Assembly (NCBI RefSeq): GCF_015163655.1
Contig: NZ_JADEUF010000007.1
Span: forward strand, 1-63,828
Direction of reading: 5' to 3'
DNA from: Xenorhabdus griffiniae
GTDB taxonomy: Bacteria > Pseudomonadota > Gammaproteobacteria > Enterobacterales > Enterobacteriaceae
Length of the DNA stretch: 63,828 bases
Part shown: in pieces, positions 1 to 63,828 of the stretch
Layout: every line of letters begins with the position of its first letter
Position numbering within the stretch: position 1 is the first letter of the stretch
Made by a program: the position numbers and the translations under genes
Notes under the pieces: model-generated
Told to the model about the DNA's origin: nothing
What the model saw: the letters and a program-made list of their open reading frames with translations, nothing else
The model's database searches: none

Positions 1-111
1 CTTAGAAACCGAATTAAGCGGCTGAATCGTAAAACATTAGGCTATTCAAAATCACCGGAAATGCATGACAAAGTCATCGGGACTTTTATCGAAAGAGAAT
101 ATTATATTTAA
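1..111 (+). mobile_element. IS1-family transposase, C-terminal fragment cut by window edge
   Basis: The first 36 codons are open from the window edge to a TAA at 109-111. They contain KRLNRKT followed by EMHDKVIGTFIE, which matches the C-terminal end of the IS1 InsB transposase (KRL-RKT ... EIHDKVIGTFIE in E. coli IS1). Most of the gene lies outside the window, so intactness cannot be judged. No clear IS1 right inverted repeat was recognised after the stop. It borders the accessory decarboxylase/pentein/ABC cassette, which fits a mobile or recently rearranged segment. Family assignment is by recall of the motif. Confidence 0.7.
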
Positions 112-581
112 GACCAATCAACATTTTGAATACGTGACCTGATATTGTTATTTTTTAATGAATTATTTAAATTTAAAATGCTCAAATATCAAACTCCACA
201 TTTATTTTAATTGACTTTAGCGTTATATCACTTTAAGTATTTAAGTGGATTAAAAATTGAACCAAACACGTCATTTATTTAAATTTCAATTAATTTTTTG
301 TCATATTTGTGATAAATGTCACTGACAGATATATATAATACACTACCTTACTACCCATATTTTGTATCATCAATATATTTATATTTAGTTGGCTATATAT
401 ATCAGTCTAGTTAACTTAGGTGAAATTTTGTTTATTGACAAACAAAAAATAAACATACCCATAAAAAAAATAAAATTGAATCATTAATATTAGTCTGTAA
501 CATATCTCGCTGTAACTGTTTGTATGATGTTGTTTTTTCTCTTTTTCATGTTCTAGTTGATGAACATTTTTAGAGGTAATA
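112..581. other. 470-bp gene-free, very AT-rich leader of the accessory cassette
   Basis: No ORF with a convincing ribosome binding site is seen. The stretch is strongly AT-rich and holds one CRP-like site and a TATAAT hexamer (listed separately). It probably carries the promoter of the cassette that starts at 582, because the next gene begins right after it with a good Shine-Dalgarno sequence. Confidence 0.5.
306..339 (+). promoter_or_regulatory. Putative CRP-like site and -10 hexamer
   Basis: TGTGA-N6-TCACT (308-323) is one base from the CRP consensus TGTGA-N6-TCACA. A perfect TATAAT follows at 334-339. The centre-to-start distance would be about 30 bp, which is not a canonical class I or class II CRP spacing, so the two elements may be unrelated or the match may be chance in AT-rich DNA. 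Confidence 0.3.
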
Positions 582-1307
582 ATGAGTAACAAAATGAACG
601 AAGCCATTAAATCGATATTTAATGGACTCCCTGATCTTCCGCCTGAAACTTATTTCCAGGAAGGCTTTTTCAGGGACCCAGCGAGAACAATCAATACAGA
701 TGATAGGTATTTTTTATCTCCTGCTGATGGGTTTGTCATCTATAGTGGGATAATAAACCCAGATGAAGCGATCACCGAAGTAAAAGGAAAAAAATATAGC
801 ATTCAAGATATCATCAGAGATAAACATTATGACAAGCGTTCGCTGGTCATTGGTATCTTTATGACATGCTATGATGTGCATATTAATAGAATTCCTTACG
901 ATGGTATCCTTAGTTACGCGGAACATGAACCTCTGGAAACCAACAATCTACCAATGATTGATGTAGAGAATAATATTTTTTATAAAGAGAACATTGAATT
1001 AATTTATGACGACTATTTATATTTAAATCAAAGGGTTGTCAATAAGGTCTATTCGCCTGGCATTAATCGAGAATACTATATGGTTCAAGTCGGTGATTAT
1101 GATGTTGATACGATAACACCGTTCCATATACAACAAAATACGCCTGTATATCAGGGTGATAGATTTTCAATGATTCGGTATGGTTCACAAGTCGACTTGG
1201 TGATCCCTGTTGCTGATGATGATGAATTAACTTCATTAGTCACTGAAAAGGAACATGTCACTGGTGGTATGACGAAGTTAGTTAGAATCAACGATAACTC
1301 TCTATAA
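582..1307 (+). CDS. PSD-like pyruvoyl-dependent decarboxylase
   Basis: A 241-aa soluble protein of the phosphatidylserine decarboxylase (PSD) family. Family landmarks are in order: SPADG (Asp49), VHINRIPYDG (His100), and RYGSQVD near the C terminus, with Gly201-Ser202 as the predicted self-cleavage bond that would create the pyruvoyl group on Ser202. These match the Asp-His-Ser triad of PSD maturation. No N-terminal membrane segment is visible, unlike canonical E. coli Psd (about 320 aa). Start ATG 582 follows AGAGGT. Related soluble PSD-fold enzymes decarboxylate free amino acids (fungal PsiD acts on tryptophan), so a lipid substrate is not implied. It sits 33 bp before a pentein hydrolase and upstream of an ABC exporter. 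Family assignment is firm; the substrate is unknown. Confidence 0.8.
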   Translation: MSNKMNEAIKSIFNGLPDLPPETYFQEGFFRDPARTINTDDRYFLSPADGFVIYSGIINPDEAITEVKGKKYSIQDIIRDKHYDKRSLVIGIFMTCYDVHINRIPYDGILSYAEHEPLETNNLPMIDVENNIFYKENIELIYDDYLYLNQRVVNKVYSPGINREYYMVQVGDYDVDTITPFHIQQNTPVYQGDRFSMIRYGSQVDLVIPVADDDELTSLVTEKEHVTGGMTKLVRINDNSL

Positions 1308-1340
1308 ACAAATAATATAAACTAGAATTGAGGTTTTAAG

Positions 1341-2267
1341 ATGTTAAAGAATTCTCCTAATATCATTTCTGATCTGAAAATGCCCGTGTTTTTATTAGCT
1401 CCTCCATTTTCATTAAACACCAATGTAAGAAATAACATTTGGATGGAGGAACTGGACGAATCCGCTATCAATGTTAATAGCAAAGTGGCTTTAAGACAGT
1501 TCTATAAGCTATATAGCTTTATGTCATCACAATCGTTGGTCTATCTGTTGCCATCCGATACTCACCAAGAGCTACAAGATCAAGTATATGTTGCTAACTT
1601 GGGTATTATTATTGGAGATGAAGATCCAACAGCAATAGTTGCTAATTTTGCATCAGAAATCAGAAGATCAGAAACACCTATTGGAGTCAGTTTCTTTGAA
1701 TCATTGGGCTATAAAACTGAAGTTGCCCCTTACTATTTTGAAGGTGAAGCTGAATTAAAACATTTGCATGATAATGTCCTGGTCGGTGGTTATGGTATAA
1801 GAAGTGATATTAAGACCTATGACTGGATGGAAGAAAAATTCGACCTCAAAATCGTGAAAGTGGAAGAAAAAGATCCTTATCTTTACCATTTGGATTGCAG
1901 CATTTTCCCACTGGATAAAGAAAATACGCTCGTTTATACCGGCGGATTCAACAGCGACGAGCTGAAAGAATTGGAGAAAGTCACCAACATTATCAGCATC
2001 AGTAAAGATATTGCATACAGTGGGATTTGTAACTCTGTCAGAGTCAATCAGCATATTCTTTGTTCATCCAATATTAATGATCTGAAAGCAGGCACGGAGG
2101 AGTATATCTATGAAATGAACAAAAACCATGAGCTGGAAAAAGTTTGCTCTAAATTGGCATTAACACCAAAACTTTTCAATTTATCTGAATATATGAAGAG
2201 CGGCGCCCTGCTTTCCTGCATGGTTATGCATTTAAATAGGTATTCTTATAAAATACAAGTAATCTAA
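1341..2267 (+). CDS. Pentein-fold hydrolase/amidinotransferase (DDAH/arginine deiminase-like)
   Basis: A 308-aa protein of the amidinotransferase/DDAH superfamily, whose members act on guanidino groups of arginine derivatives. Visible landmarks: LQDQVYVANLG with Asp80; FEGEAE with Glu134/Glu136; a YHLD segment with His183; and KSGALLSCMVM with Cys293, the position of the nucleophile in the family (GG-x-x-C-M). All four catalytic positions appear present. Start ATG 1341 follows TTGAGG. It is the second gene of the cassette, 33 bp after the PSD-like decarboxylase, so the two are probably co-transcribed. Joint presence of a decarboxylase and a guanidine-processing enzyme suggests modification of an arginine-related substrate, but this is inference. 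It could also be an agmatine deiminase-type or amidinotransferase enzyme. Confidence 0.75.
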   Translation: MLKNSPNIISDLKMPVFLLAPPFSLNTNVRNNIWMEELDESAINVNSKVALRQFYKLYSFMSSQSLVYLLPSDTHQELQDQVYVANLGIIIGDEDPTAIVANFASEIRRSETPIGVSFFESLGYKTEVAPYYFEGEAELKHLHDNVLVGGYGIRSDIKTYDWMEEKFDLKIVKVEEKDPYLYHLDCSIFPLDKENTLVYTGGFNSDELKELEKVTNIISISKDIAYSGICNSVRVNQHILCSSNINDLKAGTEEYIYEMNKNHELEKVCSKLALTPKLFNLSEYMKSGALLSCMVMHLNRYSYKIQVI

Positions 2268-2345
2268 AAATTGCAGCTTGCAAATCAATGTAATTTTTTA
2301 TATCTCCCCGCGAAGCGGGGAGATATAAGACGCATCTTGAAAGGT
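2263..2345. repeat. Dispersed hairpin element, copy A
   Basis: A 14-bp perfect stem (TTATATCTCCCCGC, arms 2298-2311 and 2315-2328, loop GAA) lies inside flanks that match copy B1 at 5056-5161. It sits between the pentein gene and the ABC transporter gene and could end or attenuate transcription, though no T-tract follows. The terminal inverted repeats seen in other copies are degenerate here. Confidence 0.7.
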
Positions 2346-2480
2346 AATTAGCATAAGTTGTATTTTATTGCCATAGAATAAATGTATTCTAAGGATGGAG
2401 TTAGTCGCTTTTTGGTAGGATGATAAGTTTTAACATGTTGTCTATACTAGTTAGATTGATAACTTAACAGTGATCAGTAT

Positions 2481-4178
2481 ATGAAATATATTATATTCCT
2501 TTATTCTTTTATACGTAAACAAAAAACAGCGTTGGTGCTGGCTATTGTTTTTACGGTAGTGGCTGCTTTAGCGGAGGTTGTATTTCCATTCCTGGTTCAG
2601 GAATTAGTCAATACTTTATTAAAGGATAAGCTAATTCTTTCTTTCTCATTTAATGAATTAATTGCTTCTCTAATTGCAGTATCATTATTGATTGTCATCA
2701 GTCACGCTATTATTATTTGGATGCAAACAATTAATGCATCAGAACTGAGTTATAATATGAGGAAATCGCTAGTCGATTCTTTCCTCTCTTTTCCTTATCA
2801 TATCACCAGAAAATTTCATTCAGCGAATCTGGCATTCAGAATAAAAAATGATACTTACCTTGTATCAGATAGAGTTAGAGATTTATATAGCGAATTTCTT
2901 TATGATACGTTATCAATAATCGGCCCATTTATTGCTATGGCCCTGATTGATATTAAATTGGCGATTTTGGCATTTATGATGGTTTGTCTGACGACTTTAA
3001 TCAGCAAGCCAATCACTAACCGAGTGGCTGTTTATGAAAGAATTCTGCAAATTTATAACTCACGATTGACCGGCGTCATCCAAGAATCACTTTCTTGGAT
3101 CAAATCTGTCAAGATTTTCAATTCTGAAGAGTCGGAGAAAAAGAGAATTAATGATGCTAATACTAAAGTGAAAAATGTTGAGAGGATCACCGGACTGTTT
3201 ATGTCCCTATCTATTCCTCTTGGCTTTTTTGCACAGTTAGCATCGACCATTGCTGTGCTTTGGTATGGTGGTTTGCTATTGATGGATGGAACGATCAACC
3301 CTGGTAACTTTGTTGCTGCATTTACCTATGAACAATTGATGTCTGATTCCATTAAGAGATACAGTAATCATTTAAATAAATTTGCTTCACTCAAGTCGTT
3401 GTTGGACAGGGTTTTCGAATTGTTGGGAGCATACCAGCCAAACAATCGCAAACAGAGCCAATCAGTGGAAAATTGTAGTGCCAATGCTATTGATATCAAC
3501 GTTAAGAAATTTTCCTATAACGACAGAGATACTTTGTTCAGAGACATGAATATCTCTATACAAAAAGGAGAACGGGTTCTTATCGTCGGTGATAATGGCC
3601 AAGGTAAAAGTACGATATTTGATATCGTGACAGGTTTAACACCACTAAACGAAGGCTACGTTTCAATTTTTGGTGAAGTGCTGGATAATCCTGATTCTCA
3701 GCGCTGGTTACAAAAATTTGGTGTGATGTCACAACAAACTCAGATTATAAAGGGCACGTTATACGATAATTTGCACATTGCCAATACAGAATCAACCAGG
3801 GAAGAGATGATTTCTGCGTTGATTAAAGCAGGTGGCCATGAACTGTTGGACAAATTGAAAGATGGCCTGGATTCATACATTGACGAAAAAGGCTCTTCCC
3901 TGTCGGGTGGTGAAAGGCAGGTAATTGGGTTAGCGCGTTTGTACCTTAAGACACCAGAAATACTGCTATTTGATGAACCTACGACCTATCTGGACAATAG
4001 TAAAATAAATAGCTTTGCTGAGTCATTGAACAATATTGTTCGCGGTAAAACAGTGCTTATGATAAGCCATGATCCGCGTGTATTTAAACTGGCTGAGCGA
4101 GTAATCCGAATCGACAAAGGGAAAATTGCATTCGATGGTTCCCTACAAGAATATATGGAGCAAGCAAGAGCAAACTAA
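2481..4178 (+). CDS. ABC exporter, fused membrane and ATPase domains
   Basis: A 565-aa half-transporter of the ABCB/MsbA-like exporter type. An N-terminal six-helix membrane domain (about residues 1-310) is followed by an ATPase domain. Walker A is GDNGQGKST (370-378), Q-loop SQQ (417-419), signature LSGGERQ (474-480), Walker B EILLFDEPT (493-501), and H-switch ISHD (528-531); all are intact. It likely works as a homodimer and exports the product of the upstream decarboxylase and pentein enzymes, or gives self-protection. The 213-bp gap before it holds hairpin element A, so it may have its own promoter. The Shine-Dalgarno sequence before ATG 2481 is weak. Substrate unknown. Confidence 0.85.
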   Translation: MKYIIFLYSFIRKQKTALVLAIVFTVVAALAEVVFPFLVQELVNTLLKDKLILSFSFNELIASLIAVSLLIVISHAIIIWMQTINASELSYNMRKSLVDSFLSFPYHITRKFHSANLAFRIKNDTYLVSDRVRDLYSEFLYDTLSIIGPFIAMALIDIKLAILAFMMVCLTTLISKPITNRVAVYERILQIYNSRLTGVIQESLSWIKSVKIFNSEESEKKRINDANTKVKNVERITGLFMSLSIPLGFFAQLASTIAVLWYGGLLLMDGTINPGNFVAAFTYEQLMSDSIKRYSNHLNKFASLKSLLDRVFELLGAYQPNNRKQSQSVENCSANAIDINVKKFSYNDRDTLFRDMNISIQKGERVLIVGDNGQGKSTIFDIVTGLTPLNEGYVSIFGEVLDNPDSQRWLQKFGVMSQQTQIIKGTLYDNLHIANTESTREEMISALIKAGGHELLDKLKDGLDSYIDEKGSSLSGGERQVIGLARLYLKTPEILLFDEPTTYLDNSKINSFAESLNNIVRGKTVLMISHDPRVFKLAERVIRIDKGKIAFDGSLQEYMEQARAN

Positions 4179-4194
4179 CCTGCTCACTTTTTCA

Positions 4195-4213
4195 GGCCCG
4201 CATTTGGCGGGCC
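4195..4213. terminator. Stem-loop between convergent genes
   Basis: A perfect 7-bp GC-rich stem (GGCCCGC/GCGGGCC, loop ATTTG) lies between the ABC gene and the convergent gene at 4243-4935. No T-tract follows on either strand, so the termination role is inferred from position. Confidence 0.5.
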
Positions 4214-4242
4214 ATCTGCGTTTCATCCATAATTACACAAAC

Positions 4243-4935
4243 CTACGTATAGTCTCTATATTCAAAATTCAAAACGGTCTCAGCAAATTCCCCTAGTTCG
4301 ATCTCTGAATTTTCAAATTTCGGATGGTAATTTTTCCATAAATCGACATATCTTCTTTCTATCCAAGGTGGAGATACTGGCGAACCATCTAGCCAGAATT
4401 GTATGCAGGATTGAACCCTTGGATCTTTCCTGTTTCGGTATATCCATCTCAGTTCTTTGTTGGTATATGAGTCTTTTCCTTTGTTGATTTTTGGGTTGTT
4501 TTTTTTATTGATAGCATTCTCCATATCTATTCCATCTAAGATAAAATGGATACTTGCATGGTTTAGTGAGTGAGAAAACCAAGATAACCCAGCCTTACAT
4601 TTTCGGCTTGTTATTCTTCTAGGGTAGTAAACGTTCCCATTATTATAATCAATATCATAGTTATCTTCTTGATTGAGTATGTCTTTGTATTTCCAGTGTT
4701 TCATTACCGCCGTTGTAAAGCTTTCTTGATTATGAGGAATCTGTTGTCCGTACATCTTACGTACCTTAATTTCATTTTGAGTAATTGAATATCTATCAAG
4801 GGTTGATATGTTATTAGAATCAAGAAACAGCTGAAATTCTGGGTATTTTTGAGCATATTGTTTTCTCTTATCATCTAACCAAAATATAAGATCCCCTGAT
4901 TCAAAAGAAATTTTAAATGGTTGATAAAATGACAT
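4243..4935 (-). CDS. Hypothetical protein, unrecognised
   Basis: A 230-aa hydrophilic protein with no signal peptide or membrane segment, rich in aromatic, basic and asparagine residues. Start ATG (4933-4935) follows AGAGGA. A central stretch (about residues 105-165) reads KAGLSWFSHSLNHASIHFIL, followed by DGIDME, a basic linker, and then TNKELRWIYRNRKDPRV. The paired Trp/His-rich and Arg-rich segments look like a folded domain, but I cannot name the family. It is convergent with the ABC exporter and followed by a hairpin-element cluster, so it belongs to the accessory island. It could be an effector, toxin or cassette accessory; nothing visible decides. Confidence 0.7.
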   Translation of the reverse strand: MSFYQPFKISFESGDLIFWLDDKRKQYAQKYPEFQLFLDSNNISTLDRYSITQNEIKVRKMYGQQIPHNQESFTTAVMKHWKYKDILNQEDNYDIDYNNGNVYYPRRITSRKCKAGLSWFSHSLNHASIHFILDGIDMENAINKKNNPKINKGKDSYTNKELRWIYRNRKDPRVQSCIQFWLDGSPVSPPWIERRYVDLWKNYHPKFENSEIELGEFAETVLNFEYRDYT

Positions 4936-5055
4936 ATTATCCTCTGATTTCTATTTCAGTGTAGATTATTTTACATACATTCATTGAATGGTGTGGCTAA
5001 TTTCCTATAGAACTTTTTTGGCTAATTACTCGCATGCTATGAATAAGTAACTATA

Positions 5056-5161
5056 TATACTAATTCAACTTCAAATTGCAGCTTGCAAATCAATGTGATT
5101 TTTTATATCTCCACGCGAAGCGGGGAAGATATAAGACGAATTTTGAAAGACGAGTGGTATA
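5056..5161. repeat. Dispersed inverted-repeat element, copy B1
   Basis: About 106 bp. The left end TATACTAATTCAACTTCAA and the right end (complement TATACCACTCGTCTTTCAA) form imperfect terminal inverted repeats. An imperfect central hairpin (TATATCTCCACGC / GCGGGGAAGATATA) resembles copy A. It abuts copy B2, sharing the TATA ends. Confidence 0.75.
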
Positions 5162-5234
5162 TACCAATCTAACTTCAAGATGTGTGTGCTTTCATATAGT
5201 GCTGTAAATTGCAACTTGAAGTTGCATGCATATA
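5158..5234. repeat. Dispersed inverted-repeat element, short copy B2
   Basis: About 75 bp with both terminal inverted repeats (TATACCAATCTAACTTCAAG at the left; the right end is the complement of TATATGCATGCAACTTCAAG) but no central GC hairpin. It looks like an internal-deletion form of the 105-bp element and shares its TATA end with copy B1. Confidence 0.75.
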
Positions 5235-5345
5235 TTAAAAAAATAAATTAAATGCAAATGAAAAAATTTAACCTTGACTAATGAGAAACAAATTTTTCTA
5301 ATAACATGGATATTATGATAATAATTCACAGATAAGAGGATAGTT

Positions 5346-6092
5346 ATGATTATTTTTGTGACAGGTGCAACTTCGGGTTTTGGTGAAGCAATTGCAAGAA
5401 AATTTATCAAACATGGCTCCATCGTCATTGCAACAGGACGCCGTAAAGAGAAATTAGATCAGTTGAAAAATGAATTGGGTGAGAACTTCCACCCCATCCA
5501 ACTTGACGTGAGAGATCGCACAGCAATCGAGCAAACCGTTCAACAATTACCAGATAACCTACGTCATGTAGACGTTCTTGTGAATAATGCAGGGCTTGCG
5601 TTAGGGTTAGAACCCGCTCACCAAGCTAATCCTGATGACTGGGAAACAATGATTGATACTAATACGAAAGGGTTAGTGAACATGACGCGGGCTTTGTTGC
5701 CTAATATGGTACAAGCCAATCATGGCCATATTATTAATATTGGTTCCACTGCAGCAAGTTGGCCCTATGCAGGCGGTAACGTATACGGTGCGACTAAAGC
5801 CTTTGTCAAACAATTTAGTTTAGGGCTGAGAGCTGACTTACATGGGAAGAATATCCGAGTCACCGATATTGAACCTGGTCTGGTTGGAGGAACCGAATTT
5901 TCTCATATTCGCTTTAAAGGCAATAAAGAAAAAGTTGACAAAACTTATGTCGGCGCCGATGCATTAACGGCGGATGATATTGCCGAAGCGGTATTTTGGG
6001 TTGCTAACCTGCCTTCTCGCGTCAACATTAATACATTGGAAATGATGCCCGTTTGTCAGTCATTCGCAGGTTTAAGCATACATAGAAACTAA
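5346..6092 (+). CDS. ydfG: NADP-dependent short-chain dehydrogenase YdfG
   Basis: A 248-aa short-chain dehydrogenase that closely follows E. coli YdfG, which oxidises L-allo-threonine/serine and reduces malonic semialdehyde to 3-hydroxypropionate. Nucleotide-binding TGATSGFGEAIA (about 6-17), with ATGRR at residues 31-35 favouring NADP. NNAG (about 80-83), Ser-Tyr-Lys catalytic set in NIGSTAASWPYAGGNVYGATK, and the family tail TLEMMPVCQSFAGL. Start ATG 5346 follows AAGAGGA. First gene of the block that follows E. coli terminus gene order. Confidence 0.93.
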   Translation: MIIFVTGATSGFGEAIARKFIKHGSIVIATGRRKEKLDQLKNELGENFHPIQLDVRDRTAIEQTVQQLPDNLRHVDVLVNNAGLALGLEPAHQANPDDWETMIDTNTKGLVNMTRALLPNMVQANHGHIINIGSTAASWPYAGGNVYGATKAFVKQFSLGLRADLHGKNIRVTDIEPGLVGGTEFSHIRFKGNKEKVDKTYVGADALTADDIAEAVFWVANLPSRVNINTLEMMPVCQSFAGLSIHRN

Positions 6093-6156
6093 TGCTTTTT
6101 TAGCAGATTCGCTAAATGGCTTAGTTTTATAGTTTAAGTAATAAAGAGGTTCAAAA

Positions 6157-6513
6157 ATGAACGTTCGTTCTTTGATTGTTAAAAGTGTTTCTGTTGTTGC
6201 TCTGGTATCCTCCCTCTTTTGGCAGACGTCCGCCTTCTCTACGCCATGTGCGTCAGAAAGTACGTGTGTAACCATCAATGGTGGAGAAACTTCCTTAAGC
6301 AAAGAAATGGCTCGTCAAAGCAAAGAAGAATGGGATGAACAGAGAAGATTGCGCCATAAAGCGGACAAACGTAAAGAAAAAGAGTTTGATAAGTATGAAG
6401 CGGAAGCTGATAATCGTGAAGCCTGTTTAAAAAGTGTCGATATTAATGCTTATTGGGAACCGAGCACAAAACGTTGCCTGGATATCAATACGGGCCGCCC
6501 GATTAAACCTTGA
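6157..6513 (+). CDS. ynfB: YnfB, DUF1283 periplasmic protein
   Basis: A 118-aa secreted protein with a signal peptide (about residues 1-28, cleavage after SAFS). The mature part carries the DUF1283 pattern: KEEWDEQRRLRHKADKRKEK, then NREAC, NAYWEP, KRCLD and a tail GRPIKP, as in E. coli YnfB. Two Cys in the C-terminal half could form a disulfide. Start ATG 6157 follows AGAGG. Function is unknown in the family. It is followed 36 bp later by another small periplasmic gene, ynfD. Confidence 0.88.
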   Translation: MNVRSLIVKSVSVVALVSSLFWQTSAFSTPCASESTCVTINGGETSLSKEMARQSKEEWDEQRRLRHKADKRKEKEFDKYEAEADNREACLKSVDINAYWEPSTKRCLDINTGRPIKP

Positions 6514-6549
6514 TAAAATCAACGCCGACATCAAAATAAGGAGATGATA

Positions 6550-6828
6550 GTGAACAAGATCCTACTGACCGGAGCTTTGTTTTTTGCGCTTTTTTCCTTT
6601 ACAGTGCAAGCTTCACAAAAGATAACATGTGAAAACTTGAAAGAAGAGATTGCGCAGAAAATCATTAAAAATGGTGTTTCAGCAACGGATTTTAGACTTG
6701 ACTTAGTTCCTAGTGATCAAGTCACTGAAAACAATACGGCAAGTGGAAAAGTTGTTGGTCATTGTGATTATGGCAAACAAAAAATAGTCTATGTCCGTCT
6801 TTCTCATGATAAGAAAGGCCGAGAGTAA
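6550..6828 (+). CDS. ynfD: YnfD, DUF1161 periplasmic protein
   Basis: A small secreted protein (92 aa from GTG 6550). Signal peptide ends near VQAS. The mature part matches DUF1161/YnfD: CENLKEEIAQKIIKNGVS, then a VVGHC-x-x-x-x-QKIVYVR core with two Cys. GTG 6550 is preferred over ATG 6544 because TAAGGAG ends at 6543, giving a 6-nt spacer to GTG but none to the ATG. A strong intrinsic terminator follows. Function unknown. Confidence 0.82.
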   Translation: MNKILLTGALFFALFSFTVQASQKITCENLKEEIAQKIIKNGVSATDFRLDLVPSDQVTENNTASGKVVGHCDYGKQKIVYVRLSHDKKGRE

Positions 6829-6846
6829 TATTCTTGCTGATTTTCG

Positions 6847-6876
6847 AAAAAGGGAGCGTAATTTGCTCCCTTTTTA
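6847..6876 (+). terminator. Intrinsic terminator after ynfD
   Basis: An 11-bp stem (AAAAAGGGAGC / GCTCCCTTTTT, loop GTAATTT) with A- and T-runs makes it effective in both directions, serving ynfD (+) and bioD2 (-), which converge here. Confidence 0.85.
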
Positions 6877-6885
6877 CTTCTCGTT

Positions 6886-7554
6886 TTAATCGTCAATTGC
6901 CAGTATCGCAGACGCATCCAGATAGCAAGATAAATCGCGTTCTTCTGGTCTTAAAAGATAAGGTATTTCTCCCAATTGCGGAGCTGGTATGTGACGCTGT
7001 AACCTTTCCAATACCTTGGCGTAATGTGCTAATCCTGGATTGATGCGATTAGCAATCCAGCCAATCAGGGGTACACCATCATTCCTGATGGATTGCGCCG
7101 TTAGGATAGCATGGTTGACACAACCGGCCTGAATACCAACGACCAAAATGACAGGAAGTTTTTCTTGCACTACCCAATCAGAATAAAACGTTTCATCTTC
7201 CATTAACATACGCCACCCTCCGTTACCTTCAATGATGACGCGATCTGCTTTATAGCCTAAATTTTTTAGTCCTTTCGTCATTTGAGTAAAATCAGTACGA
7301 TTTTCTTTTTCATAGCTGTTTTCCCAAACAACAGGATTGATTTCTTCATAATCCACTTGTACCGGTGAAGATTTATGTATGACTAAGGCATCACGATTAC
7401 GTATTCCCTCCGGAGTTTCATGTTTTTCTGTCGCAATAGGTTTATATCCTACAGCGGTTGTTCCATCACGATTAAAGACTTGCAATAATGCGCGGGTAAC
7501 AACTGTTTTACCGATGTTGGTATCCGTGCCTGTAACAAATAAGCGCGTTAACAT
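6886..7554 (-). CDS. bioD2: Dethiobiotin synthase paralogue BioD2/YnfK
   Basis: A 222-aa dethiobiotin synthetase-type enzyme, which carboxylates and closes 7,8-diaminopelargonate to dethiobiotin using ATP and CO2. P-loop variant GTDTNIGKT (8-16), the Lys of GYKPIA (about 38), and EGNGGW (about 109-114) replacing the usual EGAGG. Located beside mlc exactly as ynfK (bioD2) is in E. coli, not in a bioABFCD operon, so it is the second copy. Its physiological role beside the operon-encoded BioD is not settled. Confidence 0.88.
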   Translation of the reverse strand: MLTRLFVTGTDTNIGKTVVTRALLQVFNRDGTTAVGYKPIATEKHETPEGIRNRDALVIHKSSPVQVDYEEINPVVWENSYEKENRTDFTQMTKGLKNLGYKADRVIIEGNGGWRMLMEDETFYSDWVVQEKLPVILVVGIQAGCVNHAILTAQSIRNDGVPLIGWIANRINPGLAHYAKVLERLQRHIPAPQLGEIPYLLRPEERDLSCYLDASAILAIDD

Positions 7555-7682
7555 AAATTCATTTTTCCGTAATAACAGAATAGATTGACCGGTTACTTAC
7601 TCTCTTTAGCGAGCAAGGCTAGAGTGTAGGAGATGTGTTTAAGGCAGGGATTGCGTTAGCTCAATGTTTTGCGTGATGGGTG

Positions 7683-8882
7683 CTATCCTTGCATTAGCTC
7701 AAGCAGTAATTCACCGTTATACAATGCCTGTTTAATTAAGGCTGCCGCAGGTAGTGTGCCTGTATTGTTAAATTGAGTAGCCACAATATCAACTTGTTGG
7801 CTATAACCAGGAAGTGAACGTTGTGTTATCTGTTGTTGAATGGCAGGATAGAGAATATGTTTAATGCTGTTCAGCGGCGAACCAATCAGGATCCTTTCGG
7901 GGTTAAAGATATTGACCATAATCGCCATGATGCGCCCGATTCGTTCTCCTGCATCACGAACCATTTCTGTTACCCGTGGATCTCCCTCCATAGCGGCCTG
8001 ACAAAATGAATCAATTGTCACGGAGTCAGCTTGGCTTTCTGTCTGGGCGTGAAATTTTTGCAAAATTTTTTTGATACCCACCACAGTTTCAAGACAGCCG
8101 ATATTGCCACAGTAACAATGTTCGCCATTAGGTTCGATTTGAATATGCCCGATTTCTACGACACTATGATTTCCTGCATGGAGCATTTGTCCTGCTGTCA
8201 TAACTCCTGCGCCAACATTGTCATCTATAACAATCTGGATAAGATTCTGGTAGTTTTGCCCTGCTCCATATAAAGATTCTGCGATTGTCCATGCGGCTAT
8301 GCCATGTTGCAGAAAAATTGGTAGTCCTGTGCGCTGATGTAAAAATTTTCCCAGAGGAAGATCGTGGATATCGTAGTAGGGTGAACTATGAATAATCCCA
8401 TTTACCGGATCGACTATCGCATTGATAGTAATACTGATGGCTGTTAAACGTTCCAGAGCAGATTGATGATACAAAAAGAAGTTATCAATCTCATTGACGA
8501 TGCAATCTAAAAAAGAACAATGCTGAGGCACAGAAAATACTGATTGCTTTTCAACGACAAGATTACCGCTCAAGTCACGAAGCCCAATGACAATATGTCC
8601 TTCATCAATACGAATACATAAAAATTGCCACCCTTTACTATCTACCTTCAACCCAACAGCAGGACGACCTCTAAAACCAAGATCAGGAAATTCAGTTTCT
8701 TTCACTAAATGTGCATCAATGAGTTCTCGTGTGATTTTAGTAATACTGGCCGGCGCTAATTGAGCTTTTTTGGAAAGTGCGATACGCGAGATAGGTCCAT
8801 ATTGATCAATTAACCTATAAACCAACCCAATGTTAGTTTGTCTGATCTGGTCAATATGACTTGGTTGAACATCAACACTCAC
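7683..8882 (-). CDS. mlc: Mlc, glucose-responsive ROK-family repressor
   Basis: A 399-aa ROK repressor aligning with E. coli Mlc (406 aa), the repressor of ptsG, ptsHI and manXYZ that is sequestered by unphosphorylated EIICB-Glc. N-terminal winged helix (about 15-65: GPISRIALSKKAQLAPASIT), ROK domain, and the structural zinc site His246-Cys256-Cys258-Cys263 in EIGH and CYCGNIGC. The start is GTG (8880-8882), preceded by AGGAGG at 5 nt; E. coli Mlc also begins a few residues before QP-HIDQI. Next to bioD2 as in E. coli. Confidence 0.95.
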   Translation of the reverse strand: MSVDVQPSHIDQIRQTNIGLVYRLIDQYGPISRIALSKKAQLAPASITKITRELIDAHLVKETEFPDLGFRGRPAVGLKVDSKGWQFLCIRIDEGHIVIGLRDLSGNLVVEKQSVFSVPQHCSFLDCIVNEIDNFFLYHQSALERLTAISITINAIVDPVNGIIHSSPYYDIHDLPLGKFLHQRTGLPIFLQHGIAAWTIAESLYGAGQNYQNLIQIVIDDNVGAGVMTAGQMLHAGNHSVVEIGHIQIEPNGEHCYCGNIGCLETVVGIKKILQKFHAQTESQADSVTIDSFCQAAMEGDPRVTEMVRDAGERIGRIMAIMVNIFNPERILIGSPLNSIKHILYPAIQQQITQRSLPGYSQQVDIVATQFNNTGTLPAAALIKQALYNGELLLELMQG

Positions 8883-9024
8883 CTCGCCTCCTGCATTTAA
8901 TTCACGCTGCTAAAAAATTAATAATGACGATTATGTCTCTGTTTAAATGAGAAGATATCCGTTTAAGGTAGAAATGTGATCTTTCACACGAACTTATCGT
9001 GATTATTACTTTTGATGAACAATT

Positions 9025-9945
9025 TCATCTACTAGCTTCATCCACAATGTTTGAAATCAGGAGATGAGTTAACCGATCCGCCGCAGCGCTGTTATTGTGA
9101 TTTTTATGTTTAACCAGCCAAACTTCGGAATAAGCAGGGTTGTTTGCTAAAGGCAAATATTGAACTCCATCCAGTTTCATTCGAGTAAACGATTCTGTAA
9201 TAATGCTTACCCCTAATCCCGCAGCGACTAATCCTAATATTGTCATGGCCTCTCCCGCTTCTTGGGAAATCGTTGGAACCACTCCTACATTAGCCAATAA
9301 GGAAATAATTTCATCATACAGTGCCGTTCCTACATCGCGCTCAAAAAACACCAGTGGATAATCAGATAGCATTTCCAAATTCACACCTTCATTAGCGTAC
9401 TTCAGCAGAGGATGATCATCATATACGGCCAACATAAAACGCTCGCGGAAGAGTAACTGATGCTCCAAGTTATCGGGCAATGACGTATTACGCATAATTC
9501 CTATATCGATTCTGCCTGTTTGCAAAGGTGCTATTTGCTGTTTGGTATTCATTTGATGCATATGGATGGCGACGTCAGGATAACGTTCCCGAAATTGACG
9601 TAAACTCAGTGCTACTTTTTGTATAAAAGGTGTGATAGATGTAAAGCCAATCGATATCTCCCCCAACTCCCCTTGCTGCATTCTGGCAGCTTTGGTTGCT
9701 GCAGCATCAACCTGGGAAATGATTTGATATGCTTCCTGGAGAAACATCTGTCCGGCAGGTGTTAGATTAACATTCCTGTTATTACGCACCAGTAACTTGG
9801 CATTTATATTTGCTTCCAGCGCTTGGATCTGCTGGCTTAATGGTGGTTGTGAGATATTCAATCGTTCTGCTGCACGTCCAAAATGCAACTCTTCTGCCAC
9901 AGCAATGAAGTAACGTAAGTGTCTGAGCTCAATATTAGCAGTCAT
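9025..9945 (-). CDS. ynfL: LysR-type regulator YnfL
   Basis: A 306-aa LysR regulator. N-terminal helix-turn-helix (ELRHLRYFIAVAEELHFGRA, then LNISQPPLSQQIQALE) and a C-terminal effector-binding domain (about 95-300). Divergent from the MFS gene ynfM across a 132-bp spacer, the standard layout for a LysR regulator controlling its neighbour and conserved with E. coli ynfL-ynfM. The effector is not known. Confidence 0.9.
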   Translation of the reverse strand: MTANIELRHLRYFIAVAEELHFGRAAERLNISQPPLSQQIQALEANINAKLLVRNNRNVNLTPAGQMFLQEAYQIISQVDAAATKAARMQQGELGEISIGFTSITPFIQKVALSLRQFRERYPDVAIHMHQMNTKQQIAPLQTGRIDIGIMRNTSLPDNLEHQLLFRERFMLAVYDDHPLLKYANEGVNLEMLSDYPLVFFERDVGTALYDEIISLLANVGVVPTISQEAGEAMTILGLVAAGLGVSIITESFTRMKLDGVQYLPLANNPAYSEVWLVKHKNHNNSAAADRLTHLLISNIVDEASR

Positions 9946-10026
9946 TATTTATGACCTCATTGATATTTTTAACATATCATTTTGAATGATTAATATATTA
10001 GACAAAATATTCATGAATTTCTATCC

Positions 10027-10040
10027 TTGATCTACATCAA
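10027..10040. promoter_or_regulatory. Consensus FNR box upstream of ynfM
   Basis: TTGATCTACATCAA is a perfect TTGAT-N4-ATCAA FNR consensus, 37 bp before the ynfM start in the ynfL-ynfM spacer. Centred this near the start codon it would overlap or follow the promoter, so repression of ynfM under anaerobiosis, or action on divergent ynfL, are both possible. Confidence 0.55.
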
Positions 10041-10077
10041 GTAATTAACGTTTGTTTTACCTAGATAAGGAAGTAAC

Positions 10078-11352
10078 GTGAATACAATCCAAAGCGTCAG
10101 TGAAAAATCAGCAGTCTCTGACGTCGAAAGAGATGTTGAAAACACAATTAATCATGGATACAAAGGTAAACAGCCTTACATTCAACGTGAAGATGCTGTA
10201 TACCTGCGAGTCACTCTCTCGTTCTTTGCCGTAGGACTGGCAACATTTGCATTACTCTATTTTGTTCAACCCATTTTGCCAATTTTGTCAGATGAATTTG
10301 ACATCTCGCCGGCCAATAGTAGTTTGGCTTTATCCCTGTCCACTGGAATGTTATCCCTCGGTTTATTAATAACTGGCCCTTTATCCGATGCACTTGGCCG
10401 TAAACATGTCATGGTAGTATCACTCATTACTGCCGCCATTTTTACTCTCTTAAGCTCTGTTGTAACAAGTTGGCACGGGATTTTAGTTATGCGTGCACTG
10501 GTGGGGTTATCATTAAGTGGTGTTGCTGCTGTCGCGATGACTTATTTAAGTGAAGAGATCCATCCCAGTTATGTAGCCTTATCTATCGGCCTCTATATCA
10601 GTGGTAATTCAATAGGGGGAATGAGTGGACGTTTGATTGCTGGTGTGATCGCTGATCACTATTCATGGCGGATTGCCGTTCTCTTACTTGGTACATTTGC
10701 TTTAATCTCCGCTCTTGCGTTTTGGAAGATGTTACCGGAATCCAGGCACTTTAAATCCAGCTCATTAAAACCTAAACCATTACTTATCAATTTGAAGCTA
10801 CACCTGCGTGATCAAGGTCTTCCCCTGCTCTTTGCCGAAGCTTTTTTGCTTATGGGAAGTTTTGTCACTATGTTTAACTATATTGGTTATCGGTTATTAG
10901 AAGCCCCTTATCATTTAAGCCAAACTATAGTTGGTTTGTTATCTGTCGTTTATTTAACAGGAACTTACAGCGCAACTAAAGCTGGTGGATTAATAAGTAA
11001 GTATGGAAGAGGAACAGTATTGTTAGCCGCTATTAGTATGATGTTAATAGGTTGCTTAATCACCCTATTTTCTCCTATCTGGGCGGTAATACTGGGAGTG
11101 ATGATATTGACAACAGGCTTCTTTGCCGCTCATGCCGTTGCTAGTGGATGGATAGGACAGAGAGCCAAGCGCGCCAAAGCACAAGCTTCATCACTCTATT
11201 TATTCTGTTATTACTCCGGTTCCAGTATTGCAGGAACATTAGGTGGAATATTTTGGTTCTATTTTGCATGGAATGGCGTTGCTGCGTTTATTTCATTATT
11301 AATGATAGTTGCTATTTATTTAGGTTTAAAACTCAATAAATTACCAAAATAA
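10078..11352 (+). CDS. ynfM: MFS transporter YnfM
   Basis: A 424-aa major facilitator with about 12 membrane segments after a 40-residue hydrophilic N terminus. MFS loop 2-3 motif GPLSDALGRKH lies near residue 100. Start is GTG 10078 with AAGGAAG 5-6 nt upstream. It corresponds to E. coli YnfM, a putative arabinose/drug efflux-type carrier. Substrate not determinable. Divergent from its LysR neighbour. Confidence 0.9.
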   Translation: MNTIQSVSEKSAVSDVERDVENTINHGYKGKQPYIQREDAVYLRVTLSFFAVGLATFALLYFVQPILPILSDEFDISPANSSLALSLSTGMLSLGLLITGPLSDALGRKHVMVVSLITAAIFTLLSSVVTSWHGILVMRALVGLSLSGVAAVAMTYLSEEIHPSYVALSIGLYISGNSIGGMSGRLIAGVIADHYSWRIAVLLLGTFALISALAFWKMLPESRHFKSSSLKPKPLLINLKLHLRDQGLPLLFAEAFLLMGSFVTMFNYIGYRLLEAPYHLSQTIVGLLSVVYLTGTYSATKAGGLISKYGRGTVLLAAISMMLIGCLITLFSPIWAVILGVMILTTGFFAAHAVASGWIGQRAKRAKAQASSLYLFCYYSGSSIAGTLGGIFWFYFAWNGVAAFISLLMIVAIYLGLKLNKLPK

Positions 11353-11362
11353 TAAAATATAG

Positions 11363-11390
11363 CTGCCGGCATAAATGAGAAATGTCGGCT
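11363..11390. terminator. Stem-loop between convergent ynfM and IprA-like gene
   Basis: GCCGGCAT / ATGTCGGC forms an 8-bp stem with one G-T pair, then TTATTATTA. It sits between two convergent stop codons. Confidence 0.5.
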
Positions 11391-11395
11391 TATTA

Positions 11396-12067
11396 TTAAT
11401 AATAGGATTCAATCGGTAACACTAAAACTTTTGTTAAATATCCATCAATAATTTCAATGCATCCATCTTTTTTTAGAGTAAGTAACACGCGTTGTATACA
11501 ACTGCGTGAAAGTGTGCATCTTTGTTCTATATATTTAATTACCGTAATATTTTCTCTGAATTCTGTCGGTAAGGTCATCAGGCGAGATAACAAACTACAC
11601 ACGATTTCCTTATTAGTATGACGGAAAAGGCTAATATCTCTGGCATATAAGAAAGCTATTTTATAGGAAATTATTCTCATCCACTCTCTATAGAGATCAT
11701 GCTTCTTTATCGTATTCAATGCACTAACCCTGGGAATTTGATAAAGTTTACAGCTTTCCCCCAGTTCAATGGAATAATAGATTTCTGCTCCAGAATAGAA
11801 AGATAATCCGATAATGTAGGGCGAAAAAAGTGTCGCAATGATTAAATTATCGTTGATTCTGCGCATATTGATATATCCTTGATCTAATAAAAAAAACTTA
11901 GCAAATTCACTTTCTATTTTAATCACCTTTTCTTGTGTTGATAAATCAGCTGTGATCAATTCGGCGTATGGTAACAATGCATCAATCACTTTCTTAAAGG
12001 AATTCACTGGCTTAACTAATCTTTTCATAAGTAACGACCTTGGTGTATGCCCCACTCTATCAACCAT
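11396..12067 (-). CDS. IprA/YaiV-like winged-helix regulator
   Basis: A 223-aa protein with the architecture of E. coli YaiV/IprA. A degenerate cyclic-nucleotide-binding-like N-terminal half (about 25-125) is followed by a helical linker and a C-terminal helix-turn-helix (IKYIEQRCTLSRSCIQRVLL, then LKKDGCIEI). IprA family members affect hydrogen peroxide resistance in enteric bacteria. ATG 12028 (MKRLVKPVNSF) has a better Shine-Dalgarno (CCAAGG) than ATG 12067, so the protein may be 13 residues shorter. It lies between ynfM and tus, not at the E. coli yaiV locus. Family assignment is by pattern resemblance. Confidence 0.7.
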   Translation of the reverse strand: MVDRVGHTPRSLLMKRLVKPVNSFKKVIDALLPYAELITADLSTQEKVIKIESEFAKFFLLDQGYINMRRINDNLIIATLFSPYIIGLSFYSGAEIYYSIELGESCKLYQIPRVSALNTIKKHDLYREWMRIISYKIAFLYARDISLFRHTNKEIVCSLLSRLMTLPTEFRENITVIKYIEQRCTLSRSCIQRVLLTLKKDGCIEIIDGYLTKVLVLPIESYY

Positions 12068-12198
12068 CTAATTTCAAATTAATGTGTTACTGGTTTTTTA
12101 TCACAATGTTAAATTATTTCGCAATAGGCGTTTTCTTTTTTAGTTAGCTTTTGTGGTAGTGGATGGTAGATTTTTTGGAAGTTTGGTTTTATATTATT

Positions 12199-12215
12199 AG
12201 TATGTTGTAACTAAA
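12199..12215 (+). other. Replication terminator site Ter (Tus-binding), tus-proximal
   Basis: AGTATGTTGTAACTAAA is identical to the core of E. coli TerB. It lies 43 bp before the tus start, as TerB does in E. coli, where it overlaps the tus promoter and gives autorepression. With the AG end to the left, the non-permissive face points left, so forks moving rightward through the window would be arrested. Confidence 0.95.
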
Positions 12216-12258
12216 TAAGTCGTCGTATGCTCGCCGGAAATTTGGGTTAAGAACAATT

Positions 12259-13185
12259 ATGAATAAGTATTTTTCAATAGAATCACTGACAATTTGCTTT
12301 AAAAAACAAGAAGAAAAGCTATCTGAACTGATTGAGTTGTTAATGAGTTACAGGCTTATTGATGCCCGGGTATTTGAATTACCGAAAATCGAAAAAGGTG
12401 AAGAACATGAACAAATAACCGAAATTATGGTCAATCCGCTACAGGGAAATGAAGCGCTCAATGTAGGATTACACTTCTATCAGAAGCTATTCATACACCA
12501 TAATAATCCGAATGTCAGCAGTAAAGCGGCTAGCCGCCTGCCTGGTGCCTTGTGTTTTGCGGTTAACCACCCGCAATATAAAGAAGCAATGGCAATCATT
12601 AATGAAGTAAACCAATTAAAAATAGAGTTAGAAAATATCGTTACCAAAGAATCAGGTATCAGCAAAGAACAACGTTTTGAATTTGTTCATGATCATTTGC
12701 GTGGCCTTATTACCCTGAATGCCTATCGCACTATCACTCCTCTATTAAATCCCGACTCCATTAATTTTGGCTGGGCTAATAAAAACATTATTAATAAAGT
12801 CACCAAGCAACAAATTCTGGAAAGGCTGGAGAAAAGCTATAATGCGGGTAGAGCAGTCCCTCCCTACTCCAGTGATCAATGGGCAGCATTGGTAGCATTG
12901 GAGATTACAGATATAAAAAAATTACCCGATGATGTGGTATTGAAAATTAAACGGCCAGTGAAAGTACAACCTATTGCTCGTGTATGGTATTCAGAAATAC
13001 AAAAGCAAGTCCAATATGCTTGTCCGGTTCCTGTGATTGTTTTCTACACAGAAGAAAGTGAAATCAAACCCAAACTCGGCAATTTGTCCAATTACAATGC
13101 CAACGCAATTAAACATAAGTATAAACCCAAAGCGCAGTCACTTGAGTTGGTCATTCCCCGCTTACATCTCTACAAAGAAATCTAA
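12259..13185 (+). CDS. tus: Tus, replication terminus site-binding protein
   Basis: A 308-aa Tus protein (E. coli 309 aa) that binds Ter and blocks the DnaB helicase in one orientation. The E. coli C6-lock residues are conserved at the same numbers: Ile79 (KLFIH), Phe140, His144, Gly149 and Leu150 (RFEFVHDHLRGL). The DNA-binding core keeps LITLNAYRT, FGWANK, KIKRPVKVQPIARVWY and the C-terminal IPRLHLY. A Ter site stands just upstream, so autoregulation as in E. coli is likely. A terminator follows the stop. Confidence 0.97.
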   Translation: MNKYFSIESLTICFKKQEEKLSELIELLMSYRLIDARVFELPKIEKGEEHEQITEIMVNPLQGNEALNVGLHFYQKLFIHHNNPNVSSKAASRLPGALCFAVNHPQYKEAMAIINEVNQLKIELENIVTKESGISKEQRFEFVHDHLRGLITLNAYRTITPLLNPDSINFGWANKNIINKVTKQQILERLEKSYNAGRAVPPYSSDQWAALVALEITDIKKLPDDVVLKIKRPVKVQPIARVWYSEIQKQVQYACPVPVIVFYTEESEIKPKLGNLSNYNANAIKHKYKPKAQSLELVIPRLHLYKEI

Positions 13186-13195
13186 GAAATAAAAA

Positions 13196-13223
13196 AACCG
13201 GAGAGCATTTACTCCGGCTTTTT
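13196..13223 (+). terminator. Intrinsic terminator after tus
   Basis: AAACCGGAG, loop AGCATTTA, CTCCGGCTTTTT gives a 6-bp GC-rich stem followed by a T-run, 11 bp after the tus stop. Confidence 0.85.
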
Positions 13224-13286
13224 ATATTTCTCCCCACAAAACGGGGAGAAATCACGTAAATTGCAACTTGAAGTTTAATGCGTATA
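13221..13286. repeat. Dispersed inverted-repeat element, truncated copy C
   Basis: Keeps the central hairpin (TTTCTCCCC / GGGGAGAAA around ACAAAAC) and one terminal repeat (TTGCAACTTGAAGTTTAATG, ending CGTATA). The other half is missing. It lies between the tus terminator and fumC. Confidence 0.7.
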
Positions 13287-13295
13287 GCACAAGCA

Positions 13296-14690
13296 TTACT
13301 TCATGCTGCCAACCATATCTTCTGGACGAACCCATGCATCAAATTCAGCTTCAGTTAAATATCCTAACTGAAGTGCTGACTGTTTCAGCGTCAGACCTTC
13401 TTTATGTGCTTTTTTAGCAATTTCAGCCGCTTTATCGTAACCGATATGAGTATTTAATGCCGTTACCAGCATCAGTGATTCATTCAGCAATTGAGTGATG
13501 CGATCACGATTAGGTTCAATACCAATAGCACAATGCTCATTGAAACTACGCATACCATCCGCCAGCAAACGAACAGATTGCAGGAAGTTATGGATAACCA
13601 TTGGGCGGAATACGTTCAGTTCAAAGTTACCAGACGAACCACCAATATTAATGGCCACATCGTTACCCATCACTTGGGCACATAACATAGTCATCGCTTC
13701 ACACTGAGTTGGATTGACTTTGCCTGGCATGATGGAGCTACCTGGCTCATTTTCAGGAATGGAAATTTCACCAATACCACAACGAGGGCCAGAAGCTAAC
13801 CAACGAACATCGTTAGCAATCTTCATCAATGATGCAGCCAAACCTTTCAATGCACCGTGTGAATGGACCAGAGCATCACAAGTTGCCAGGGATTCAAATT
13901 TATTTGGCGAAGTAACAAAAGGATGACCAGATAATTCAGCAATTTTCTGCGCAACCCGGACGGCATACTCAGGGTGAGTATTCAGACCAGTTCCTACCGC
14001 AGTTCCTCCCAGGGCCAGCTCACACACATGAGGAATACTCTCTTCAATGTGTTTCAAGTTATGCATCAACATAGCTGCCCAGCCGGAAATTTCCTGACCT
14101 AAAGTCAATGGCGTTGCATCTTGTAAGTGAGTACGACCAATTTTTACGATGTCTTTAAATGCTTCCGCTTTATCTGCCAGAGTTTTTTGGAGTACGTTTA
14201 ACTCTGGTAACAGATGCTCACGTAATGCAGTAACTGCTGCAACATGCATGGCCGTTGGGAAAACGTCATTAGAGCTTTGGCTCTTGTTAACATCATCATT
14301 AGGATGAACCAGACGTTCATTACCCCTTTTACCACCAAGGATCTCACTACCACGGTTCGCCAACACTTCATTCATGTTCATGTTGCTTTGAGTTCCCGAA
14401 CCGGTCTGCCAGATAGCAAGAGGGAATTCTGTTGGGTGTTTGCCTTCTAACACCTCTTTCGCCGCAGCGATAATTGCTTCACCACGCTCTTTAGGTAGAA
14501 GGTCCAGATCCATATTAACGCTGGCCGCTGCTTGTTTAGTCAATGCAAGGGCATGAATCAAGGCAACAGGCATTTTTTCCTGAGAAATGCGGAAATGCTC
14601 CAGTGAGCGCTGAGTTTGCGCCCCCCATAATTGGTCAGCAGGTACTTCGATAGGTCCCATTGAGTCTTTTTCAATGCGAGTGGCTGCCAT
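13296..14690 (-). CDS. fumC: Class II fumarate hydratase FumC
   Basis: A 464-aa (E. coli 467) oxygen-stable fumarase of the aspartase/fumarase superfamily, interconverting fumarate and malate in the TCA cycle. GSGTQSNMN and SSNDVFPTA segments, and the superfamily signature [13 protein letters not shown] with the catalytic Ser loop. The start is ATG 14688-14690 ([12 protein letters not shown]), which aligns with E. coli and has GGAGA eight bases upstream; a longer frame adds 25 residues without homology. No fumA copy lies beside it, unlike E. coli. Confidence 0.96.
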
Positions 14691-14862
14691 TACTATCTCC
14701 TTAGCACACAGAATAATTGAATACGCCGGAACAAACTTTGCAGATAAATTAGTCGGCATTTTCATATCATGCCATAAATTTATTATCGATAATGCGACCT
14801 AACCGTGTTTATTGTATTGTTGTCATATAAATAAGTGACTTTTTATTATAGGAAATTTCGCC

Positions 14863-16035
14863 ATGCTGAAAATGACCAACAAAATCCAACATTATGACTG
14901 GGGAAGTAAAACTGCTTTGACGGATATTTATGGTATCGAGAACGCGGATAATCAGCCAATGGCAGAGCTATGGATGGGCGCACATCCAAAATGTAGTTCA
15001 CAGGTAACAGATCCTCAAACGGGTGAAACTATCGCCTTAAATATTTTGATCGATAAAGAGCCAGAGAAATACCTTGGAGAAAAAGTAGCCCAGCAATTCC
15101 AACGTTTGCCTTTCCTGTTCAAAGTATTATGTGCAGCTCAACCACTGTCTATTCAAGTGCATCCTGATAAGACATCAGCAGAAATAGGTTTTACCAAAGA
15201 AAATGCACAAGGGATACCGTTAGAATCAGCACAACGCAACTACAAAGATGATAATCACAAACCTGAATTGGTCTATGCGCTGACGCCATTCAAAGCCATG
15301 AATGCTTTTAGACCGTTATCTGAGATCGCGCAATTATTGGATTATGTTTCTGCCGCGCATCCAGATATTCAAACCTTCCTCCAGCAACCAACTGAACAAA
15401 ATCTGGCGTTTCTGTTTTCACAATTATTGAATATGCAAGGCGAACAAAAGCAGTTGGCGATGGCTGTCTTAAAGTCAGCATTAAACTGTCATCAGGGCGA
15501 GCCGTGGGATACCATTAAAAACATGGCCTCATTCTATCCCGATGATAATGGACTGTTTGCACCACTCTTGCTCAATGTCGTTGAACTTGAACCCGGTCAG
15601 GCGATGTTTCTATATGCTCGCACACCCCACGCCTATCTTGATGGCGTTGCCTTAGAGGTTATGGCCAATTCTGACAATGTGTTGCGTGCTGGTTTAACCA
15701 GCAAGCATATTGATGTCCCTGAATTAATGGCTAATCTGGATTTTATTCCAAAAGCTGCCGATACTTTGCTAACCGTGCCAAGGCAGGAAAAAGATGCGCT
15801 GAATTACCCTGTTCCTGTTAATGATTTTTGTTTTTCTGTTTATTCTGTTTCAGAACAACTAATCTCATTGGAAAATGGTGCAGCATCGGTTCTATTTTGT
15901 ATTGAAGGGCAAGCAGTGATCAGCACTGATAAACAGCAGTTGAAATTACTTTCAGGTGAATCAATTTTCTTGCCTGCTATTGAAAAAGCCGTCACTGTTT
16001 ATGGTAGGGGAAGAATAGCCAGAGTATCTAATTAA
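14863..16035 (+). CDS. manA: Mannose-6-phosphate isomerase ManA
   Basis: A 390-aa type I phosphomannose isomerase (E. coli 391), interconverting mannose-6-P and fructose-6-P and supplying GDP-mannose precursors. Zinc ligands are visible in SIQVHPDK (about residues 97-104), HKPELVYAL and the later ARTPHAYLDG. The cupin C-terminal domain is complete. Placed after fumC as in E. coli; no Mlc operator was recognised upstream. Confidence 0.95.
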   Translation: MLKMTNKIQHYDWGSKTALTDIYGIENADNQPMAELWMGAHPKCSSQVTDPQTGETIALNILIDKEPEKYLGEKVAQQFQRLPFLFKVLCAAQPLSIQVHPDKTSAEIGFTKENAQGIPLESAQRNYKDDNHKPELVYALTPFKAMNAFRPLSEIAQLLDYVSAAHPDIQTFLQQPTEQNLAFLFSQLLNMQGEQKQLAMAVLKSALNCHQGEPWDTIKNMASFYPDDNGLFAPLLLNVVELEPGQAMFLYARTPHAYLDGVALEVMANSDNVLRAGLTSKHIDVPELMANLDFIPKAADTLLTVPRQEKDALNYPVPVNDFCFSVYSVSEQLISLENGAASVLFCIEGQAVISTDKQQLKLLSGESIFLPAIEKAVTVYGRGRIARVSN

Positions 16036-16152
16036 TTTTATTAGATTCATATGGTTATGATTAATTTTTTATTGGCAGTTAATCATATTTTGACATAAAT
16101 ACAAAACGCATAATACGTCTATGTATACGCGTTAAAAGGATGGGATCTCCAC

Positions 16153-17616
16153 ATGAAAAAATCGTTAGTTGCAGTAAGCGTTGTTGTTGCTCTGGGTGCT
16201 GTATGGACAGGAGCATCATGGTATACAGGTAAGAAACTTGAAGATCATTTAGATGGCTTCATAAAACAGGCAAACACAGAACTGGTAAAATCGTTTCCTG
16301 AAAGCGGTATAGAATGGCAAGCAAAAGATGTCAAACGAGGTATTTTCAGCTCCGATGTCCGTTTGATTCTAAACATCAAGAATGGTGTAAAAAATGCCGA
16401 TATCCCACCAAATGAAGAAATCATTTTCAAATCGACAATCGATCATGGGCCATTTCCGATCTCTAACTTGAAGAAATTCAATTTGATCCCCCAAATGGCC
16501 TCTGTCCACGCAGAACTGGAGAAAAGTGATGCGTTGAAAAAACTATTTAATATCACAAACGAAAAATCACTGTTTAACTTAGATGCTAAAGTCAGTTATA
16601 GCCGTGCGCTCTCTGCTAATATTGATCTGATCCCTATTAATCATACGGAAGCGACTGAAAATAATGACCAACGGGTTCTGTCATTTTCAGGTGCAAAAAT
16701 CCGTGCCGACGTCAATCGTGATCTCAGTGAATTTTCCTTCACAGTCAAAAGTGATGAACTGTCTTTCAGTGATCCGACCAAAAAAGAGTCAATTTCGCTG
16801 AAGAGTATTGATTTTAAAGGGGATAACAAAAAAGGCAAATTCGATATCTATACCGGAGATCAAAGCTACAGTATTGGCGAATTCAGCATGAATGGAATTC
16901 CTAATGAGCCAGATATCGCTCTTAAAGGAATAAAAGTGACATCCAACTTAGGTGAGGATAAAGACAATCTGAACATCAAAATCGTTTATAGCATTGATGG
17001 TGTAAAGATTAAAGATATAGAGTTTGGCTCTGGTAAGTTAGCTCTGGGGATGGAAAAACTTGATGGCCCGTCTGTGCGTAAATTTACCCAAGCCTATAAT
17101 GATGCGGCAGAAGCAGCCTTGACTACGGATCACGCATCTTATGATGCGACTTCCTTGGCGATCCTCAGTAATTTGCATCTTCTCCTGAATAACAATCCAC
17201 AATTCAGTATTTCTCCTTTTAGTTGGAAAAACAGCAAAGGTGAAAGTTCAGTGGATTTCAACCTCTCCTTACAAAATATTCCAGAGGATAAAAGTGCATT
17301 GCAACTGATGGGACCAGAAGAAATGATTCATACCCTGGTTCAAGAGTTGTCTTTGCACATTAATGTACCGAAAGCCATGTTGGTAGAATCTATTGCGCAG
17401 TCAGCAATGCTAGATGGTCAGGATAAAGATACCGCAGAAGCTCAAGCAAAACAGCAAGTTGAGATGATCATCCAAAAAGGGATTGAATACAAAATCCTGA
17501 CTGATAAAGACGATATCATTGGTCTTAACTTCCTCTATGCCAATGATAAAGTCAAATTAAACGACAAAGAGTCCAACTTACATCAATTCCTGCTTGATAA
17601 TGGCCTTGCAGAATAG
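16153..17616 (+). CDS. ydgA: YdgA, DUF945 family protein
   Basis: A 487-aa DUF945 protein (E. coli YdgA 502). The N terminus MKKSLVAVSVVVALGAVWTG is a single membrane anchor or signal, followed by ASWYTGKKLE and a long periplasmic domain rich in beta-prone repeats. E. coli YdgA is a membrane-associated protein of unclear function. Order manA-ydgA-add is conserved with E. coli (without the uid genes). A terminator follows. Confidence 0.88.
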   Translation: MKKSLVAVSVVVALGAVWTGASWYTGKKLEDHLDGFIKQANTELVKSFPESGIEWQAKDVKRGIFSSDVRLILNIKNGVKNADIPPNEEIIFKSTIDHGPFPISNLKKFNLIPQMASVHAELEKSDALKKLFNITNEKSLFNLDAKVSYSRALSANIDLIPINHTEATENNDQRVLSFSGAKIRADVNRDLSEFSFTVKSDELSFSDPTKKESISLKSIDFKGDNKKGKFDIYTGDQSYSIGEFSMNGIPNEPDIALKGIKVTSNLGEDKDNLNIKIVYSIDGVKIKDIEFGSGKLALGMEKLDGPSVRKFTQAYNDAAEAALTTDHASYDATSLAILSNLHLLLNNNPQFSISPFSWKNSKGESSVDFNLSLQNIPEDKSALQLMGPEEMIHTLVQELSLHINVPKAMLVESIAQSAMLDGQDKDTAEAQAKQQVEMIIQKGIEYKILTDKDDIIGLNFLYANDKVKLNDKESNLHQFLLDNGLAE

Positions 17617-17631
17617 CGTTTTCACTTTCTT

Positions 17632-17659
17632 GCCAGTCAACACGTTGGCTGGCTTTTTG
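17632..17659 (+). terminator. Intrinsic terminator after ydgA
   Basis: GCCAGTCAA, loop CACG, TTGGCTGGC (one mismatch), then CTTTTTG. Confidence 0.75.
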
Positions 17660-17691
17660 TATATATAAAATTTAATAAAAAGGATAATAAA

Positions 17692-18693
17692 ATGATTGAC
17701 ATACAGCTTCCATTGACCGATCTTCACCGTCACCTTGACGGTAATATCCGTCCTGAAACTATTTTGGATCTTGCGCGTCAACATAATATCCCACTGCCAG
17801 CTTATGAGCTGGAAGCATTACGTCCGCATGTCCAAATCATTGAAAATGAGCCTAACCTTGTCAGCTTCCTGCAAAAATTAGACTGGGGTGTGACTGTACT
17901 TGCCGATTTAGAAGCTTGCCGCAGAGTCGCCATTGAAAACGTTGAAGATGCGGTCAATGCGGGTCTTGATTACGCAGAACTACGTTTCTCTCCTTATTAC
18001 ATGGCAATGAAACACCAACTTCCCGTTGAAGGCGTCGTGGAAGCAGTAATCGATGGTATTCACTCAGCAAGCCAGCAACATGATATTCAGATCCGTTTAA
18101 TTGGTATCCTGAGCAGAACATTTGGGGAAAAAGCGTGCACCGAAGAACTCGCTGGACTTCTTGCTCATAAACAACATATCACTGCATTAGATCTGGCTGG
18201 TGATGAATTAGGCTTCCCCGGTCATCTCTTTGAACAACATTTTATCCGAGCACGTGACGCAGGTTGGAATATTAGCGTACATGCAGGTGAAGCCGCAGGT
18301 GCGGAAAGCATCTGGCACGCTATTCGGGAATTGGGTGCCATTCGTATTGGCCACGGAGTCAAAGCAATCACTGATCCAGCACTAATGGATTATTTGGCTA
18401 AACATGGTATCGGTATTGAATCCTGTCTGACATCAAACTTGCAAACCAGCACAGTCAGTTCCTTACAAGCTCACCCGCTGAAACAGTTCCTTGAACACGG
18501 GATCCTGGCATCAATCAATACAGATGATCCGGCAGTAGAAGGCATTGAAATTCGCCATGAGTATCACGTTGCTGCGCCAGCAGCGGGACTGTCTCCAGCG
18601 CTAATCCGACAGGCGCAGATTAATGGCTTGGCAACTGCATTCCTTAGTGACGCAGAAAAACAGGCACTGAAAGCAAAAGTTGCCAACCGCTAA
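17692..18693 (+). CDS. add: Adenosine deaminase Add
   Basis: A 333-aa purine-salvage enzyme deaminating (deoxy)adenosine to (deoxy)inosine; length equals E. coli Add. Zinc and catalytic residues are in place: HRHLDGN (His-x-His), HAGEA (His and Glu), RIGHGV (His), NTDDPAV (Asp pair). Start ATG 17692 follows AAAGGA. A bidirectional terminator overlaps the end of the convergent yfeH. Confidence 0.96.
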
Positions 18694-18710
18694 GAAACAT
18701 TATTTGTTCC

Positions 18711-18737
18711 AAAGGCAGAAATTATTCTGCCTTTTCT
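18711..18737. terminator. Bidirectional terminator between add and yfeH
   Basis: AAAGGCAGAA / TTCTGCCTTT, 10-bp stem with a 4-nt loop and T-rich flank. It overlaps the last codons and stop of yfeH. Confidence 0.75.
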
Positions 18738-19714
18738 GTTTTTAGGCGCTGCGCATAACGTTGAGCAAGGACAGCACAAACCATCAGTTGGATCTGATGG
18801 AAAATCATCAACGGTAACAGCATCACACCAACCATTGACGCGGGAAATAATACGTTCGCCATTGGTACACCATTCGCCAGGCTCTTCTTCGAACCACAAA
18901 ACACAATAGTGATTTCGTCATCTTTGCCAAACCCCAGCAAACGCGAGCTATATACGTTAATTAGTAGTACGATAGCTAATAAAACACAGCAGACGATCCC
19001 AATCATAAGCAATGAATAGGCATCGATTTTATGCCAAATGCCTTCCACCACCGCCTCACTAAATGCAACATAAACCACCAGCAAGATAGAAGAACGATCT
19101 GTCATGTTGACTAATTTCTTATGTGTTTCTACCCAACTGGCAATCAAAGGACGCGATAAATGTCCGGCGATAAAAGGCACCATTAACTGCAAGATAATAT
19201 CTCTTATCGCTTTCCAGGTATCGGTTTGAGCCCCTCCTTCTTGAGTTTGGATCAAAAAACCAACCAACAATGGAGACAGGAATACACCTAACAAGCTTGA
19301 GGCTGAAGCACTGCATATCGCTGCGGCAACATTTCCCCCTGCAACGGAAGTAAAAGCGATCGCTGATTGTACCGTGGCAGGCAAAGCACAAAGATAAAGA
19401 AAGCCCATATAAACTGTTGGTGGCATCCACTCTGGCACGATGAAACGTAATCCCATTCCCAGTATGGGAAACAGAATAAACGTGCTGGTGAAAATCACCA
19501 AGTGCAACCGCCAATGCCCTATCCCTGCCAAAATGGCATTACGGGATAATTTCGCGCCATGCATAAAAAATAATAATGCGATAGCGGCCGTAGTTAAGTA
19601 TTGAAACCACTTCTTGGCTTCACCTTCGCAAGGAAAAAACGATGCAATGATGACCACAGCAATTAATGTCACTAAAAAAGGATCGATTCTTAATTTTTGC
19701 AACACGTTCATCAA
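18722..19714 (-). CDS. yfeH: Bile acid:sodium symporter-family transporter YfeH
   Basis: A 330-aa membrane protein with about nine to ten hydrophobic segments, matching the SBF-like family and E. coli YfeH: TTAAIALLFFMHGAKLSR, then GFLYLCALPATVQSAIAF, and EITIVFCGSKKSLANG. Likely a secondary sodium-coupled carrier for an organic anion; substrate unknown. In E. coli yfeH is elsewhere (near lig), so its position between add and ydgJ is a local difference. Confidence 0.85.
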   Translation of the reverse strand: MMNVLQKLRIDPFLVTLIAVVIIASFFPCEGEAKKWFQYLTTAAIALLFFMHGAKLSRNAILAGIGHWRLHLVIFTSTFILFPILGMGLRFIVPEWMPPTVYMGFLYLCALPATVQSAIAFTSVAGGNVAAAICSASASSLLGVFLSPLLVGFLIQTQEGGAQTDTWKAIRDIILQLMVPFIAGHLSRPLIASWVETHKKLVNMTDRSSILLVVYVAFSEAVVEGIWHKIDAYSLLMIGIVCCVLLAIVLLINVYSSRLLGFGKDDEITIVFCGSKKSLANGVPMANVLFPASMVGVMLLPLMIFHQIQLMVCAVLAQRYAQRLKTEKAE

Positions 19715-19747
19715 TATAAGCCCCTTTACCCACCTGCCACTGTTTAA

Positions 19748-20788
19748 TTAGTCAATTAAGATTGTACGCTGTTCTTTTGCCGATTTTTCACCGGCCTCAA
19801 TAAGCTTCATAATCAAAATAGCTTCGCTGGCCGTCACGGGGTTTGGTTTTCCAAACAAAATCGCATCACGAATAGCGGCATAATAAGCGCCATAATTGCC
19901 AGGTACAGTAGGGACAACTTTCGCAACCAAGCTCTCATCTTGTGACAACGTCACATAACCATCCCGTGCATCATATCCCCAGTCAGCCCGTGGCGGCCTT
20001 TCCCCTGCCTTTAAACGCTCTTCCTGAGTATCCAACCCATACTTGATATAACTCCCAGTCATACCATGCAATGTATAAATAGGCGATTCTGCCGCTGCAA
20101 GCATAGTTGCATGTAATACCACTTTCAAATCAGGATAGGTGAGCTGGGCATGAAAATAATCCGCCGTCTCTGCATCTGGGCGCATCATACCCAAATCGGT
20201 TGTGATAGCTCGAGGTTTGCCAAAAAGTTGCACGGCTTGATCCAGTAAATGAGGCGCTAAATCATACCAAATGCCACTACCGACTCCGGCGGCTTCACGC
20301 CAGCGCTGACGAACGGCGGGACGGTAACGATCAAAGTGGGATTCATAATATTTTAATGTTCCCAATTTATTTTCTTTAATAATTGATTTCACCGTCAGAA
20401 AACCAGAATCCCAGCGGCGATTATGGAATACAGATAGCAATAAATTGGCTTCCTCCGCTTGCTTTTTCAGCGATTGGGCCTGTTCTACCGTAATGGTAAA
20501 AGGCTTATCAACGATGACATGTTTACCTGCCGCTAATGCCTGTTGTGCCAATGGGTAGTGAGTATCATTTGGGGTTGGGATCACAATAAGGTCAATGTTG
20601 GGATCATGGAAAAGTTCCTCCGGTGAGGGAACGACTGATATCATTGACCAGTCTTTTTTAACTTTATTTGCATCACTGCTGGAAATAGCCACCAATTCAA
20701 TATTGGGTGTTCCCGCAATCAATGGCGCATGGAATGTTTTACTTGCATAGCCATAACCTACCAAACCAACTTTTAAAAAATCACTCAT
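19748..20788 (-). CDS. ydgJ: Gfo/Idh/MocA-family oxidoreductase YdgJ
   Basis: A 346-aa NAD(P)-dependent oxidoreductase (same length as E. coli YdgJ). Rossmann motif GLVGYGYASK (about 8-17), the EKP-like catalytic segment VDKPF (about 98-102), and ESHFDRYRP in the substrate domain. Start ATG 20786-20788 (MSDFLKVGLVG) has GAGG upstream and aligns with E. coli; a frame 13 residues longer has no support. Natural substrate not established. Divergent from ydgK as in E. coli. Confidence 0.9.
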   Translation of the reverse strand: MSDFLKVGLVGYGYASKTFHAPLIAGTPNIELVAISSSDANKVKKDWSMISVVPSPEELFHDPNIDLIVIPTPNDTHYPLAQQALAAGKHVIVDKPFTITVEQAQSLKKQAEEANLLLSVFHNRRWDSGFLTVKSIIKENKLGTLKYYESHFDRYRPAVRQRWREAAGVGSGIWYDLAPHLLDQAVQLFGKPRAITTDLGMMRPDAETADYFHAQLTYPDLKVVLHATMLAAAESPIYTLHGMTGSYIKYGLDTQEERLKAGERPPRADWGYDARDGYVTLSQDESLVAKVVPTVPGNYGAYYAAIRDAILFGKPNPVTASEAILIMKLIEAGEKSAKEQRTILID

Positions 20789-20955
20789 AACTGCCTCTAA
20801 AAAATGATCGTAGTGTCGTAAACGCATAATCAGGCATCAGAAAGTATCACCACCTCTCACACGTTAGCAAATAATCCTGATTCCAGTATTACTCTCTTTT
20901 TCCTATAATTATTTCCCCAATATCAAAAACACTCATGATGGAGTGAAAACTTCTT

Positions 20956-21396
20956 ATGTATCAGTCCAATGATTATTATCGTATTAATGGCTGGTTATTA
21001 GCGCCTGCTGCCTATCTAATCATGACATTAATTGCTGCCAGTTTGATGTTACTGTTATATATAATGACGTTTATCCATAAAAATGAAGCGATTCATCAAA
21101 TAGGTGGTAGTTTTACCACGTTGTGGTATACCTCAGTATTAACCACGACAATAATGTGGTGTTTCACCGTATGGGTATTGAAGCTACTTTTTATTCGTTC
21201 GAAACGATTCCCCCGTATGTTTATTATTTGGCTGATGCTTTCCGTGCTGATAGCGATAAAAACTTTCGCCTTTTCTCCTATTTCTGATGAAATGGCAATA
21301 CGTTCCCTATTATGGCCATTACTGGCTGCTGCCGTTTTTACTCCTTACATTAAACGTTCCCATCGGGTGAAAATGACTTTCACACAAGATCGATAA
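20956..21396 (+). CDS. ydgK: YdgK, DUF2569 membrane protein
   Basis: A 146-aa inner-membrane protein with four hydrophobic segments. Family marks: NGWLLAPAAYLIM near the N terminus, FIIWLMLSVLIAIKTFAFSP in the middle, and a basic tail YIKRSHRVK. Matches E. coli YdgK in size and position, directly before the rsx operon. Function unknown. Confidence 0.88.
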   Translation: MYQSNDYYRINGWLLAPAAYLIMTLIAASLMLLLYIMTFIHKNEAIHQIGGSFTTLWYTSVLTTTIMWCFTVWVLKLLFIRSKRFPRMFIIWLMLSVLIAIKTFAFSPISDEMAIRSLLWPLLAAAVFTPYIKRSHRVKMTFTQDR

Positions 21397-21428
21397 CACA
21401 CCCCACAATTGATTGTTATCATTGCCCC

Positions 21429-21457
21429 GCTTCCCCACATTCAGGTGGGGAATTTCT
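21429..21457 (+). terminator. Stem-loop between ydgK and rsxA
   Basis: TTCCCCAC, loop ATTCAG, GTGGGGAA (8-bp perfect stem), then TTTCT. It probably separates ydgK from the rsx operon, or attenuates read-through. Confidence 0.65.
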
Positions 21458-21513
21458 ACTCAAACTATGTAAGCAGTGTTCCATTTTCCAATATCTTATT
21501 TTCAGGTATAGCA

Positions 21514-22095
21514 ATGACTGAATACCTTTTGTTATTTATTGGCACAGTCTTAGTCAATAACTTTGTTTTAGTGAAATTTTTGGGTCTATGCCCATTTATG
21601 GGGGTATCCAAAAAACTCGAAACTGCCATCGGTATGGGGCTGGCCACAACTTTTGTTCTGACCTTGGCTTCTATCTGCGCATGGCTGGTAAACACATTTA
21701 TTCTTGTCCCGCTTGATTTGGTTTATTTGCGCACTTTAAGCTTTATTCTCGTTATTGCGGTTGTAGTTCAGTTTACGGAATTGGTCGTCCGCAAAACCAG
21801 CCCGACGCTTTATCGCCTGTTAGGAATTTTCTTGCCACTGATTACCACCAACTGTGCTGTACTTGGTGTTGCATTACTGAATGTCAATCAATCTCACGAT
21901 TTTTTACAATCTGCTGTATATGGTTTCAGTGCTGCCGCGGGTTTTTCTCTTGTCATGGTGCTATTTGCCGGCATTCGGGAACGCCTGGCCGTTGCCAACA
22001 TTCCTGTCCCTTTTCGTGGTTCATCAATAGGGCTTATTACAGCAGGGTTAATGTCCCTCGCATTTATGGGATTTAGTGGTTTGGTGAAATTCTAA
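21514..22095 (+). CDS. rsxA: Electron transport complex subunit RsxA/RnfA
   Basis: A 193-aa integral membrane subunit (identical length to E. coli RsxA) of the Rsx/Rnf complex, which in E. coli keeps the SoxR iron-sulfur clusters reduced. Six membrane helices. [20 protein letters not shown], then [10 protein letters not shown], is the family N terminus and fixes ATG 21514; the frame is open 35 codons further upstream without homology. The stop overlaps the rsxB start. Confidence 0.95.
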
Positions 22096-22718
22096 TGATG
22101 TCATTATGGATTGCTATCGGCGTACTAAGCATACTCGGATTAGCCTTTGGCTTAATCCTTGGTTTTGCTGCGCGTCGTTTTAAAGTAGAAGAAGATCCGA
22201 TTGTTGAAAATATCGACAATCTATTGCCCCAGAGTCAATGTGGACAGTGTGGTTATCCCGGCTGTCGCCCCTATGCGGAAGCAGTTGCCAATAATGGCGA
22301 AATGATCAATAAATGTGCCCCTGGTGGAGAGCAAGCTATGCTCAAAATCTCTGAATTGCTGGGTGTTGATCCACAACCGTTAGATGGCGACGATAGTGTT
22401 CAGAATCCAGCCAGGAAAGTTGCTTTCATTGATGAAGAAAATTGCATAGGTTGCACAAAATGCATTCAGGCTTGCCCTGTAGATGCTATTATTGGTGCAA
22501 ACCGCGCCATGCACACCGTTGTTGAAGATCTCTGCACAGGCTGTGACCTATGTGTCGCACCTTGCCCAACAGATTGCATTACAATGATCCCCGTTGCTAC
22601 TACTACCTCAAATTGGAAATGGGATTTAACCACCATTCCAGTGAAAAATATTCCCGTAACACCAGATCCCACTCTGTTCTCTCCTGCTAAGTCTGTTGAG
22701 GTTAAAACCCATGTTTAA
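22095..22718 (+). CDS. rsxB: Electron transport complex ferredoxin subunit RsxB/RnfB
   Basis: A 207-aa iron-sulfur subunit (E. coli 192). An N-terminal membrane anchor (about 3-25) is followed by [12 protein letters not shown], a 4Fe-4S domain, and two ferredoxin motifs ([15 protein letters not shown] and [15 protein letters not shown]). ATG overlaps the rsxA stop (TAATG). The C-terminal tail is about 15 residues longer than in E. coli. Confidence 0.95.
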
Positions 22719-25074
22719 TTTGCTCAACTTGCTTAACAAAAATAAAATCTGGGATTTTAATGGTGGTATCCATCCACCGGAAATGAAGTTGCAATCTAGC
22801 CGCACCCCATTACGCCATGCACCATTGCCAGATGAATTAATCATCCCCCTACAGCAACATTTGGGGCCAGAAGGCGAACTGCTGGTTAAAGTGGGCGATA
22901 ATGTGCTGAAAGGTCAGGCACTAACGTTTGGAATGGGCAAAACAGTACCTGTTCATGCTTCCACATCTGGGACAATTATTGCAATTGAACCTTGCGTCAC
23001 GACACATCCTTCCGGGCTGAAAGAATTATGTGTCCGGTTGCGTCCTGATGGTAAAGATCAATGGGGAGAACGCAACCCAGTCGCTGATTACACCACATTG
23101 GAAGTCAATGAAATATTACAACGCATTCAACAAGCCGGTATTGCAGGCTTAGGTGGTGCTGGCTTCCCTACTGAAACAAAACTGAAAGGCGGACGACACA
23201 ATCTCAACACCCTAATCATCAATGCGGCCGAGTGTGAACCTTATATCACCGCTGATGATCGTTTAATGCAAGAACATGCAAAAGAAATTATTGCGGGTAT
23301 CCGCATCTTAATACATTTGCTTAATCCAAAGCAGGTATTGATCGGCATTGAAGACAACAAACCCGAAGCAATTAATGCCTTAAACGCAGCACTTAGTGGT
23401 GATAAGTCCATCATTGTGCGCGTCATTCCAACAAAATATCCTTCTGGTGGTGCCAAACAACTGACCAAGATCCTGACCGGAAAAGAAGTACCTTCTGGCG
23501 GTCGTTCTTCAGACATCGGCGTTCTTATGCAAAACGTGGGAACAGTCGTGGCGATAAAACGTGCCATTATTGACGGCGAACCGTTAATCGAACGTGTAGT
23601 TACGCTAACAGGTGAAGCAGTCACTTCGCCTGGTAATTTCTGGACTCGCCTCGGCACGCCTGTTCACTTCCTGTTACAACAAGCCGGATTTAACCCAGGA
23701 TCAGAACAAATGGTCATTATGGGTGGACCATTAATGGGATTCACTTTACCTGATTTGAATGTCCCCATCGTCAAAATCAGTAACTGTATTCTTGCACCTT
23801 CGGTACAAGAGATGGAACCCAAAGTCATTGAAGAAGCGTGCATTCGCTGCGGCCTATGTGTTGACGCATGCCCTGCCGGATTGCTGCCGCAACAACTGTA
23901 CTGGTTCAGTCGTGGGCAAGAACATGAAAAGGCCAAAGATCATCATTTATTCGACTGTATTGAATGTGGCGCTTGTGCTTATGTATGCCCAAGTAACATC
24001 CCCCTGGTTCAATACTACCGACAGGAAAAAGCTGAAATATGGGCGATAGAAGCAGAAGCACGCCGATCTGCTGAAGCCAAGGTGCGTTTTGAAGCCAAAC
24101 AAGCACGTATGGAACGGGAAAAATTGGCGCGTGAAGAACGCCACAAAAAAGCGGCTGTTCAAGTAAATAACAGTGATAAAAGTGCTGTACAAGCTGCCCT
24201 TGCCCGTGCGAAGGAAAAACAGGGTAATACTGGCGAATCTATTATTGTGCAGGCAGGACAATCACCTGACAATACGGCAGCAATTGCAGCACGTAAGGCC
24301 AGAAAAGAACAGTTGCGTGCTCGTCAGGCAGAAAAACAAATTACTACAAGCTTAGATATAAAGGAAAATACATCAACATCGGTTGAAGACAATGATCCGC
24401 GTAAAGCCGCCCTCGCCGCTGCGATAGCCAGGGCAAAAGCGAAAAAGGCAGCACAAAGCGGTGAAGAGACAACGTCACTAGAGCAATCTCAACAAGATAG
24501 CGGGGATGATACACAAGATCCACGCAAGGCAGCTGTTGCAGCGGCCATTGCCCGTGCTAAAGCCAAGAAAGCCGCGCAAAGCCAACCGGAATCAACTCTT
24601 CCTCAAGCGGATTCCGTAGAGCCGGAAGAAACCGATCCCCGTAAAGCAGCTGTCGCGGCGGCTATTGCCCGTGCTAAAGCCAAGAAAGCCGCGCAAAACC
24701 AACCGGAATCAACTCTCCCTCACGCTGATTCCGCAGAAACGGAAGAAACCGATCCCCGTAAAGCTGCTGTTGCGGCGGCCATTGCCCGTGCTAAAGCCAA
24801 GAAAGCCGCGCAAAGCCAACCGGAATCAACTCTCCCTCAAGCGGATTCCGCAGAAACGGAAGAAACCGATCCCCGTAAAGCAGCTGTCGCGGCGGCTATT
24901 GCCCGTGCTAAAGCCAAGAAAGCCGCGCAAAACCAACCGGAATCAACTCTCCCTCAAGCGGATTCCGCAGAGCCGGAAGAGACTGATCCCCGTAAAGCAG
25001 CTGTTGCGGCGGCTATTGCTCGTGTCAAAGCTAAAAAAGCCGCTCAGGAAGAACAAGTAATTACAACCGAATAG
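22711..25074 (+). CDS. rsxC: Electron transport complex subunit RsxC/RnfC with repeat tail
   Basis: A 787-aa soluble subunit with an NADH/FMN-binding (Nqo1-like) core; [13 protein letters not shown] lies near residue 150. Two 4Fe-4S motifs: [14 protein letters not shown] and [14 protein letters not shown]. The tail (from about residue 560) is built of six repeats starting DPRKAA(V/L)AAAIAR and ending KAKKAAQ; such alanine/lysine-rich repeats are also seen in E. coli RsxC. Start ATG 22711 ([19 protein letters not shown]) aligns with E. coli and overlaps the rsxB end by 8 bp. Confidence 0.95.
24394..25074 (+). repeat. In-frame tandem repeats in the rsxC tail
   Basis: Units begin at 24394, 24517, 24634, 24751, 24868 and 24985. 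The first spans 123 bp and the next four are 117 bp (39 codons), nearly identical at the DNA level and differing by a few substitutions (QSQPES versus QNQPES). The sixth is partial. Confidence 0.9.
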
Positions 25075-25086
25075 TGAAATTTATCG

Positions 25087-26166
25087 ATGAAATTTAGGCC
25101 AGTAAAAACTGACAACAACCAACTAAAAGTCGCAAGTTCACCTTTTACACACAACCAAAAAAGCACTAGTCAGATCATGCTTTGGGTAGTTTTAGCGGCC
25201 ATACCTGGTATTGCTGTCCAGACCTATTTCTTTGGCTCTGGAACATTATTCCAGATTTTGCTAGCTGTCATTACCGCATTGTTAGCTGAATCTGCTGCTA
25301 TAGCATTGAAAAAACAGCTAATACTTCCCCATCTCAAAGATAACTCTGCTTTAGTGACAGGATTGCTTTTAGGTATTAGCCTGCCACCATTAGCGCCATG
25401 GTGGCTAATCGTGCTCGGCACATTTTTTGCTGTCATTATTGCTAAGCATTTGTATGGCGGACTTGGGCAAAATCCGTTTAACCCTGCCATGATCGGCTAT
25501 GTCGTTCTATTGATCTCTTTCCCCGTACAAATGACCAGTTGGATGCCTCCTGAATCTTTACAGACATTCACTTTAACGCCATGGGATAGCCTTATGGTCA
25601 TTTTCACAGGACATACGCCAGATGGCTCAACTTTGTTACAACTGCAACAAGGTATTGATGGATTGAGTCAAGCAACACCGCTGGACAGTTTCAAAACTGG
25701 CAGGTTGACTCACAATATTGATGAAGTATTACAACAACCTATATTACAAGGTGTTTTAGCTGGCATTGGCTGGCAATGGGTTAATGTTGCTTATTTGGTT
25801 GGCGGCCTGATCATGCTCAACCGAAAAATCATTAACTGGCAAATTCCAACTGCAGTTATTTTGTCACTGGGTATCTGTGCATTGATGAGTTGGCTTTTTG
25901 ATCCTACTCGTTATTCACCGCCTTTATTGCAACTCTTTTCCGGTGCAACCATGTTAGGCGCATTTTTTATTGCAACTGATCCGGTTAGCGCATCAACAAC
26001 ACCAAAAGGCCGTTTGATTTACGGAACCATTATTGGCGGGCTTATTTGGATAATTCGTGTTTATGGTGGTTATCCTGATGCGGTTGCATTTGCGGTATTA
26101 CTGGCAAACATATGTGTGCCACTTATTGACAATTACACCCAGCCTCGTGCTTACGGCCATAAATAG
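25087..26166 (+). CDS. rsxD: Electron transport complex subunit RsxD/RnfD
   Basis: A 359-aa membrane subunit with about ten helices (E. coli 352). The flavinylation motif [15 protein letters not shown], with the covalent-FMN Thr, lies near residue 285. [19 protein letters not shown] is a family signature. Starts 12 bp after the rsxC stop. Confidence 0.95.
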
Positions 26167-26179
26167 GAAAAGAGATACT

Positions 26180-26806
26180 ATGTTAGAAACTATGCGTCGT
26201 CACGGTATTACCCTCGCAATTTTCGCAGCTTGTACGACAGGGTTAACGGCAATTGTTTATTCATTAACAAAGGATCGGATCGACGAACAGGCAGCTTTGC
26301 AACATAAGGTATTGCTGGATCAAGTTGTTCCCCCTGCTTTATACGACAATAACCTGCAAAATGAATGTTATCTAGTGACAAACAGTGCATTAGGCAATGA
26401 ACAGCCTCACCGTCTTTACCTCGCCCGTAAAAAAGGCGTTCCGGTTGCGGCTGCGTTAGAAAGTACAGCACCTGATGGCTATTCGGGTGCAATTCAATTA
26501 CTGGTTGGTGCTGATTTTTCTGGCCGCGTGCTGGGTGTTCGAGTCACTGAACACCATGAAACCCCCGGTTTGGGCGACAAAATTGAAACCAGAATTTCCA
26601 ATTGGATTTATGCTTTCTCTGGCAAAAAAATCATGTCAAAGGATGATCGCAACTGGGCGGTCAAGAAAGACGGTGGAGAATTCGACCAATTTACCGGAGC
26701 AACCATTACACCGCGGGCTGTTGTCAATGCTGTTAAACGGACCACGCTTTATCTGGAAACAGTGCCGACACAACTTTCTTCCCTGCCAACTTGCGAAGAG
26801 AAATAA
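26180..26806 (+). CDS. rsxG: Electron transport complex subunit RsxG/RnfG
   Basis: A 208-aa subunit with one N-terminal membrane helix and a periplasmic FMN-binding domain. [12 protein letters not shown] carries the Thr to which FMN is phosphoester-linked in Rnf/Nqr homologues. [10 protein letters not shown] is also conserved. ATG 26180 is chosen from homology; the longer frame overlaps rsxD with no family resemblance. Confidence 0.95.
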
Positions 26807-26808
26807 TT

Positions 26809-27513
26809 ATGAATGAAACTAAGAACCTATTTATTCAGGGGCTATGGAAAAATAACTCCGCATTGGTACAGCTTTTAGGGCTTTGTCCTTTATTGGCCGT
26901 TTCCTCTACAGCTACCAATGCTCTGGGGTTAGGATTAGCGACGACACTGGTTTTAGTGAGTACCAATATGGCCGTGTCAGCATTACGTCGCTGGGTACCC
27001 CATGAAATTCGTATCCCTATTTATGTGATGATCATCGCGTCTGTCGTCAGTGCCGTCCAAATGTTAATCAATGCTTTTGCTTTCGGACTCTACGAATCAT
27101 TGGGTATTTTTATTCCCCTGATTGTGACTAACTGTATTGTGATTGGTCGTGCTGAAGCCTACGCATCAAAAAATTCTCTTTACCATTCAACGATTGATGG
27201 TCTTGCAATGGGGCTGGGAGCAACTTTCGCCTTATTTGTATTGGGTTCCATGCGAGAGATTTTGGGGAACGGAACTATTTTTGATGGCGCCGATCTATTG
27301 CTGGGTAACTGGGCTAAATCACTACGTATTGAAATCATCCATCTGGACTCCCCTTTCTTGCTTGCCATCCTGCCACCAGGTGCTTTTATCGGATTAGGTC
27401 TGATGCTGGCAGGAAAATATATCATCGATGAACGCATCAAAAATCGGGCAGAACATAAAGAACGCCAATACAACGTAGAAAAAGGCTGTGGAAGCCATAT
27501 CACAAGAAGCTAA
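26809..27513 (+). CDS. rsxE: Electron transport complex subunit RsxE/RnfE
   Basis: A 234-aa membrane subunit paralogous to RsxA (E. coli RsxE 231 aa). Family segments [17 protein letters not shown] and [18 protein letters not shown] 26809 lies 2 bp after the rsxG stop, supporting translational coupling. Last rsx gene before nth, 13 bp away, as in E. coli. Confidence 0.95.
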
Positions 27514-27526
27514 AGAGTAACCAGAT

Positions 27527-28159
27527 ATGAATCAACAAAAACGGATTGAGATACTTACCCGTTTACGGGATAACAATCCACACCCAACGACTGAGCTGGT
27601 ATTTAATTCTCCATTTGAGTTACTCATTTCTGTATTGCTATCTGCACAGGCTACAGATGTCAGCGTGAATAAGGCAACGGCAAAACTGTATCCCGTTGCT
27701 AATACACCGCAGGCGATCCTTGATTTGGGCGTTGATGGTTTAAAAGAGTATATAAAAACTATTGGGTTATATAACACTAAAGCTGAAAACGTGATTAAAA
27801 CTTGCCGGATATTGCTGGAAAAACACCAAGGAGAAGTACCGGAAGATCGCGTAGCGTTGGAAGCGTTACCAGGCGTTGGTCGAAAAACGGCTAACGTTGT
27901 TTTAAATACTGCTTTTGGTTGGCCAACTATTGCGGTTGATACACATATTTTTCGCGTCAGTAATCGAACTCAATTTGCCCCAGGGAAGAATGTTGATGAA
28001 GTCGAGAAGAACTTATTGAAAGTTGTGCCAGCCGAATTCAAGGTTGATTGTCATCATTGGCTGATTCTGCATGGTCGCTATACTTGCATTGCCCGCAAGC
28101 CGCGCTGTGGCTCTTGTATTATTGAGGATCTTTGTGAATATACGGATAAAACCGAATAA
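27527..28159 (+). CDS. nth: Endonuclease III Nth
   Basis: A 210-aa bifunctional DNA glycosylase/AP lyase removing oxidised pyrimidines (E. coli 211). Helix-hairpin-helix LPGVGRKTA with the catalytic Lys (about 120), catalytic Asp in VDTHIFRV (about 138), and the C-terminal 4Fe-4S Cys set C-x6-C-x2-C-x5-C in CIARKPRCGSCIIEDLC. Follows rsxE by 13 bp. Last gene of the E. coli-ordered left block. Confidence 0.96.
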   Translation: MNQQKRIEILTRLRDNNPHPTTELVFNSPFELLISVLLSAQATDVSVNKATAKLYPVANTPQAILDLGVDGLKEYIKTIGLYNTKAENVIKTCRILLEKHQGEVPEDRVALEALPGVGRKTANVVLNTAFGWPTIAVDTHIFRVSNRTQFAPGKNVDEVEKNLLKVVPAEFKVDCHHWLILHGRYTCIARKPRCGSCIIEDLCEYTDKTE

Positions 28160-28537
28160 TTAAAAATCCTGAATCTCCATTAGTCTGTCTCCTTTAATTC
28201 TTACAGGAGGCAGACTGAGAAAATCATATCATTATCATTTTTTCCCCTATTGAGATTTGTAAGTTGAGTTTTATGGTTGTGTTGTTGGGATTTGAAAAAG
28301 TATGTTGTAACTAAATATTTCTGTTTAAAACATTATCTAATACGGATTAGGACTAATAATATTGTCGTATCAGTGGAGAAATAAAAATGGCATTCCCCAT
28401 TTCGGTAAAATGGCCGATTTTTGGTCTTACACCACAGTTTTTCCTGTTTTGATAAGATGTTACTTGCTCCATACTCTCGATTCGCGTAAAACTGTTGTCC
28501 AAAATTATCGATAATAACTCTATATTCCCCAGATATT
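28160..28537. other. 378-bp gene-free junction between nth and rnb
   Basis: Holds a stem-loop just after nth (AGTCTGTCTCCT / AGGAGGCAGACT, 28182-28215, one mismatch, no T-run), a Ter site (separate entry), and the rnb leader. It joins two blocks that are far apart and in opposite orientation in E. coli. Confidence 0.7.
28299..28315 (+). other. Second Ter site, in nth-rnb gap
   Basis: AGTATGTTGTAACTAAA is identical over 17 bp to the tus-proximal Ter at 12199 and in the same orientation, so it also arrests rightward forks. It lies 16.1 kb further in that direction and would catch forks that slip past the first. Confidence 0.92.
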
Positions 28538-30475
28538 ATGTTTCAAAATAATCCGCTGCTTGCGCAGCTAAAACAGCAACTTCACGCTCAGACCCTGCGT
28601 GTAGAAGGTTTAGTCAAAGGGACTGAGAAAGGTTTTGGATTTTTAGAAGTCGACGGCCAAAAAAGTTATTTCATTCCACCTCCCCACATGAAAAAAGTCA
28701 TGCACGGAGATCGGATTACCGCAGCTATCCACACAGACAAAGAGAAAGAAATTGCTGAACCTGAGTCTCTGATTGAACCCTTCCTGACTCGTTTTGTAGG
28801 AAAGGTCCAGAAGAAAGAAAATGACAACCGACTATGGATTATTCCTGATCACCCATTATTAAAAGACACTATCCCTTGCCGCCCAGCAAACCACGTTGAC
28901 CATACCTTTGAAAACGGCGATTGGGCCGTAGCTGAAATGCGCCGCCATCCTCTGAAAGGTGATCGCGGTTTTCATGCCGAAATTACTGGCTATATTACCC
29001 AAGGTGATGACCACTACGCACCATGGTGGGTAACATTAACTCGCCACGAACTGGAACGCGAAGCGCCAGCAATGACAGATTGCCCGTTGGATGATAGTTC
29101 CATCGAACGCATCGATCTGACCGCACTGGATTTTGTCACTATCGACAGCGCAACAACCGAAGATATGGATGATGCCCTACACATCACCAAAAATGATGAC
29201 GGCAGCCTAAAACTTTCTATCGCAATTGCCGATCCTACGGCTTATATCAAAGCAGGTAGCGAACTGGATAAAATTGCCTACCAGCGCAGTTTCACCAATT
29301 ACCTGCCAGGTTTCAATATCCCAATGCTCCCTCGTGAGCTATCCGATGACCTGTGTTCTCTGCGCCCTAATGTACGCCGCCCTGCCCTGGTTTGTCAGGT
29401 TTCAATTTTCGAAGATGGTCAATTGGGTGATGATATTCAATTCTTCTCTGCTTGGGTTGAGTCTAAATTTAAGCTGGTTTATGACGAAGTCTCAGACTAT
29501 TTAGAAGGCCAGGAAGGTTGGAAACCAGAATCAGGCGCCGTGACTAATCAAATCACTCTCCTCAAAGAGATGTGTGAACGTCGCAATAACTGGCGTCTGC
29601 AAAATGCGCTGGTTTTCAAGGAACGTCCAGATTATCGATTTATCCTTGATGAAAACGGCCATTTTGTTGATATCGTTATTGAACAGCGTCGTACCGCTAA
29701 CCGTATTGTCGAAGAAGCCATGATCACAGCAAACTTATGTGCCGCTAAAATTCTGCGTGATAAGTTAGGCTTTGGTATTTATAACGTCCACACGGGTTTT
29801 GAACCTACCCAGATTGAGCAGGTCGTTGAAGTTCTCAAGGAAAACGGCATTGAAGCGAATGCCGAAGCATTACTGAATCTGGAAGGGTTCTGCGAATTGC
29901 GCCGTGAACTGGATAAACAATCAACCCAATTCCTGGACAGTCGCATCCGCCGTTTCCAAACATTTGCTGAAATCAAAACAGAACCAGGCCCACACTTTGG
30001 TTTAGGGTTTGATGCTTACGCGACCTGGACATCTCCTATCCGTAAATATAGCGATATTATCAATCACCGTTTGTTGAAAGCCGTTATCCAGCAAGTGGAG
30101 ATAGAAAAACCGACTGAAGATCTTTGCCTGCAATTGACTGATCGTCGCCGAGCTAACCGCATGGCAGAACGTGATGTTGGTGATTGGCTCTATGCTCGTT
30201 TCTTGCAACCTCATGCTGGTACAGATAAAACCTTCCCGGCAGAAATTATCGATATCACCCGTGGTGGCCTGCGAGTTCGATTGGTTGATAACGGTGCCAT
30301 TGCTTTCGTCCCTGGACCATTTTTGCATGCTGTTCGTGATGAACTTCAATGCAGTCAAGAAACAGGTTCCGTATTGATCAAGGGTGAAACAGTTCATCGC
30401 CTGAACGACATCATTAATGTCCGTATTGAAGAGGTCAGAATGGAAACCCGCAATATTGTGGCACGCCCTGTATAG
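28538..30475 (+). CDS. rnb: Exoribonuclease II (RNase II)
   Basis: A 645-aa processive 3'-5' exoribonuclease (E. coli 644). N-terminal cold-shock domains, the RNB catalytic domain with the acidic centre [15 protein letters not shown] (about residues 200-215), and a C-terminal S1 domain ([20 protein letters not shown], about 565-585). Full length. First gene of the reversed block. Confidence 0.96.
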
Positions 30476-30503
30476 ACACATCTTGCAAGTCATTTCCATT
30501 AAA

Positions 30504-30531
30504 TTCTGCCGCCATTTATGGCGGCAGTTTT
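30504..30531 (+). terminator. Intrinsic terminator after rnb
   Basis: CTGCCGCCA, loop TTTA, TGGCGGCAG (9-bp perfect stem), then TTTTG. Confidence 0.85.
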
Positions 30532-30568
30532 GTAATAACAATAAAATAATCTCTATGAGGACTTTCAC

Positions 30569-31505
30569 ATGCTATTTTCTTCGGTAAACCGAATAGGTTT
30601 CACGTCCTTACTTGGTGTATTATTCACTTTGCCAGCCAATGCAGCTATTCATAACAATCAAATTTCTCACCATGAAATATCTGCAAAAAAACCAAGTGAG
30701 ACAAATCAAATCACCCACCAGCTTTCCATATTGGAGAAAAATGCCAATGGCCGACTTGGTGTGGTATTGATAGACACGACTGATCATTCCACTATCACCT
30801 ACCGTGCAAACGAGCGTTTTCCTTTATGCAGCACCAGTAAATTGATGGCGGTATCCGCTATTCTGCAAAAGAGCGAAAAAAATGCTCACTTATTAAATCA
30901 ACAAGTTCACTATCAACAAGCAGATCTTGTTGAATATAGCCCAATTACGGAAAAACATCTCAAAGAGGGTATGACCTTAGGAGAGTTGAGCGCAGCAACA
31001 CTGCAATATAGCGATAATACGGCTATGAATTTGCTTCTTAACCAATTGAATGGCCCAAATGAAGTGACACGTTTTGCCCGTACTATCGGTGATAATTCTT
31101 TTCGTCTCGATCGCTATGAACCCGAATTAAATACCGCTATTCCAGGTGATGAACGTGATACTTCCACCCCTCAAGCTATGGCAAAAAGTTTATATAATTT
31201 GGTTTTAGGCGATGCCCTGGCTATAACACAACGTGAACAATTAGCCGAAATTAGCCGAGTGGATAAAAGGCAATACAACGGGTGGTGCCAGTATTCAAGC
31301 GGGAGTCCCCAAGGATTGGATTGTAGGAGATAAAACCGGTCGCTGCGATTATGGTACAACAAATGATATTGCGGTTATTTGGCCAATACCTAACCGTGCA
31401 CCATTAGTTTTAGTGACTTATTTTACTCAGCCAGATAACAAAGAAGCCACTGCCCGTCCTGATGTACTGGCAGCGGCTGCTCGTATCGTGACACGTATTA
31501 ATTAG
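30569..31505 (+). pseudogene. Class A beta-lactamase, frameshifted
   Basis: A class A serine beta-lactamase (hydrolyses beta-lactams in the periplasm) broken by one extra base. Frame 1 (30569-31333) gives a signal peptide (about 1-26), Cys87-Ser88-x-x-Lys91 (Ambler 69-73), SDN 148-150, and ExxLN 184-188 (Ambler 166-170). It then leaves the family sequence near 31255-31260. Dropping one base there restores [11 protein letters not shown] and a full C-terminal part ending at TAG 31503-31505, with [15 protein letters not shown] holding the KTG motif. As read, the product lacks KTG and would be inactive. Cys at Ambler 69 and 238 is the pair that forms a disulfide in KPC/NMC-A/SME-type enzymes. A sequencing error is possible. 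Occupies the rnb-yciH interval. Confidence 0.88.
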
Positions 31506-31513
31506 TTCAATTA

Positions 31514-31547
31514 ACCAGCTATGCAGCCAATAAACTGCATAGCTGGT
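31514..31547. terminator. Stem-loop between bla pseudogene and yciH
   Basis: ACCAGCTATGCAG / CTGCATAGCTGGT, a perfect 13-bp stem with loop CCAATAAA between two convergent genes. Lacks a clear T-run. Confidence 0.65.
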
Positions 31548-31553
31548 AGAAGC

Positions 31554-31880
31554 TTAGCCTCCAGCCAGTTTTACTTTCATGCCTTTTGCTTCCAGCAGTT
31601 GCTTCAGCAAGTCGCGTTTATCGCCCTGAATTTCAATTTCACCCTCTTTGACAGAACCCCCGCAGCCACATTTTTTCTTCAATTCAGCTGCCAGCTTAGC
31701 CAAAGTTTGGTCATCAGCATCTATGCCCGTAATCACACAAACCCCTTTCCCTTTACGGCCACTACTCTGGCGCTGGATCCGTACAATACCATCACCTTTC
31801 GGACGAGAAGGCTTTACTTTTTCCTCCTGCTGAATGCGGCCACCATCTGTCGAATAAACCAGGCGAGAGTTATTATCCAT
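31554..31880 (-). CDS. yciH: YciH, SUI1/eIF1-like translation factor
   Basis: A 108-aa eIF1/SUI1-fold protein, same length as E. coli YciH, thought to affect initiation fidelity by binding the 30S subunit. Core [20 protein letters not shown], then KKKCGCGG and IQGDKRD. ATG 31878-31880 ([10 protein letters not shown]) aligns with E. coli and has GGAG upstream. It overlaps the pyrF stop by 8 bp, which couples the two genes. Confidence 0.94.
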
Positions 31881-32613
31881 GAACAACTCCAATAGATTGA
31901 TTAATCTGTTGGAGTGCTAATGCCGGATTTTCTGCGCGGGTAATTGGACGCCCGATCACCATATAATCCACCCCAGCCTGAACCGCCTGAGGAGGTGTCA
32001 TAATCCGGCGCTGATCTCCCGCTTCTGTACCTTCAGGGCGAATACCTGGAGTAACAAGTTGGAAGGCTTGTCCACATACAGATTTCAATTGCTGTGCTTC
32101 ATGGGCTGAACAAACTACGCCATCTAAACCACACTGTTTTGTCAAAAATGCCAAACGCTCCGCATGTTGCGCTGGAGTCATATCAATACCTGTGCCCGAT
32201 AAATCAGATTGTTCCATACTGGTCAGCACTGTCACCGCAATCAACAAAGGTGCATTCTTACCGTAAGGCAGCAACGCTTCTTTAGCTGCTGTCATCATTC
32301 TCGCCCCACCGCTTGCATGAATATTAACCATCCACACACCTAATTCTGCGGCAGCAGCAACAGCTCTTGCCGTTGTATTGGGGATGTCATGAAATTTAAG
32401 ATCCAAAAACACATCAAAACCACGCTGATGCAGCGCCTGAACAAATTGTGGGCCATACAGTGTAAACATCTCCTTGCCTACTTTCAGACGACAGGATTGT
32501 GGATCAATCTTGTCGACAAATGCCAGCGCTGCATCTTGATTGTCATAATCCAGTGCAACAATAACAGGCGAGTCAATCTGTTTATCTAAAGTTTGAACTG
32601 TGTGGGAGATCAT
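31873..32613 (-). CDS. pyrF: Orotidine-5'-phosphate decarboxylase PyrF
   Basis: A 246-aa enzyme catalysing the last step of UMP synthesis (E. coli 245). [11 protein letters not shown], the [10 protein letters not shown] catalytic motif (about 70-79), and PGIRPEG and VIGRPITRA phosphate-binding loops. Overlaps yciH, an arrangement conserved with E. coli. Confidence 0.96.
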
Positions 32614-32679
32614 TTTTAGGCCCTTTGATTTACTAATTAACTTAAATTACTAATGAATAGCAGCATAATCGTGACATTG

Positions 32680-33849
32680 TCACTGACCATCCAATCCTCG
32701 GATCGGCTTAATAGAGTCCCAAGAACGACATGATGGGCAATGCCAATATAACGAACGAGAAGTAAAGCCACATTTATGGCATCGATAACCAGGTTTTGTG
32801 CGGATTTGCTCACCTACCATATTGCGCAAAAGAATCAGACTCTCTTTCGCCCGCCCTTCTTCCGCTTCCGTCATATGGTAATCCATCAGACGGTAAAATA
32901 ATCTCATTGTTGGATGGCGTTCCAACTGACGGTTAATGAAGTTTTGAGCAACTTCACGTCCTTCCTTTTTCTCAATAATATCGGCCATATGAAGTTCAGC
33001 GATCGCACCACAATTTTCTTCTACACAACGCTGCACAAAAGCTTGCCACTCATCCGGTTGAGACAAATGCTGATAACATTCCTCCAGCATTGGCAAAGAT
33101 TCACTGACCAATTGTTTATCCTGCTCAAGAATGCGTTTCAACGCATTGGTCGCTTTAAGATATTCCCCCTGAGCCATATAAATACGACCAAACATAATAG
33201 AAGTACGGGCACAATTTTTGTCTGCTTGGGCCGCTTTATTTAAGTAGCCGATCGCAGTAGTAAAATCATCACTGCCCATACATTGCAGAGCCAACTCACA
33301 GTAGAAATGGGCAATTTCTTCCCGAAAATGGTGTCTACCCAGCTTTACGAGTTTTTCAGCGATATCAATGGCTTTATTCCAATCACTGGTTGACTGGTAG
33401 ATGGTTAGCAAGGAATTAAAAGCATTTTCACGGAAGTCAGTTTCGTCAACTAACTGAACGAACATGTTCTCTGCGCGATCATAGACTCCTGCAGCCATAT
33501 AATCTTGCCCAAGCTGCTGGATCGCAAGTAAACGCTGTTCAAATGTCAGGGAAGCACTTTCCATCAAGGACTGGTGAATACGGATGGCTCTTTCAACTTC
33601 ACCACGGGAACGGAAGAGATTTCCCAATGTCAGGTGAGCTTCAAAAGCCGGGCTATCCTCTTTCAGCATATCAAGAAATAAATCTACTGCCTTATCTTGC
33701 TGATTGGAAAGCAAAAAGTTAACACCATCAACATATTCACGCGAAAGGCGGTCAGCCGATTGTTGTTTATCTTGTTGAGCACTTCTGCGCCCCATATACC
33801 AGCCATAAGCGGCGGCGATAGGAAGCAACAGAAACAACAGCTCTAACAT
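32680..33849 (-). CDS. lapB: LapB (YciM), LPS assembly regulator
   Basis: A 389-aa inner-membrane-anchored TPR protein (same length as E. coli). N-terminal membrane helix (1-16), about nine TPR repeats, and a C-terminal rubredoxin-like metal site CHKCGFTSRS...HCPSC. It works with FtsH to degrade LpxC and so sets LPS synthesis. Follows lapA by 6 bp. Confidence 0.96.
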   Translation of the reverse strand: MLELLFLLLPIAAAYGWYMGRRSAQQDKQQSADRLSREYVDGVNFLLSNQQDKAVDLFLDMLKEDSPAFEAHLTLGNLFRSRGEVERAIRIHQSLMESASLTFEQRLLAIQQLGQDYMAAGVYDRAENMFVQLVDETDFRENAFNSLLTIYQSTSDWNKAIDIAEKLVKLGRHHFREEIAHFYCELALQCMGSDDFTTAIGYLNKAAQADKNCARTSIMFGRIYMAQGEYLKATNALKRILEQDKQLVSESLPMLEECYQHLSQPDEWQAFVQRCVEENCGAIAELHMADIIEKKEGREVAQNFINRQLERHPTMRLFYRLMDYHMTEAEEGRAKESLILLRNMVGEQIRTKPGYRCHKCGFTSRSLYWHCPSCRSWDSIKPIRGLDGQ

Positions 33850-33855
33850 AGAGAA

Positions 33856-34170
33856 TTATTCCTTGTTTAATGCTACGGTAGAAACGACTTTTTTGGATGA
33901 TTCAGAGGGTTGTTCCACTTGAGTTTCCAATCGCTTAATTTTGCGTTTCGCATGTCGCAAAGAAACACAGGCGCGTAGGTAAAAAAAACCACAAATTCCC
34001 CAACCGAGGATAAAGCCAACAGCAAACAATGCAGCCAGCAATGTGGATACAGAGTAATCGCCCTTAGCAATCAAATAATTAAACGTCACTACCTGATTAT
34101 TATTTACTCCCAGTGTCACTGAGATAACAAAAACAACCAGTGCCAGTAATAAGATCAGAAAATATTTCAC
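33856..34170 (-). CDS. lapA: LapA (YciS), LPS assembly protein
   Basis: A 104-aa protein with two membrane helices (about 2-20 and 42-66), NNQVVTFNYLIA between them, and a cytoplasmic coiled tail, matching DUF1049/LapA. First gene of the lapAB pair. E. coli has pgpB beyond it toward ribA; here pgpB is absent. Confidence 0.93.
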   Translation of the reverse strand: MKYFLILLLALVVFVISVTLGVNNNQVVTFNYLIAKGDYSVSTLLAALFAVGFILGWGICGFFYLRACVSLRHAKRKIKRLETQVEQPSESSKKVVSTVALNKE

Positions 34171-34529
34171 ATTTCTTCCTGTTATCTATCGTTGCTGATT
34201 AGTTATGCCAAATAACAGACATAGTGGCGTGTTAAATTAGCATTTCTCGTCTACACACGTCTACGTAAAGGGAGCAATTTATTGCAATAAACCCTGATTT
34301 CCCTCTTTTTGTAATAAATACATCTGCAAAAATCTGCCTATAGTTTAGCATGTTAATATATTTATCATTAAAGGACTGGATGCTTTATATTCATGCGTAT
34401 TAATAATTTCTGTTACAATGCGTCGGCGTGCATGCGTTGTAATCAGAGAAAATTTTTGCGTAGTTTTAGCTGATTTCTCAACCGGTATTGTTCTGATATC
34501 GCAATATTTATAACGAGTTAAATCAACAT
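34171..34529. other. 359-bp divergent spacer lapA-ribA, no gene seen
   Basis: AT-rich, no coding support. pgpB, present at this place in E. coli, is missing. It should hold the lapAB and ribA promoters; no clear operator or riboswitch was recognised. Confidence 0.5.
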
Positions 34530-35138
34530 ATGAATACAAAAATACAGCTAAAACGAGTAGCTGAAGCAAAATTACCTACGCCATGGGGCGAGTTTTTAAT
34601 GATTGGATTTGAAGAAATCAAAACAGGCCGCGATCATGTCGCTCTTGTTTTCGGCGATGTCTCGGGTGATGAGCCTATATTATCGCGCATCCACTCAGAG
34701 TGCCTCACTGGAGACGCTTTATTCAGCCTAAGATGCGATTGTGGTTTCCAATTAGAAGCCGCACTTTCGCAAATTAGCCAGGAAGGCCGAGGTGTTTTGC
34801 TCTATCACCGCCAGGAAGGCCGCAATATTGGCCTGCTGAATAAAATTCGTGCCTATGCTTTACAGGATCAAGGTATTGATACTGTTGAAGCCAACCATCA
34901 ATTAGGTTTTGCTGCCGATGAAAGAGATTTCACCCTGTGTTCAGATATATATAAGATATTGAATATTAATGCAATTCGCCTTCTTACTAACAACCCTGAA
35001 AAAGTTGAAATCATGCTAAAAGCAGGGATTAATGTCACCGAACGTGTTCCATTGATCGTAGGACGCAACCCCCAGAACGCTCACTATTTAGACACCAAAG
35101 CTAACCGAATGGGCCATTTGCTGCCTAAATCAAGCTAA
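34530..35138 (+). CDS. ribA: GTP cyclohydrolase II RibA
   Basis: A 202-aa enzyme opening GTP to the pyrimidine precursor of riboflavin (E. coli 196). Zinc Cys set in [20 protein letters not shown], catalytic [10 protein letters not shown] and the DERDF segment. Stand-alone, not fused to RibB. A terminator follows at once. Confidence 0.95.
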
Positions 35139-35167
35139 AAGTTCCCTAATTATTTTCTATGAAATAG

Positions 35168-35199
35168 AAAAAACTGCGTCGGTGTGGGCGCAGTTTTTA
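35168..35199. terminator. Bidirectional terminator between ribA and acnA
   Basis: AAAAACTGCG, loop TCGGTGTGGG, CGCAGTTTTT with A and T runs; works for both convergent genes. Confidence 0.85.
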
Positions 35200-35219
35200 T
35201 TTCTAAATGTGATTTTTTA

Positions 35220-37910
35220 TCATTTCAGCATATTACGAATCACATAATGCAAAATACCATCATGATAGAAATAAGCCAGTTCTGTTCCCGTATCAATACG
35301 GCAACGAGTATCAATCACAATTTCCTGTCCATTGGCATAGGTAACTTTCACGGCAATTGTCTGCCCAGGTTGAATATCAGATAATCCTGTAATATCAATT
35401 CGCTCCTCTCCCGTCAGGTTTAAGCTCTTACGGTTCACACCTTGAGGAAACTCCAATGGCAAGACTCCCATACCAATCAAGTTAGAGCGGTGGATGCGTT
35501 CAAAAGATTCTGCAATCACCACCCTGACTCCTAGCAATCTTGTTCCTTTTGCAGCCCAGTCCCGGCTTGATCCTGAACCATATTCTTTCCCCGCAATAAC
35601 GGCTAATGGTATTTTTTCCTCCTGATAACGCATAGCCGCATCATAAATAGTCAATTGGGATTGTGAAGGAATATGCCGGGTATAACCGCCTTCAACTCCT
35701 GATACCATCTCATTACGAATACGAATGTTAGCAAACGTTCCTCGCATCATAACTTCGTGATTGCCACGCCTTGAGCCATACGAATTAAAATCTTTTGGTG
35801 CAACACCATGTTCTTGTAAATATCGTCCGGCAGGGCTGTCAGCCTTAATGTTTCCTGCGGGGGAAATGTGATCCGTCGTGACTGAATCCCCCAAGATCGC
35901 CAAAATATGAGCCTGATGAATGTCTGTAACAGGTTTCGGTTCAGCCGTCATATCACTAAAGAACGGTGGATGTCGGATATAGGTGGAATCCGACTGCCAG
36001 GCATAAGTTGCTGAACTTTCCACACTCAGGGACTGCCAGCTTTCATCACCATCAAACACAGAATCGTATTCTTTATGGAACATTTCGGTTCTGACTTTTC
36101 CAATCGCTTCTGCAACTTCTGTACTATCAGGCCAAATATCCTTCAAATAAACATCATTGCCTTGTTGATCTTTTCCGATAGGTTCTCGCGTCAGATCCGT
36201 TTTCATACTGCCAGAAAGCGCATATGCCACCACCAGCGGCGGTGATGCCAACCAGTTGGTTTTCACTAAGGGATGAATACGTCCTTCAAAATTTCGGTTA
36301 CCAGAAAGCACTGCCCCAACGGTTAAATCAGCTTGCTTAATCGCAGCTTCTATAGGATCAGGCAATGGCCCAGAGTTACCAATACAGGTAGTACAACCAT
36401 ACCCCACCAAGTTAAAACCCAATTTTTCCAGATATGGCATGAAACCTGCCAGTTCCAGATAATTTGTCACAACTTTCGAACCTGGTGCCAGTGAAGTTTT
36501 AACCCACGGTTGACGCTGCAAGCCTTTCTCAATCGCTTTTTTGGCAAGTAATCCCGCTGTCATCAATACGCTCGGGTTAGAGGTGTTTGTGCAAGAGGTA
36601 ATAGCAGCAATCACCACGGCACCATCTTGCAATGAAAAAGTTTGGTTATCTAAAGTCACTGATACCGTTGCTGAGTGCGCTTGCGTTTTATGGATATCCA
36701 ATTCCATGGCAGACTGAAAAGCCTGTGGGACATTTCCCAATGCAACCCGATCTTGAGGGCGTTTCGGTCCAGCTAAACTGGCTTCAACTGTCGACATGTC
36801 CAATTCCAGGGTGCTGGTAAAGATAGGCTCATCCCCCGTATGACGCCATAGTCCCTGAATTTTGCAATAAGCTTCAACCAAAGCAATTTCTTCTTCATGG
36901 CGCCCCGTTAAGCGCATATAGTCTAATGTAATGTCATCTACAGGGAAGAAACCACAAGTTGCACCATATTCAGGGGACATATTGGCAATAGTTGCCCGAT
37001 CTGCCAGCGGCAAATCAGATAATCCATCACCATAAAATTCAACAAATTTACCTACAACACCGTGCTTACGCAGCATTTGTGTCACTGTCAGGACCAGGTC
37101 AGTTGCTGTGATCCCTTCTTGCAATTTTCCGGTCAGTTTAAAGCCAACAACATCTGGGATCAGCATGGAAACTGGCTGCCCCAGCATCGCCGCCTCGGCT
37201 TCAATTCCCCCTACACCCCATCCCAGAACGCCCAATCCATTAATCATGGTCGTGTGAGAATCCGTCCCGACCAGCGTATCAGGATAAGCAAAATCCTTAC
37301 CATTCTGATTTTCATACCAGACGGTTTTACCCAGATATTCCAGGTTAACCTGATGGCAAATCCCCGTACCAGGAGGGACAACACGGAAACGATTAAAAGC
37401 TTTCTGTCCCCAACGCAAGAACAGATAACGTTCATAGTTACGTGCCATTTCTATCTGGACGTTTTCTGAAAATGCCTGTTCAGTGCCAAATTTATCAACC
37501 ATCACCGAGTGATCGATAACCAAATCAACAGGGGATAACGGATTAACCTGCTCTACATTACCACCGAGTCTCAACACAGCTTCCCGCATCGCAGCAAGAT
37601 CGACGACAGCCGGCACACCTGTAAAATCCTGCATAAGTACGCGGGCGGGACGATAAGCGATTTCGCGGTCTGCATGACCGGTTTTTTGCCATTCCACCAG
37701 CGCCTGTAAATCATCTTCCACAACGGATTCACCATCAACATTGCGCAAGAGATTTTCGAGCAGAACTTTCAGTGATTTTGGCAGGCGGGATAGATTGCCA
37801 ATTTGTTCAGATAACAGAGGTAAACTGTAATAGTGATAGGTTTTACTGCCAGTGGATTTGCTTCCAATCGAGAGCGTTGAAGCACAGTCCGTTTTCAATT
37901 TAAACGACAT
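35220..37910 (-). CDS. acnA: Aconitate hydratase AcnA
   Basis: An 896-aa iron-sulfur aconitase (E. coli AcnA 891), interconverting citrate and isocitrate; the stress/stationary-phase form in E. coli. 4Fe-4S ligands in SCTNTSNPSV and GYGCTTCIGNSG. The swivel domain holds KEYGSGSSRDWAAKG. Strong Shine-Dalgarno (GGAGAGGAG). Gene order with cysB conserved apart from one inserted gene. Confidence 0.96.
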   Translation of the reverse strand: MSFKLKTDCASTLSIGSKSTGSKTYHYYSLPLLSEQIGNLSRLPKSLKVLLENLLRNVDGESVVEDDLQALVEWQKTGHADREIAYRPARVLMQDFTGVPAVVDLAAMREAVLRLGGNVEQVNPLSPVDLVIDHSVMVDKFGTEQAFSENVQIEMARNYERYLFLRWGQKAFNRFRVVPPGTGICHQVNLEYLGKTVWYENQNGKDFAYPDTLVGTDSHTTMINGLGVLGWGVGGIEAEAAMLGQPVSMLIPDVVGFKLTGKLQEGITATDLVLTVTQMLRKHGVVGKFVEFYGDGLSDLPLADRATIANMSPEYGATCGFFPVDDITLDYMRLTGRHEEEIALVEAYCKIQGLWRHTGDEPIFTSTLELDMSTVEASLAGPKRPQDRVALGNVPQAFQSAMELDIHKTQAHSATVSVTLDNQTFSLQDGAVVIAAITSCTNTSNPSVLMTAGLLAKKAIEKGLQRQPWVKTSLAPGSKVVTNYLELAGFMPYLEKLGFNLVGYGCTTCIGNSGPLPDPIEAAIKQADLTVGAVLSGNRNFEGRIHPLVKTNWLASPPLVVAYALSGSMKTDLTREPIGKDQQGNDVYLKDIWPDSTEVAEAIGKVRTEMFHKEYDSVFDGDESWQSLSVESSATYAWQSDSTYIRHPPFFSDMTAEPKPVTDIHQAHILAILGDSVTTDHISPAGNIKADSPAGRYLQEHGVAPKDFNSYGSRRGNHEVMMRGTFANIRIRNEMVSGVEGGYTRHIPSQSQLTIYDAAMRYQEEKIPLAVIAGKEYGSGSSRDWAAKGTRLLGVRVVIAESFERIHRSNLIGMGVLPLEFPQGVNRKSLNLTGEERIDITGLSDIQPGQTIAVKVTYANGQEIVIDTRCRIDTGTELAYFYHDGILHYVIRNMLK

Positions 37911-38307
37911 AACTCCTCTCCTTTCTTATTATTGATGGTCAGCCATCATTAAACATAACATATAAGCAACTATTTGTTATTCCGTCACCACACATTTTGC
38001 TAACTGGCTGTAAATCCTCATTTATTGATAAATTTTAATGATGACACCGCTAAAGTAGATATGTTTTATTCACACCCTAAGAGTTTGATTGAATTGACTC
38101 TAAAGTTTCTACACATTTCTGGCTAATAAGTTCAATTTGCAACTTGAAAAATAAAGGTATATACGCATTAAACGTCAAGCTGCAATTTACAACACGATAT
38201 GAAACCTGGTTTTTCCCTGCTTTACGGGGAGAAATCACACGAATCTTGAAGTTAGATCGGTATATTCAGGGTGCTCAATACGTTTATTAGAGATTGGAGG
38301 TAACATT
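37911..38307. other. 397-bp spacer acnA to orphan gene, with repeat copy D
   Basis: No ORF supported. Contains a lone TIR-like piece (TTGCAACTTGAA at 38136) and repeat copy D (38160-38264), then the GGAGGT ribosome binding site of the next gene. Confidence 0.6.
38160..38264. repeat. Dispersed inverted-repeat element, copy D
   Basis: 105 bp. Ends TATACGCATTAAACGTCAAG and the complement TATACCGATCTAACTTCAAG; central hairpin degraded (TTTTTCCCTGC / ACGGGGAGAAA). Same length and orientation as copy E. Confidence 0.8.
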
Positions 38308-39147
38308 ATGGATACAGAAAAAAACAAAGAATTCCAACATTACCTAAGCCATATACAACAAGCTGATCAGTTTTTTTCGGCTGGCATTAGAGATAAATTT
38401 TCCTTTTCAGATTATCTGCTTAGTGACACAGACGGCCTTGTCCAATTTATTATTACTGCAAATATTGTCGACAAAGCCAGTGTCATACAGAAAATGAATG
38501 AAATCAAAAAAGTACAGATCGCCCTTTCTTCAATAGCCGCTGATCACATCGCCAAATATACCCATGTCCACGGCACAGAATATAAGACTGACATTCAATT
38601 TTGGGGAGAAATTATGGCGAAACTGCCATTGATGAGTATCATGAATGTCGAAAGTCAAACCTATCAGCATGAAATGAAAGGAGTTTCTATTGCAACAAAT
38701 TTACTCCAACTCATCATGGATATTATTTTAAATGCAAACTCTCCAAGCCTGAAAAGCTTTTCCGATTTTTTGCAAAAACAAGGTGATGCTATAAGGCTGG
38801 GCTTAAAAAGGAATGGGGATCATTATTCCACTCTCACATTAGCCAGTGTTATTGAAGCAATTGGCGTTGAAGATCGTGTCATGTATGTCCCTAAAATAAA
38901 ACTCTATAAAATAGATTTTGACAGAACTAACTCAGAAGTGACATCAAACTGCGCTTCTCACGAGAATATCAATGTTGAATTTACTTACTCTTCTTGTATT
39001 TCTTTATTTAATTATCAAGCGTTAGAAAATCACGAAGTTAAAATAGCTTTCGATAATTTCATTCTTAAAAATCAAAAATCTTCAATTGAAAATTCTGACA
39101 ATTTTTTTAGTGGTGAATTTAAGACGGTGCTGCCAAAAGAGACATAA
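38308..39147 (+). CDS. Hypothetical protein, orphan between acnA and cysB
   Basis: A 279-aa protein I do not recognise. No signal peptide. Predicted mainly helical in the first 180 residues, with one moderately hydrophobic stretch (SIATNLLQLIMDIIL, about 132-146) and a more beta-like C-terminal third. ATG 38308 has a strong GGAGGT site, so it is probably expressed. It is an insertion between acnA and cysB, next to repeat copy D, and followed by a stem-loop, so it looks like a one-gene accessory cargo. Function unknown. Confidence 0.75.
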   Translation: MDTEKNKEFQHYLSHIQQADQFFSAGIRDKFSFSDYLLSDTDGLVQFIITANIVDKASVIQKMNEIKKVQIALSSIAADHIAKYTHVHGTEYKTDIQFWGEIMAKLPLMSIMNVESQTYQHEMKGVSIATNLLQLIMDIILNANSPSLKSFSDFLQKQGDAIRLGLKRNGDHYSTLTLASVIEAIGVEDRVMYVPKIKLYKIDFDRTNSEVTSNCASHENINVEFTYSSCISLFNYQALENHEVKIAFDNFILKNQKSSIENSDNFFSGEFKTVLPKET

Positions 39148-39152
39148 AATAA

Positions 39153-39196
39153 AAGATTAACCACCTGCCTGCTGTTTGGCGGTGGTTTAATCTTCT
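39153..39196. terminator. Stem-loop between orphan gene and cysB
   Basis: AAGATTAACCACC pairs with GGTGGTTTAATCTT (one bulge), with an inner GCC/GGC stem; lies between convergent genes. Confidence 0.65.
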
Positions 39197-39252
39197 TGAC
39201 ACTAGCTATATCTACCTTCTTTATATCTATTTTGCTGATATTAAATATCTTT

Positions 39253-40588
<1,336 letters not shown>

Positions 40589-43186
40589 TCACTTTTCTTT
40601 CACAACCCAAGCCCCTTCAACAAAAAATGCGGTCCATCCGGTCGTCTTGCCATTTTTCTCTGACGAAACGTATTGCTGTTTAGTTTTACGGCTAAAACGA
40701 ACAACCGTTTTATTCCCTTCAGGATCAGCAACAGGAGCTTGTGCTAAATAACGCAATTTTTCCGGTAAGCGATCTTTGAACCGGACAAGCTCTTCAACCA
40801 ATGGCGCCCGCGTTTCGCGAGATTTAGGGAAAGTGTTCGCTGCTAAAAATACCCCTGCCGCACCATCACGCAAAACAAAGTAAGCATCTGATTTTTCACA
40901 CGCCAATTCCGGTAACGGAACCGGATCTTCTTTTGGTGGCGCCACTTCCCCATTGCGTAAAATCTTACGGGTATTTTTACATCCTTCGTTTGTACAACCC
41001 ATGTACTTACCAAAACGCCCCATTTTCAGGTGCATTTCTGAACCGCACTTATCACACGCAACTATCGGACCATCATAACCCTTAATGCGGAATTCACCTT
41101 CTTCAACTTCATAACCATCACACTCAGGGTTATTACCGCATACGTGCAATTTACGCTGGTTATCAATCAAATAACTGTCCATCGCTGTACCACACTTTTT
41201 GCAGCGACAACGAGCGCGCAATGCATTGGTTTCAGCATCATCCCCTTCCAGGATATTTAGGATTTCATTTTCCGGTATCAGGTTAATCGTCTGCTTGCAT
41301 CGCTCTTTAGGTGACAATGCGTAACCAGAGCAGCCAAGAAATACCCCTGTTGTCGCAGTACGAATTCCCATTGGCCGGCTACAGGTCGGACACTCAATCG
41401 AGGTAATGACCATCGGGTTCGGACGCATTCCGCCTTCATCTGGTTCTTTATTGGCAACATCAAGCTGTTTACTGAAATTGGAGAAAAACTCGTCCAAAAC
41501 GCCTTTCCAATTGGCTTCATTGTTGGCTACATGATCGAGCTGATCTTCCATTCTTGCCGTAAAATCGTAGTTCATCAATTCGTTGAAATTTTCTTCCAAA
41601 CGATCATTAACGATTTCACCCATCTTCTCTGCATAAAATCGCCGATTTTCAACGTGAACATATCCTCGCTCTTGAATGGTTGAGATAATTGATGCATAAG
41701 TCGATGGACGACCAATTCCGCGTTTTTCCAGCTCCTTAACCAAGGATGCTTCACTGAAACGTGCTGGTGGTTTTGTAAAGTGCTGGCTTGGTATTAGCTG
41801 TTGCAAATCAAGCTCTGTGCCCACTTCCATGATCGGCAACGTATGATCTTCATCTCCTTTGCGCAAAGCCGGCATGACTTTTGTCCAACCATCAAAACGC
41901 AGAGTACGGCCTTTAGCACGTAACTCAAAATCACCAGCCTGAACGGTCAGTGTCGTGGAATCATATTTCGCAGGTGTCATCTGACAAGCAATGAATTGAC
42001 GCCAGATCAGCTGATACAATTTTTGTGCATCAGTTTCCATATCTTTCAATTCTTCTGCCATGACATTAACATCAGAAGGCCGAATCGCCTCATGAGCTTC
42101 CTGAGAGTTTTCCTTGCTGCTGTAAACATTGACACTTTTCGGCAAGTATTTATCACCAAAATGGTTGCTGATGTAACCACGAACCATTTCCAACGCGTCC
42201 TGACTCAAGTTAGTCGAATCGGTACGCATATAAGTGATATACCCAGCTTCATATAAGCGTTGTGCCATCATCATGGTTTTCTTAACCCCAAACCCAAGCC
42301 GCGTACTTGCCGCCTGTTGTAATGTTGAGGTAATGAATGGTGCACCTGGCTTACTCGATGTTGGACGATCTTCACGCTCAATCACTTTGTATCTTGCTTT
42401 TTCAAGCAGAGAAACTGCTGACTGCGTTTGTTGCGCATTGACGGGCTTAAACGGTTTTCCCTTCTCATGAGTAACTTCCATATGGAGAGGGATATCGCCC
42501 TTAGCCATTAAATCCGCGTGCAGTTGCCAATATTCTTCCGGCACAAATGCCTTAATTTCACGCTCCCGCTCAACCACAAGCCGAACTGCGACAGATTGCA
42601 CCCGCCCAGCGGATAACCCTCTGGCAACTTTTTTCCACAGTAGCGGTGAAACCATGTAGCCTACAACGCGATCCATAAAACGACGCGCTTGCTGGGCATT
42701 CACACGGTCAAGATTCAATTCACCAGGATTATCAAAAGCCTGTGTGATTGCATTTTTGGTAATTTCATTGAATACAACCCGACTGAAACGGGATTCCTCT
42801 CCACCAATCACTTCCCGCAGGTGCCATGCAATAGCCTCTCCCTCACGGTCAAGGTCCGTTGCAAGATAGATATGATCAGCTTTTTCAGCCAGCGTTTTCA
42901 GCTCTGAAACAACTTTTTCTTTACCTGGCAAAACTTGATAGTTCGCTTCCCAACCATGATAAGGATCGACGCCCATACGAATTATTAGCGCCGTTTTCTC
43001 ATCTTTTTTTACTTTCTTTTTATTCTTATCGGTAGATGAGCTTGAACTCTTTTGACTCACTGTTCCACTCGTCGGCAAATCACGGATATGACCTACACTG
43101 GATTTTACAACGTAGTCATTCCCCAGATATTTATTGATTGTTTTGGCTTTTGCCGGGGACTCCACTATAACAAGAGCTTTAGCCAT
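40589..43186 (-). CDS. topA: DNA topoisomerase I TopA
   Basis: An 865-aa type IA topoisomerase relaxing negative supercoils; same length as E. coli. Toprim motif [15 protein letters not shown] (about 110-124), catalytic Tyr in [13 protein letters not shown] (about 319), and three C-terminal Cys4 zinc fingers, beginning with [14 protein letters not shown] and CDKCG. GTAAAGGTAACT precedes the ATG. Confidence 0.97.
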
Positions 43187-43493
43187 AGTTACCTTTACCT
43201 AATTATCTTCTTTTCAGATGGCGAAAATCACGGCGTTATGTTGCGATATATAAAATAAAACCTCTTTTTATATTGCGATAGATTTGCAAGATATCAACTA
43301 ATTTTTATCTTGTACTTTTACTTAAACGCAAAACCCGTTGAAATATTTAGGGTATTTTATATACCAACACAAACCATGCAATTGTATGTTTTAACAGTTG
43401 TAAACAAAATCTTCCATCTGCATGACGAAAAGCCCACACTCTACCTGATAAAAAACGATGCGCAACAACTTATTTCTTGCAGGAGCACAATAA
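43187..43493. other. 307-bp spacer topA to yciN remnant
   Basis: AT-rich divergent promoter region; nothing else recognised. Confidence 0.4.
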
Positions 43494-43688
43494 ATGAAAA
43501 CTGAAACCATCCCCATTAAGCGAGAACAGTTACTAAAAAAAGTAAATAAAATCATTAAGACATACGAAGATTTGATACAAGGCATGTACGCAGAGAGGCA
43601 GAACAAAGAAGTGGAGTATTCCCCCTGGTTGATGAATAAATATACGGGCAATAAAGGATATATAAATCGCCTTTATTTACCCGCATAA
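43494..43688 (+). pseudogene. yciN: YciN (DUF2498) with disrupted C-terminal half
   Basis: The first 33 residues (ETIPIKREQLLKKVNKII, then KTYEDLIQGMYA) match the N terminus of YciN, an 83-aa DUF2498 protein that sits between topA and sohB in E. coli, as here. After residue 33 the homology stops, and the ORF ends after 64 aa with unrelated residues. A different frame just after 43590 reads EAEQRSGV, resembling the YciN segment VEQKNGV, so a frameshift is likely, with further decay beyond. A good AGGAG site precedes ATG 43494, so a short peptide may still be made. Confidence 0.55.
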
Positions 43689-43719
43689 TCTGTAATAGTT
43701 TTGGGTAACGATTTTGCCG

Positions 43720-44766
43720 TTACAACAAAGGTTTTTCTCCCCTTTGCCACCAACGCATAAACAATTTGTCAACGTTCTCCATCGCGCTGCCCATAAAGCG
43801 ATCTATGGCACGTTTGCGGCGATAATAATTGACGCCGATGACTTCACAATGTTCAATTTTTTCAATCAGAAAATCATCACTAACACCCACATCATCAATC
43901 AATCCATTTTCTTTTGCCTGTGTACCGTACCAATACTCACCCGTGGCTACATTTTCCACATCCAAAGATGGACGATATTGGTGGATAAATGATTTGAATA
44001 ACTTATGCGTTTCGTTCAAATCTTCCTGAAATTTCTTGCGGCCCTGTTCAGTATTTTCTCCCAGAACGGTCAAGGTACGTTTATATTCACCAGCAGTATG
44101 CAATTCAACATCAATATCGTTTTTCTTCAATAACCTATGGATATTGGGTAATTGCGCCACAACGCCAATAGAACCGATAATGGCAAACGGTGCTGCAATA
44201 ATGCGATCAGCTACACAAGCCATCATATATCCACCACTTGCAGCGACTTTATCCACGGCAATTGTTAGGCGTATCCCTTTCTGCCGCAAACGAACCAATT
44301 GAGATGCTGCCAGTCCATATCCATGAACCACACCACCAGGACTTTCCAGTCGCAGCAAAACTTCATCTTTTTTGTCAGCCACAGCCAATATTGCACTGAT
44401 CTCTTCGCGGAGTGACTCCACCTCACGGGCATCCATACTGCCTTTAAAGTCCAAAACATAAAGACTTGGCTTCTGTATGCCTTTATGACCTGTTTTGGCT
44501 GCCGCTTTTTTCTGCTTAGCATCACTTTTCTGCTGTTTTTTTAATTCTTTTTGCCAAATTTTTTGTTCTGCTTCACTCATTCGCGCCTGCTGCATCTGAC
44601 GCTGTCTTTCCTTATATGACTCACCAAGATTGGTCAGTTTTAATTCCCCTTTGTGCATTGCTTTACGTACACCTAATCCGATACAAACGATCGCCAGAAC
44701 AGCGATTGCCAAGACCACCGTGAGCACTTTGGCTAAGAACAATCCGTATAGAGACAAATATTCCAC
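43720..44766 (-). CDS. sohB: SohB, inner-membrane S49-family peptidase
   Basis: A 348-aa protein (E. coli SohB 349), a SppA/S49-like serine protease. N-terminal membrane helix, then a charged coiled segment (about 35-90). Peptidase marks: SPGGVVHGYG, KVAASGGYMMA with the nucleophilic Ser, and GSIGVVAQLP. GTG 44766 (VEYLSLYGLFLAK) matches the family start and has AAAGGTGG upstream; ATG 44784 would add six residues. A predicted periplasmic protease of undefined substrate. Confidence 0.93.
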   Translation of the reverse strand: MEYLSLYGLFLAKVLTVVLAIAVLAIVCIGLGVRKAMHKGELKLTNLGESYKERQRQMQQARMSEAEQKIWQKELKKQQKSDAKQKKAAAKTGHKGIQKPSLYVLDFKGSMDAREVESLREEISAILAVADKKDEVLLRLESPGGVVHGYGLAASQLVRLRQKGIRLTIAVDKVAASGGYMMACVADRIIAAPFAIIGSIGVVAQLPNIHRLLKKNDIDVELHTAGEYKRTLTVLGENTEQGRKKFQEDLNETHKLFKSFIHQYRPSLDVENVATGEYWYGTQAKENGLIDDVGVSDDFLIEKIEHCEVIGVNYYRRKRAIDRFMGSAMENVDKLFMRWWQRGEKPLL

Positions 44767-45008
44767 AGATCCACCTTTATTCATTTATAACAAACAATAT
44801 ATTTGTTTCATTCTAACCAAAAATCGAACGCCTTGCCCTAACAGTTTACTTAACCCTATCTCAATTGAAGTTACACTTTTTTATACCCATTTTTCACTCA
44901 TGCAGGCAAATTTGACGGAAACCTTAAGTTTTGTTCTGATGATAACCTGTATATGCCAATCTGAAATGGCAAATCATAGATTCACAAGCAATATAGGAAG
45001 ATTGTTCG

Positions 45009-45773
45009 ATGTTTGATTACCAACCCAATAGTCATTTGCTGCAACAAAAAATTATTCTCGTCACTGGTGCTGGCGATGGCATTGGACGCGAAGCCGCACT
45101 GACCTATGCCCGCCACGGTGCACAGGTTATTTTACTGGGACGTACGACCGCGAAACTGGAAGCAGTCAGGCAGCAAATTACAAACGAGGGCGGTTTACCT
45201 GCTGACATTTATACGATGGATCTGCTGACAGTGACCGCCGAGGAATGCCAAACTTTCGCCCATGATCTGGCACAGCGCTATTCACGTTTGGATGGCGTCT
45301 TGCATAATGCTGGTCTTCTTGGCGCCGTCTCCCCTATCGTAGAACAAGCTGTTCAACTCTGGCATGAAGTGATGCAAGTGAATGTCAATGCCACTTTTAT
45401 GCTGACTCAGGCATTGATCCCCCTGCTATTAAAATCCACCAGCGCTTCTTTGGTGTTCACCAGCTCCAGTGTCGGCCGTCAAGGTAGAAGTGGTTGGGGA
45501 GCATATGCTGTTTCCAAATTTGCTACAGAAGGTCTAATGCAAGTTTTGGCAGAAGAATATCGGGATACTTCCCTGCGTATCAACTGCATCAATCCCGGCG
45601 GGACACGTACCAACATGCGAGCAAGCGCTTTTCCTGATGAAAATTCCGCTAAGTTAAAAACACCCGCGGATATTATGCCCGTCTATCTTTATGTAATGGG
45701 AGATGATAGCCGAAATGATTCCGGCATCAGTTTTGATGCTCAACCCGGACGCAAAGCGGGGCCTGCCGAATAA
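45009..45773 (+). CDS. yciK: Short-chain dehydrogenase YciK
   Basis: A 254-aa SDR (E. coli YciK 252). TGAGDGIGREAALTYA nucleotide loop (about 19-34), HNAGLLG, and catalytic Ser plus YAVSK. The stop overlaps the btuR start (TAATG), as in E. coli, so the two are co-translated. Substrate unknown. Confidence 0.93.
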   Translation: MFDYQPNSHLLQQKIILVTGAGDGIGREAALTYARHGAQVILLGRTTAKLEAVRQQITNEGGLPADIYTMDLLTVTAEECQTFAHDLAQRYSRLDGVLHNAGLLGAVSPIVEQAVQLWHEVMQVNVNATFMLTQALIPLLLKSTSASLVFTSSSVGRQGRSGWGAYAVSKFATEGLMQVLAEEYRDTSLRINCINPGGTRTNMRASAFPDENSAKLKTPADIMPVYLYVMGDDSRNDSGISFDAQPGRKAGPAE

Positions 45774-46369
45774 TGACCAGAGATAACAGCCAGTACCAGA
45801 AAAGACAACAACGCCTGAAAGAAAAAATCGATGCCCGTATTGAAGCAGCACAACAAGAACGGGGTATTGTCATTGTGTTCACTGGAAACGGTAAAGGAAA
45901 AACGACCGCTGCATTTGGCACAGTTACTCGTGCAATCGGGCATGGACAACGTGCTGGCGTTATCCAATTTATTAAAGGGACATGGGAAAGCGGTGAAAGA
46001 AACTTGCTGATACAGCAAGGTGTTGAATTTCATGTGATGGCAACAGGCTTCACATGGGAGACGCAAAATCGCGAATCAGACACAGCAGCCTGCCAAACAG
46101 CCTGGCAACAGGCTGTAGCAATGCTATCTGATCCTTCACTACACCTTGTCGTGCTGGATGAATTAACCTATATGGTCAGTTATGGTTATTTAGAACTGAC
46201 CGATGTTCTGGCCGCTCTCAAACAGCGCCCTGCTCATCAAAGTGTAATTATCACTGGCAGAGGATGCCATCGAGAATTATTGGAATATGCCGATACGATT
46301 ACGGAAATGCGCCCGGCAAAACATGCTTTTAATGCCGGTATCAAGGCACAAAAAGGTATTGATTGGTAA
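45773..46369 (+). CDS. btuR: Cob(I)yrinic acid a,c-diamide adenosyltransferase BtuR
   Basis: A 198-aa CobA/BtuR-type enzyme (E. coli 196) that transfers adenosyl from ATP to cobalamin. P-loop GNGKGKTTAAFG (about 38-49), then WESGERN and LDELTYM motifs. Starts on the yciK stop. Confidence 0.95.
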   Translation: MTRDNSQYQKRQQRLKEKIDARIEAAQQERGIVIVFTGNGKGKTTAAFGTVTRAIGHGQRAGVIQFIKGTWESGERNLLIQQGVEFHVMATGFTWETQNRESDTAACQTAWQQAVAMLSDPSLHLVVLDELTYMVSYGYLELTDVLAALKQRPAHQSVIITGRGCHRELLEYADTITEMRPAKHAFNAGIKAQKGIDW

Positions 46370-46375
46370 ATGAAT

Positions 46376-46425
46376 CCGCTGTTTCAAATCGCCCAGATAA
46401 ATGTTGATATGAGCTGAAACAGCGG
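46376..46425. terminator. Stem-loop between btuR and rluB
   Basis: CCGCTGTTTCA (46376-46386) pairs perfectly with TGAAACAGCGG (46415-46425); 28-nt loop, between convergent genes. Confidence 0.6.
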
Positions 46426-46435
46426 CTTAAACGTA

Positions 46436-47359
46436 TTAACGACCTTTAGGTGTCGTTTTCTTCCCTGCATTCTGACGAGAACTGCTTGCAGGACGTTTCC
46501 CTGCCGGACGGGATGCAACCTGAGTATGTCGTCTTACTGCACGGCGGATCTGATTAGCCTTAACGCGGCGTTGATCGCGCCCAACAGCAACTTTGGTCAC
46601 ACTCTCTTCATCCAAGTCAACCAACTGACGTAAATAGTTAGTCTGTTCCAACCCCAACTCAGTCCAGCCACCTCGCGGCAACCCTTTCGGCAGATTAATA
46701 TCGCCATAACGCACACGGATCAGGCGGCTGACTTGCACACCAACGGCTTCCCATAAGCGTCTGACTTCGCGATTACGGCCTTCTGTCAGAGTCACGTTGT
46801 ACCATTGGTTGATCCCTTCTCCACCTTTAAACGCAATGGTCTTAAATGAAGCCGGGCCATCTTCCAGTTGTACACCTTGTGTCAATTGACGGAGTTTTGC
46901 GTTATCGACTTCACCGAACACACGGACTGCATATTCACGCTCAACTTCGCGGCTTGGGTGCATTAAACGGTTAGCCAATTCCCCATCGGTAGTAAACAAC
47001 AACAACCCGCTGGTATTAATGTCCAAACGCCCTACCGCAATCCAGCGTGCGCCTTGCATTTTTGGCAGACGATCAAATACAGTCGGACGGCCTTCAGGAT
47101 CATGGCGGGTACACAATTCACCTTCCGGTTTGTAATAAGCCAAAACCCGGCAAACTGTTTTCTGTGGCTCTTTGATATTTAAGATCCGTCCATCCAGACG
47201 AATTTTTATTGCGGGATTAACTTCGATTCGATCACCCAACGTTGCGATCTTACCATCAACGCTAATGCGCCCTTGTTGGATATACCCTTCGATTTCGCGA
47301 CGGGAACCATGACCAGAACGCGCGAGAACTTTTTGTAACTTTTCTGTTTTATCGCTCAT
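46436..47359 (-). CDS. rluB: 23S rRNA pseudouridine-2605 synthase RluB
   Basis: A 307-aa RsuA-family synthase (E. coli 291). S4 RNA-binding domain (about 5-50), catalytic [14 protein letters not shown] with Asp near residue 110, and a basic low-complexity tail ([17 protein letters not shown]...) typical of RluB. Modifies U2605 of 23S rRNA. Confidence 0.94.
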
Positions 47360-47440
47360 TGAGCAACCTCTATTGTCGCCTTCACAGGCGTCGTGATACT
47401 AAATAAAATTGAATTGTATACTTTAAGAAAATCGTACACT

Positions 47441-48061
47441 TTATAAAAAAGGTGTTACATCACCTTCGCCTTCACGAAGAATTACGGGCGAATCCCCCGT
47501 CAAATCTACTACCGTCGTCGGTTGCTGCCCAAGATAACCACCGTGAATGATTAAATCAACTTGTTTACCCAAAGTATCCTTAATCTCTTCAGGATCCGAT
47601 TCGGCAAAATCATTTCCGGGCAGAATCAAGCTACATGACATCAATGGTTCACACATCCCTTCCAGCAATGCCAACGCAATAGGATTAGAAGGAACACGTA
47701 AACCAATCGTCTTACGTTTTTCGTTCATCAAGCGACGCGGTACTTCTTTTGTTGCCTGTAAAATAAACGTGTAATTACCAGGTGTGTTATTTTTAATCAA
47801 CCTGAACGCCTGGTTATCTACATGGGCATAAGTGGCAATTTCAGATAAGTCACGACACATCAAGGTAAAATTGTGGCGTCCTTCCAATTGGCGAATACGG
47901 CATATACGGGTCATAGCATCCTTATTTTCCAGGCAACAACCAATGGCATAACCTGAATCAGTAGGATAGATGACAACTCCGCCCTTTTTCAGTGCATCCA
48001 CACTTTGGTCAATAAGACGGACTTGTGGATTGTCAGGGTGGATATAAAAAAACTGGCTCAT
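47441..48061 (-). CDS. yciO: YciO, YrdC/Sua5-like protein
   Basis: A 206-aa YrdC-like protein, same length as E. coli YciO. GGVVIYPTDSGYAIGC and RKTIGLRVPSNPIA are family marks. Related to TsaC/Sua5, which makes threonylcarbamoyl-AMP, but YciO is not a functional substitute in E. coli. Start ATG overlaps the rnm stop (ATGA). Confidence 0.93.
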   Translation of the reverse strand: MSQFFYIHPDNPQVRLIDQSVDALKKGGVVIYPTDSGYAIGCCLENKDAMTRICRIRQLEGRHNFTLMCRDLSEIATYAHVDNQAFRLIKNNTPGNYTFILQATKEVPRRLMNEKRKTIGLRVPSNPIALALLEGMCEPLMSCSLILPGNDFAESDPEEIKDTLGKQVDLIIHGGYLGQQPTTVVDLTGDSPVILREGEGDVTPFL

Positions 48062-48951
48062 ACAATAACCTCTATACTTCTATGCAGTCCAAGCCGTGAC
48101 CAGTCGTGCCATATCGGTACAACATCACCGGGTAACCACAAATTGCGCCCAAGTTCTATCCATGAACAAGGTTGGTGAAAATCCGATCCTAATGATACTT
48201 TCAACCCATATTCTCTTGCCAGTTGACCAAGTTGCTGTCTTTCATTAGGGGCTTGCTGGCACTGTGCAACTTCCATTGCATCACCACCATGTTGTTTAAA
48301 CCAAAATATTAACCGTTTTAACCATTTCGTCGACAAATTATACCTGCCGGGATGGGCAATCACAGCCTGTCCCCCTGCCTGATGAATGGTTTCAATAGCC
48401 TGCTCGATTGTACACCATTGCGGTGGAACATAACCGATTTTTCCCTTTACCAAATATTTTTTGAACACTTTCGGGATAGTCGGTACAACTCCCGTTTCTA
48501 CCAAATAACGGGCAAAATGGCCGCGAGTGACTTGTCCACCATTGGCTAATCTGGATGCCCCTTCCCAGGCATCAGCAATGCCTGCTTTGGCTAATCGTTT
48601 TCCCATTTCAACACCACGCTGTTGCCTTAAATCAACCTGATGCGCTAAAAACTTCCTTAAGGAAATAGAGTGGATATCAATATCTAAGCCAACGATATGA
48701 ATTTCCAGATTTTGCCATAATGTCGAAATTTCAACGCCGGATATCAAAGTTAATGGCAAATTATTTTGCTGAATATGGTTTAAAGCGGGCGGGATCCCCT
48801 CCGTCGTATCATGATCGGTGATTGCCAGTACATCAATTCCCATAGCAATAGCTCTGTCCACGAGCTGATCAGGTGATAAAACGCCATCTGAAGCAGTCGT
48901 ATGGCTATGCAGATCATAGCGTCTTGTCATTTCACTGGCGGCTTCAATCAT
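48058..48951 (-). CDS. rnm: Rnm (TrpH/YciV), 5'-3' exoribonuclease of PHP family
   Basis: A 297-aa PHP-domain phosphoesterase. Metal-binding HSHTTASDG (about 16-24), AITDHDTTEG, EISTLW, AHPGRY and SDFHQP. E. coli Rnm (RNase AM) trims rRNA 5' ends and degrades short oligonucleotides. Divergent from the trp operon as in E. coli; yciO is coupled behind it. Confidence 0.93.
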   Translation of the reverse strand: MIEAASEMTRRYDLHSHTTASDGVLSPDQLVDRAIAMGIDVLAITDHDTTEGIPPALNHIQQNNLPLTLISGVEISTLWQNLEIHIVGLDIDIHSISLRKFLAHQVDLRQQRGVEMGKRLAKAGIADAWEGASRLANGGQVTRGHFARYLVETGVVPTIPKVFKKYLVKGKIGYVPPQWCTIEQAIETIHQAGGQAVIAHPGRYNLSTKWLKRLIFWFKQHGGDAMEVAQCQQAPNERQQLGQLAREYGLKVSLGSDFHQPCSWIELGRNLWLPGDVVPIWHDWSRLGLHRSIEVIV

Positions 48952-49057
48952 TGTTTTTTAACCTGTTTTCGGATGGGAAGAAGGCACTATCGATTAAGTG
49001 ATATGAAGCGCTATCAAGCGCAAAGCGGTTATGATAACACAAGAAGAAAAAAAATCA

Positions 49058-49092
49058 TTGACAAGCAACCCACGAACTAGTTTACTAGTACG
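49058..49092 (+). promoter_or_regulatory. trp promoter with TrpR operator
   Basis: -35 TTGACA (49058-49063), 17-bp spacer, -10 TTTACT (49081-49086). The TrpR operator CGAACTAGTTTACTAGTACG (49073-49092) overlaps the -10, with the ACTAGT half-sites of E. coli trpO. Layout and sequence closely follow the E. coli trp promoter, so Trp-dependent repression is expected. Confidence 0.92.
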
Positions 49093-49163
49093 CAGGTTGA
49101 CTGAGACACTCTTTACTAAAAAAACTTTTATCAAAAAACCATTGAACCAATGAGGCACTCGAA

Positions 49164-49244
49164 ATGAGCGTATTTATGCAAACTAAGCAGTCAAAGCGTT
49201 GGTGGCACAACTTCCCAGTCAGGGCGGTTGGCTCACGCACGTAA
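49164..49244 (+). CDS. trpL: trp operon leader peptide TrpL
   Basis: A 26-codon leader peptide beginning MSVFMQTKQS with tandem Trp codons at 49200-49205 (KRWWHN) and ending at TAA 49242-49244. It is longer than the 14-aa E. coli TrpL; an internal ATG at 49176 could give 22 aa. GAGG lies about 9 nt upstream. It couples Trp-tRNA supply to the attenuator that follows. Confidence 0.85.
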   Translation: MSVFMQTKQSKRWWHNFPVRAVGSRT

Positions 49245-49297
49245 GTTCAGAATAGATACGCAAGTGCCAAAACCCGCCCTAAGAGGCGGGTTTTTTT
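49221..49297 (+). terminator. trp attenuator (antiterminator and terminator)
   Basis: Terminator AACCCGCC, loop CTAAGA, GGCGGGTT and a T-run (49271-49297). The alternative antiterminator pairs AGGGCGGTTGGC (49221-49232) with GCCAA and CCGCCCT (49266-49280), sharing the 5' arm of the terminator. Ribosome stalling at the tandem Trp codons would free 49221-49232 and favour read-through into trpE. Confidence 0.9.
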
Positions 49298-49321
49298 ATA
49301 AATAAAGATTAGAAACGGGGT

Positions 49322-50887
49322 ATGAAGATGACTGGCAAAGAATTTAATATCTCTATAAATCAGGTAGATACTCTCTACCAAACAGATCCAACACTGCTTT
49401 TTCATCAACTTTGTAATAATCGCCCAGCAACGTTATTGCTGGATTCTGCTGAAATTCACAGTAAAAAGAATCTCAAAAGCATTTTGATCATTGATAGTGC
49501 TATGCGCATCACGGCCAACGGGCGTCAAGTTACTTTTGAGGCACTCACTGAAAACGGCCAAAACCTGCTCCCGATACTCACTAACTTACTATCAGGTAAA
49601 GCTCAATTAGATGTAGAACTGAAGGTTATGCGAGCACGGTTTCCGGTCATTGAGCACAATCTGGACGAAGATAGCCGGCTAAAATCCGATTCAGTTTTTG
49701 ATGCATTGCGTGCCCTGGCAGCGCTAGCCTCTTTTTCAGAAAACCCCGATGCCATTTTTGTTGGTGGATTGTTTGCTTACGATTTAGTCGCCGGGTTTGA
49801 ACCATTACCTAAAGTAGAAGCTCACCAACGCTGTCCTGATTTCTGTTTTTATCTCGCAGAAACGCTATTAGTGATCGATCATCAAGAGAAACATTCACGT
49901 CTACAAACTTCATTGTTTGGCGAATCTGATTCAGAAAGAAAACGCCTTAAAGAGCGTTTAGCAACCTTAGTTGCAGCCATTTCAGCTCCGCTTCAGCCTC
50001 TCTTACCTGTCACATTGCCTGATATTACTGTTGGCTGTAACCAAAGTGATGAACAATACGCAAATATCGTGCGTCAGCTACAGCGATTTATCCGTCAAGG
50101 GGATATTTTTCAGGTAGTTCCATCGCGTCGTTTCACCTTGCCATGCCCTTCTCCGCTGAACGCTTATCATGTATTGAAAAAACAAAACCCAAGCCCTTAT
50201 ATGTTTTTTATGCAAGATCAAGATTTTTGCCTGTTTGGGGCTTCACCAGAAAGTGCTCTTAAATATGATGCCAACAACCGCCAGATCGAAATTTATCCGA
50301 TAGCCGGTACTCGACCACGTGGACGTGATCACAACGGGGAATTGGATGCCGATCTTGATAGCCGAATTGAGCTGGAAATGCGCACGGATGCGAAAGAAAT
50401 GTCTGAACACGTGATGTTAGTCGATTTAGCTCGCAACGATTTAGCCCGTATCTGCGAACCGGGCAGTCGATATGTCGCCGATTTAACCAAAGTCGATCGT
50501 TATTCATTTGTTATGCACCTGGTTTCCCGTGTTATCGGCACACTTCGACATGATTTAGATGCCTTCCACGCCTATCAAGCCAGCATGAATATGGGTACAT
50601 TGACGGGAGCCCCTAAAGTTCGGGCGATGCAACTCATCGCAGAATATGAAGGTGTACGGCGTGGCAGTTATGGCGGAGCCGTCGGTTACTTCACGGGCAA
50701 AGGGGATTTTGATACCTGCATAGTGATACGTTCTGCCTATGTGGAAAACGATCAAGCCACCATTCAAGTTGGAGTCGGTGTCGTGCTGGACTCTATTCCT
50801 CAGTCAGAAGTAGATGAAACTCACAGTAAGGCCAGAGCTGTTATTCGCGCTATTGCACAAGCGCATCATGTGGAGGTGACATTCTGA
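49322..50887 (+). CDS. trpE: Anthranilate synthase component I TrpE
   Basis: A 521-aa chorismate-utilising subunit (E. coli 520). The feedback-binding LLLDSAEI near residues 39-46, [10 protein letters not shown] (about 290), and C-terminal catalytic motifs IAGTRPRGR and [12 protein letters not shown]. An alternative ATG at 49328 is possible. The stop overlaps trpG (TGATG), implying coupled synthesis of the two subunits. Confidence 0.96.
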
Positions 50888-51465
50888 TGGCTAATATTCT
50901 TTTACTCGATAATGTAGATTCCTTCACATATAACCTTGTAGATCAACTGCGTACTCATGGTCACCATGTTGTTATTTACCGCAATACCGTGCCAGCAGAC
51001 GTCATTATTGCCAAACTTAATGAGATGGCATCTCCTCTTTTAATGTTATCCCCTGGTCCAGGGAAACCCTCAGAGGCAGGCTGTATGCCCGCATTGATTA
51101 AACAAGTAATAGGCCAGATCCCGATAATCGGAATTTGTCTTGGACATCAGGCGATTATTGAAGCTTACGGAGGAAAAATCTCTGCTGCTCAGGAAATTTT
51201 GCATGGCAAAGCAACACCGGCCATCCATGATGGGAAAAATATGTTTTCCGGCCTCCCAAATCCTTTGTCTGTCGCCCGTTACCATTCTCTTGCCGCTGTG
51301 CATACTCCGGCAGAACTGACTGCTTCTGCTTCATGCGGTGATATTGTGATGGCTGTGCGACATGATGAGCACAAAGTTTGTGGTTTTCAGTTTCATCCCG
51401 AATCTATCTTGACTACACAGGGTGCCAAACTCCTTGAACAAACTCTAGCCTGGGCATTGAACTAA
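50887..51465 (+). CDS. trpG: Anthranilate synthase component II TrpG (glutamine amidotransferase)
   Basis: A 192-aa class I glutaminase subunit with GICLGHQ (nucleophilic Cys about 84) and the QFHPESI His-Glu pair. It is a stand-alone protein, unlike E. coli where TrpG is fused to TrpD; separate trpG occurs in Serratia, Yersinia and the Morganellaceae. A 66-bp gap separates it from trpD. Confidence 0.95.
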
Positions 51466-51531
51466 CAATTTCAAAGATAGATGAGTTTAAGGGTATCGAA
51501 TTAAAAGCACTCAACTTACAGGAATGGGAAG

Positions 51532-52536
51532 ATGCAGTTGATTTTTGACAAATTATTCAGTGCTCAGGCATTGACACAACAAGAAAGCCAGCAGCTATTC
51601 ACCGCCATTATTCATGGTGAGCTGAACGATACACAACTGACTGCCGTATTAATTAGCCTGAAACTGCGGGGCGAGCAGCCACAAGAAATTGCGGGCGCAG
51701 CCCAGGCGTTCCTGGCAAACGCAGCCCCCTTTCCTCGCCCGGATTACACGTTTTGTGATATCGTCGGCACAGGTGGAGACGGTTCCAATAGCATCAATAT
51801 TTCAACAGCCAGCGCCTTTATTGCTGCTGCCTGTGGCCTTAAGGTGGCAAAACATGGAAATCGCAGTATTTCCAGTCGGTCTGGATCATCTGATTTATTA
51901 GCTGCATTCGGCATTGCATTAGATGCTCAAGCTGAAGAATCACGCAAGGCTTTGGATGAAATTGGTGTCTGTTTCCTGTTCGCCCCCCAATATCACAGTG
52001 GATTCCGTCATGCGGTGCAAGTACGCCAGCAACTAAAAACCCGAACACTATTTAATGTACTTGGCCCGTTGATCAATCCAGCGCGTCCTCCTGTGTCTCT
52101 CATCGGCGTCTATCACCCTGAATTAGTTGAACCCATAGCCCATACCTTACACGCTTTAGGTTATCAACGCGCTGCCGTTGTACACAGCGGAGGAATGGAT
52201 GAAGTTGCCTTACATGCACCAACTTATGTTGCAGAGCTTAATCACGGTGAAATTCGCCAATATCAATTAACAGCAACCGATTTTGGTTTGCCAAACCATC
52301 CAATATCATCACTGCAAGGTGGATCACCAGAAGAAAACCGCAACATGTTGGCAATGTTGTTACAAGGTCACGGAAACCAAGCCCATGCTCATGCCGTAGC
52401 AGCCAATGTAGCTCTGTTAATGAAGATCCACGGGCAAGAAAACCTACGGGAAAACACTCAATTGGCACTCGATACTATTTACAGCGGCCAGGCTTATGAA
52501 AAAGTAACGGCATTGGCAGCAAGGACCAGATCATGA
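51532..52536 (+). CDS. trpD: Anthranilate phosphoribosyltransferase TrpD
   Basis: A 334-aa enzyme adding phosphoribosyl to anthranilate. PRPP-binding [14 protein letters not shown] (about 80-93), [15 protein letters not shown], and [12 protein letters not shown]. Unfused. The stop overlaps the trpCF start (ATGA). Confidence 0.96.
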
Positions 52537-53897
52537 AAACCAGCGTATTACAGAAAATTGTTGAAGATAAAGCGGCATATCTGATTACTCGTAAAGCAGA
52601 GCAACCGCTGGAGAGCTTTATTGCTGATATCGTTCCAAGTCATCGTCGGTTTTATCAGGCATTGGCTCATAAGCAAACCGTTTTTATTTTGGAATGCAAA
52701 AAGGCATCCCCTTCAAAGGGATTGATTCGCGAAGATTTCGATCCTGTCCATATTGCTAAAACTTATCAACCTTATGCCGCTGCAATCTCTGTCCTGACCG
52801 ATGAAAAATACTTTCAGGGCAGTTATGATTTTCTCGCCATGGTCAGTTCTGCTGTCCATCAACCTGTTTTGTGCAAAGATTTTATTATTGATGCCTATCA
52901 GGTTTATCTTGCCCGTTATTATCAGGCTGATGCTATTTTACTGATGCTGTCTGTCCTTGATGATGATACATATCGTAAATTATCGGCATTGGCCCACAGC
53001 CTTGATATGGGTGTATTGACCGAAGTCAGTAATGAAGATGAACGGCAACGGGCAATTAAATTGGGCGCAAAGGTTATTGGTATCAATAATCGGGATCTCC
53101 GTGATTTGTCCATTGATTTAGAGCGTACCCGTAAATTGTCGGTGGGTTTACCTGAAGACACCATCGTCATCAGTGAATCCGGTATCCACCAGCATCGTCA
53201 GGTGCGAGAATTAAGCCAATTTGCCAATGGTTTTCTTATCGGTAGTTCTTTAATGGCACAACAAAATTTAGATCTCGCCTTACGACGCCTAATTTTGGGT
53301 GACAACAAAGTTTGTGGCTTGACTCGCCCACAAGATGCCAAAGCTGCGTTGCAAATGGGTGCCGTTTACGGTGGTTTAATTTTTGCCGAAAAATCACCGC
53401 GCAAAATCAGTCTGCAAAAAGCTCAACAAATCATCAATGAAGCCTCTCTGCTATATGTTGGTGTGTTTCAAAATCAACCCATTGATTTTGTCAATAATAC
53501 TGCCCGTAGGCTTTCACTCACCGCAGTGCAACTGCACGGAAGTGAAGATGAAAACTACATCAACGCTCTGCGCTCGGTACTACCTGAACATTGTGAAATT
53601 TGGAAAGCCATTAATATGTCTAAGGCTGAGGACGTTTCCGTAATACCTCATGTTGATCACTTACTGTTGGATAACGGAGCTGGCGGAACGGGAAAACCAT
53701 TTGACTGGCAATTAATTAATCCATTAATTCAGCATAACAGTTTTCTGGCGGGTGGCCTGAATGCTGAAAACTGTCAACTGGCAGCAACTCTTGGTTGCTA
53801 TGGATTGGATTTTAACTCAGGCGTTGAAGTGTCTCCAGGCATCAAAAGCAGCCAGAAAATCAAGCAGGTGTTTCAACAATTGCGCTGTTATCACTAA
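52533..53897 (+). CDS. trpCF: Bifunctional TrpCF (IGP synthase / PRA isomerase)
   Basis: A 454-aa fusion as in E. coli TrpC (452 aa). N-terminal indole-3-glycerol phosphate synthase (about 1-255: [21 protein letters not shown]) and C-terminal phosphoribosylanthranilate isomerase (about 256-454: [22 protein letters not shown]). Both sets of (beta/alpha)8 motifs are intact. Confidence 0.96.
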
Positions 53898-53926
53898 TTT
53901 TTCAGATAAAAATGGATGAGTAGAGT

Positions 53927-55117
53927 ATGAGTAAACTGAATCCTTATTTTGGCGACTTTGGCGGGCAATTTGTGCCACAAATTTTAATCCCTGCACTTAA
54001 CCAATTAGAAAATGCTTTTATTGATGCACAGAAAGATCCTGAATTTCAGTATGCATTTCAGGATCTCTTAAAAAACTATGCAGGTAGACCTACTGCCTTA
54101 ACGCTGTGTCAAAACCTGACGAAAGGGACAAAAACACGTTTATATCTGAAACGTGAAGATTTGCTTCACGGCGGTGCTCACAAAACCAATCAGGTCTTAG
54201 GGCAAGCATTGTTGGCAAAACGCATGGGAAAGCATGAAATTATTGCTGAAACAGGCGCAGGTCAACATGGCGTCGCCACCGCGCTGGCTTGTGCACTATT
54301 GGGGCTGAAATGCCGTATTTATATGGGAGCAAAAGATATTGAACGCCAATCGCCCAACGTTTTTCGTATGCGTTTGATGGGCGCAGAAGTTATCCCTGTC
54401 CACAGCGGTTCGGCAACCTTGAAAGATGCCTGTAACGAAGCAATGCGTGACTGGTCAGGTTGCTATGAGAAAGCACATTATCTATTGGGCACTGCCGCTG
54501 GCCCTCATCCCTATCCGACAATGGTACGAGAATTCCAACGTATGATTGGTGAAGAAGCCAAAGCTCAAATTCTGGAAAAAGAAGGCCGTTTACCTGATGC
54601 AGTCATTGCCTGCATTGGTGGTGGTTCAAATGCCATCGGTTTATTTGCTGAATTTATTCCAGAAAATGATGTCCGCTTGATTGGTGTTGAACCCGCGGGG
54701 CATGGTATTGAAACTGGAGAGCATGGTGCCCCATTGAAACACGGAAAATTGGGAATTTACTTTGGCATGAAAGCACCCATTATGCAGACAGAAGATGGAC
54801 AAATTGAAGAATCTTATTCCATTTCGGCGGGTTTAGATTTTCCTTCCGTTGGTCCACAACATGCCTATTTAAACAGTATCGGTAGAGCCGATTATGTTTC
54901 AATTACTGATGATGAAGCGCTAGATGCTTTCCAGGAACTCTCACGCAATGAAGGTATTATTCCGGCACTGGAATCCTCTCATGCGTTGGCTTACGCCTTG
55001 AAAATGATCCATGAATCCCCAGACAAGGAACAACTATTAATTGTCAATTTATCTGGCCGTGGTGACAAAGACATCTTTACCGTTCACGATATTTTAAAAT
55101 CCAGGGGGGAAATCTGA
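53927..55117 (+). CDS. trpB: Tryptophan synthase beta chain TrpB
   Basis: A 396-aa PLP enzyme (E. coli 397) joining indole and serine. PLP-Lys motif GGAHKTNQV (about 84-92), AETGAGQHG, and phosphate loop GGGSNAIG. Its stop overlaps trpA (TGATG), which supports alpha-beta stoichiometry. Confidence 0.97.
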
Positions 55118-55923
55118 TGGGACGTTACGAACAACTTTTTAAGAAGCTGCAAAACAAAAACCAAGGCGCTTTTGTTCCTTTTGTCACCCTCGGTGATCCT
55201 AATCCCGCATTGTCGTTGGAAATTATTGATACCTTAATTTCAGGTGGTGCTGACGCCCTTGAATTGGGTATTCCGTTCTCAGATCCCCTGGCTGACGGCC
55301 CAACTATCCAAAATGCCAATCTGCGCGCGTTATCATCCAAGGCCACGCCTACATTATGTTTTAACCTGCTGGCTAAAATTCGGGCTAAATACCCTGATAT
55401 ACCCATTGGCCTGTTAGTTTACGCTAATCTCGTCTTTCACAATGGCATTGATGAATTTTATCGTCGCTGCAAAGATGCCGGTGTTGATTCTGTTCTTGTG
55501 GCTGATGTACCGTTATCCGAGTCATCGCCTTTCCGTTCAGCCGCCATAAAGCATGATATTGCCCCGATCTTTATTTGTCCCCCAAATGCAGATGATGATT
55601 TATTACGTGAAGTTGCTTCATTTGGACGGGGATATACCTATCTGCTATCAAGAGCAGGAGTAACTGGTAGTGAAAATCGTGCTCAACAACCACTTAGCCA
55701 TATTGTCAATAAACTCAAAGAATATCACGCAGCTCCTGCTATACAAGGTTTTGGCATTTCAGAGCCAGAGCAGGTTATAACCGCTCTCAATGGTGGTGCG
55801 GCGGGTGCAATTTCAGGTTCAGCTGTTGTCAGAATTATTGAAAATAACTTACATCAACCCAATATCATGCTGGCAAAATTAATGGATTTTGTTCGTGCCA
55901 TGAAAAACGCCACACAATTATAA
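55117..55923 (+). CDS. trpA: Tryptophan synthase alpha chain TrpA
   Basis: A 268-aa (beta/alpha)8 lyase (E. coli 268) cleaving indole-3-glycerol phosphate. Catalytic Glu in [12 protein letters not shown] (about 49) with Asp in FSDPLADGP (about 60); phosphate loops near QGFGIS and ISGSAVV. Last gene of the operon. Confidence 0.97.
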
Positions 55924-55937
55924 GCCCACTAACAAAA

Positions 55938-55966
55938 AATGGGGCAATGACGCCCCATTGGTTCTC
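55938..55966. terminator. trp operon terminator
   Basis: AATGGGGC, loop AATGAC, GCCCCATT, with AACAAAAA before and GGTTCTCTC after. The A-run suits termination of ompW transcripts on the other strand better than the trp side. Confidence 0.65.
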
Positions 55967-56001
55967 TCTTATGTCACAGTCAAACACATACGTAGCTTTA
56001 G

Positions 56002-56646
56002 TTAGAAACTATAACCAACACCGAACATAAAGACCCATGGATCAAGACGGGTTTTATATTTTTTCTCTTCTACATCACCAACTTTGAATTTCACATCAGT
56101 CTCAATATTCATCCACCAAAGCGAAGTATTCAGCATCCAGTTTTTGTTTAGTTGATAATCCAGGCCAACCTGCCCAGCGATACCCCAAGAATCTTTCAGA
56201 TCTAAGCTATTTAAATTAACGGCCTTCACGGTTGCATTATTACTAAATTTTTCGCTAAAGAAAGTCGTGTAGTTAACACCAATCCCGACATAAGGACGAA
56301 ATTCATTTTCTGATGAACCAAAATAATATTGTGCCATTAGCGTTGGTGGTAAATGTTTAACTTCAGCGATTTCACCCGCTCCCGGCAAACTGACCCTATG
56401 CTGGAATGGTGTCGCTGCCAATAATTCAACACCAATATTATCAGTAATCATGTAACCAAAAGTTAAGCCCAACTGGGTATTATTATTGACACCAAAAGAT
56501 CCCAATTCTAATACATTATCAGAACCCGCATGCGGCCTTACCGTTGCTGTACCTGCACGGAACAAGAAGTCACCTGCTTCATGGGCAAAAGTCAATGACG
56601 GGGCTAACGTAGCAGCAGCCAATACAAGCGCAGAAATCTTTTTCAT
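56002..56646 (-). CDS. ompW: Outer-membrane protein OmpW
   Basis: A 214-aa eight-stranded beta-barrel (E. coli 212). Signal peptide about 1-21 (cleaved after TFA), mature start HEAGDFLFRAGTATVRP, LPPTLMAQYYFG in the middle and a terminal Phe (WVFMFGVGYSF). ATG 56644-56646 gives the proper signal peptide; a 4-residue longer frame is not needed. Located beside trpA as in E. coli. An FNR box and a separate palindrome lie upstream. Confidence 0.95.
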   Translation of the reverse strand: MKKISALVLAAATLAPSLTFAHEAGDFLFRAGTATVRPHAGSDNVLELGSFGVNNNTQLGLTFGYMITDNIGVELLAATPFQHRVSLPGAGEIAEVKHLPPTLMAQYYFGSSENEFRPYVGIGVNYTTFFSEKFSNNATVKAVNLNSLDLKDSWGIAGQVGLDYQLNKNWMLNTSLWWMNIETDVKFKVGDVEEKKYKTRLDPWVFMFGVGYSF

Positions 56647-56704
56647 TATCCATCCCATTTATGTGGTTTTAAAACAGTCAGAAATATACTCGTTTGTTTA
56701 CTAT

Positions 56705-56725
56705 TGTGATCTAAGATAGATCACA
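56705..56725. promoter_or_regulatory. Palindromic operator-like site before ompW
   Basis: TGTGATCT-AAGAT-AGATCACA is a perfect 8-bp inverted repeat, centred about 69 bp before the ompW start. It contains TGTGA and TCACA, but 11 bp apart instead of the 6 bp CRP needs. Confidence 0.5.
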
Positions 56726-56793
56726 TCTTTTAAATATTTTTGGCGCAGTAAGGTATTTACCACTTTATTATTTCATTTACTGGATATTTTAAA

Positions 56794-56807
56794 TTGATCC
56801 AAATCAA
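56794..56807. promoter_or_regulatory. Consensus FNR box upstream of ompW
   Basis: TTGATCCAAATCAA, a perfect TTGAT-N4-ATCAA, about 150 bp before the ompW start. E. coli ompW is activated by FNR under anaerobiosis, so conservation of that control is likely. Confidence 0.7.
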
Positions 56808-57258
56808 AATTTTCTGCGTATTAATTTTAATGCCATCCACGATTTATATCTTGATATCAACTTTTGGATGAACAACAATAAATAATAATATAAATCATAT
56901 ATCTTTATTTAATGCCCTTATCCTTTATTAACAAAAATTTAATAAATTGATCATTTATATAAAATCCACACTGAGGAGGATTGGCAAAAAAAAATTCTTC
57001 CCCCAACAGCCTCAAGATACAAGATCAAGTATTAGAGTAAATCTTAGCCTCAACAAGGCCCAGTGGGAGAAAGCTACAATTTGACGATATCTGTTAATGC
57101 GTCTGTGTATAAGAACCCCCGAAAATGCAGTATTAATTAACTGATATAATAGAGGTTCGCTTGGAAAACGGAAAACATCCCATACCAAGTATATTTTTTA
57201 ACCCAAAGACACAACATAAATAAAACGAATAGCCACAACCACCACTCGTTTATCATTT

Positions 57259-57855
57259 TTAACGATTATTTCTTTCCTGGGCCTTCAGATATGCAGGTCT
57301 ACTCATAGCTCTGTCCATGTAATCCTTTATTTCTGAACTTATAGCTATACCACATAATTTTGCCCACAAAAGAGTGTGTGTCACGAAGATATCAGCTAAC
57401 GTAAAGTTAGGGCCTGTTATCCATTCGTAACCTTCATTTAGCCTGATTTGGTTAACTGCTCTGTTTGCTTCGCTTTTGGCGTAATCTATGAGCCCTAGGT
57501 TTCGCTGATTTTCTGGAATGAAAACTTGCTGTTTCAATAAGTTCCACACTGGAGACTCGAGGTCAGTAAGAGCATAGCTCAACCATGAGTTAATAATGGA
57601 TCTCGGTTTCGGCTCGGTAGGATAGAATGTTGCAGAAGGATATTTTTCACAAATATATATACATATTGCCAGTGTTTCTTCAATAGACACATCTCCATCA
57701 CTCAGAAAAGGGACTTTTCCTCGTGAATGGAGGAATTTTATGCAAGAAGTTGGATTAAACAGATCAACCTTGATCGATTCATAAGGCGCCCCAATCTCTT
57801 CCAGAGTCCAGAGAACTCTCAACGATCTACTTTTAGGGTAAGTATATATTTTCAT
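57259..57855 (-). CDS. Glutathione S-transferase family protein
   Basis: A 198-aa GST-fold protein. Thioredoxin-like N-terminal domain (about 1-75: MKIYTYPKSRSLRVLWTLEE; IEETLAICIYICEKYP carries the Glu/Ser that bind glutathione) and an all-helical C-terminal domain with TGPNFTLADIFV, the N-capping box. Ser in SRS near the N terminus could be the catalytic hydroxyl. Not at a conserved E. coli position (between ompW and yciC), so probably acquired. Confidence 0.85.
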   Translation of the reverse strand: MKIYTYPKSRSLRVLWTLEEIGAPYESIKVDLFNPTSCIKFLHSRGKVPFLSDGDVSIEETLAICIYICEKYPSATFYPTEPKPRSIINSWLSYALTDLESPVWNLLKQQVFIPENQRNLGLIDYAKSEANRAVNQIRLNEGYEWITGPNFTLADIFVTHTLLWAKLCGIAISSEIKDYMDRAMSRPAYLKAQERNNR

Positions 57856-58020
57856 GATGTTGATTCCTGATTTGTGGATTTAATCCTGAGAATTGTTTGG
57901 TGTAATGTGTTAAATTCACGCACCATGATACTGGTTCCTTCTTTTTGGCATTCGAGTACGGCCTGTTGTTGAGACCAATACCACGTCCAGTTAAGTCGTG
58001 TATCGTGTTAATATGGTTTA
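57856..58020 (-). pseudogene. Possible 5'-truncated ORF ahead of the GST gene
   Basis: A frame running into the GST start codon (TCATGA overlap) encodes about 50 residues, including WYWSQQQAVLECQKEG and HQTILRIKSTNQ, and is closed upstream by TAA. It lacks a credible start. It may be the tail of a lost, translationally coupled regulator; the family is not recognised. Confidence 0.25.
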
Positions 58021-58116
58021 AAAAAGCCAAATGTTATATTTTACAGCTTCGCTTCCACTAGGCCAACAAGGTACAATTGTGCACTATTGTTGTTTTATTT
58101 GATAGGAGCCACTTTT

Positions 58117-58872
58117 ATGCCCATCACGGCAAATACCCTGTATCGTGACAGTATCAATTTTTTAAAGAATCAATGGTTGAATATCGTCATCCTCTCTGTC
58201 TTGGCCACGTTGGTGGCAACACTGTTGGGGTATTTACTCATACCAAATGAGGAACAACTCAATTTATTGGCCGAGTTGCAAAATATAGTCAGAGAGTCCG
58301 GCAACACAGGTATTCAACGTTTCGTGGTGCAATTAACGCCGGATGAGCAGTTCACGTTAATGCGCACAATGCTAGGGATTTTATTTACCCAAATATTTGG
58401 TAATACCCTACTAACGGCCAGTGTGTTGGTACTTATCAATGCTATCTCTCGCGGTCAGCAAACAAATGCTATTCGTGCCAGTACATTATCAATAACACAA
58501 CTCCCTAAGATGTTCTTGCTAATGTTTATTTGTACCCTGTTGGTCCAAATTGGCTACGCTTTAATGGTCCTGCCAGGGATCCTGTTTTCTATTGCATTCT
58601 CACTGGCTCCTATTTTTTTGTTTGAAAAAGGCAAAAATGTTTTTGCAGCCATGCAAAATAGTTGGAAGTTAGCATTTGGTAATCTGCGCTTGTTGATCCC
58701 AGCTATACTGCTATGGCTTGCCGCCAAGCTAATCCTGGCTCTTGTGCTGACAAAAATGCCCAATATGTTGCTATCAGTGCTGGATAATTTCTTATCATCT
58801 CTGTTACTGATTTACCTATTCCGCCTGTATATGTTGGCCAGACCACAAAATAAAACCACAAACGATATTTAA
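58117..58872 (+). CDS. yciC: YciC, UPF0259 inner-membrane protein
   Basis: A 251-aa protein with about six hydrophobic segments (E. coli 247). MPITANTLYRDS N terminus and LIYLFRLYMLARPQ near the C terminus match YciC. ATG 58117 follows AGGAGC; the ten extra residues of a longer frame are unsupported. In E. coli it forms yciCBA; here a SulP gene separates it from yciB. Role unclear, linked to envelope. Confidence 0.9.
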   Translation: MPITANTLYRDSINFLKNQWLNIVILSVLATLVATLLGYLLIPNEEQLNLLAELQNIVRESGNTGIQRFVVQLTPDEQFTLMRTMLGILFTQIFGNTLLTASVLVLINAISRGQQTNAIRASTLSITQLPKMFLLMFICTLLVQIGYALMVLPGILFSIAFSLAPIFLFEKGKNVFAAMQNSWKLAFGNLRLLIPAILLWLAAKLILALVLTKMPNMLLSVLDNFLSSLLLIYLFRLYMLARPQNKTTNDI

Positions 58873-58887
58873 TAGTCACCTAAAATC

Positions 58888-58918
58888 GTTCACCTCACGG
58901 CAATGCTGCGAGGTGAAC
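58888..58918. terminator. Stem-loop between yciC and SulP gene
   Basis: GTTCACCTC / GAGGTGAAC, 9-bp perfect stem between convergent genes. Confidence 0.6.
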
Positions 58919-58923
58919 CGCAG

Positions 58924-60630
58924 TTACTTTTCCTGTTTGTCCTCCACGTGCTGCTTACTTTGAAGTAAACGAATGGCAAAATAGAGATCCGGCACAACTA
59001 TCAAATCGTCATCACTACGACTGAGTTTGTTTTGTTTAATCCAGCGGTTCAGTTCTGTCCTGCGCCCTGCCAAGACCAATGTCACACCTTTCTTTTTTAA
59101 TTCTGTGATTAACTCATCCAACACGGCAAAAACACTGACATCATCATAGGTAAAACTGACCGTCGCATCGACTACTAACCATACAGGACCATTTGCAGCA
59201 CTGTTCACATGCTGTAATACCCGTTTTTTGAAATATCCGGCGTTAAAATAAGTGAGTGGAGAGTTAAAACGGTACATCATAATGCCATCTACTGGTTTGA
59301 TATCATTATGCTTATGGATGGAACGAACCATACCTTGGTCATTCACACCCAACAGCTGATCCGAAGGCCGAAAAACTATTCGCAGAAATTGCAATAATCC
59401 CAGCAAAACGGCAAAACCAATACCATCGATCACCCCCACCAGCAAGACGGCAATTAACGTAAAAATTGACAGGGTAAAAGCCTGGCGATTACGTTTTCGA
59501 TAAGCCCAAAGATTTTTTAAACTCAATAAAGACCAAGTGGAAAAGATCAAAACAATACCCAGTGATGACAAAGGGATATACACCAAAAATTCGGTCATAA
59601 ATAGCAATACCAGCAAAATGGCACAAGCCGCTATCACCGACACCATTTGCGTTTTACCACCTAGTGCATCATTGACCGCAGTACGGCTACCCGCAGCACT
59701 GACAGCAAAACCTTGTGATAATGACGAGGCGATATTGGCAATACCCAATGCCTTAAGCTCCTGATCTGCATCAACTTGGTAGCCATTCTTACTGGCAAAA
59801 CTACGAGCAGTCATCATAAAACTGACGAAACTGATCACCGCTAAGTTAATGGAAGGAACCACTAAATCACGTATGATACCGAGTTCAAATTCGGGTATAG
59901 GAACAATAGGCAAACCACTCCCCATACTCCCCACAATCTGGATACCATATTGACTGAGTTCAAATTGCCAACTGATATAAGTCGATACGATCATGGCCAC
60001 CAGTGGTGCCGGCCAACTCGGACGGAGAAAATGTACACTAAGCAGTACCAGCAGCGTCATTACTGACATCCCTACCGTCGGCCAATGAGATTCTAATAAG
60101 CTACGGGGAAAAGCAATCAGTCGTTCAATCAATTCCGCAGGCAACCCAGATAGTCCAAAAATTTTAGCCAGCTGATCAGCCATAATAGTGATCGCAACGC
60201 CGTTAATAAAACCTTTCAAAATGGGATGAGAGATAAAATCAGCGAAGGCACCCAGACGAAAATGGCTGGCCAAAATACACCAAAATCCCGTCATAAACGT
60301 CATCACTATGGCAAGCTGCCAACGTACATGTTCATTGCCCAATGCCAACGGTGTAACAGCGGCAGCAATAACAGCACAAGTTGCAGCATCTGGACCAACA
60401 ATCAACTGCCGTGAAGTACCGAACAGTGCATACGCAAACATCGGTAAAATACAGGCATATAAACCAATAATGGCACTAATTCCCATTAATTCAGCATAAG
60501 CAATCGCAACGGGCAGCGCCACTGCGGCAACAGAGAGACCCGCCCGCATATCATGGCCGAAATACGCTCTACGGTAATGACAGATATTTTCCAAACCTGG
60601 CATCCAGCGATGTAATCTTTCCCACAACAT
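58924..60630 (-). CDS. SulP-family anion transporter with STAS domain
   Basis: A 568-aa SLC26/SulP transporter. About 12-14 membrane segments (about 25-420): AVALPVAIAYAELMG, then GPDAATCAVIAAAVTPLA, and SLSQGFAVSAAGSRTAVNDA. A cytoplasmic STAS domain follows (about 435-555: GIMMYRFNSPLTYFNAGYFK, VVDATVSFTYDD). It is not the DauA (YchM) orthologue: the N-terminal sequence differs clearly. Substrate may be sulfate, bicarbonate or dicarboxylate. It is inserted on the opposite strand between yciC and yciB. Confidence 0.85.
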   Translation of the reverse strand: MLWERLHRWMPGLENICHYRRAYFGHDMRAGLSVAAVALPVAIAYAELMGISAIIGLYACILPMFAYALFGTSRQLIVGPDAATCAVIAAAVTPLALGNEHVRWQLAIVMTFMTGFWCILASHFRLGAFADFISHPILKGFINGVAITIMADQLAKIFGLSGLPAELIERLIAFPRSLLESHWPTVGMSVMTLLVLLSVHFLRPSWPAPLVAMIVSTYISWQFELSQYGIQIVGSMGSGLPIVPIPEFELGIIRDLVVPSINLAVISFVSFMMTARSFASKNGYQVDADQELKALGIANIASSLSQGFAVSAAGSRTAVNDALGGKTQMVSVIAACAILLVLLFMTEFLVYIPLSSLGIVLIFSTWSLLSLKNLWAYRKRNRQAFTLSIFTLIAVLLVGVIDGIGFAVLLGLLQFLRIVFRPSDQLLGVNDQGMVRSIHKHNDIKPVDGIMMYRFNSPLTYFNAGYFKKRVLQHVNSAANGPVWLVVDATVSFTYDDVSVFAVLDELITELKKKGVTLVLAGRRTELNRWIKQNKLSRSDDDLIVVPDLYFAIRLLQSKQHVEDKQEK

Positions 60631-60856
60631 AGCTTTTATGTCCTTTTGTGAAAATGGAACCTAGTGATAATACGTAGCTAAATGGAAACTCACAGCTTTC
60701 TTCTCCCACACTTAGCTTGTCGCTCATTGTGATAAAATGCTTCAAATAGATGAAAAATGTTTTTTACCTGATAAATAAACCATTTCATTGAGATCTGGTA
60801 CACTCTGGCACAAATCCAAAAACATGCCATCATTGACTTCACAATGGGTTCAATTT

Positions 60857-61393
60857 ATGAAACAACTTTTAGACTTTTTGCCACTGGTCGTTTTCTTCGT
60901 CGTCTACAAAATGTACGACATTTTCTATGCATCTGGCGCCTTGATTGCAGCAACAGGGTTAGCTGTTGTCATTACTTACCTGATTTATCGTAGAGTTGAA
61001 AAATCCTCCTTAATTACATTTGTTATGGTTGCTGTTTTCGGCACTCTGACACTGGCCTTCCACAGTGATTTATTTATTAAATGGAAAGTGACTGTCATTT
61101 ATGCCATTTTTGCTCTGGTATTACTTATCAGCCAATGGGTGATGAAAAAGCCGTTAATTCAACGGATGTTAGGCAAGGAATTAGAATTGCCTGATTTTGT
61201 CTGGAACAAACTGAATATGGCTTGGGCGATTTTCTTTATTGCTTGTGCATTAGCAAATATTTATGTCGCTTTCTGGCTACCTCAAGATGTTTGGGTAAAC
61301 TTTAAAGTGTTCGGGTTAACGGCATTGACACTAGTCTTTACTGTATTGAGTGTGGTATATATCTACCGTCATCTGCCTCGCGAACAAAAATAA
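60857..61393 (+). CDS. yciB: YciB, intracellular septation protein A homologue
   Basis: A 178-aa membrane protein with five to six helices (E. coli 179). [20 protein letters not shown] and [12 protein letters not shown], then [17 protein letters not shown], are near-identical to E. coli. ATG 60857 is set by homology. Involved in envelope synthesis and interacting with elongation/division proteins in E. coli. Confidence 0.94.
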
Positions 61394-61413
61394 TATAATG
61401 ACCTTCATAATGG

Positions 61414-61446
61414 ATACCTGCCGATGCAGCGGCAGGTATTGTTGTA
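61414..61446 (+). terminator. Stem-loop between yciB and yciA
   Basis: ATACCTGCCG, loop ATGCAG, CGGCAGGTAT (10-bp perfect stem), then TGTTGTATT. Partial termination or RNA processing between two co-directional genes. Confidence 0.65.
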
Positions 61447-61471
61447 TTCACCAAATAAAGCAAGTTTTCTA

Positions 61472-61909
61472 ATGACACAACAACAATGCTTACCAAACGG
61501 AGAATTGGTTCTCCGTACACTGGCCATGCCTGCTGATACTAATGCCAATGGGGATATTTTCGGTGGCTGGCTGATGTCTCAAATGGATATTGGCGGCGCA
61601 ATTTTAGCAAAAGAGATTGCTCTGGGGCGCGTAGTAACTGTTAGCGTAAATGGCATCAGTTTTCTGAAACCGGTTGCGGTAGGTGACGTCGTATGCTGCT
61701 ACGCCCGTTGTCTGAAAACGGGAAATTCATCTATCACTATTAATATCGAGGTGTGGGTGAAAAAAGTGGCTTCTGAGCCAGTCGGTCAGCGTTATCGTGC
61801 TACAGAAGCCGTTTTCACCTATGTTGCCGTTGATGAAAATAACACTTCTCGTCCTTTGCCTGAAGATAAAAGACACTTCAAATTGGAAAGTAGTGATTCA
61901 GAGTCATAA
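61472..61909 (+). CDS. yciA: YciA, hotdog-fold acyl-CoA thioesterase
   Basis: A 145-aa thioesterase (E. coli 132) with the hotdog core NANGDIFGGWLMSQMDIGG (catalytic Asp in NGD), GRVVTVSVNGISFLKP and VASEPVGQRYRATEA. Broad hydrolysis of short to long acyl-CoAs in homologues. ATG 61472 aligns with E. coli; the 16-residue upstream extension overlaps the terminator. Confidence 0.94.
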   Translation: MTQQQCLPNGELVLRTLAMPADTNANGDIFGGWLMSQMDIGGAILAKEIALGRVVTVSVNGISFLKPVAVGDVVCCYARCLKTGNSSITINIEVWVKKVASEPVGQRYRATEAVFTYVAVDENNTSRPLPEDKRHFKLESSDSES

Positions 61910-61929
61910 TTCATTTTGCTGATGAAATT

Positions 61930-61950
61930 AGGGGATGTTTTACATCCCCT
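61930..61950. terminator. Stem-loop between yciA and tonB
   Basis: AGGGGATGT, loop TTT, ACATCCCCT (9-bp perfect stem) between convergent genes. Confidence 0.65.
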
Positions 61951-61976
61951 GTTCAGGAAAGAGACGTTTTGGTCAG

Positions 61977-62666
61977 TTAGGATTGTGAAATGCCCGTAGT
62001 TTTAAACTCGATAGTTGTTATATGTCCGGTAGCAGGAATTTTTTCATAACGCCATTTTCTCATCGCTTTTTTCACTTCACGTTCAAAGACATTCTTCGGA
62101 TTGGCAGAAATAATTTCAATATTCTTAACTCGGCCATTTTCATCAATATCAAATTTTACCTTTACCGTCCCCTCAGTGCCTAGCTGTAGTGCTCTGGATG
62201 GATAAACGGGCTCTGGCCTATTCAATGCCTTTGGTCCGTTTTGTACCCCAACTTTTTCACTAATGGTATGGTGCTCCGATTTTTGATCATCCAAATTCTT
62301 TGCCGTCTGAGTTTCTTGATCAGAAACAGGGTTCAGCGGTTGTTCTGAAGCTCTTTCTGTCTTTTTCTCTCTTGGCTTAACTTCTTTTTTGACAATTTTT
62401 TTCTTTTCAGGTTTAGGCTTAGGCAGAGCAATTTCCGCAATAGGTTCAGGCTCCGGCTCAGGAAGTGATTCAGACACGGCAGGTTTGGAAACCGGTGCCT
62501 CTTCAGCAGCCAACTGGATCATGGCAACAGACATAGACGTAACTTCTGCCTGTTCCCTTGGTTTAATGGCATGGAAAAGTGCCGCAGCAATAGAGATGTG
62601 TAAACAAATGGAAAGTAGTATCGGCCAATGTATCCAACGCATAAGAGAATTCTTGCTTAACAGCAT
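61977..62666 (-). CDS. tonB: TonB, energy transducer of outer-membrane transport
   Basis: A 229-aa periplasm-spanning protein powering siderophore and B12 receptors with ExbB/ExbD. N-terminal helix with conserved His (WPILLSICLHISIAAAL), Pro-rich region with EPEPEP and KPKPEKKK (about 70-95), and C-terminal domain ending NVFEREVKKAMRKWRYE then ITTIEFKTTG. ATG 62642 (MRWIHWP) is an alternative start. A Fur box lies 35 bp before the annotated start. Confidence 0.95.
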   Translation of the reverse strand: MLLSKNSLMRWIHWPILLSICLHISIAAALFHAIKPREQAEVTSMSVAMIQLAAEEAPVSKPAVSESLPEPEPEPIAEIALPKPKPEKKKIVKKEVKPREKKTERASEQPLNPVSDQETQTAKNLDDQKSEHHTISEKVGVQNGPKALNRPEPVYPSRALQLGTEGTVKVKFDIDENGRVKNIEIISANPKNVFEREVKKAMRKWRYEKIPATGHITTIEFKTTGISQS

Positions 62667-62700
62667 GATAGTCAGTTTTCAGATAGATATTAGTTTAAAT

Positions 62701-62719
62701 GCAAATGACTATCATATTC
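62701..62719. promoter_or_regulatory. Fur box upstream of tonB
   Basis: GCAAATGACTATCATATTC matches the 19-bp Fur consensus GATAATGATAATCATTATC at 13 positions and sits in the tonB promoter region. Iron repression of tonB is known in enteric bacteria. Confidence 0.7.
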
Positions 62720-62896
62720 AATAAAGATTCAAAAACATCTATCTCTGACTTGCATTTTTCAAGCTAAAACCTTATTGGATACACACGCTCATTCCAGTCA
62801 TATCGCATAATTATTGGAGGCTAAAAATATTTTTCTTAACGGAAAAATATCAAGCCGTTAAGAAAACGCTGCACATTGACTCTAAGCAATTTGCAC

Positions 62897-63001
62897 TATA
62901 CGCATTAAACTTCAAGTTGCAATTTACAACACGCTATGAAACCTGATTTCTCCCCGCTTAGCGGGGAGAAATCACACGCATCTTGAAGTTAGATTGGTAT
63001 A
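62897..63001. repeat. Dispersed inverted-repeat element, copy E (best preserved)
   Basis: 105 bp. Ends TATACGCATTAAACTTCAAG and the complement TATACCAATCTAACTTCAAG pair over about 25 bp with five mismatches. Central perfect 13-bp hairpin GATTTCTCCCCGC / GCGGGGAGAAATC (62945-62973). The right end is 8 bp from the yciY stop, so the hairpin may also end yciY transcripts. Confidence 0.85.
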
Positions 63002-63009
63002 TATTAACA

Positions 63010-63189
63010 TTAAATCCACTCTATATTCTGGGTGAATAGAATCGATTTGCGACGCTTATAAGCATCTGCCTTACGCAGTGCATATATTCGTAAATTACGA
63101 CGTGACTGCCCTTCCAACCAGCGACGGCGACGGCAAAGACTTTGGCGGAGCATTCTCCAACGCCCGACTTCTCTTCTACTATGTTTCAT
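63010..63189 (-). CDS. yciY: YciY, small Arg-rich protein
   Basis: A 59-aa basic protein: MKHSRREVGRWRMLRQSLC, then WLEGQSRRNLRI. This matches E. coli YciY (57 aa), which has RTEVGRWRM and RWLEGQSRRNMRI. ATG is 63187-63189 with GGA upstream. Position beyond tonB agrees with E. coli, although cls is not seen in between. About a quarter of residues are Arg; function unknown. It is flanked by repeat copies E and F in opposite orientation. Confidence 0.88.
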   Translation of the reverse strand: MKHSRREVGRWRMLRQSLCRRRRWLEGQSRRNLRIYALRKADAYKRRKSILFTQNIEWI

Positions 63190-63261
63190 AAATATTCCGG
63201 GTAATCTCTCATTGAATGAATAATATTATTCTTAATTGTCACTATTAGCGATGTCAACCCA

Positions 63262-63365
63262 TTGCCAATCTACTCCATGTAAAATGGGAGGATTACCCCT
63301 CGAAGCGGGGGGAAATCAGGTTTCATAGCGTGTTGTAAATTGCAACTTGAAGTTTAATGTGTATA
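63262..63365. repeat. Dispersed inverted-repeat element, copy F (inverted)
   Basis: About 104 bp, in reverse orientation to copies D and E. The right end TTGCAACTTGAAGTTTAATG, ending in GTATA, is well kept. The left end is degenerate (CCAATCTACTCCATG). Central hairpin altered (ACCCCTCGAAGCGGGG). Confidence 0.75.
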
Positions 63366-63430
63366 TTACCAACCATTCATGATTTATTTATAAATAGGTT
63401 TTCATAATACTGAGAGTATCAGATGTTGGA

Positions 63431-63465
63431 ATTCCTTACCCCGCGCGCCGCGCGGGGTAAGGAAT
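63431..63465. terminator. Perfect 35-bp GC-rich palindrome
   Basis: ATTCCTTACCCCGCG ... CGCGGGGTAAGGAAT forms a stem of about 16 bp with a 3-nt loop. No T-run. It may be a transcription terminator, a different repeat class, or a protein-binding palindrome; no gene reads into it inside the window except possibly one beyond the right edge. Confidence 0.5.
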
Positions 63466-63828
63466 ACTCTTATCATTTTGAAACGCTATTTATCAATTTG
63501 CATATATTGCATACAGTTTATAAAGTCAAGTCGTCGTTATAAGTGGCTAAATAGTCATGGCATTTATCATAATTAGCGCTTTTTGCTAAAATTGCACTCT
63601 ATTCAATTAACAGGGCGAGATCTCACATTTTTAGCAAGGTTATTGAGGTTAAATAAAGACCAGAATATGATTTTTTATAGCTATTTCTCCCATGAAAACG
63701 CTAAGATCACGCTATTGCATAAAAATAGCGATCATAACAATGAGTATTTTTTATTTTATCAGCAAGATAGATGACCCACGTTCTGACATCAATAAAAAAC
63801 ATGAATTGATGGATGTGATTTTTTTGGC

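Follow-up and report, generated by a model that had tools for sequence, protein, structure and literature searches.

What might a decarboxylase resembling phosphatidylserine decarboxylase (PSD), a guanidine-acting enzyme of the pentein fold and a dedicated exporter be doing side by side in an insect pathogen? The three genes lie in a row within the window, the 63,828-nucleotide stretch of Xenorhabdus griffiniae DNA analysed here, which starts at base 1 of contig C240 in a genome of 4.22 Mb. A preliminary description of this DNA had proposed a joint small-molecule pathway, and the co-occurrence of the pentein and PSD-like enzymes across phyla, in bacteria and in phages, supports this; that the two form one small metabolic pathway is close to certain. 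The best full explanation we can offer, with a probability of about 0.4, is that arginine would be converted through ornithine to putrescine, with an exporter in bacteria and with the diamine serving packaged DNA in phages.

The cassette in Xenorhabdus and other bacteria

All three open reading frames are intact and on the + strand, in the succession in which they were first described. The first (582..1307, 241 aa) encodes a soluble pyruvoyl decarboxylase of the PSD family (Pfam PS_Dcarbxylase, phrog_12670) and is separated by 33 bp from the second (1341..2267, 308 aa), an arginine-dihydrolase-like pentein hydrolase (Pfam DDAH_eukar, phrog_12759). A gap of 213 bp follows, containing an intergenic repeat (about 2268..2356) present in tens of copies in the same genome, which we take to be ERIC-like. 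The third gene (2481..4178, 565 aa) encodes an MsbA-like ABC exporter, with the membrane and ATPase domains of a half-transporter (ABC_membrane, PF00664, 1.8e-29; ABC_tran, PF00005, 3.3e-27). No peptidase domain was seen in this protein, and the NCBIfam exporter families stayed below their own cut-offs for it. Outside the cassette, positions 1..111 (+ strand) hold the last 36 codons and the stop of an IS1 transposase (PF03400, 2.7e-11), cut off because the contig begins at window base 1. This fragment, which the preliminary description had placed beside the cassette, is incidental, since strains other than this one have the same cassette in ordinary chromosomal surroundings.

The cassette genes match named Xenorhabdus records at 92–98% and the same-species genome G206 at 99% or more. 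Extending the locus to the left through G206, X. sp. BG5 and X. thuongxuanensis brought up only unrelated genes in opposite orientation, and the cassette therefore extends no further leftward in these strains. The trio occupies another chromosomal place in X. indica and X. budapestensis, with a cholesterol-oxidase-like gene upstream and queF downstream (domains checked in X. indica only). Directly before psd, an AT-rich region with an RBS-like AGAGG (400..581, + strand) is a probable promoter or leader, judging from an alignment of seven upstream regions: the six from Xenorhabdus agree over the last ~180 bp, the one from Photorhabdus far less. As Xenorhabdus copies share these ~180 bp whichever of the two chromosomal sites they occupy, the cassette moves with its probable promoter. 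The Photorhabdus tasmaniensis cassette adjoins dehydrogenase and AMP-binding/PP-binding genes, as well as a PKS-like gene recognised by eye; its psd is interrupted by a transposase-like ORF, while the pentein and ABC genes are intact. Relative to the window copy, dN/dS was 0.02–0.07 for psd (four Xenorhabdus) and for the pentein and ABC genes (four Xenorhabdus and one Photorhabdus).

The pentein profile matched 11 of 30 Xenorhabdus genomes, nine at more than 600 bits and the other two at 59 and 45 bits. The three genes occur together in 9/9 Xenorhabdus copies, counting ABC genes that are partial where the examined DNA ends or in two pieces (L027), and this is more than chance. One of 12 Photorhabdus genomes matched at 569 bits, and all 12 carry a weak pentein of 72–80 bits. 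Samples of Gammaproteobacteria and Bacteroidota gave pentein matches in 12/369 and 95/395 genomes, respectively, exceeding 110 bits in the former only for the source genome and G958 (417 bits), and 90 bits in the latter only for G225 (587) and G430 (290). The PSD profile (E <= 1e-15) matched 2 of 398 Pseudomonadota, namely the source genome at 444 bits and a second genome at 67 bits. Given these low counts, the cassette is rare among the bacteria sampled. Seven stretches of other genomes with weak penteins of less than 110 bits (L079–L085) had no PSD relative among their listed ORFs, the L082 pentein itself being absent from the list, and the 41% pentein of G430 also stands without the PSD partner.

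Xenorhabdus and Photorhabdus cassettes have an ABC exporter, those of Bacteroides and the gammaproteobacterium G958 a MATE-type one. In G958 the genes for the PSD (tblastn identity to the window 47%), the pentein (51%) and the MATE protein touch one another after a PPK2 gene. Three Bacteroides loci, two of them near-copies, carry in one run a large penicillin-amidase-family gene, a pentein (47–48%), a PSD (about 31%) and a MATE-like exporter; domains were checked in L018 only, where MatE, at 23.7 bits, narrowly missed its cut-off of 24.9. Spread on plasmids was considered and rejected, as plasmid relatives are all below 60% identity and, where annotated, are called PSD or DDAH/arginine deiminase. 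One Streptomyces plasmid stretch with a PSD relative carries no annotation. The phage PSD gave no match on plasmids.

The pentein-PSD pair in phages

A scan of IMG/VR returned 49 pentein and 11 PSD loci, with both genes in 38 of the 60; the 22 without PSD comprise six from Campylobacter phages and 16 belonging to a PSD-less pentein clade. With wider profiles, the best 80 of 216 pentein and the best 80 of 228 PSD matches yielded 157 loci (L168–L324), which overlap those of the first scan and among which one contig may appear as several loci. Both genes are present in 153 of these 157, the remaining four running to the end of the examined DNA. Within this best-80 set the order is pentein-PSD on the same strand in 153/153 loci, and the genes lie within 300 bp of each other in 152. 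The major capsid protein (MCP) gene is directly upstream in 121/153 and phoH directly downstream in 139/153, with both in 129/153, as called from protein clusters tied to named L109 proteins. Other clusters, present in 101–126 of these loci, resemble head genes by eye, scaffold and protease among them. The pair has other positions as well: next to the terminase gene in L115 (in L110 by likeness), among tail genes in L114 and among replication genes in L111. The latter two placements were judged by eye, as were many names of phage neighbour genes. Altogether, 106 distinct pentein sequences have a PSD partner in the same viral locus.

Among the 50,697 records of INPHARED, the pentein was found in 47 (40 Campylobacter, six Bacteroides thetaiotaomicron and one weak Xanthomonas) and the PSD in 45, every one of which is among the 47. 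The two genes are ~42 kb apart in Campylobacter phage NCTC12673 and side by side in Bacteroides phage DAC19. No relative of the cassette ABC, MATE or acylase proteins was found in the 157 best-80 loci (tblastn, E <= 1e-6). Of the joint unit proposed earlier, the pentein-PSD pair therefore stands, but the exact trio does not. An anti-phage defence role was rejected, PADLOC having no match for either enzyme. The pentein tree (30 rows, proteins longer than 250 residues) and the PSD tree (25 rows, longer than 200 residues), each with a single representative of every 70% cluster, gave no order of acquisition between bacteria and phages. The window and L109 proteins belong to PHROGs 12759 (pentein) and 12670 (PSD), both annotated as function unknown.

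Predicted chemistry and competing explanations

The pentein ORF matches DDAH_eukar at 4.9e-9. Its best fold and profile matches are dihydrolases, the fold being closest to ArgZ; structures of ADI and DDAH are also near, and the amidinotransferases AGAT, SxtG and HsvA have the same fold. ArgZ/AgrE residues N71, E118, R139, H168, D170 and C264 correspond to N86, E134, R154, H183, D185 and C293 in the window protein, with AgrE numbers read by eye off the alignment and C293 assigned by motif, the alignments stopping before it. We take E118, R139, H168 and D170 to be catalytic or substrate residues; the importance of N71 and C264 is taken from PDB titles. A conserved arginine, presumably carboxylate-binding, is kept in 206/206 rows outside the PSD-less clade and lost in 16/16 rows inside it, which argues for an amino acid as substrate. 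The curated arginine dihydrolase equivalog NF052232 was not reached (79.8 of 450 bits). Unlike cyanobacterial ArgZ/AgrE, the window pentein lacks the ornithine cyclodeaminase part, being one domain of 308 aa, has an invariant FEGEA(D/E)xK in place of FEGAGD and is paired with a decarboxylase. An arginine-type substrate is the prediction from fold, residues and profile, in keeping with the arginine-derived product that the preliminary description had offered as one hypothesis.

The PSD-like protein matches PF02666 at 1.9e-31 and 109.7 bits (gathering score 22), and its closest solved relative by sequence is a PSD. It has neither the membrane anchoring nor the equivalog scores of a true phosphatidylserine decarboxylase: it misses every PSD equivalog cut-off listed (at best 85.1 of 183 bits), and in a 19-residue hydropathy scan no segment reached the hydrophobicity needed for a membrane helix (highest mean 0.94 versus 2.71 in the ABC protein), so the earlier term "soluble" fits. 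A separate, better-scoring housekeeping PSD (132–211 bits) is present elsewhere in 6/6 cassette-bearing genomes examined, which rules out an ordinary housekeeping PSD as the identity of the cassette enzyme and bears out the distinction drawn at the outset. With E. coli PSD and the archaetidylserine decarboxylase TIGR00164 it shares the SPADG Asp, the DVH His and the Gly-Ser cleavage site, but it lacks the membrane part and has family-specific R31, N149, Q191 and H225. Self-cleavage is predicted at Gly201-Ser202, with D49 and H100 in active-site motifs; G201, S202 and H100 are kept in 193/193 aligned rows and D49 in 190/193. The fold also matches the Aspergillus oryzae arginine decarboxylase 9jer. 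This enzyme and the tryptophan decarboxylase PsiD are fungal, larger and 11–15% identical to the PSD-like protein, and we know of no pentein partner for either. Searched against BFVD, the model of the PSD-like protein matched three giant-virus PSDs and one orfan, with E values between 2.6e-6 and 7.3e-5; at E < 0.001 it matched no phage protein.

Under the preferred explanation, the pentein would hydrolyse the guanidine group of L-arginine to give ornithine, CO2 and ammonia, as ArgZ/AgrE do. The PSD-family enzyme, after self-cleavage to form its pyruvoyl group, would decarboxylate the free amino acid so released, with ornithine to putrescine as the likeliest reaction. This route is put forward tentatively, at somewhat less than even odds. 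Decarboxylation had been placed first in the preliminary description; the retained arginine of the pentein predicts the reverse order. Gene order suggests that in Xenorhabdus, Bacteroides and one gammaproteobacterium the dedicated ABC or MATE exporter would secrete the diamine or a close derivative. In phages the exporter-less pair, mostly beside the major capsid gene, would supply diamine late in infection, plausibly neutralising packaged DNA. Doubtful as a whole is the broader proposal of a widespread new phage module in the head operon, in which an arginine dihydrolase and a decarboxylase whose fold is not known to act on ornithine would make diamine where and when DNA is packaged, shared with bacteria (in either direction) as an exporter cassette secreting the diamine or a derivative.

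The same pathway could run through another intermediate, with the pentein stopping at citrulline or the PSD-like enzyme first taking arginine to agmatine, and with N-carbamoylputrescine or an agmatine-derived compound as product. Arginine decarboxylase 9jer and the nearness of ADI and DDAH structures speak for this, as do agmatine-deiminase-family (PF04371) genes, which accompany the pair in 10/49 phage records, or 8/47 without L122 and L125, which were added knowing of the gene; the family includes peptidyl-arginine deiminases. L118, L121/L135, L122, L124/L125, L126/L127 and L163 carry such a gene a short distance from the pair, and L111, L123 and DAC19 carry one farther off (domain checked in L163 and L121, Cys and His motifs by eye in four sequences); its presence points to arginine/agmatine/putrescine metabolism. 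Two PF04371-family proteins tested stayed below agmatine deiminase cut-offs. Two tblastn queries, which may miss distant members, found the gene in 7/50,697 INPHARED records, six being near-copy Bacteroides phages carrying the pair and the seventh an unverified 16.7-kb fragment without it. The retained, presumably carboxylate-binding arginine and the dihydrolase best matches nevertheless speak against another intermediate, which we consider rather unlikely. A spermidine pathway via AdoMetDC was rejected, with AdoMetDC in 0/51 phage records searched, most of them possibly fragments; the 51- and 49-record sets were hand-chosen, mostly contigs above 35 kb, the second being the first minus four plus L122 and L125.

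A specialised product other than a polyamine, derived from some uncommon amino acid resembling arginine or formed by transfer of an amidino group, and exported as an antimetabolite or signal, would account for the two dedicated exporter types and the Ntn-type acylase in Bacteroides, the patchy distribution (9/30 Xenorhabdus), the NRPS/PKS-type genes downstream in P. tasmaniensis (PKS by eye) and the fold shared with amidinotransferases; we consider it unlikely. There is only a slim chance that hypermodification of DNA bases, to an amine-bearing base for instance, is the role of the pair in phages, with the bacterial cassettes as a side use. Many pair-bearing phages resemble T4, DAC19 has an IMPDH/GMP-reductase-like gene close to the pair, L111 has a look-alike dehydrogenase-family gene, and Campylobacter Fletchervirus DNA is reportedly modified; however, the commonest position in the best-80 set is the head operon rather than nucleotide genes, and the bacterial exporters point to a free small molecule. 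Least probable of all is action on phosphatidylserine-type lipids with the pentein as a separate arginine scavenger and a merely regulatory link, for despite the PF02666 score and the closest solved relative, the enzyme has no membrane segment, misses the equivalog cut-offs, coexists with a housekeeping PSD and, in the best-80 phage loci, is near-constantly paired with an arginine-type enzyme.

Relation to known polyamine pathways

Viruses encode other polyamine modules, which according to PMC9992855 consist of arginase with ODC or of AdoMetDC-derived pyruvoyl ODC/ADC; these follow the same arginine-to-putrescine logic with protein folds different from those of the pentein-PSD pair. The main text of PMC9992855 and PMC10407285 does not contain the word "phosphatidylserine". 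Searches of the openly licensed PMC literature brought up phage polyamine enzymes of other folds and nothing recognisable on the pair itself.

PHROG families 12670 and 12759 hereby become one linked pathway. If the proposed chemistry is true, PSD-fold enzymes would be a further route to putrescine, and phages making putrescine beside the capsid gene would bear on the neutralisation of packaged DNA. For Xenorhabdus, the export step would mean that this insect pathogen secretes a small molecule for which no one has yet searched.

Sequence downstream of the cassette

A 230-aa ORF lies on the minus strand at 4243-4935 of the window, downstream of the ABC exporter gene, and has partial similarity to EspK/GogB-family effector models, the C-terminal part of which it matches at E 1.9e-11, with a score far under the cut-off. 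Both Xenorhabdus sp. BG5 and the conspecific genome G206 carry this ORF, and it was not seen in loci L012 and L014. ERIC-like palindromic repeats are located at 2268-2356 and 5073-5149, and tens of copies of this repeat are found within the organism's own genome.

Interrupted and possibly interrupted cassettes in relatives

In Photorhabdus tasmaniensis (L017, 610-2435) the psd gene is interrupted by a transposase-like ORF, while the pentein and ABC genes are intact. The ABC gene of Xenorhabdus genome G204 (L027) was matched in two overlapping pieces, which suggests a frame break.

Neighbours of the pair and other penteins

Two related phage lineages contain the pentein and PSD pair with a dehydrogenase gene nearby: at 8791-9777 in phage L111, annotated as PHROG 'dehydrogenase', and at 15895-16869 in the Bacteroides phage DAC19 (L167), where an IMPDH/GMP-reductase domain is found. 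The first gene of the Bacteroides operon (L018, 6049-8001) encodes a penicillin-amidase-family protein (PF01804), in which no signal peptide was evident by eye and which is possibly a tailoring or deprotecting enzyme.

A weak pentein (72-80 bits) was found in 12 of 12 Photorhabdus genomes (L088-L099). In two Xenorhabdus genomes and one other (L084, L085 and L011), a carbamoyltransferase-like gene, NodU-type by eye, adjoins a pentein that is distinct from that of the pair and weakly related to it. Among the phage penteins, one clade (L136-L150 and L153) stands apart: it lacks the PSD neighbour, and all 16 of its 16 rows contain Phe instead of the probable carboxylate-binding Arg; these proteins probably act on a different substrate.
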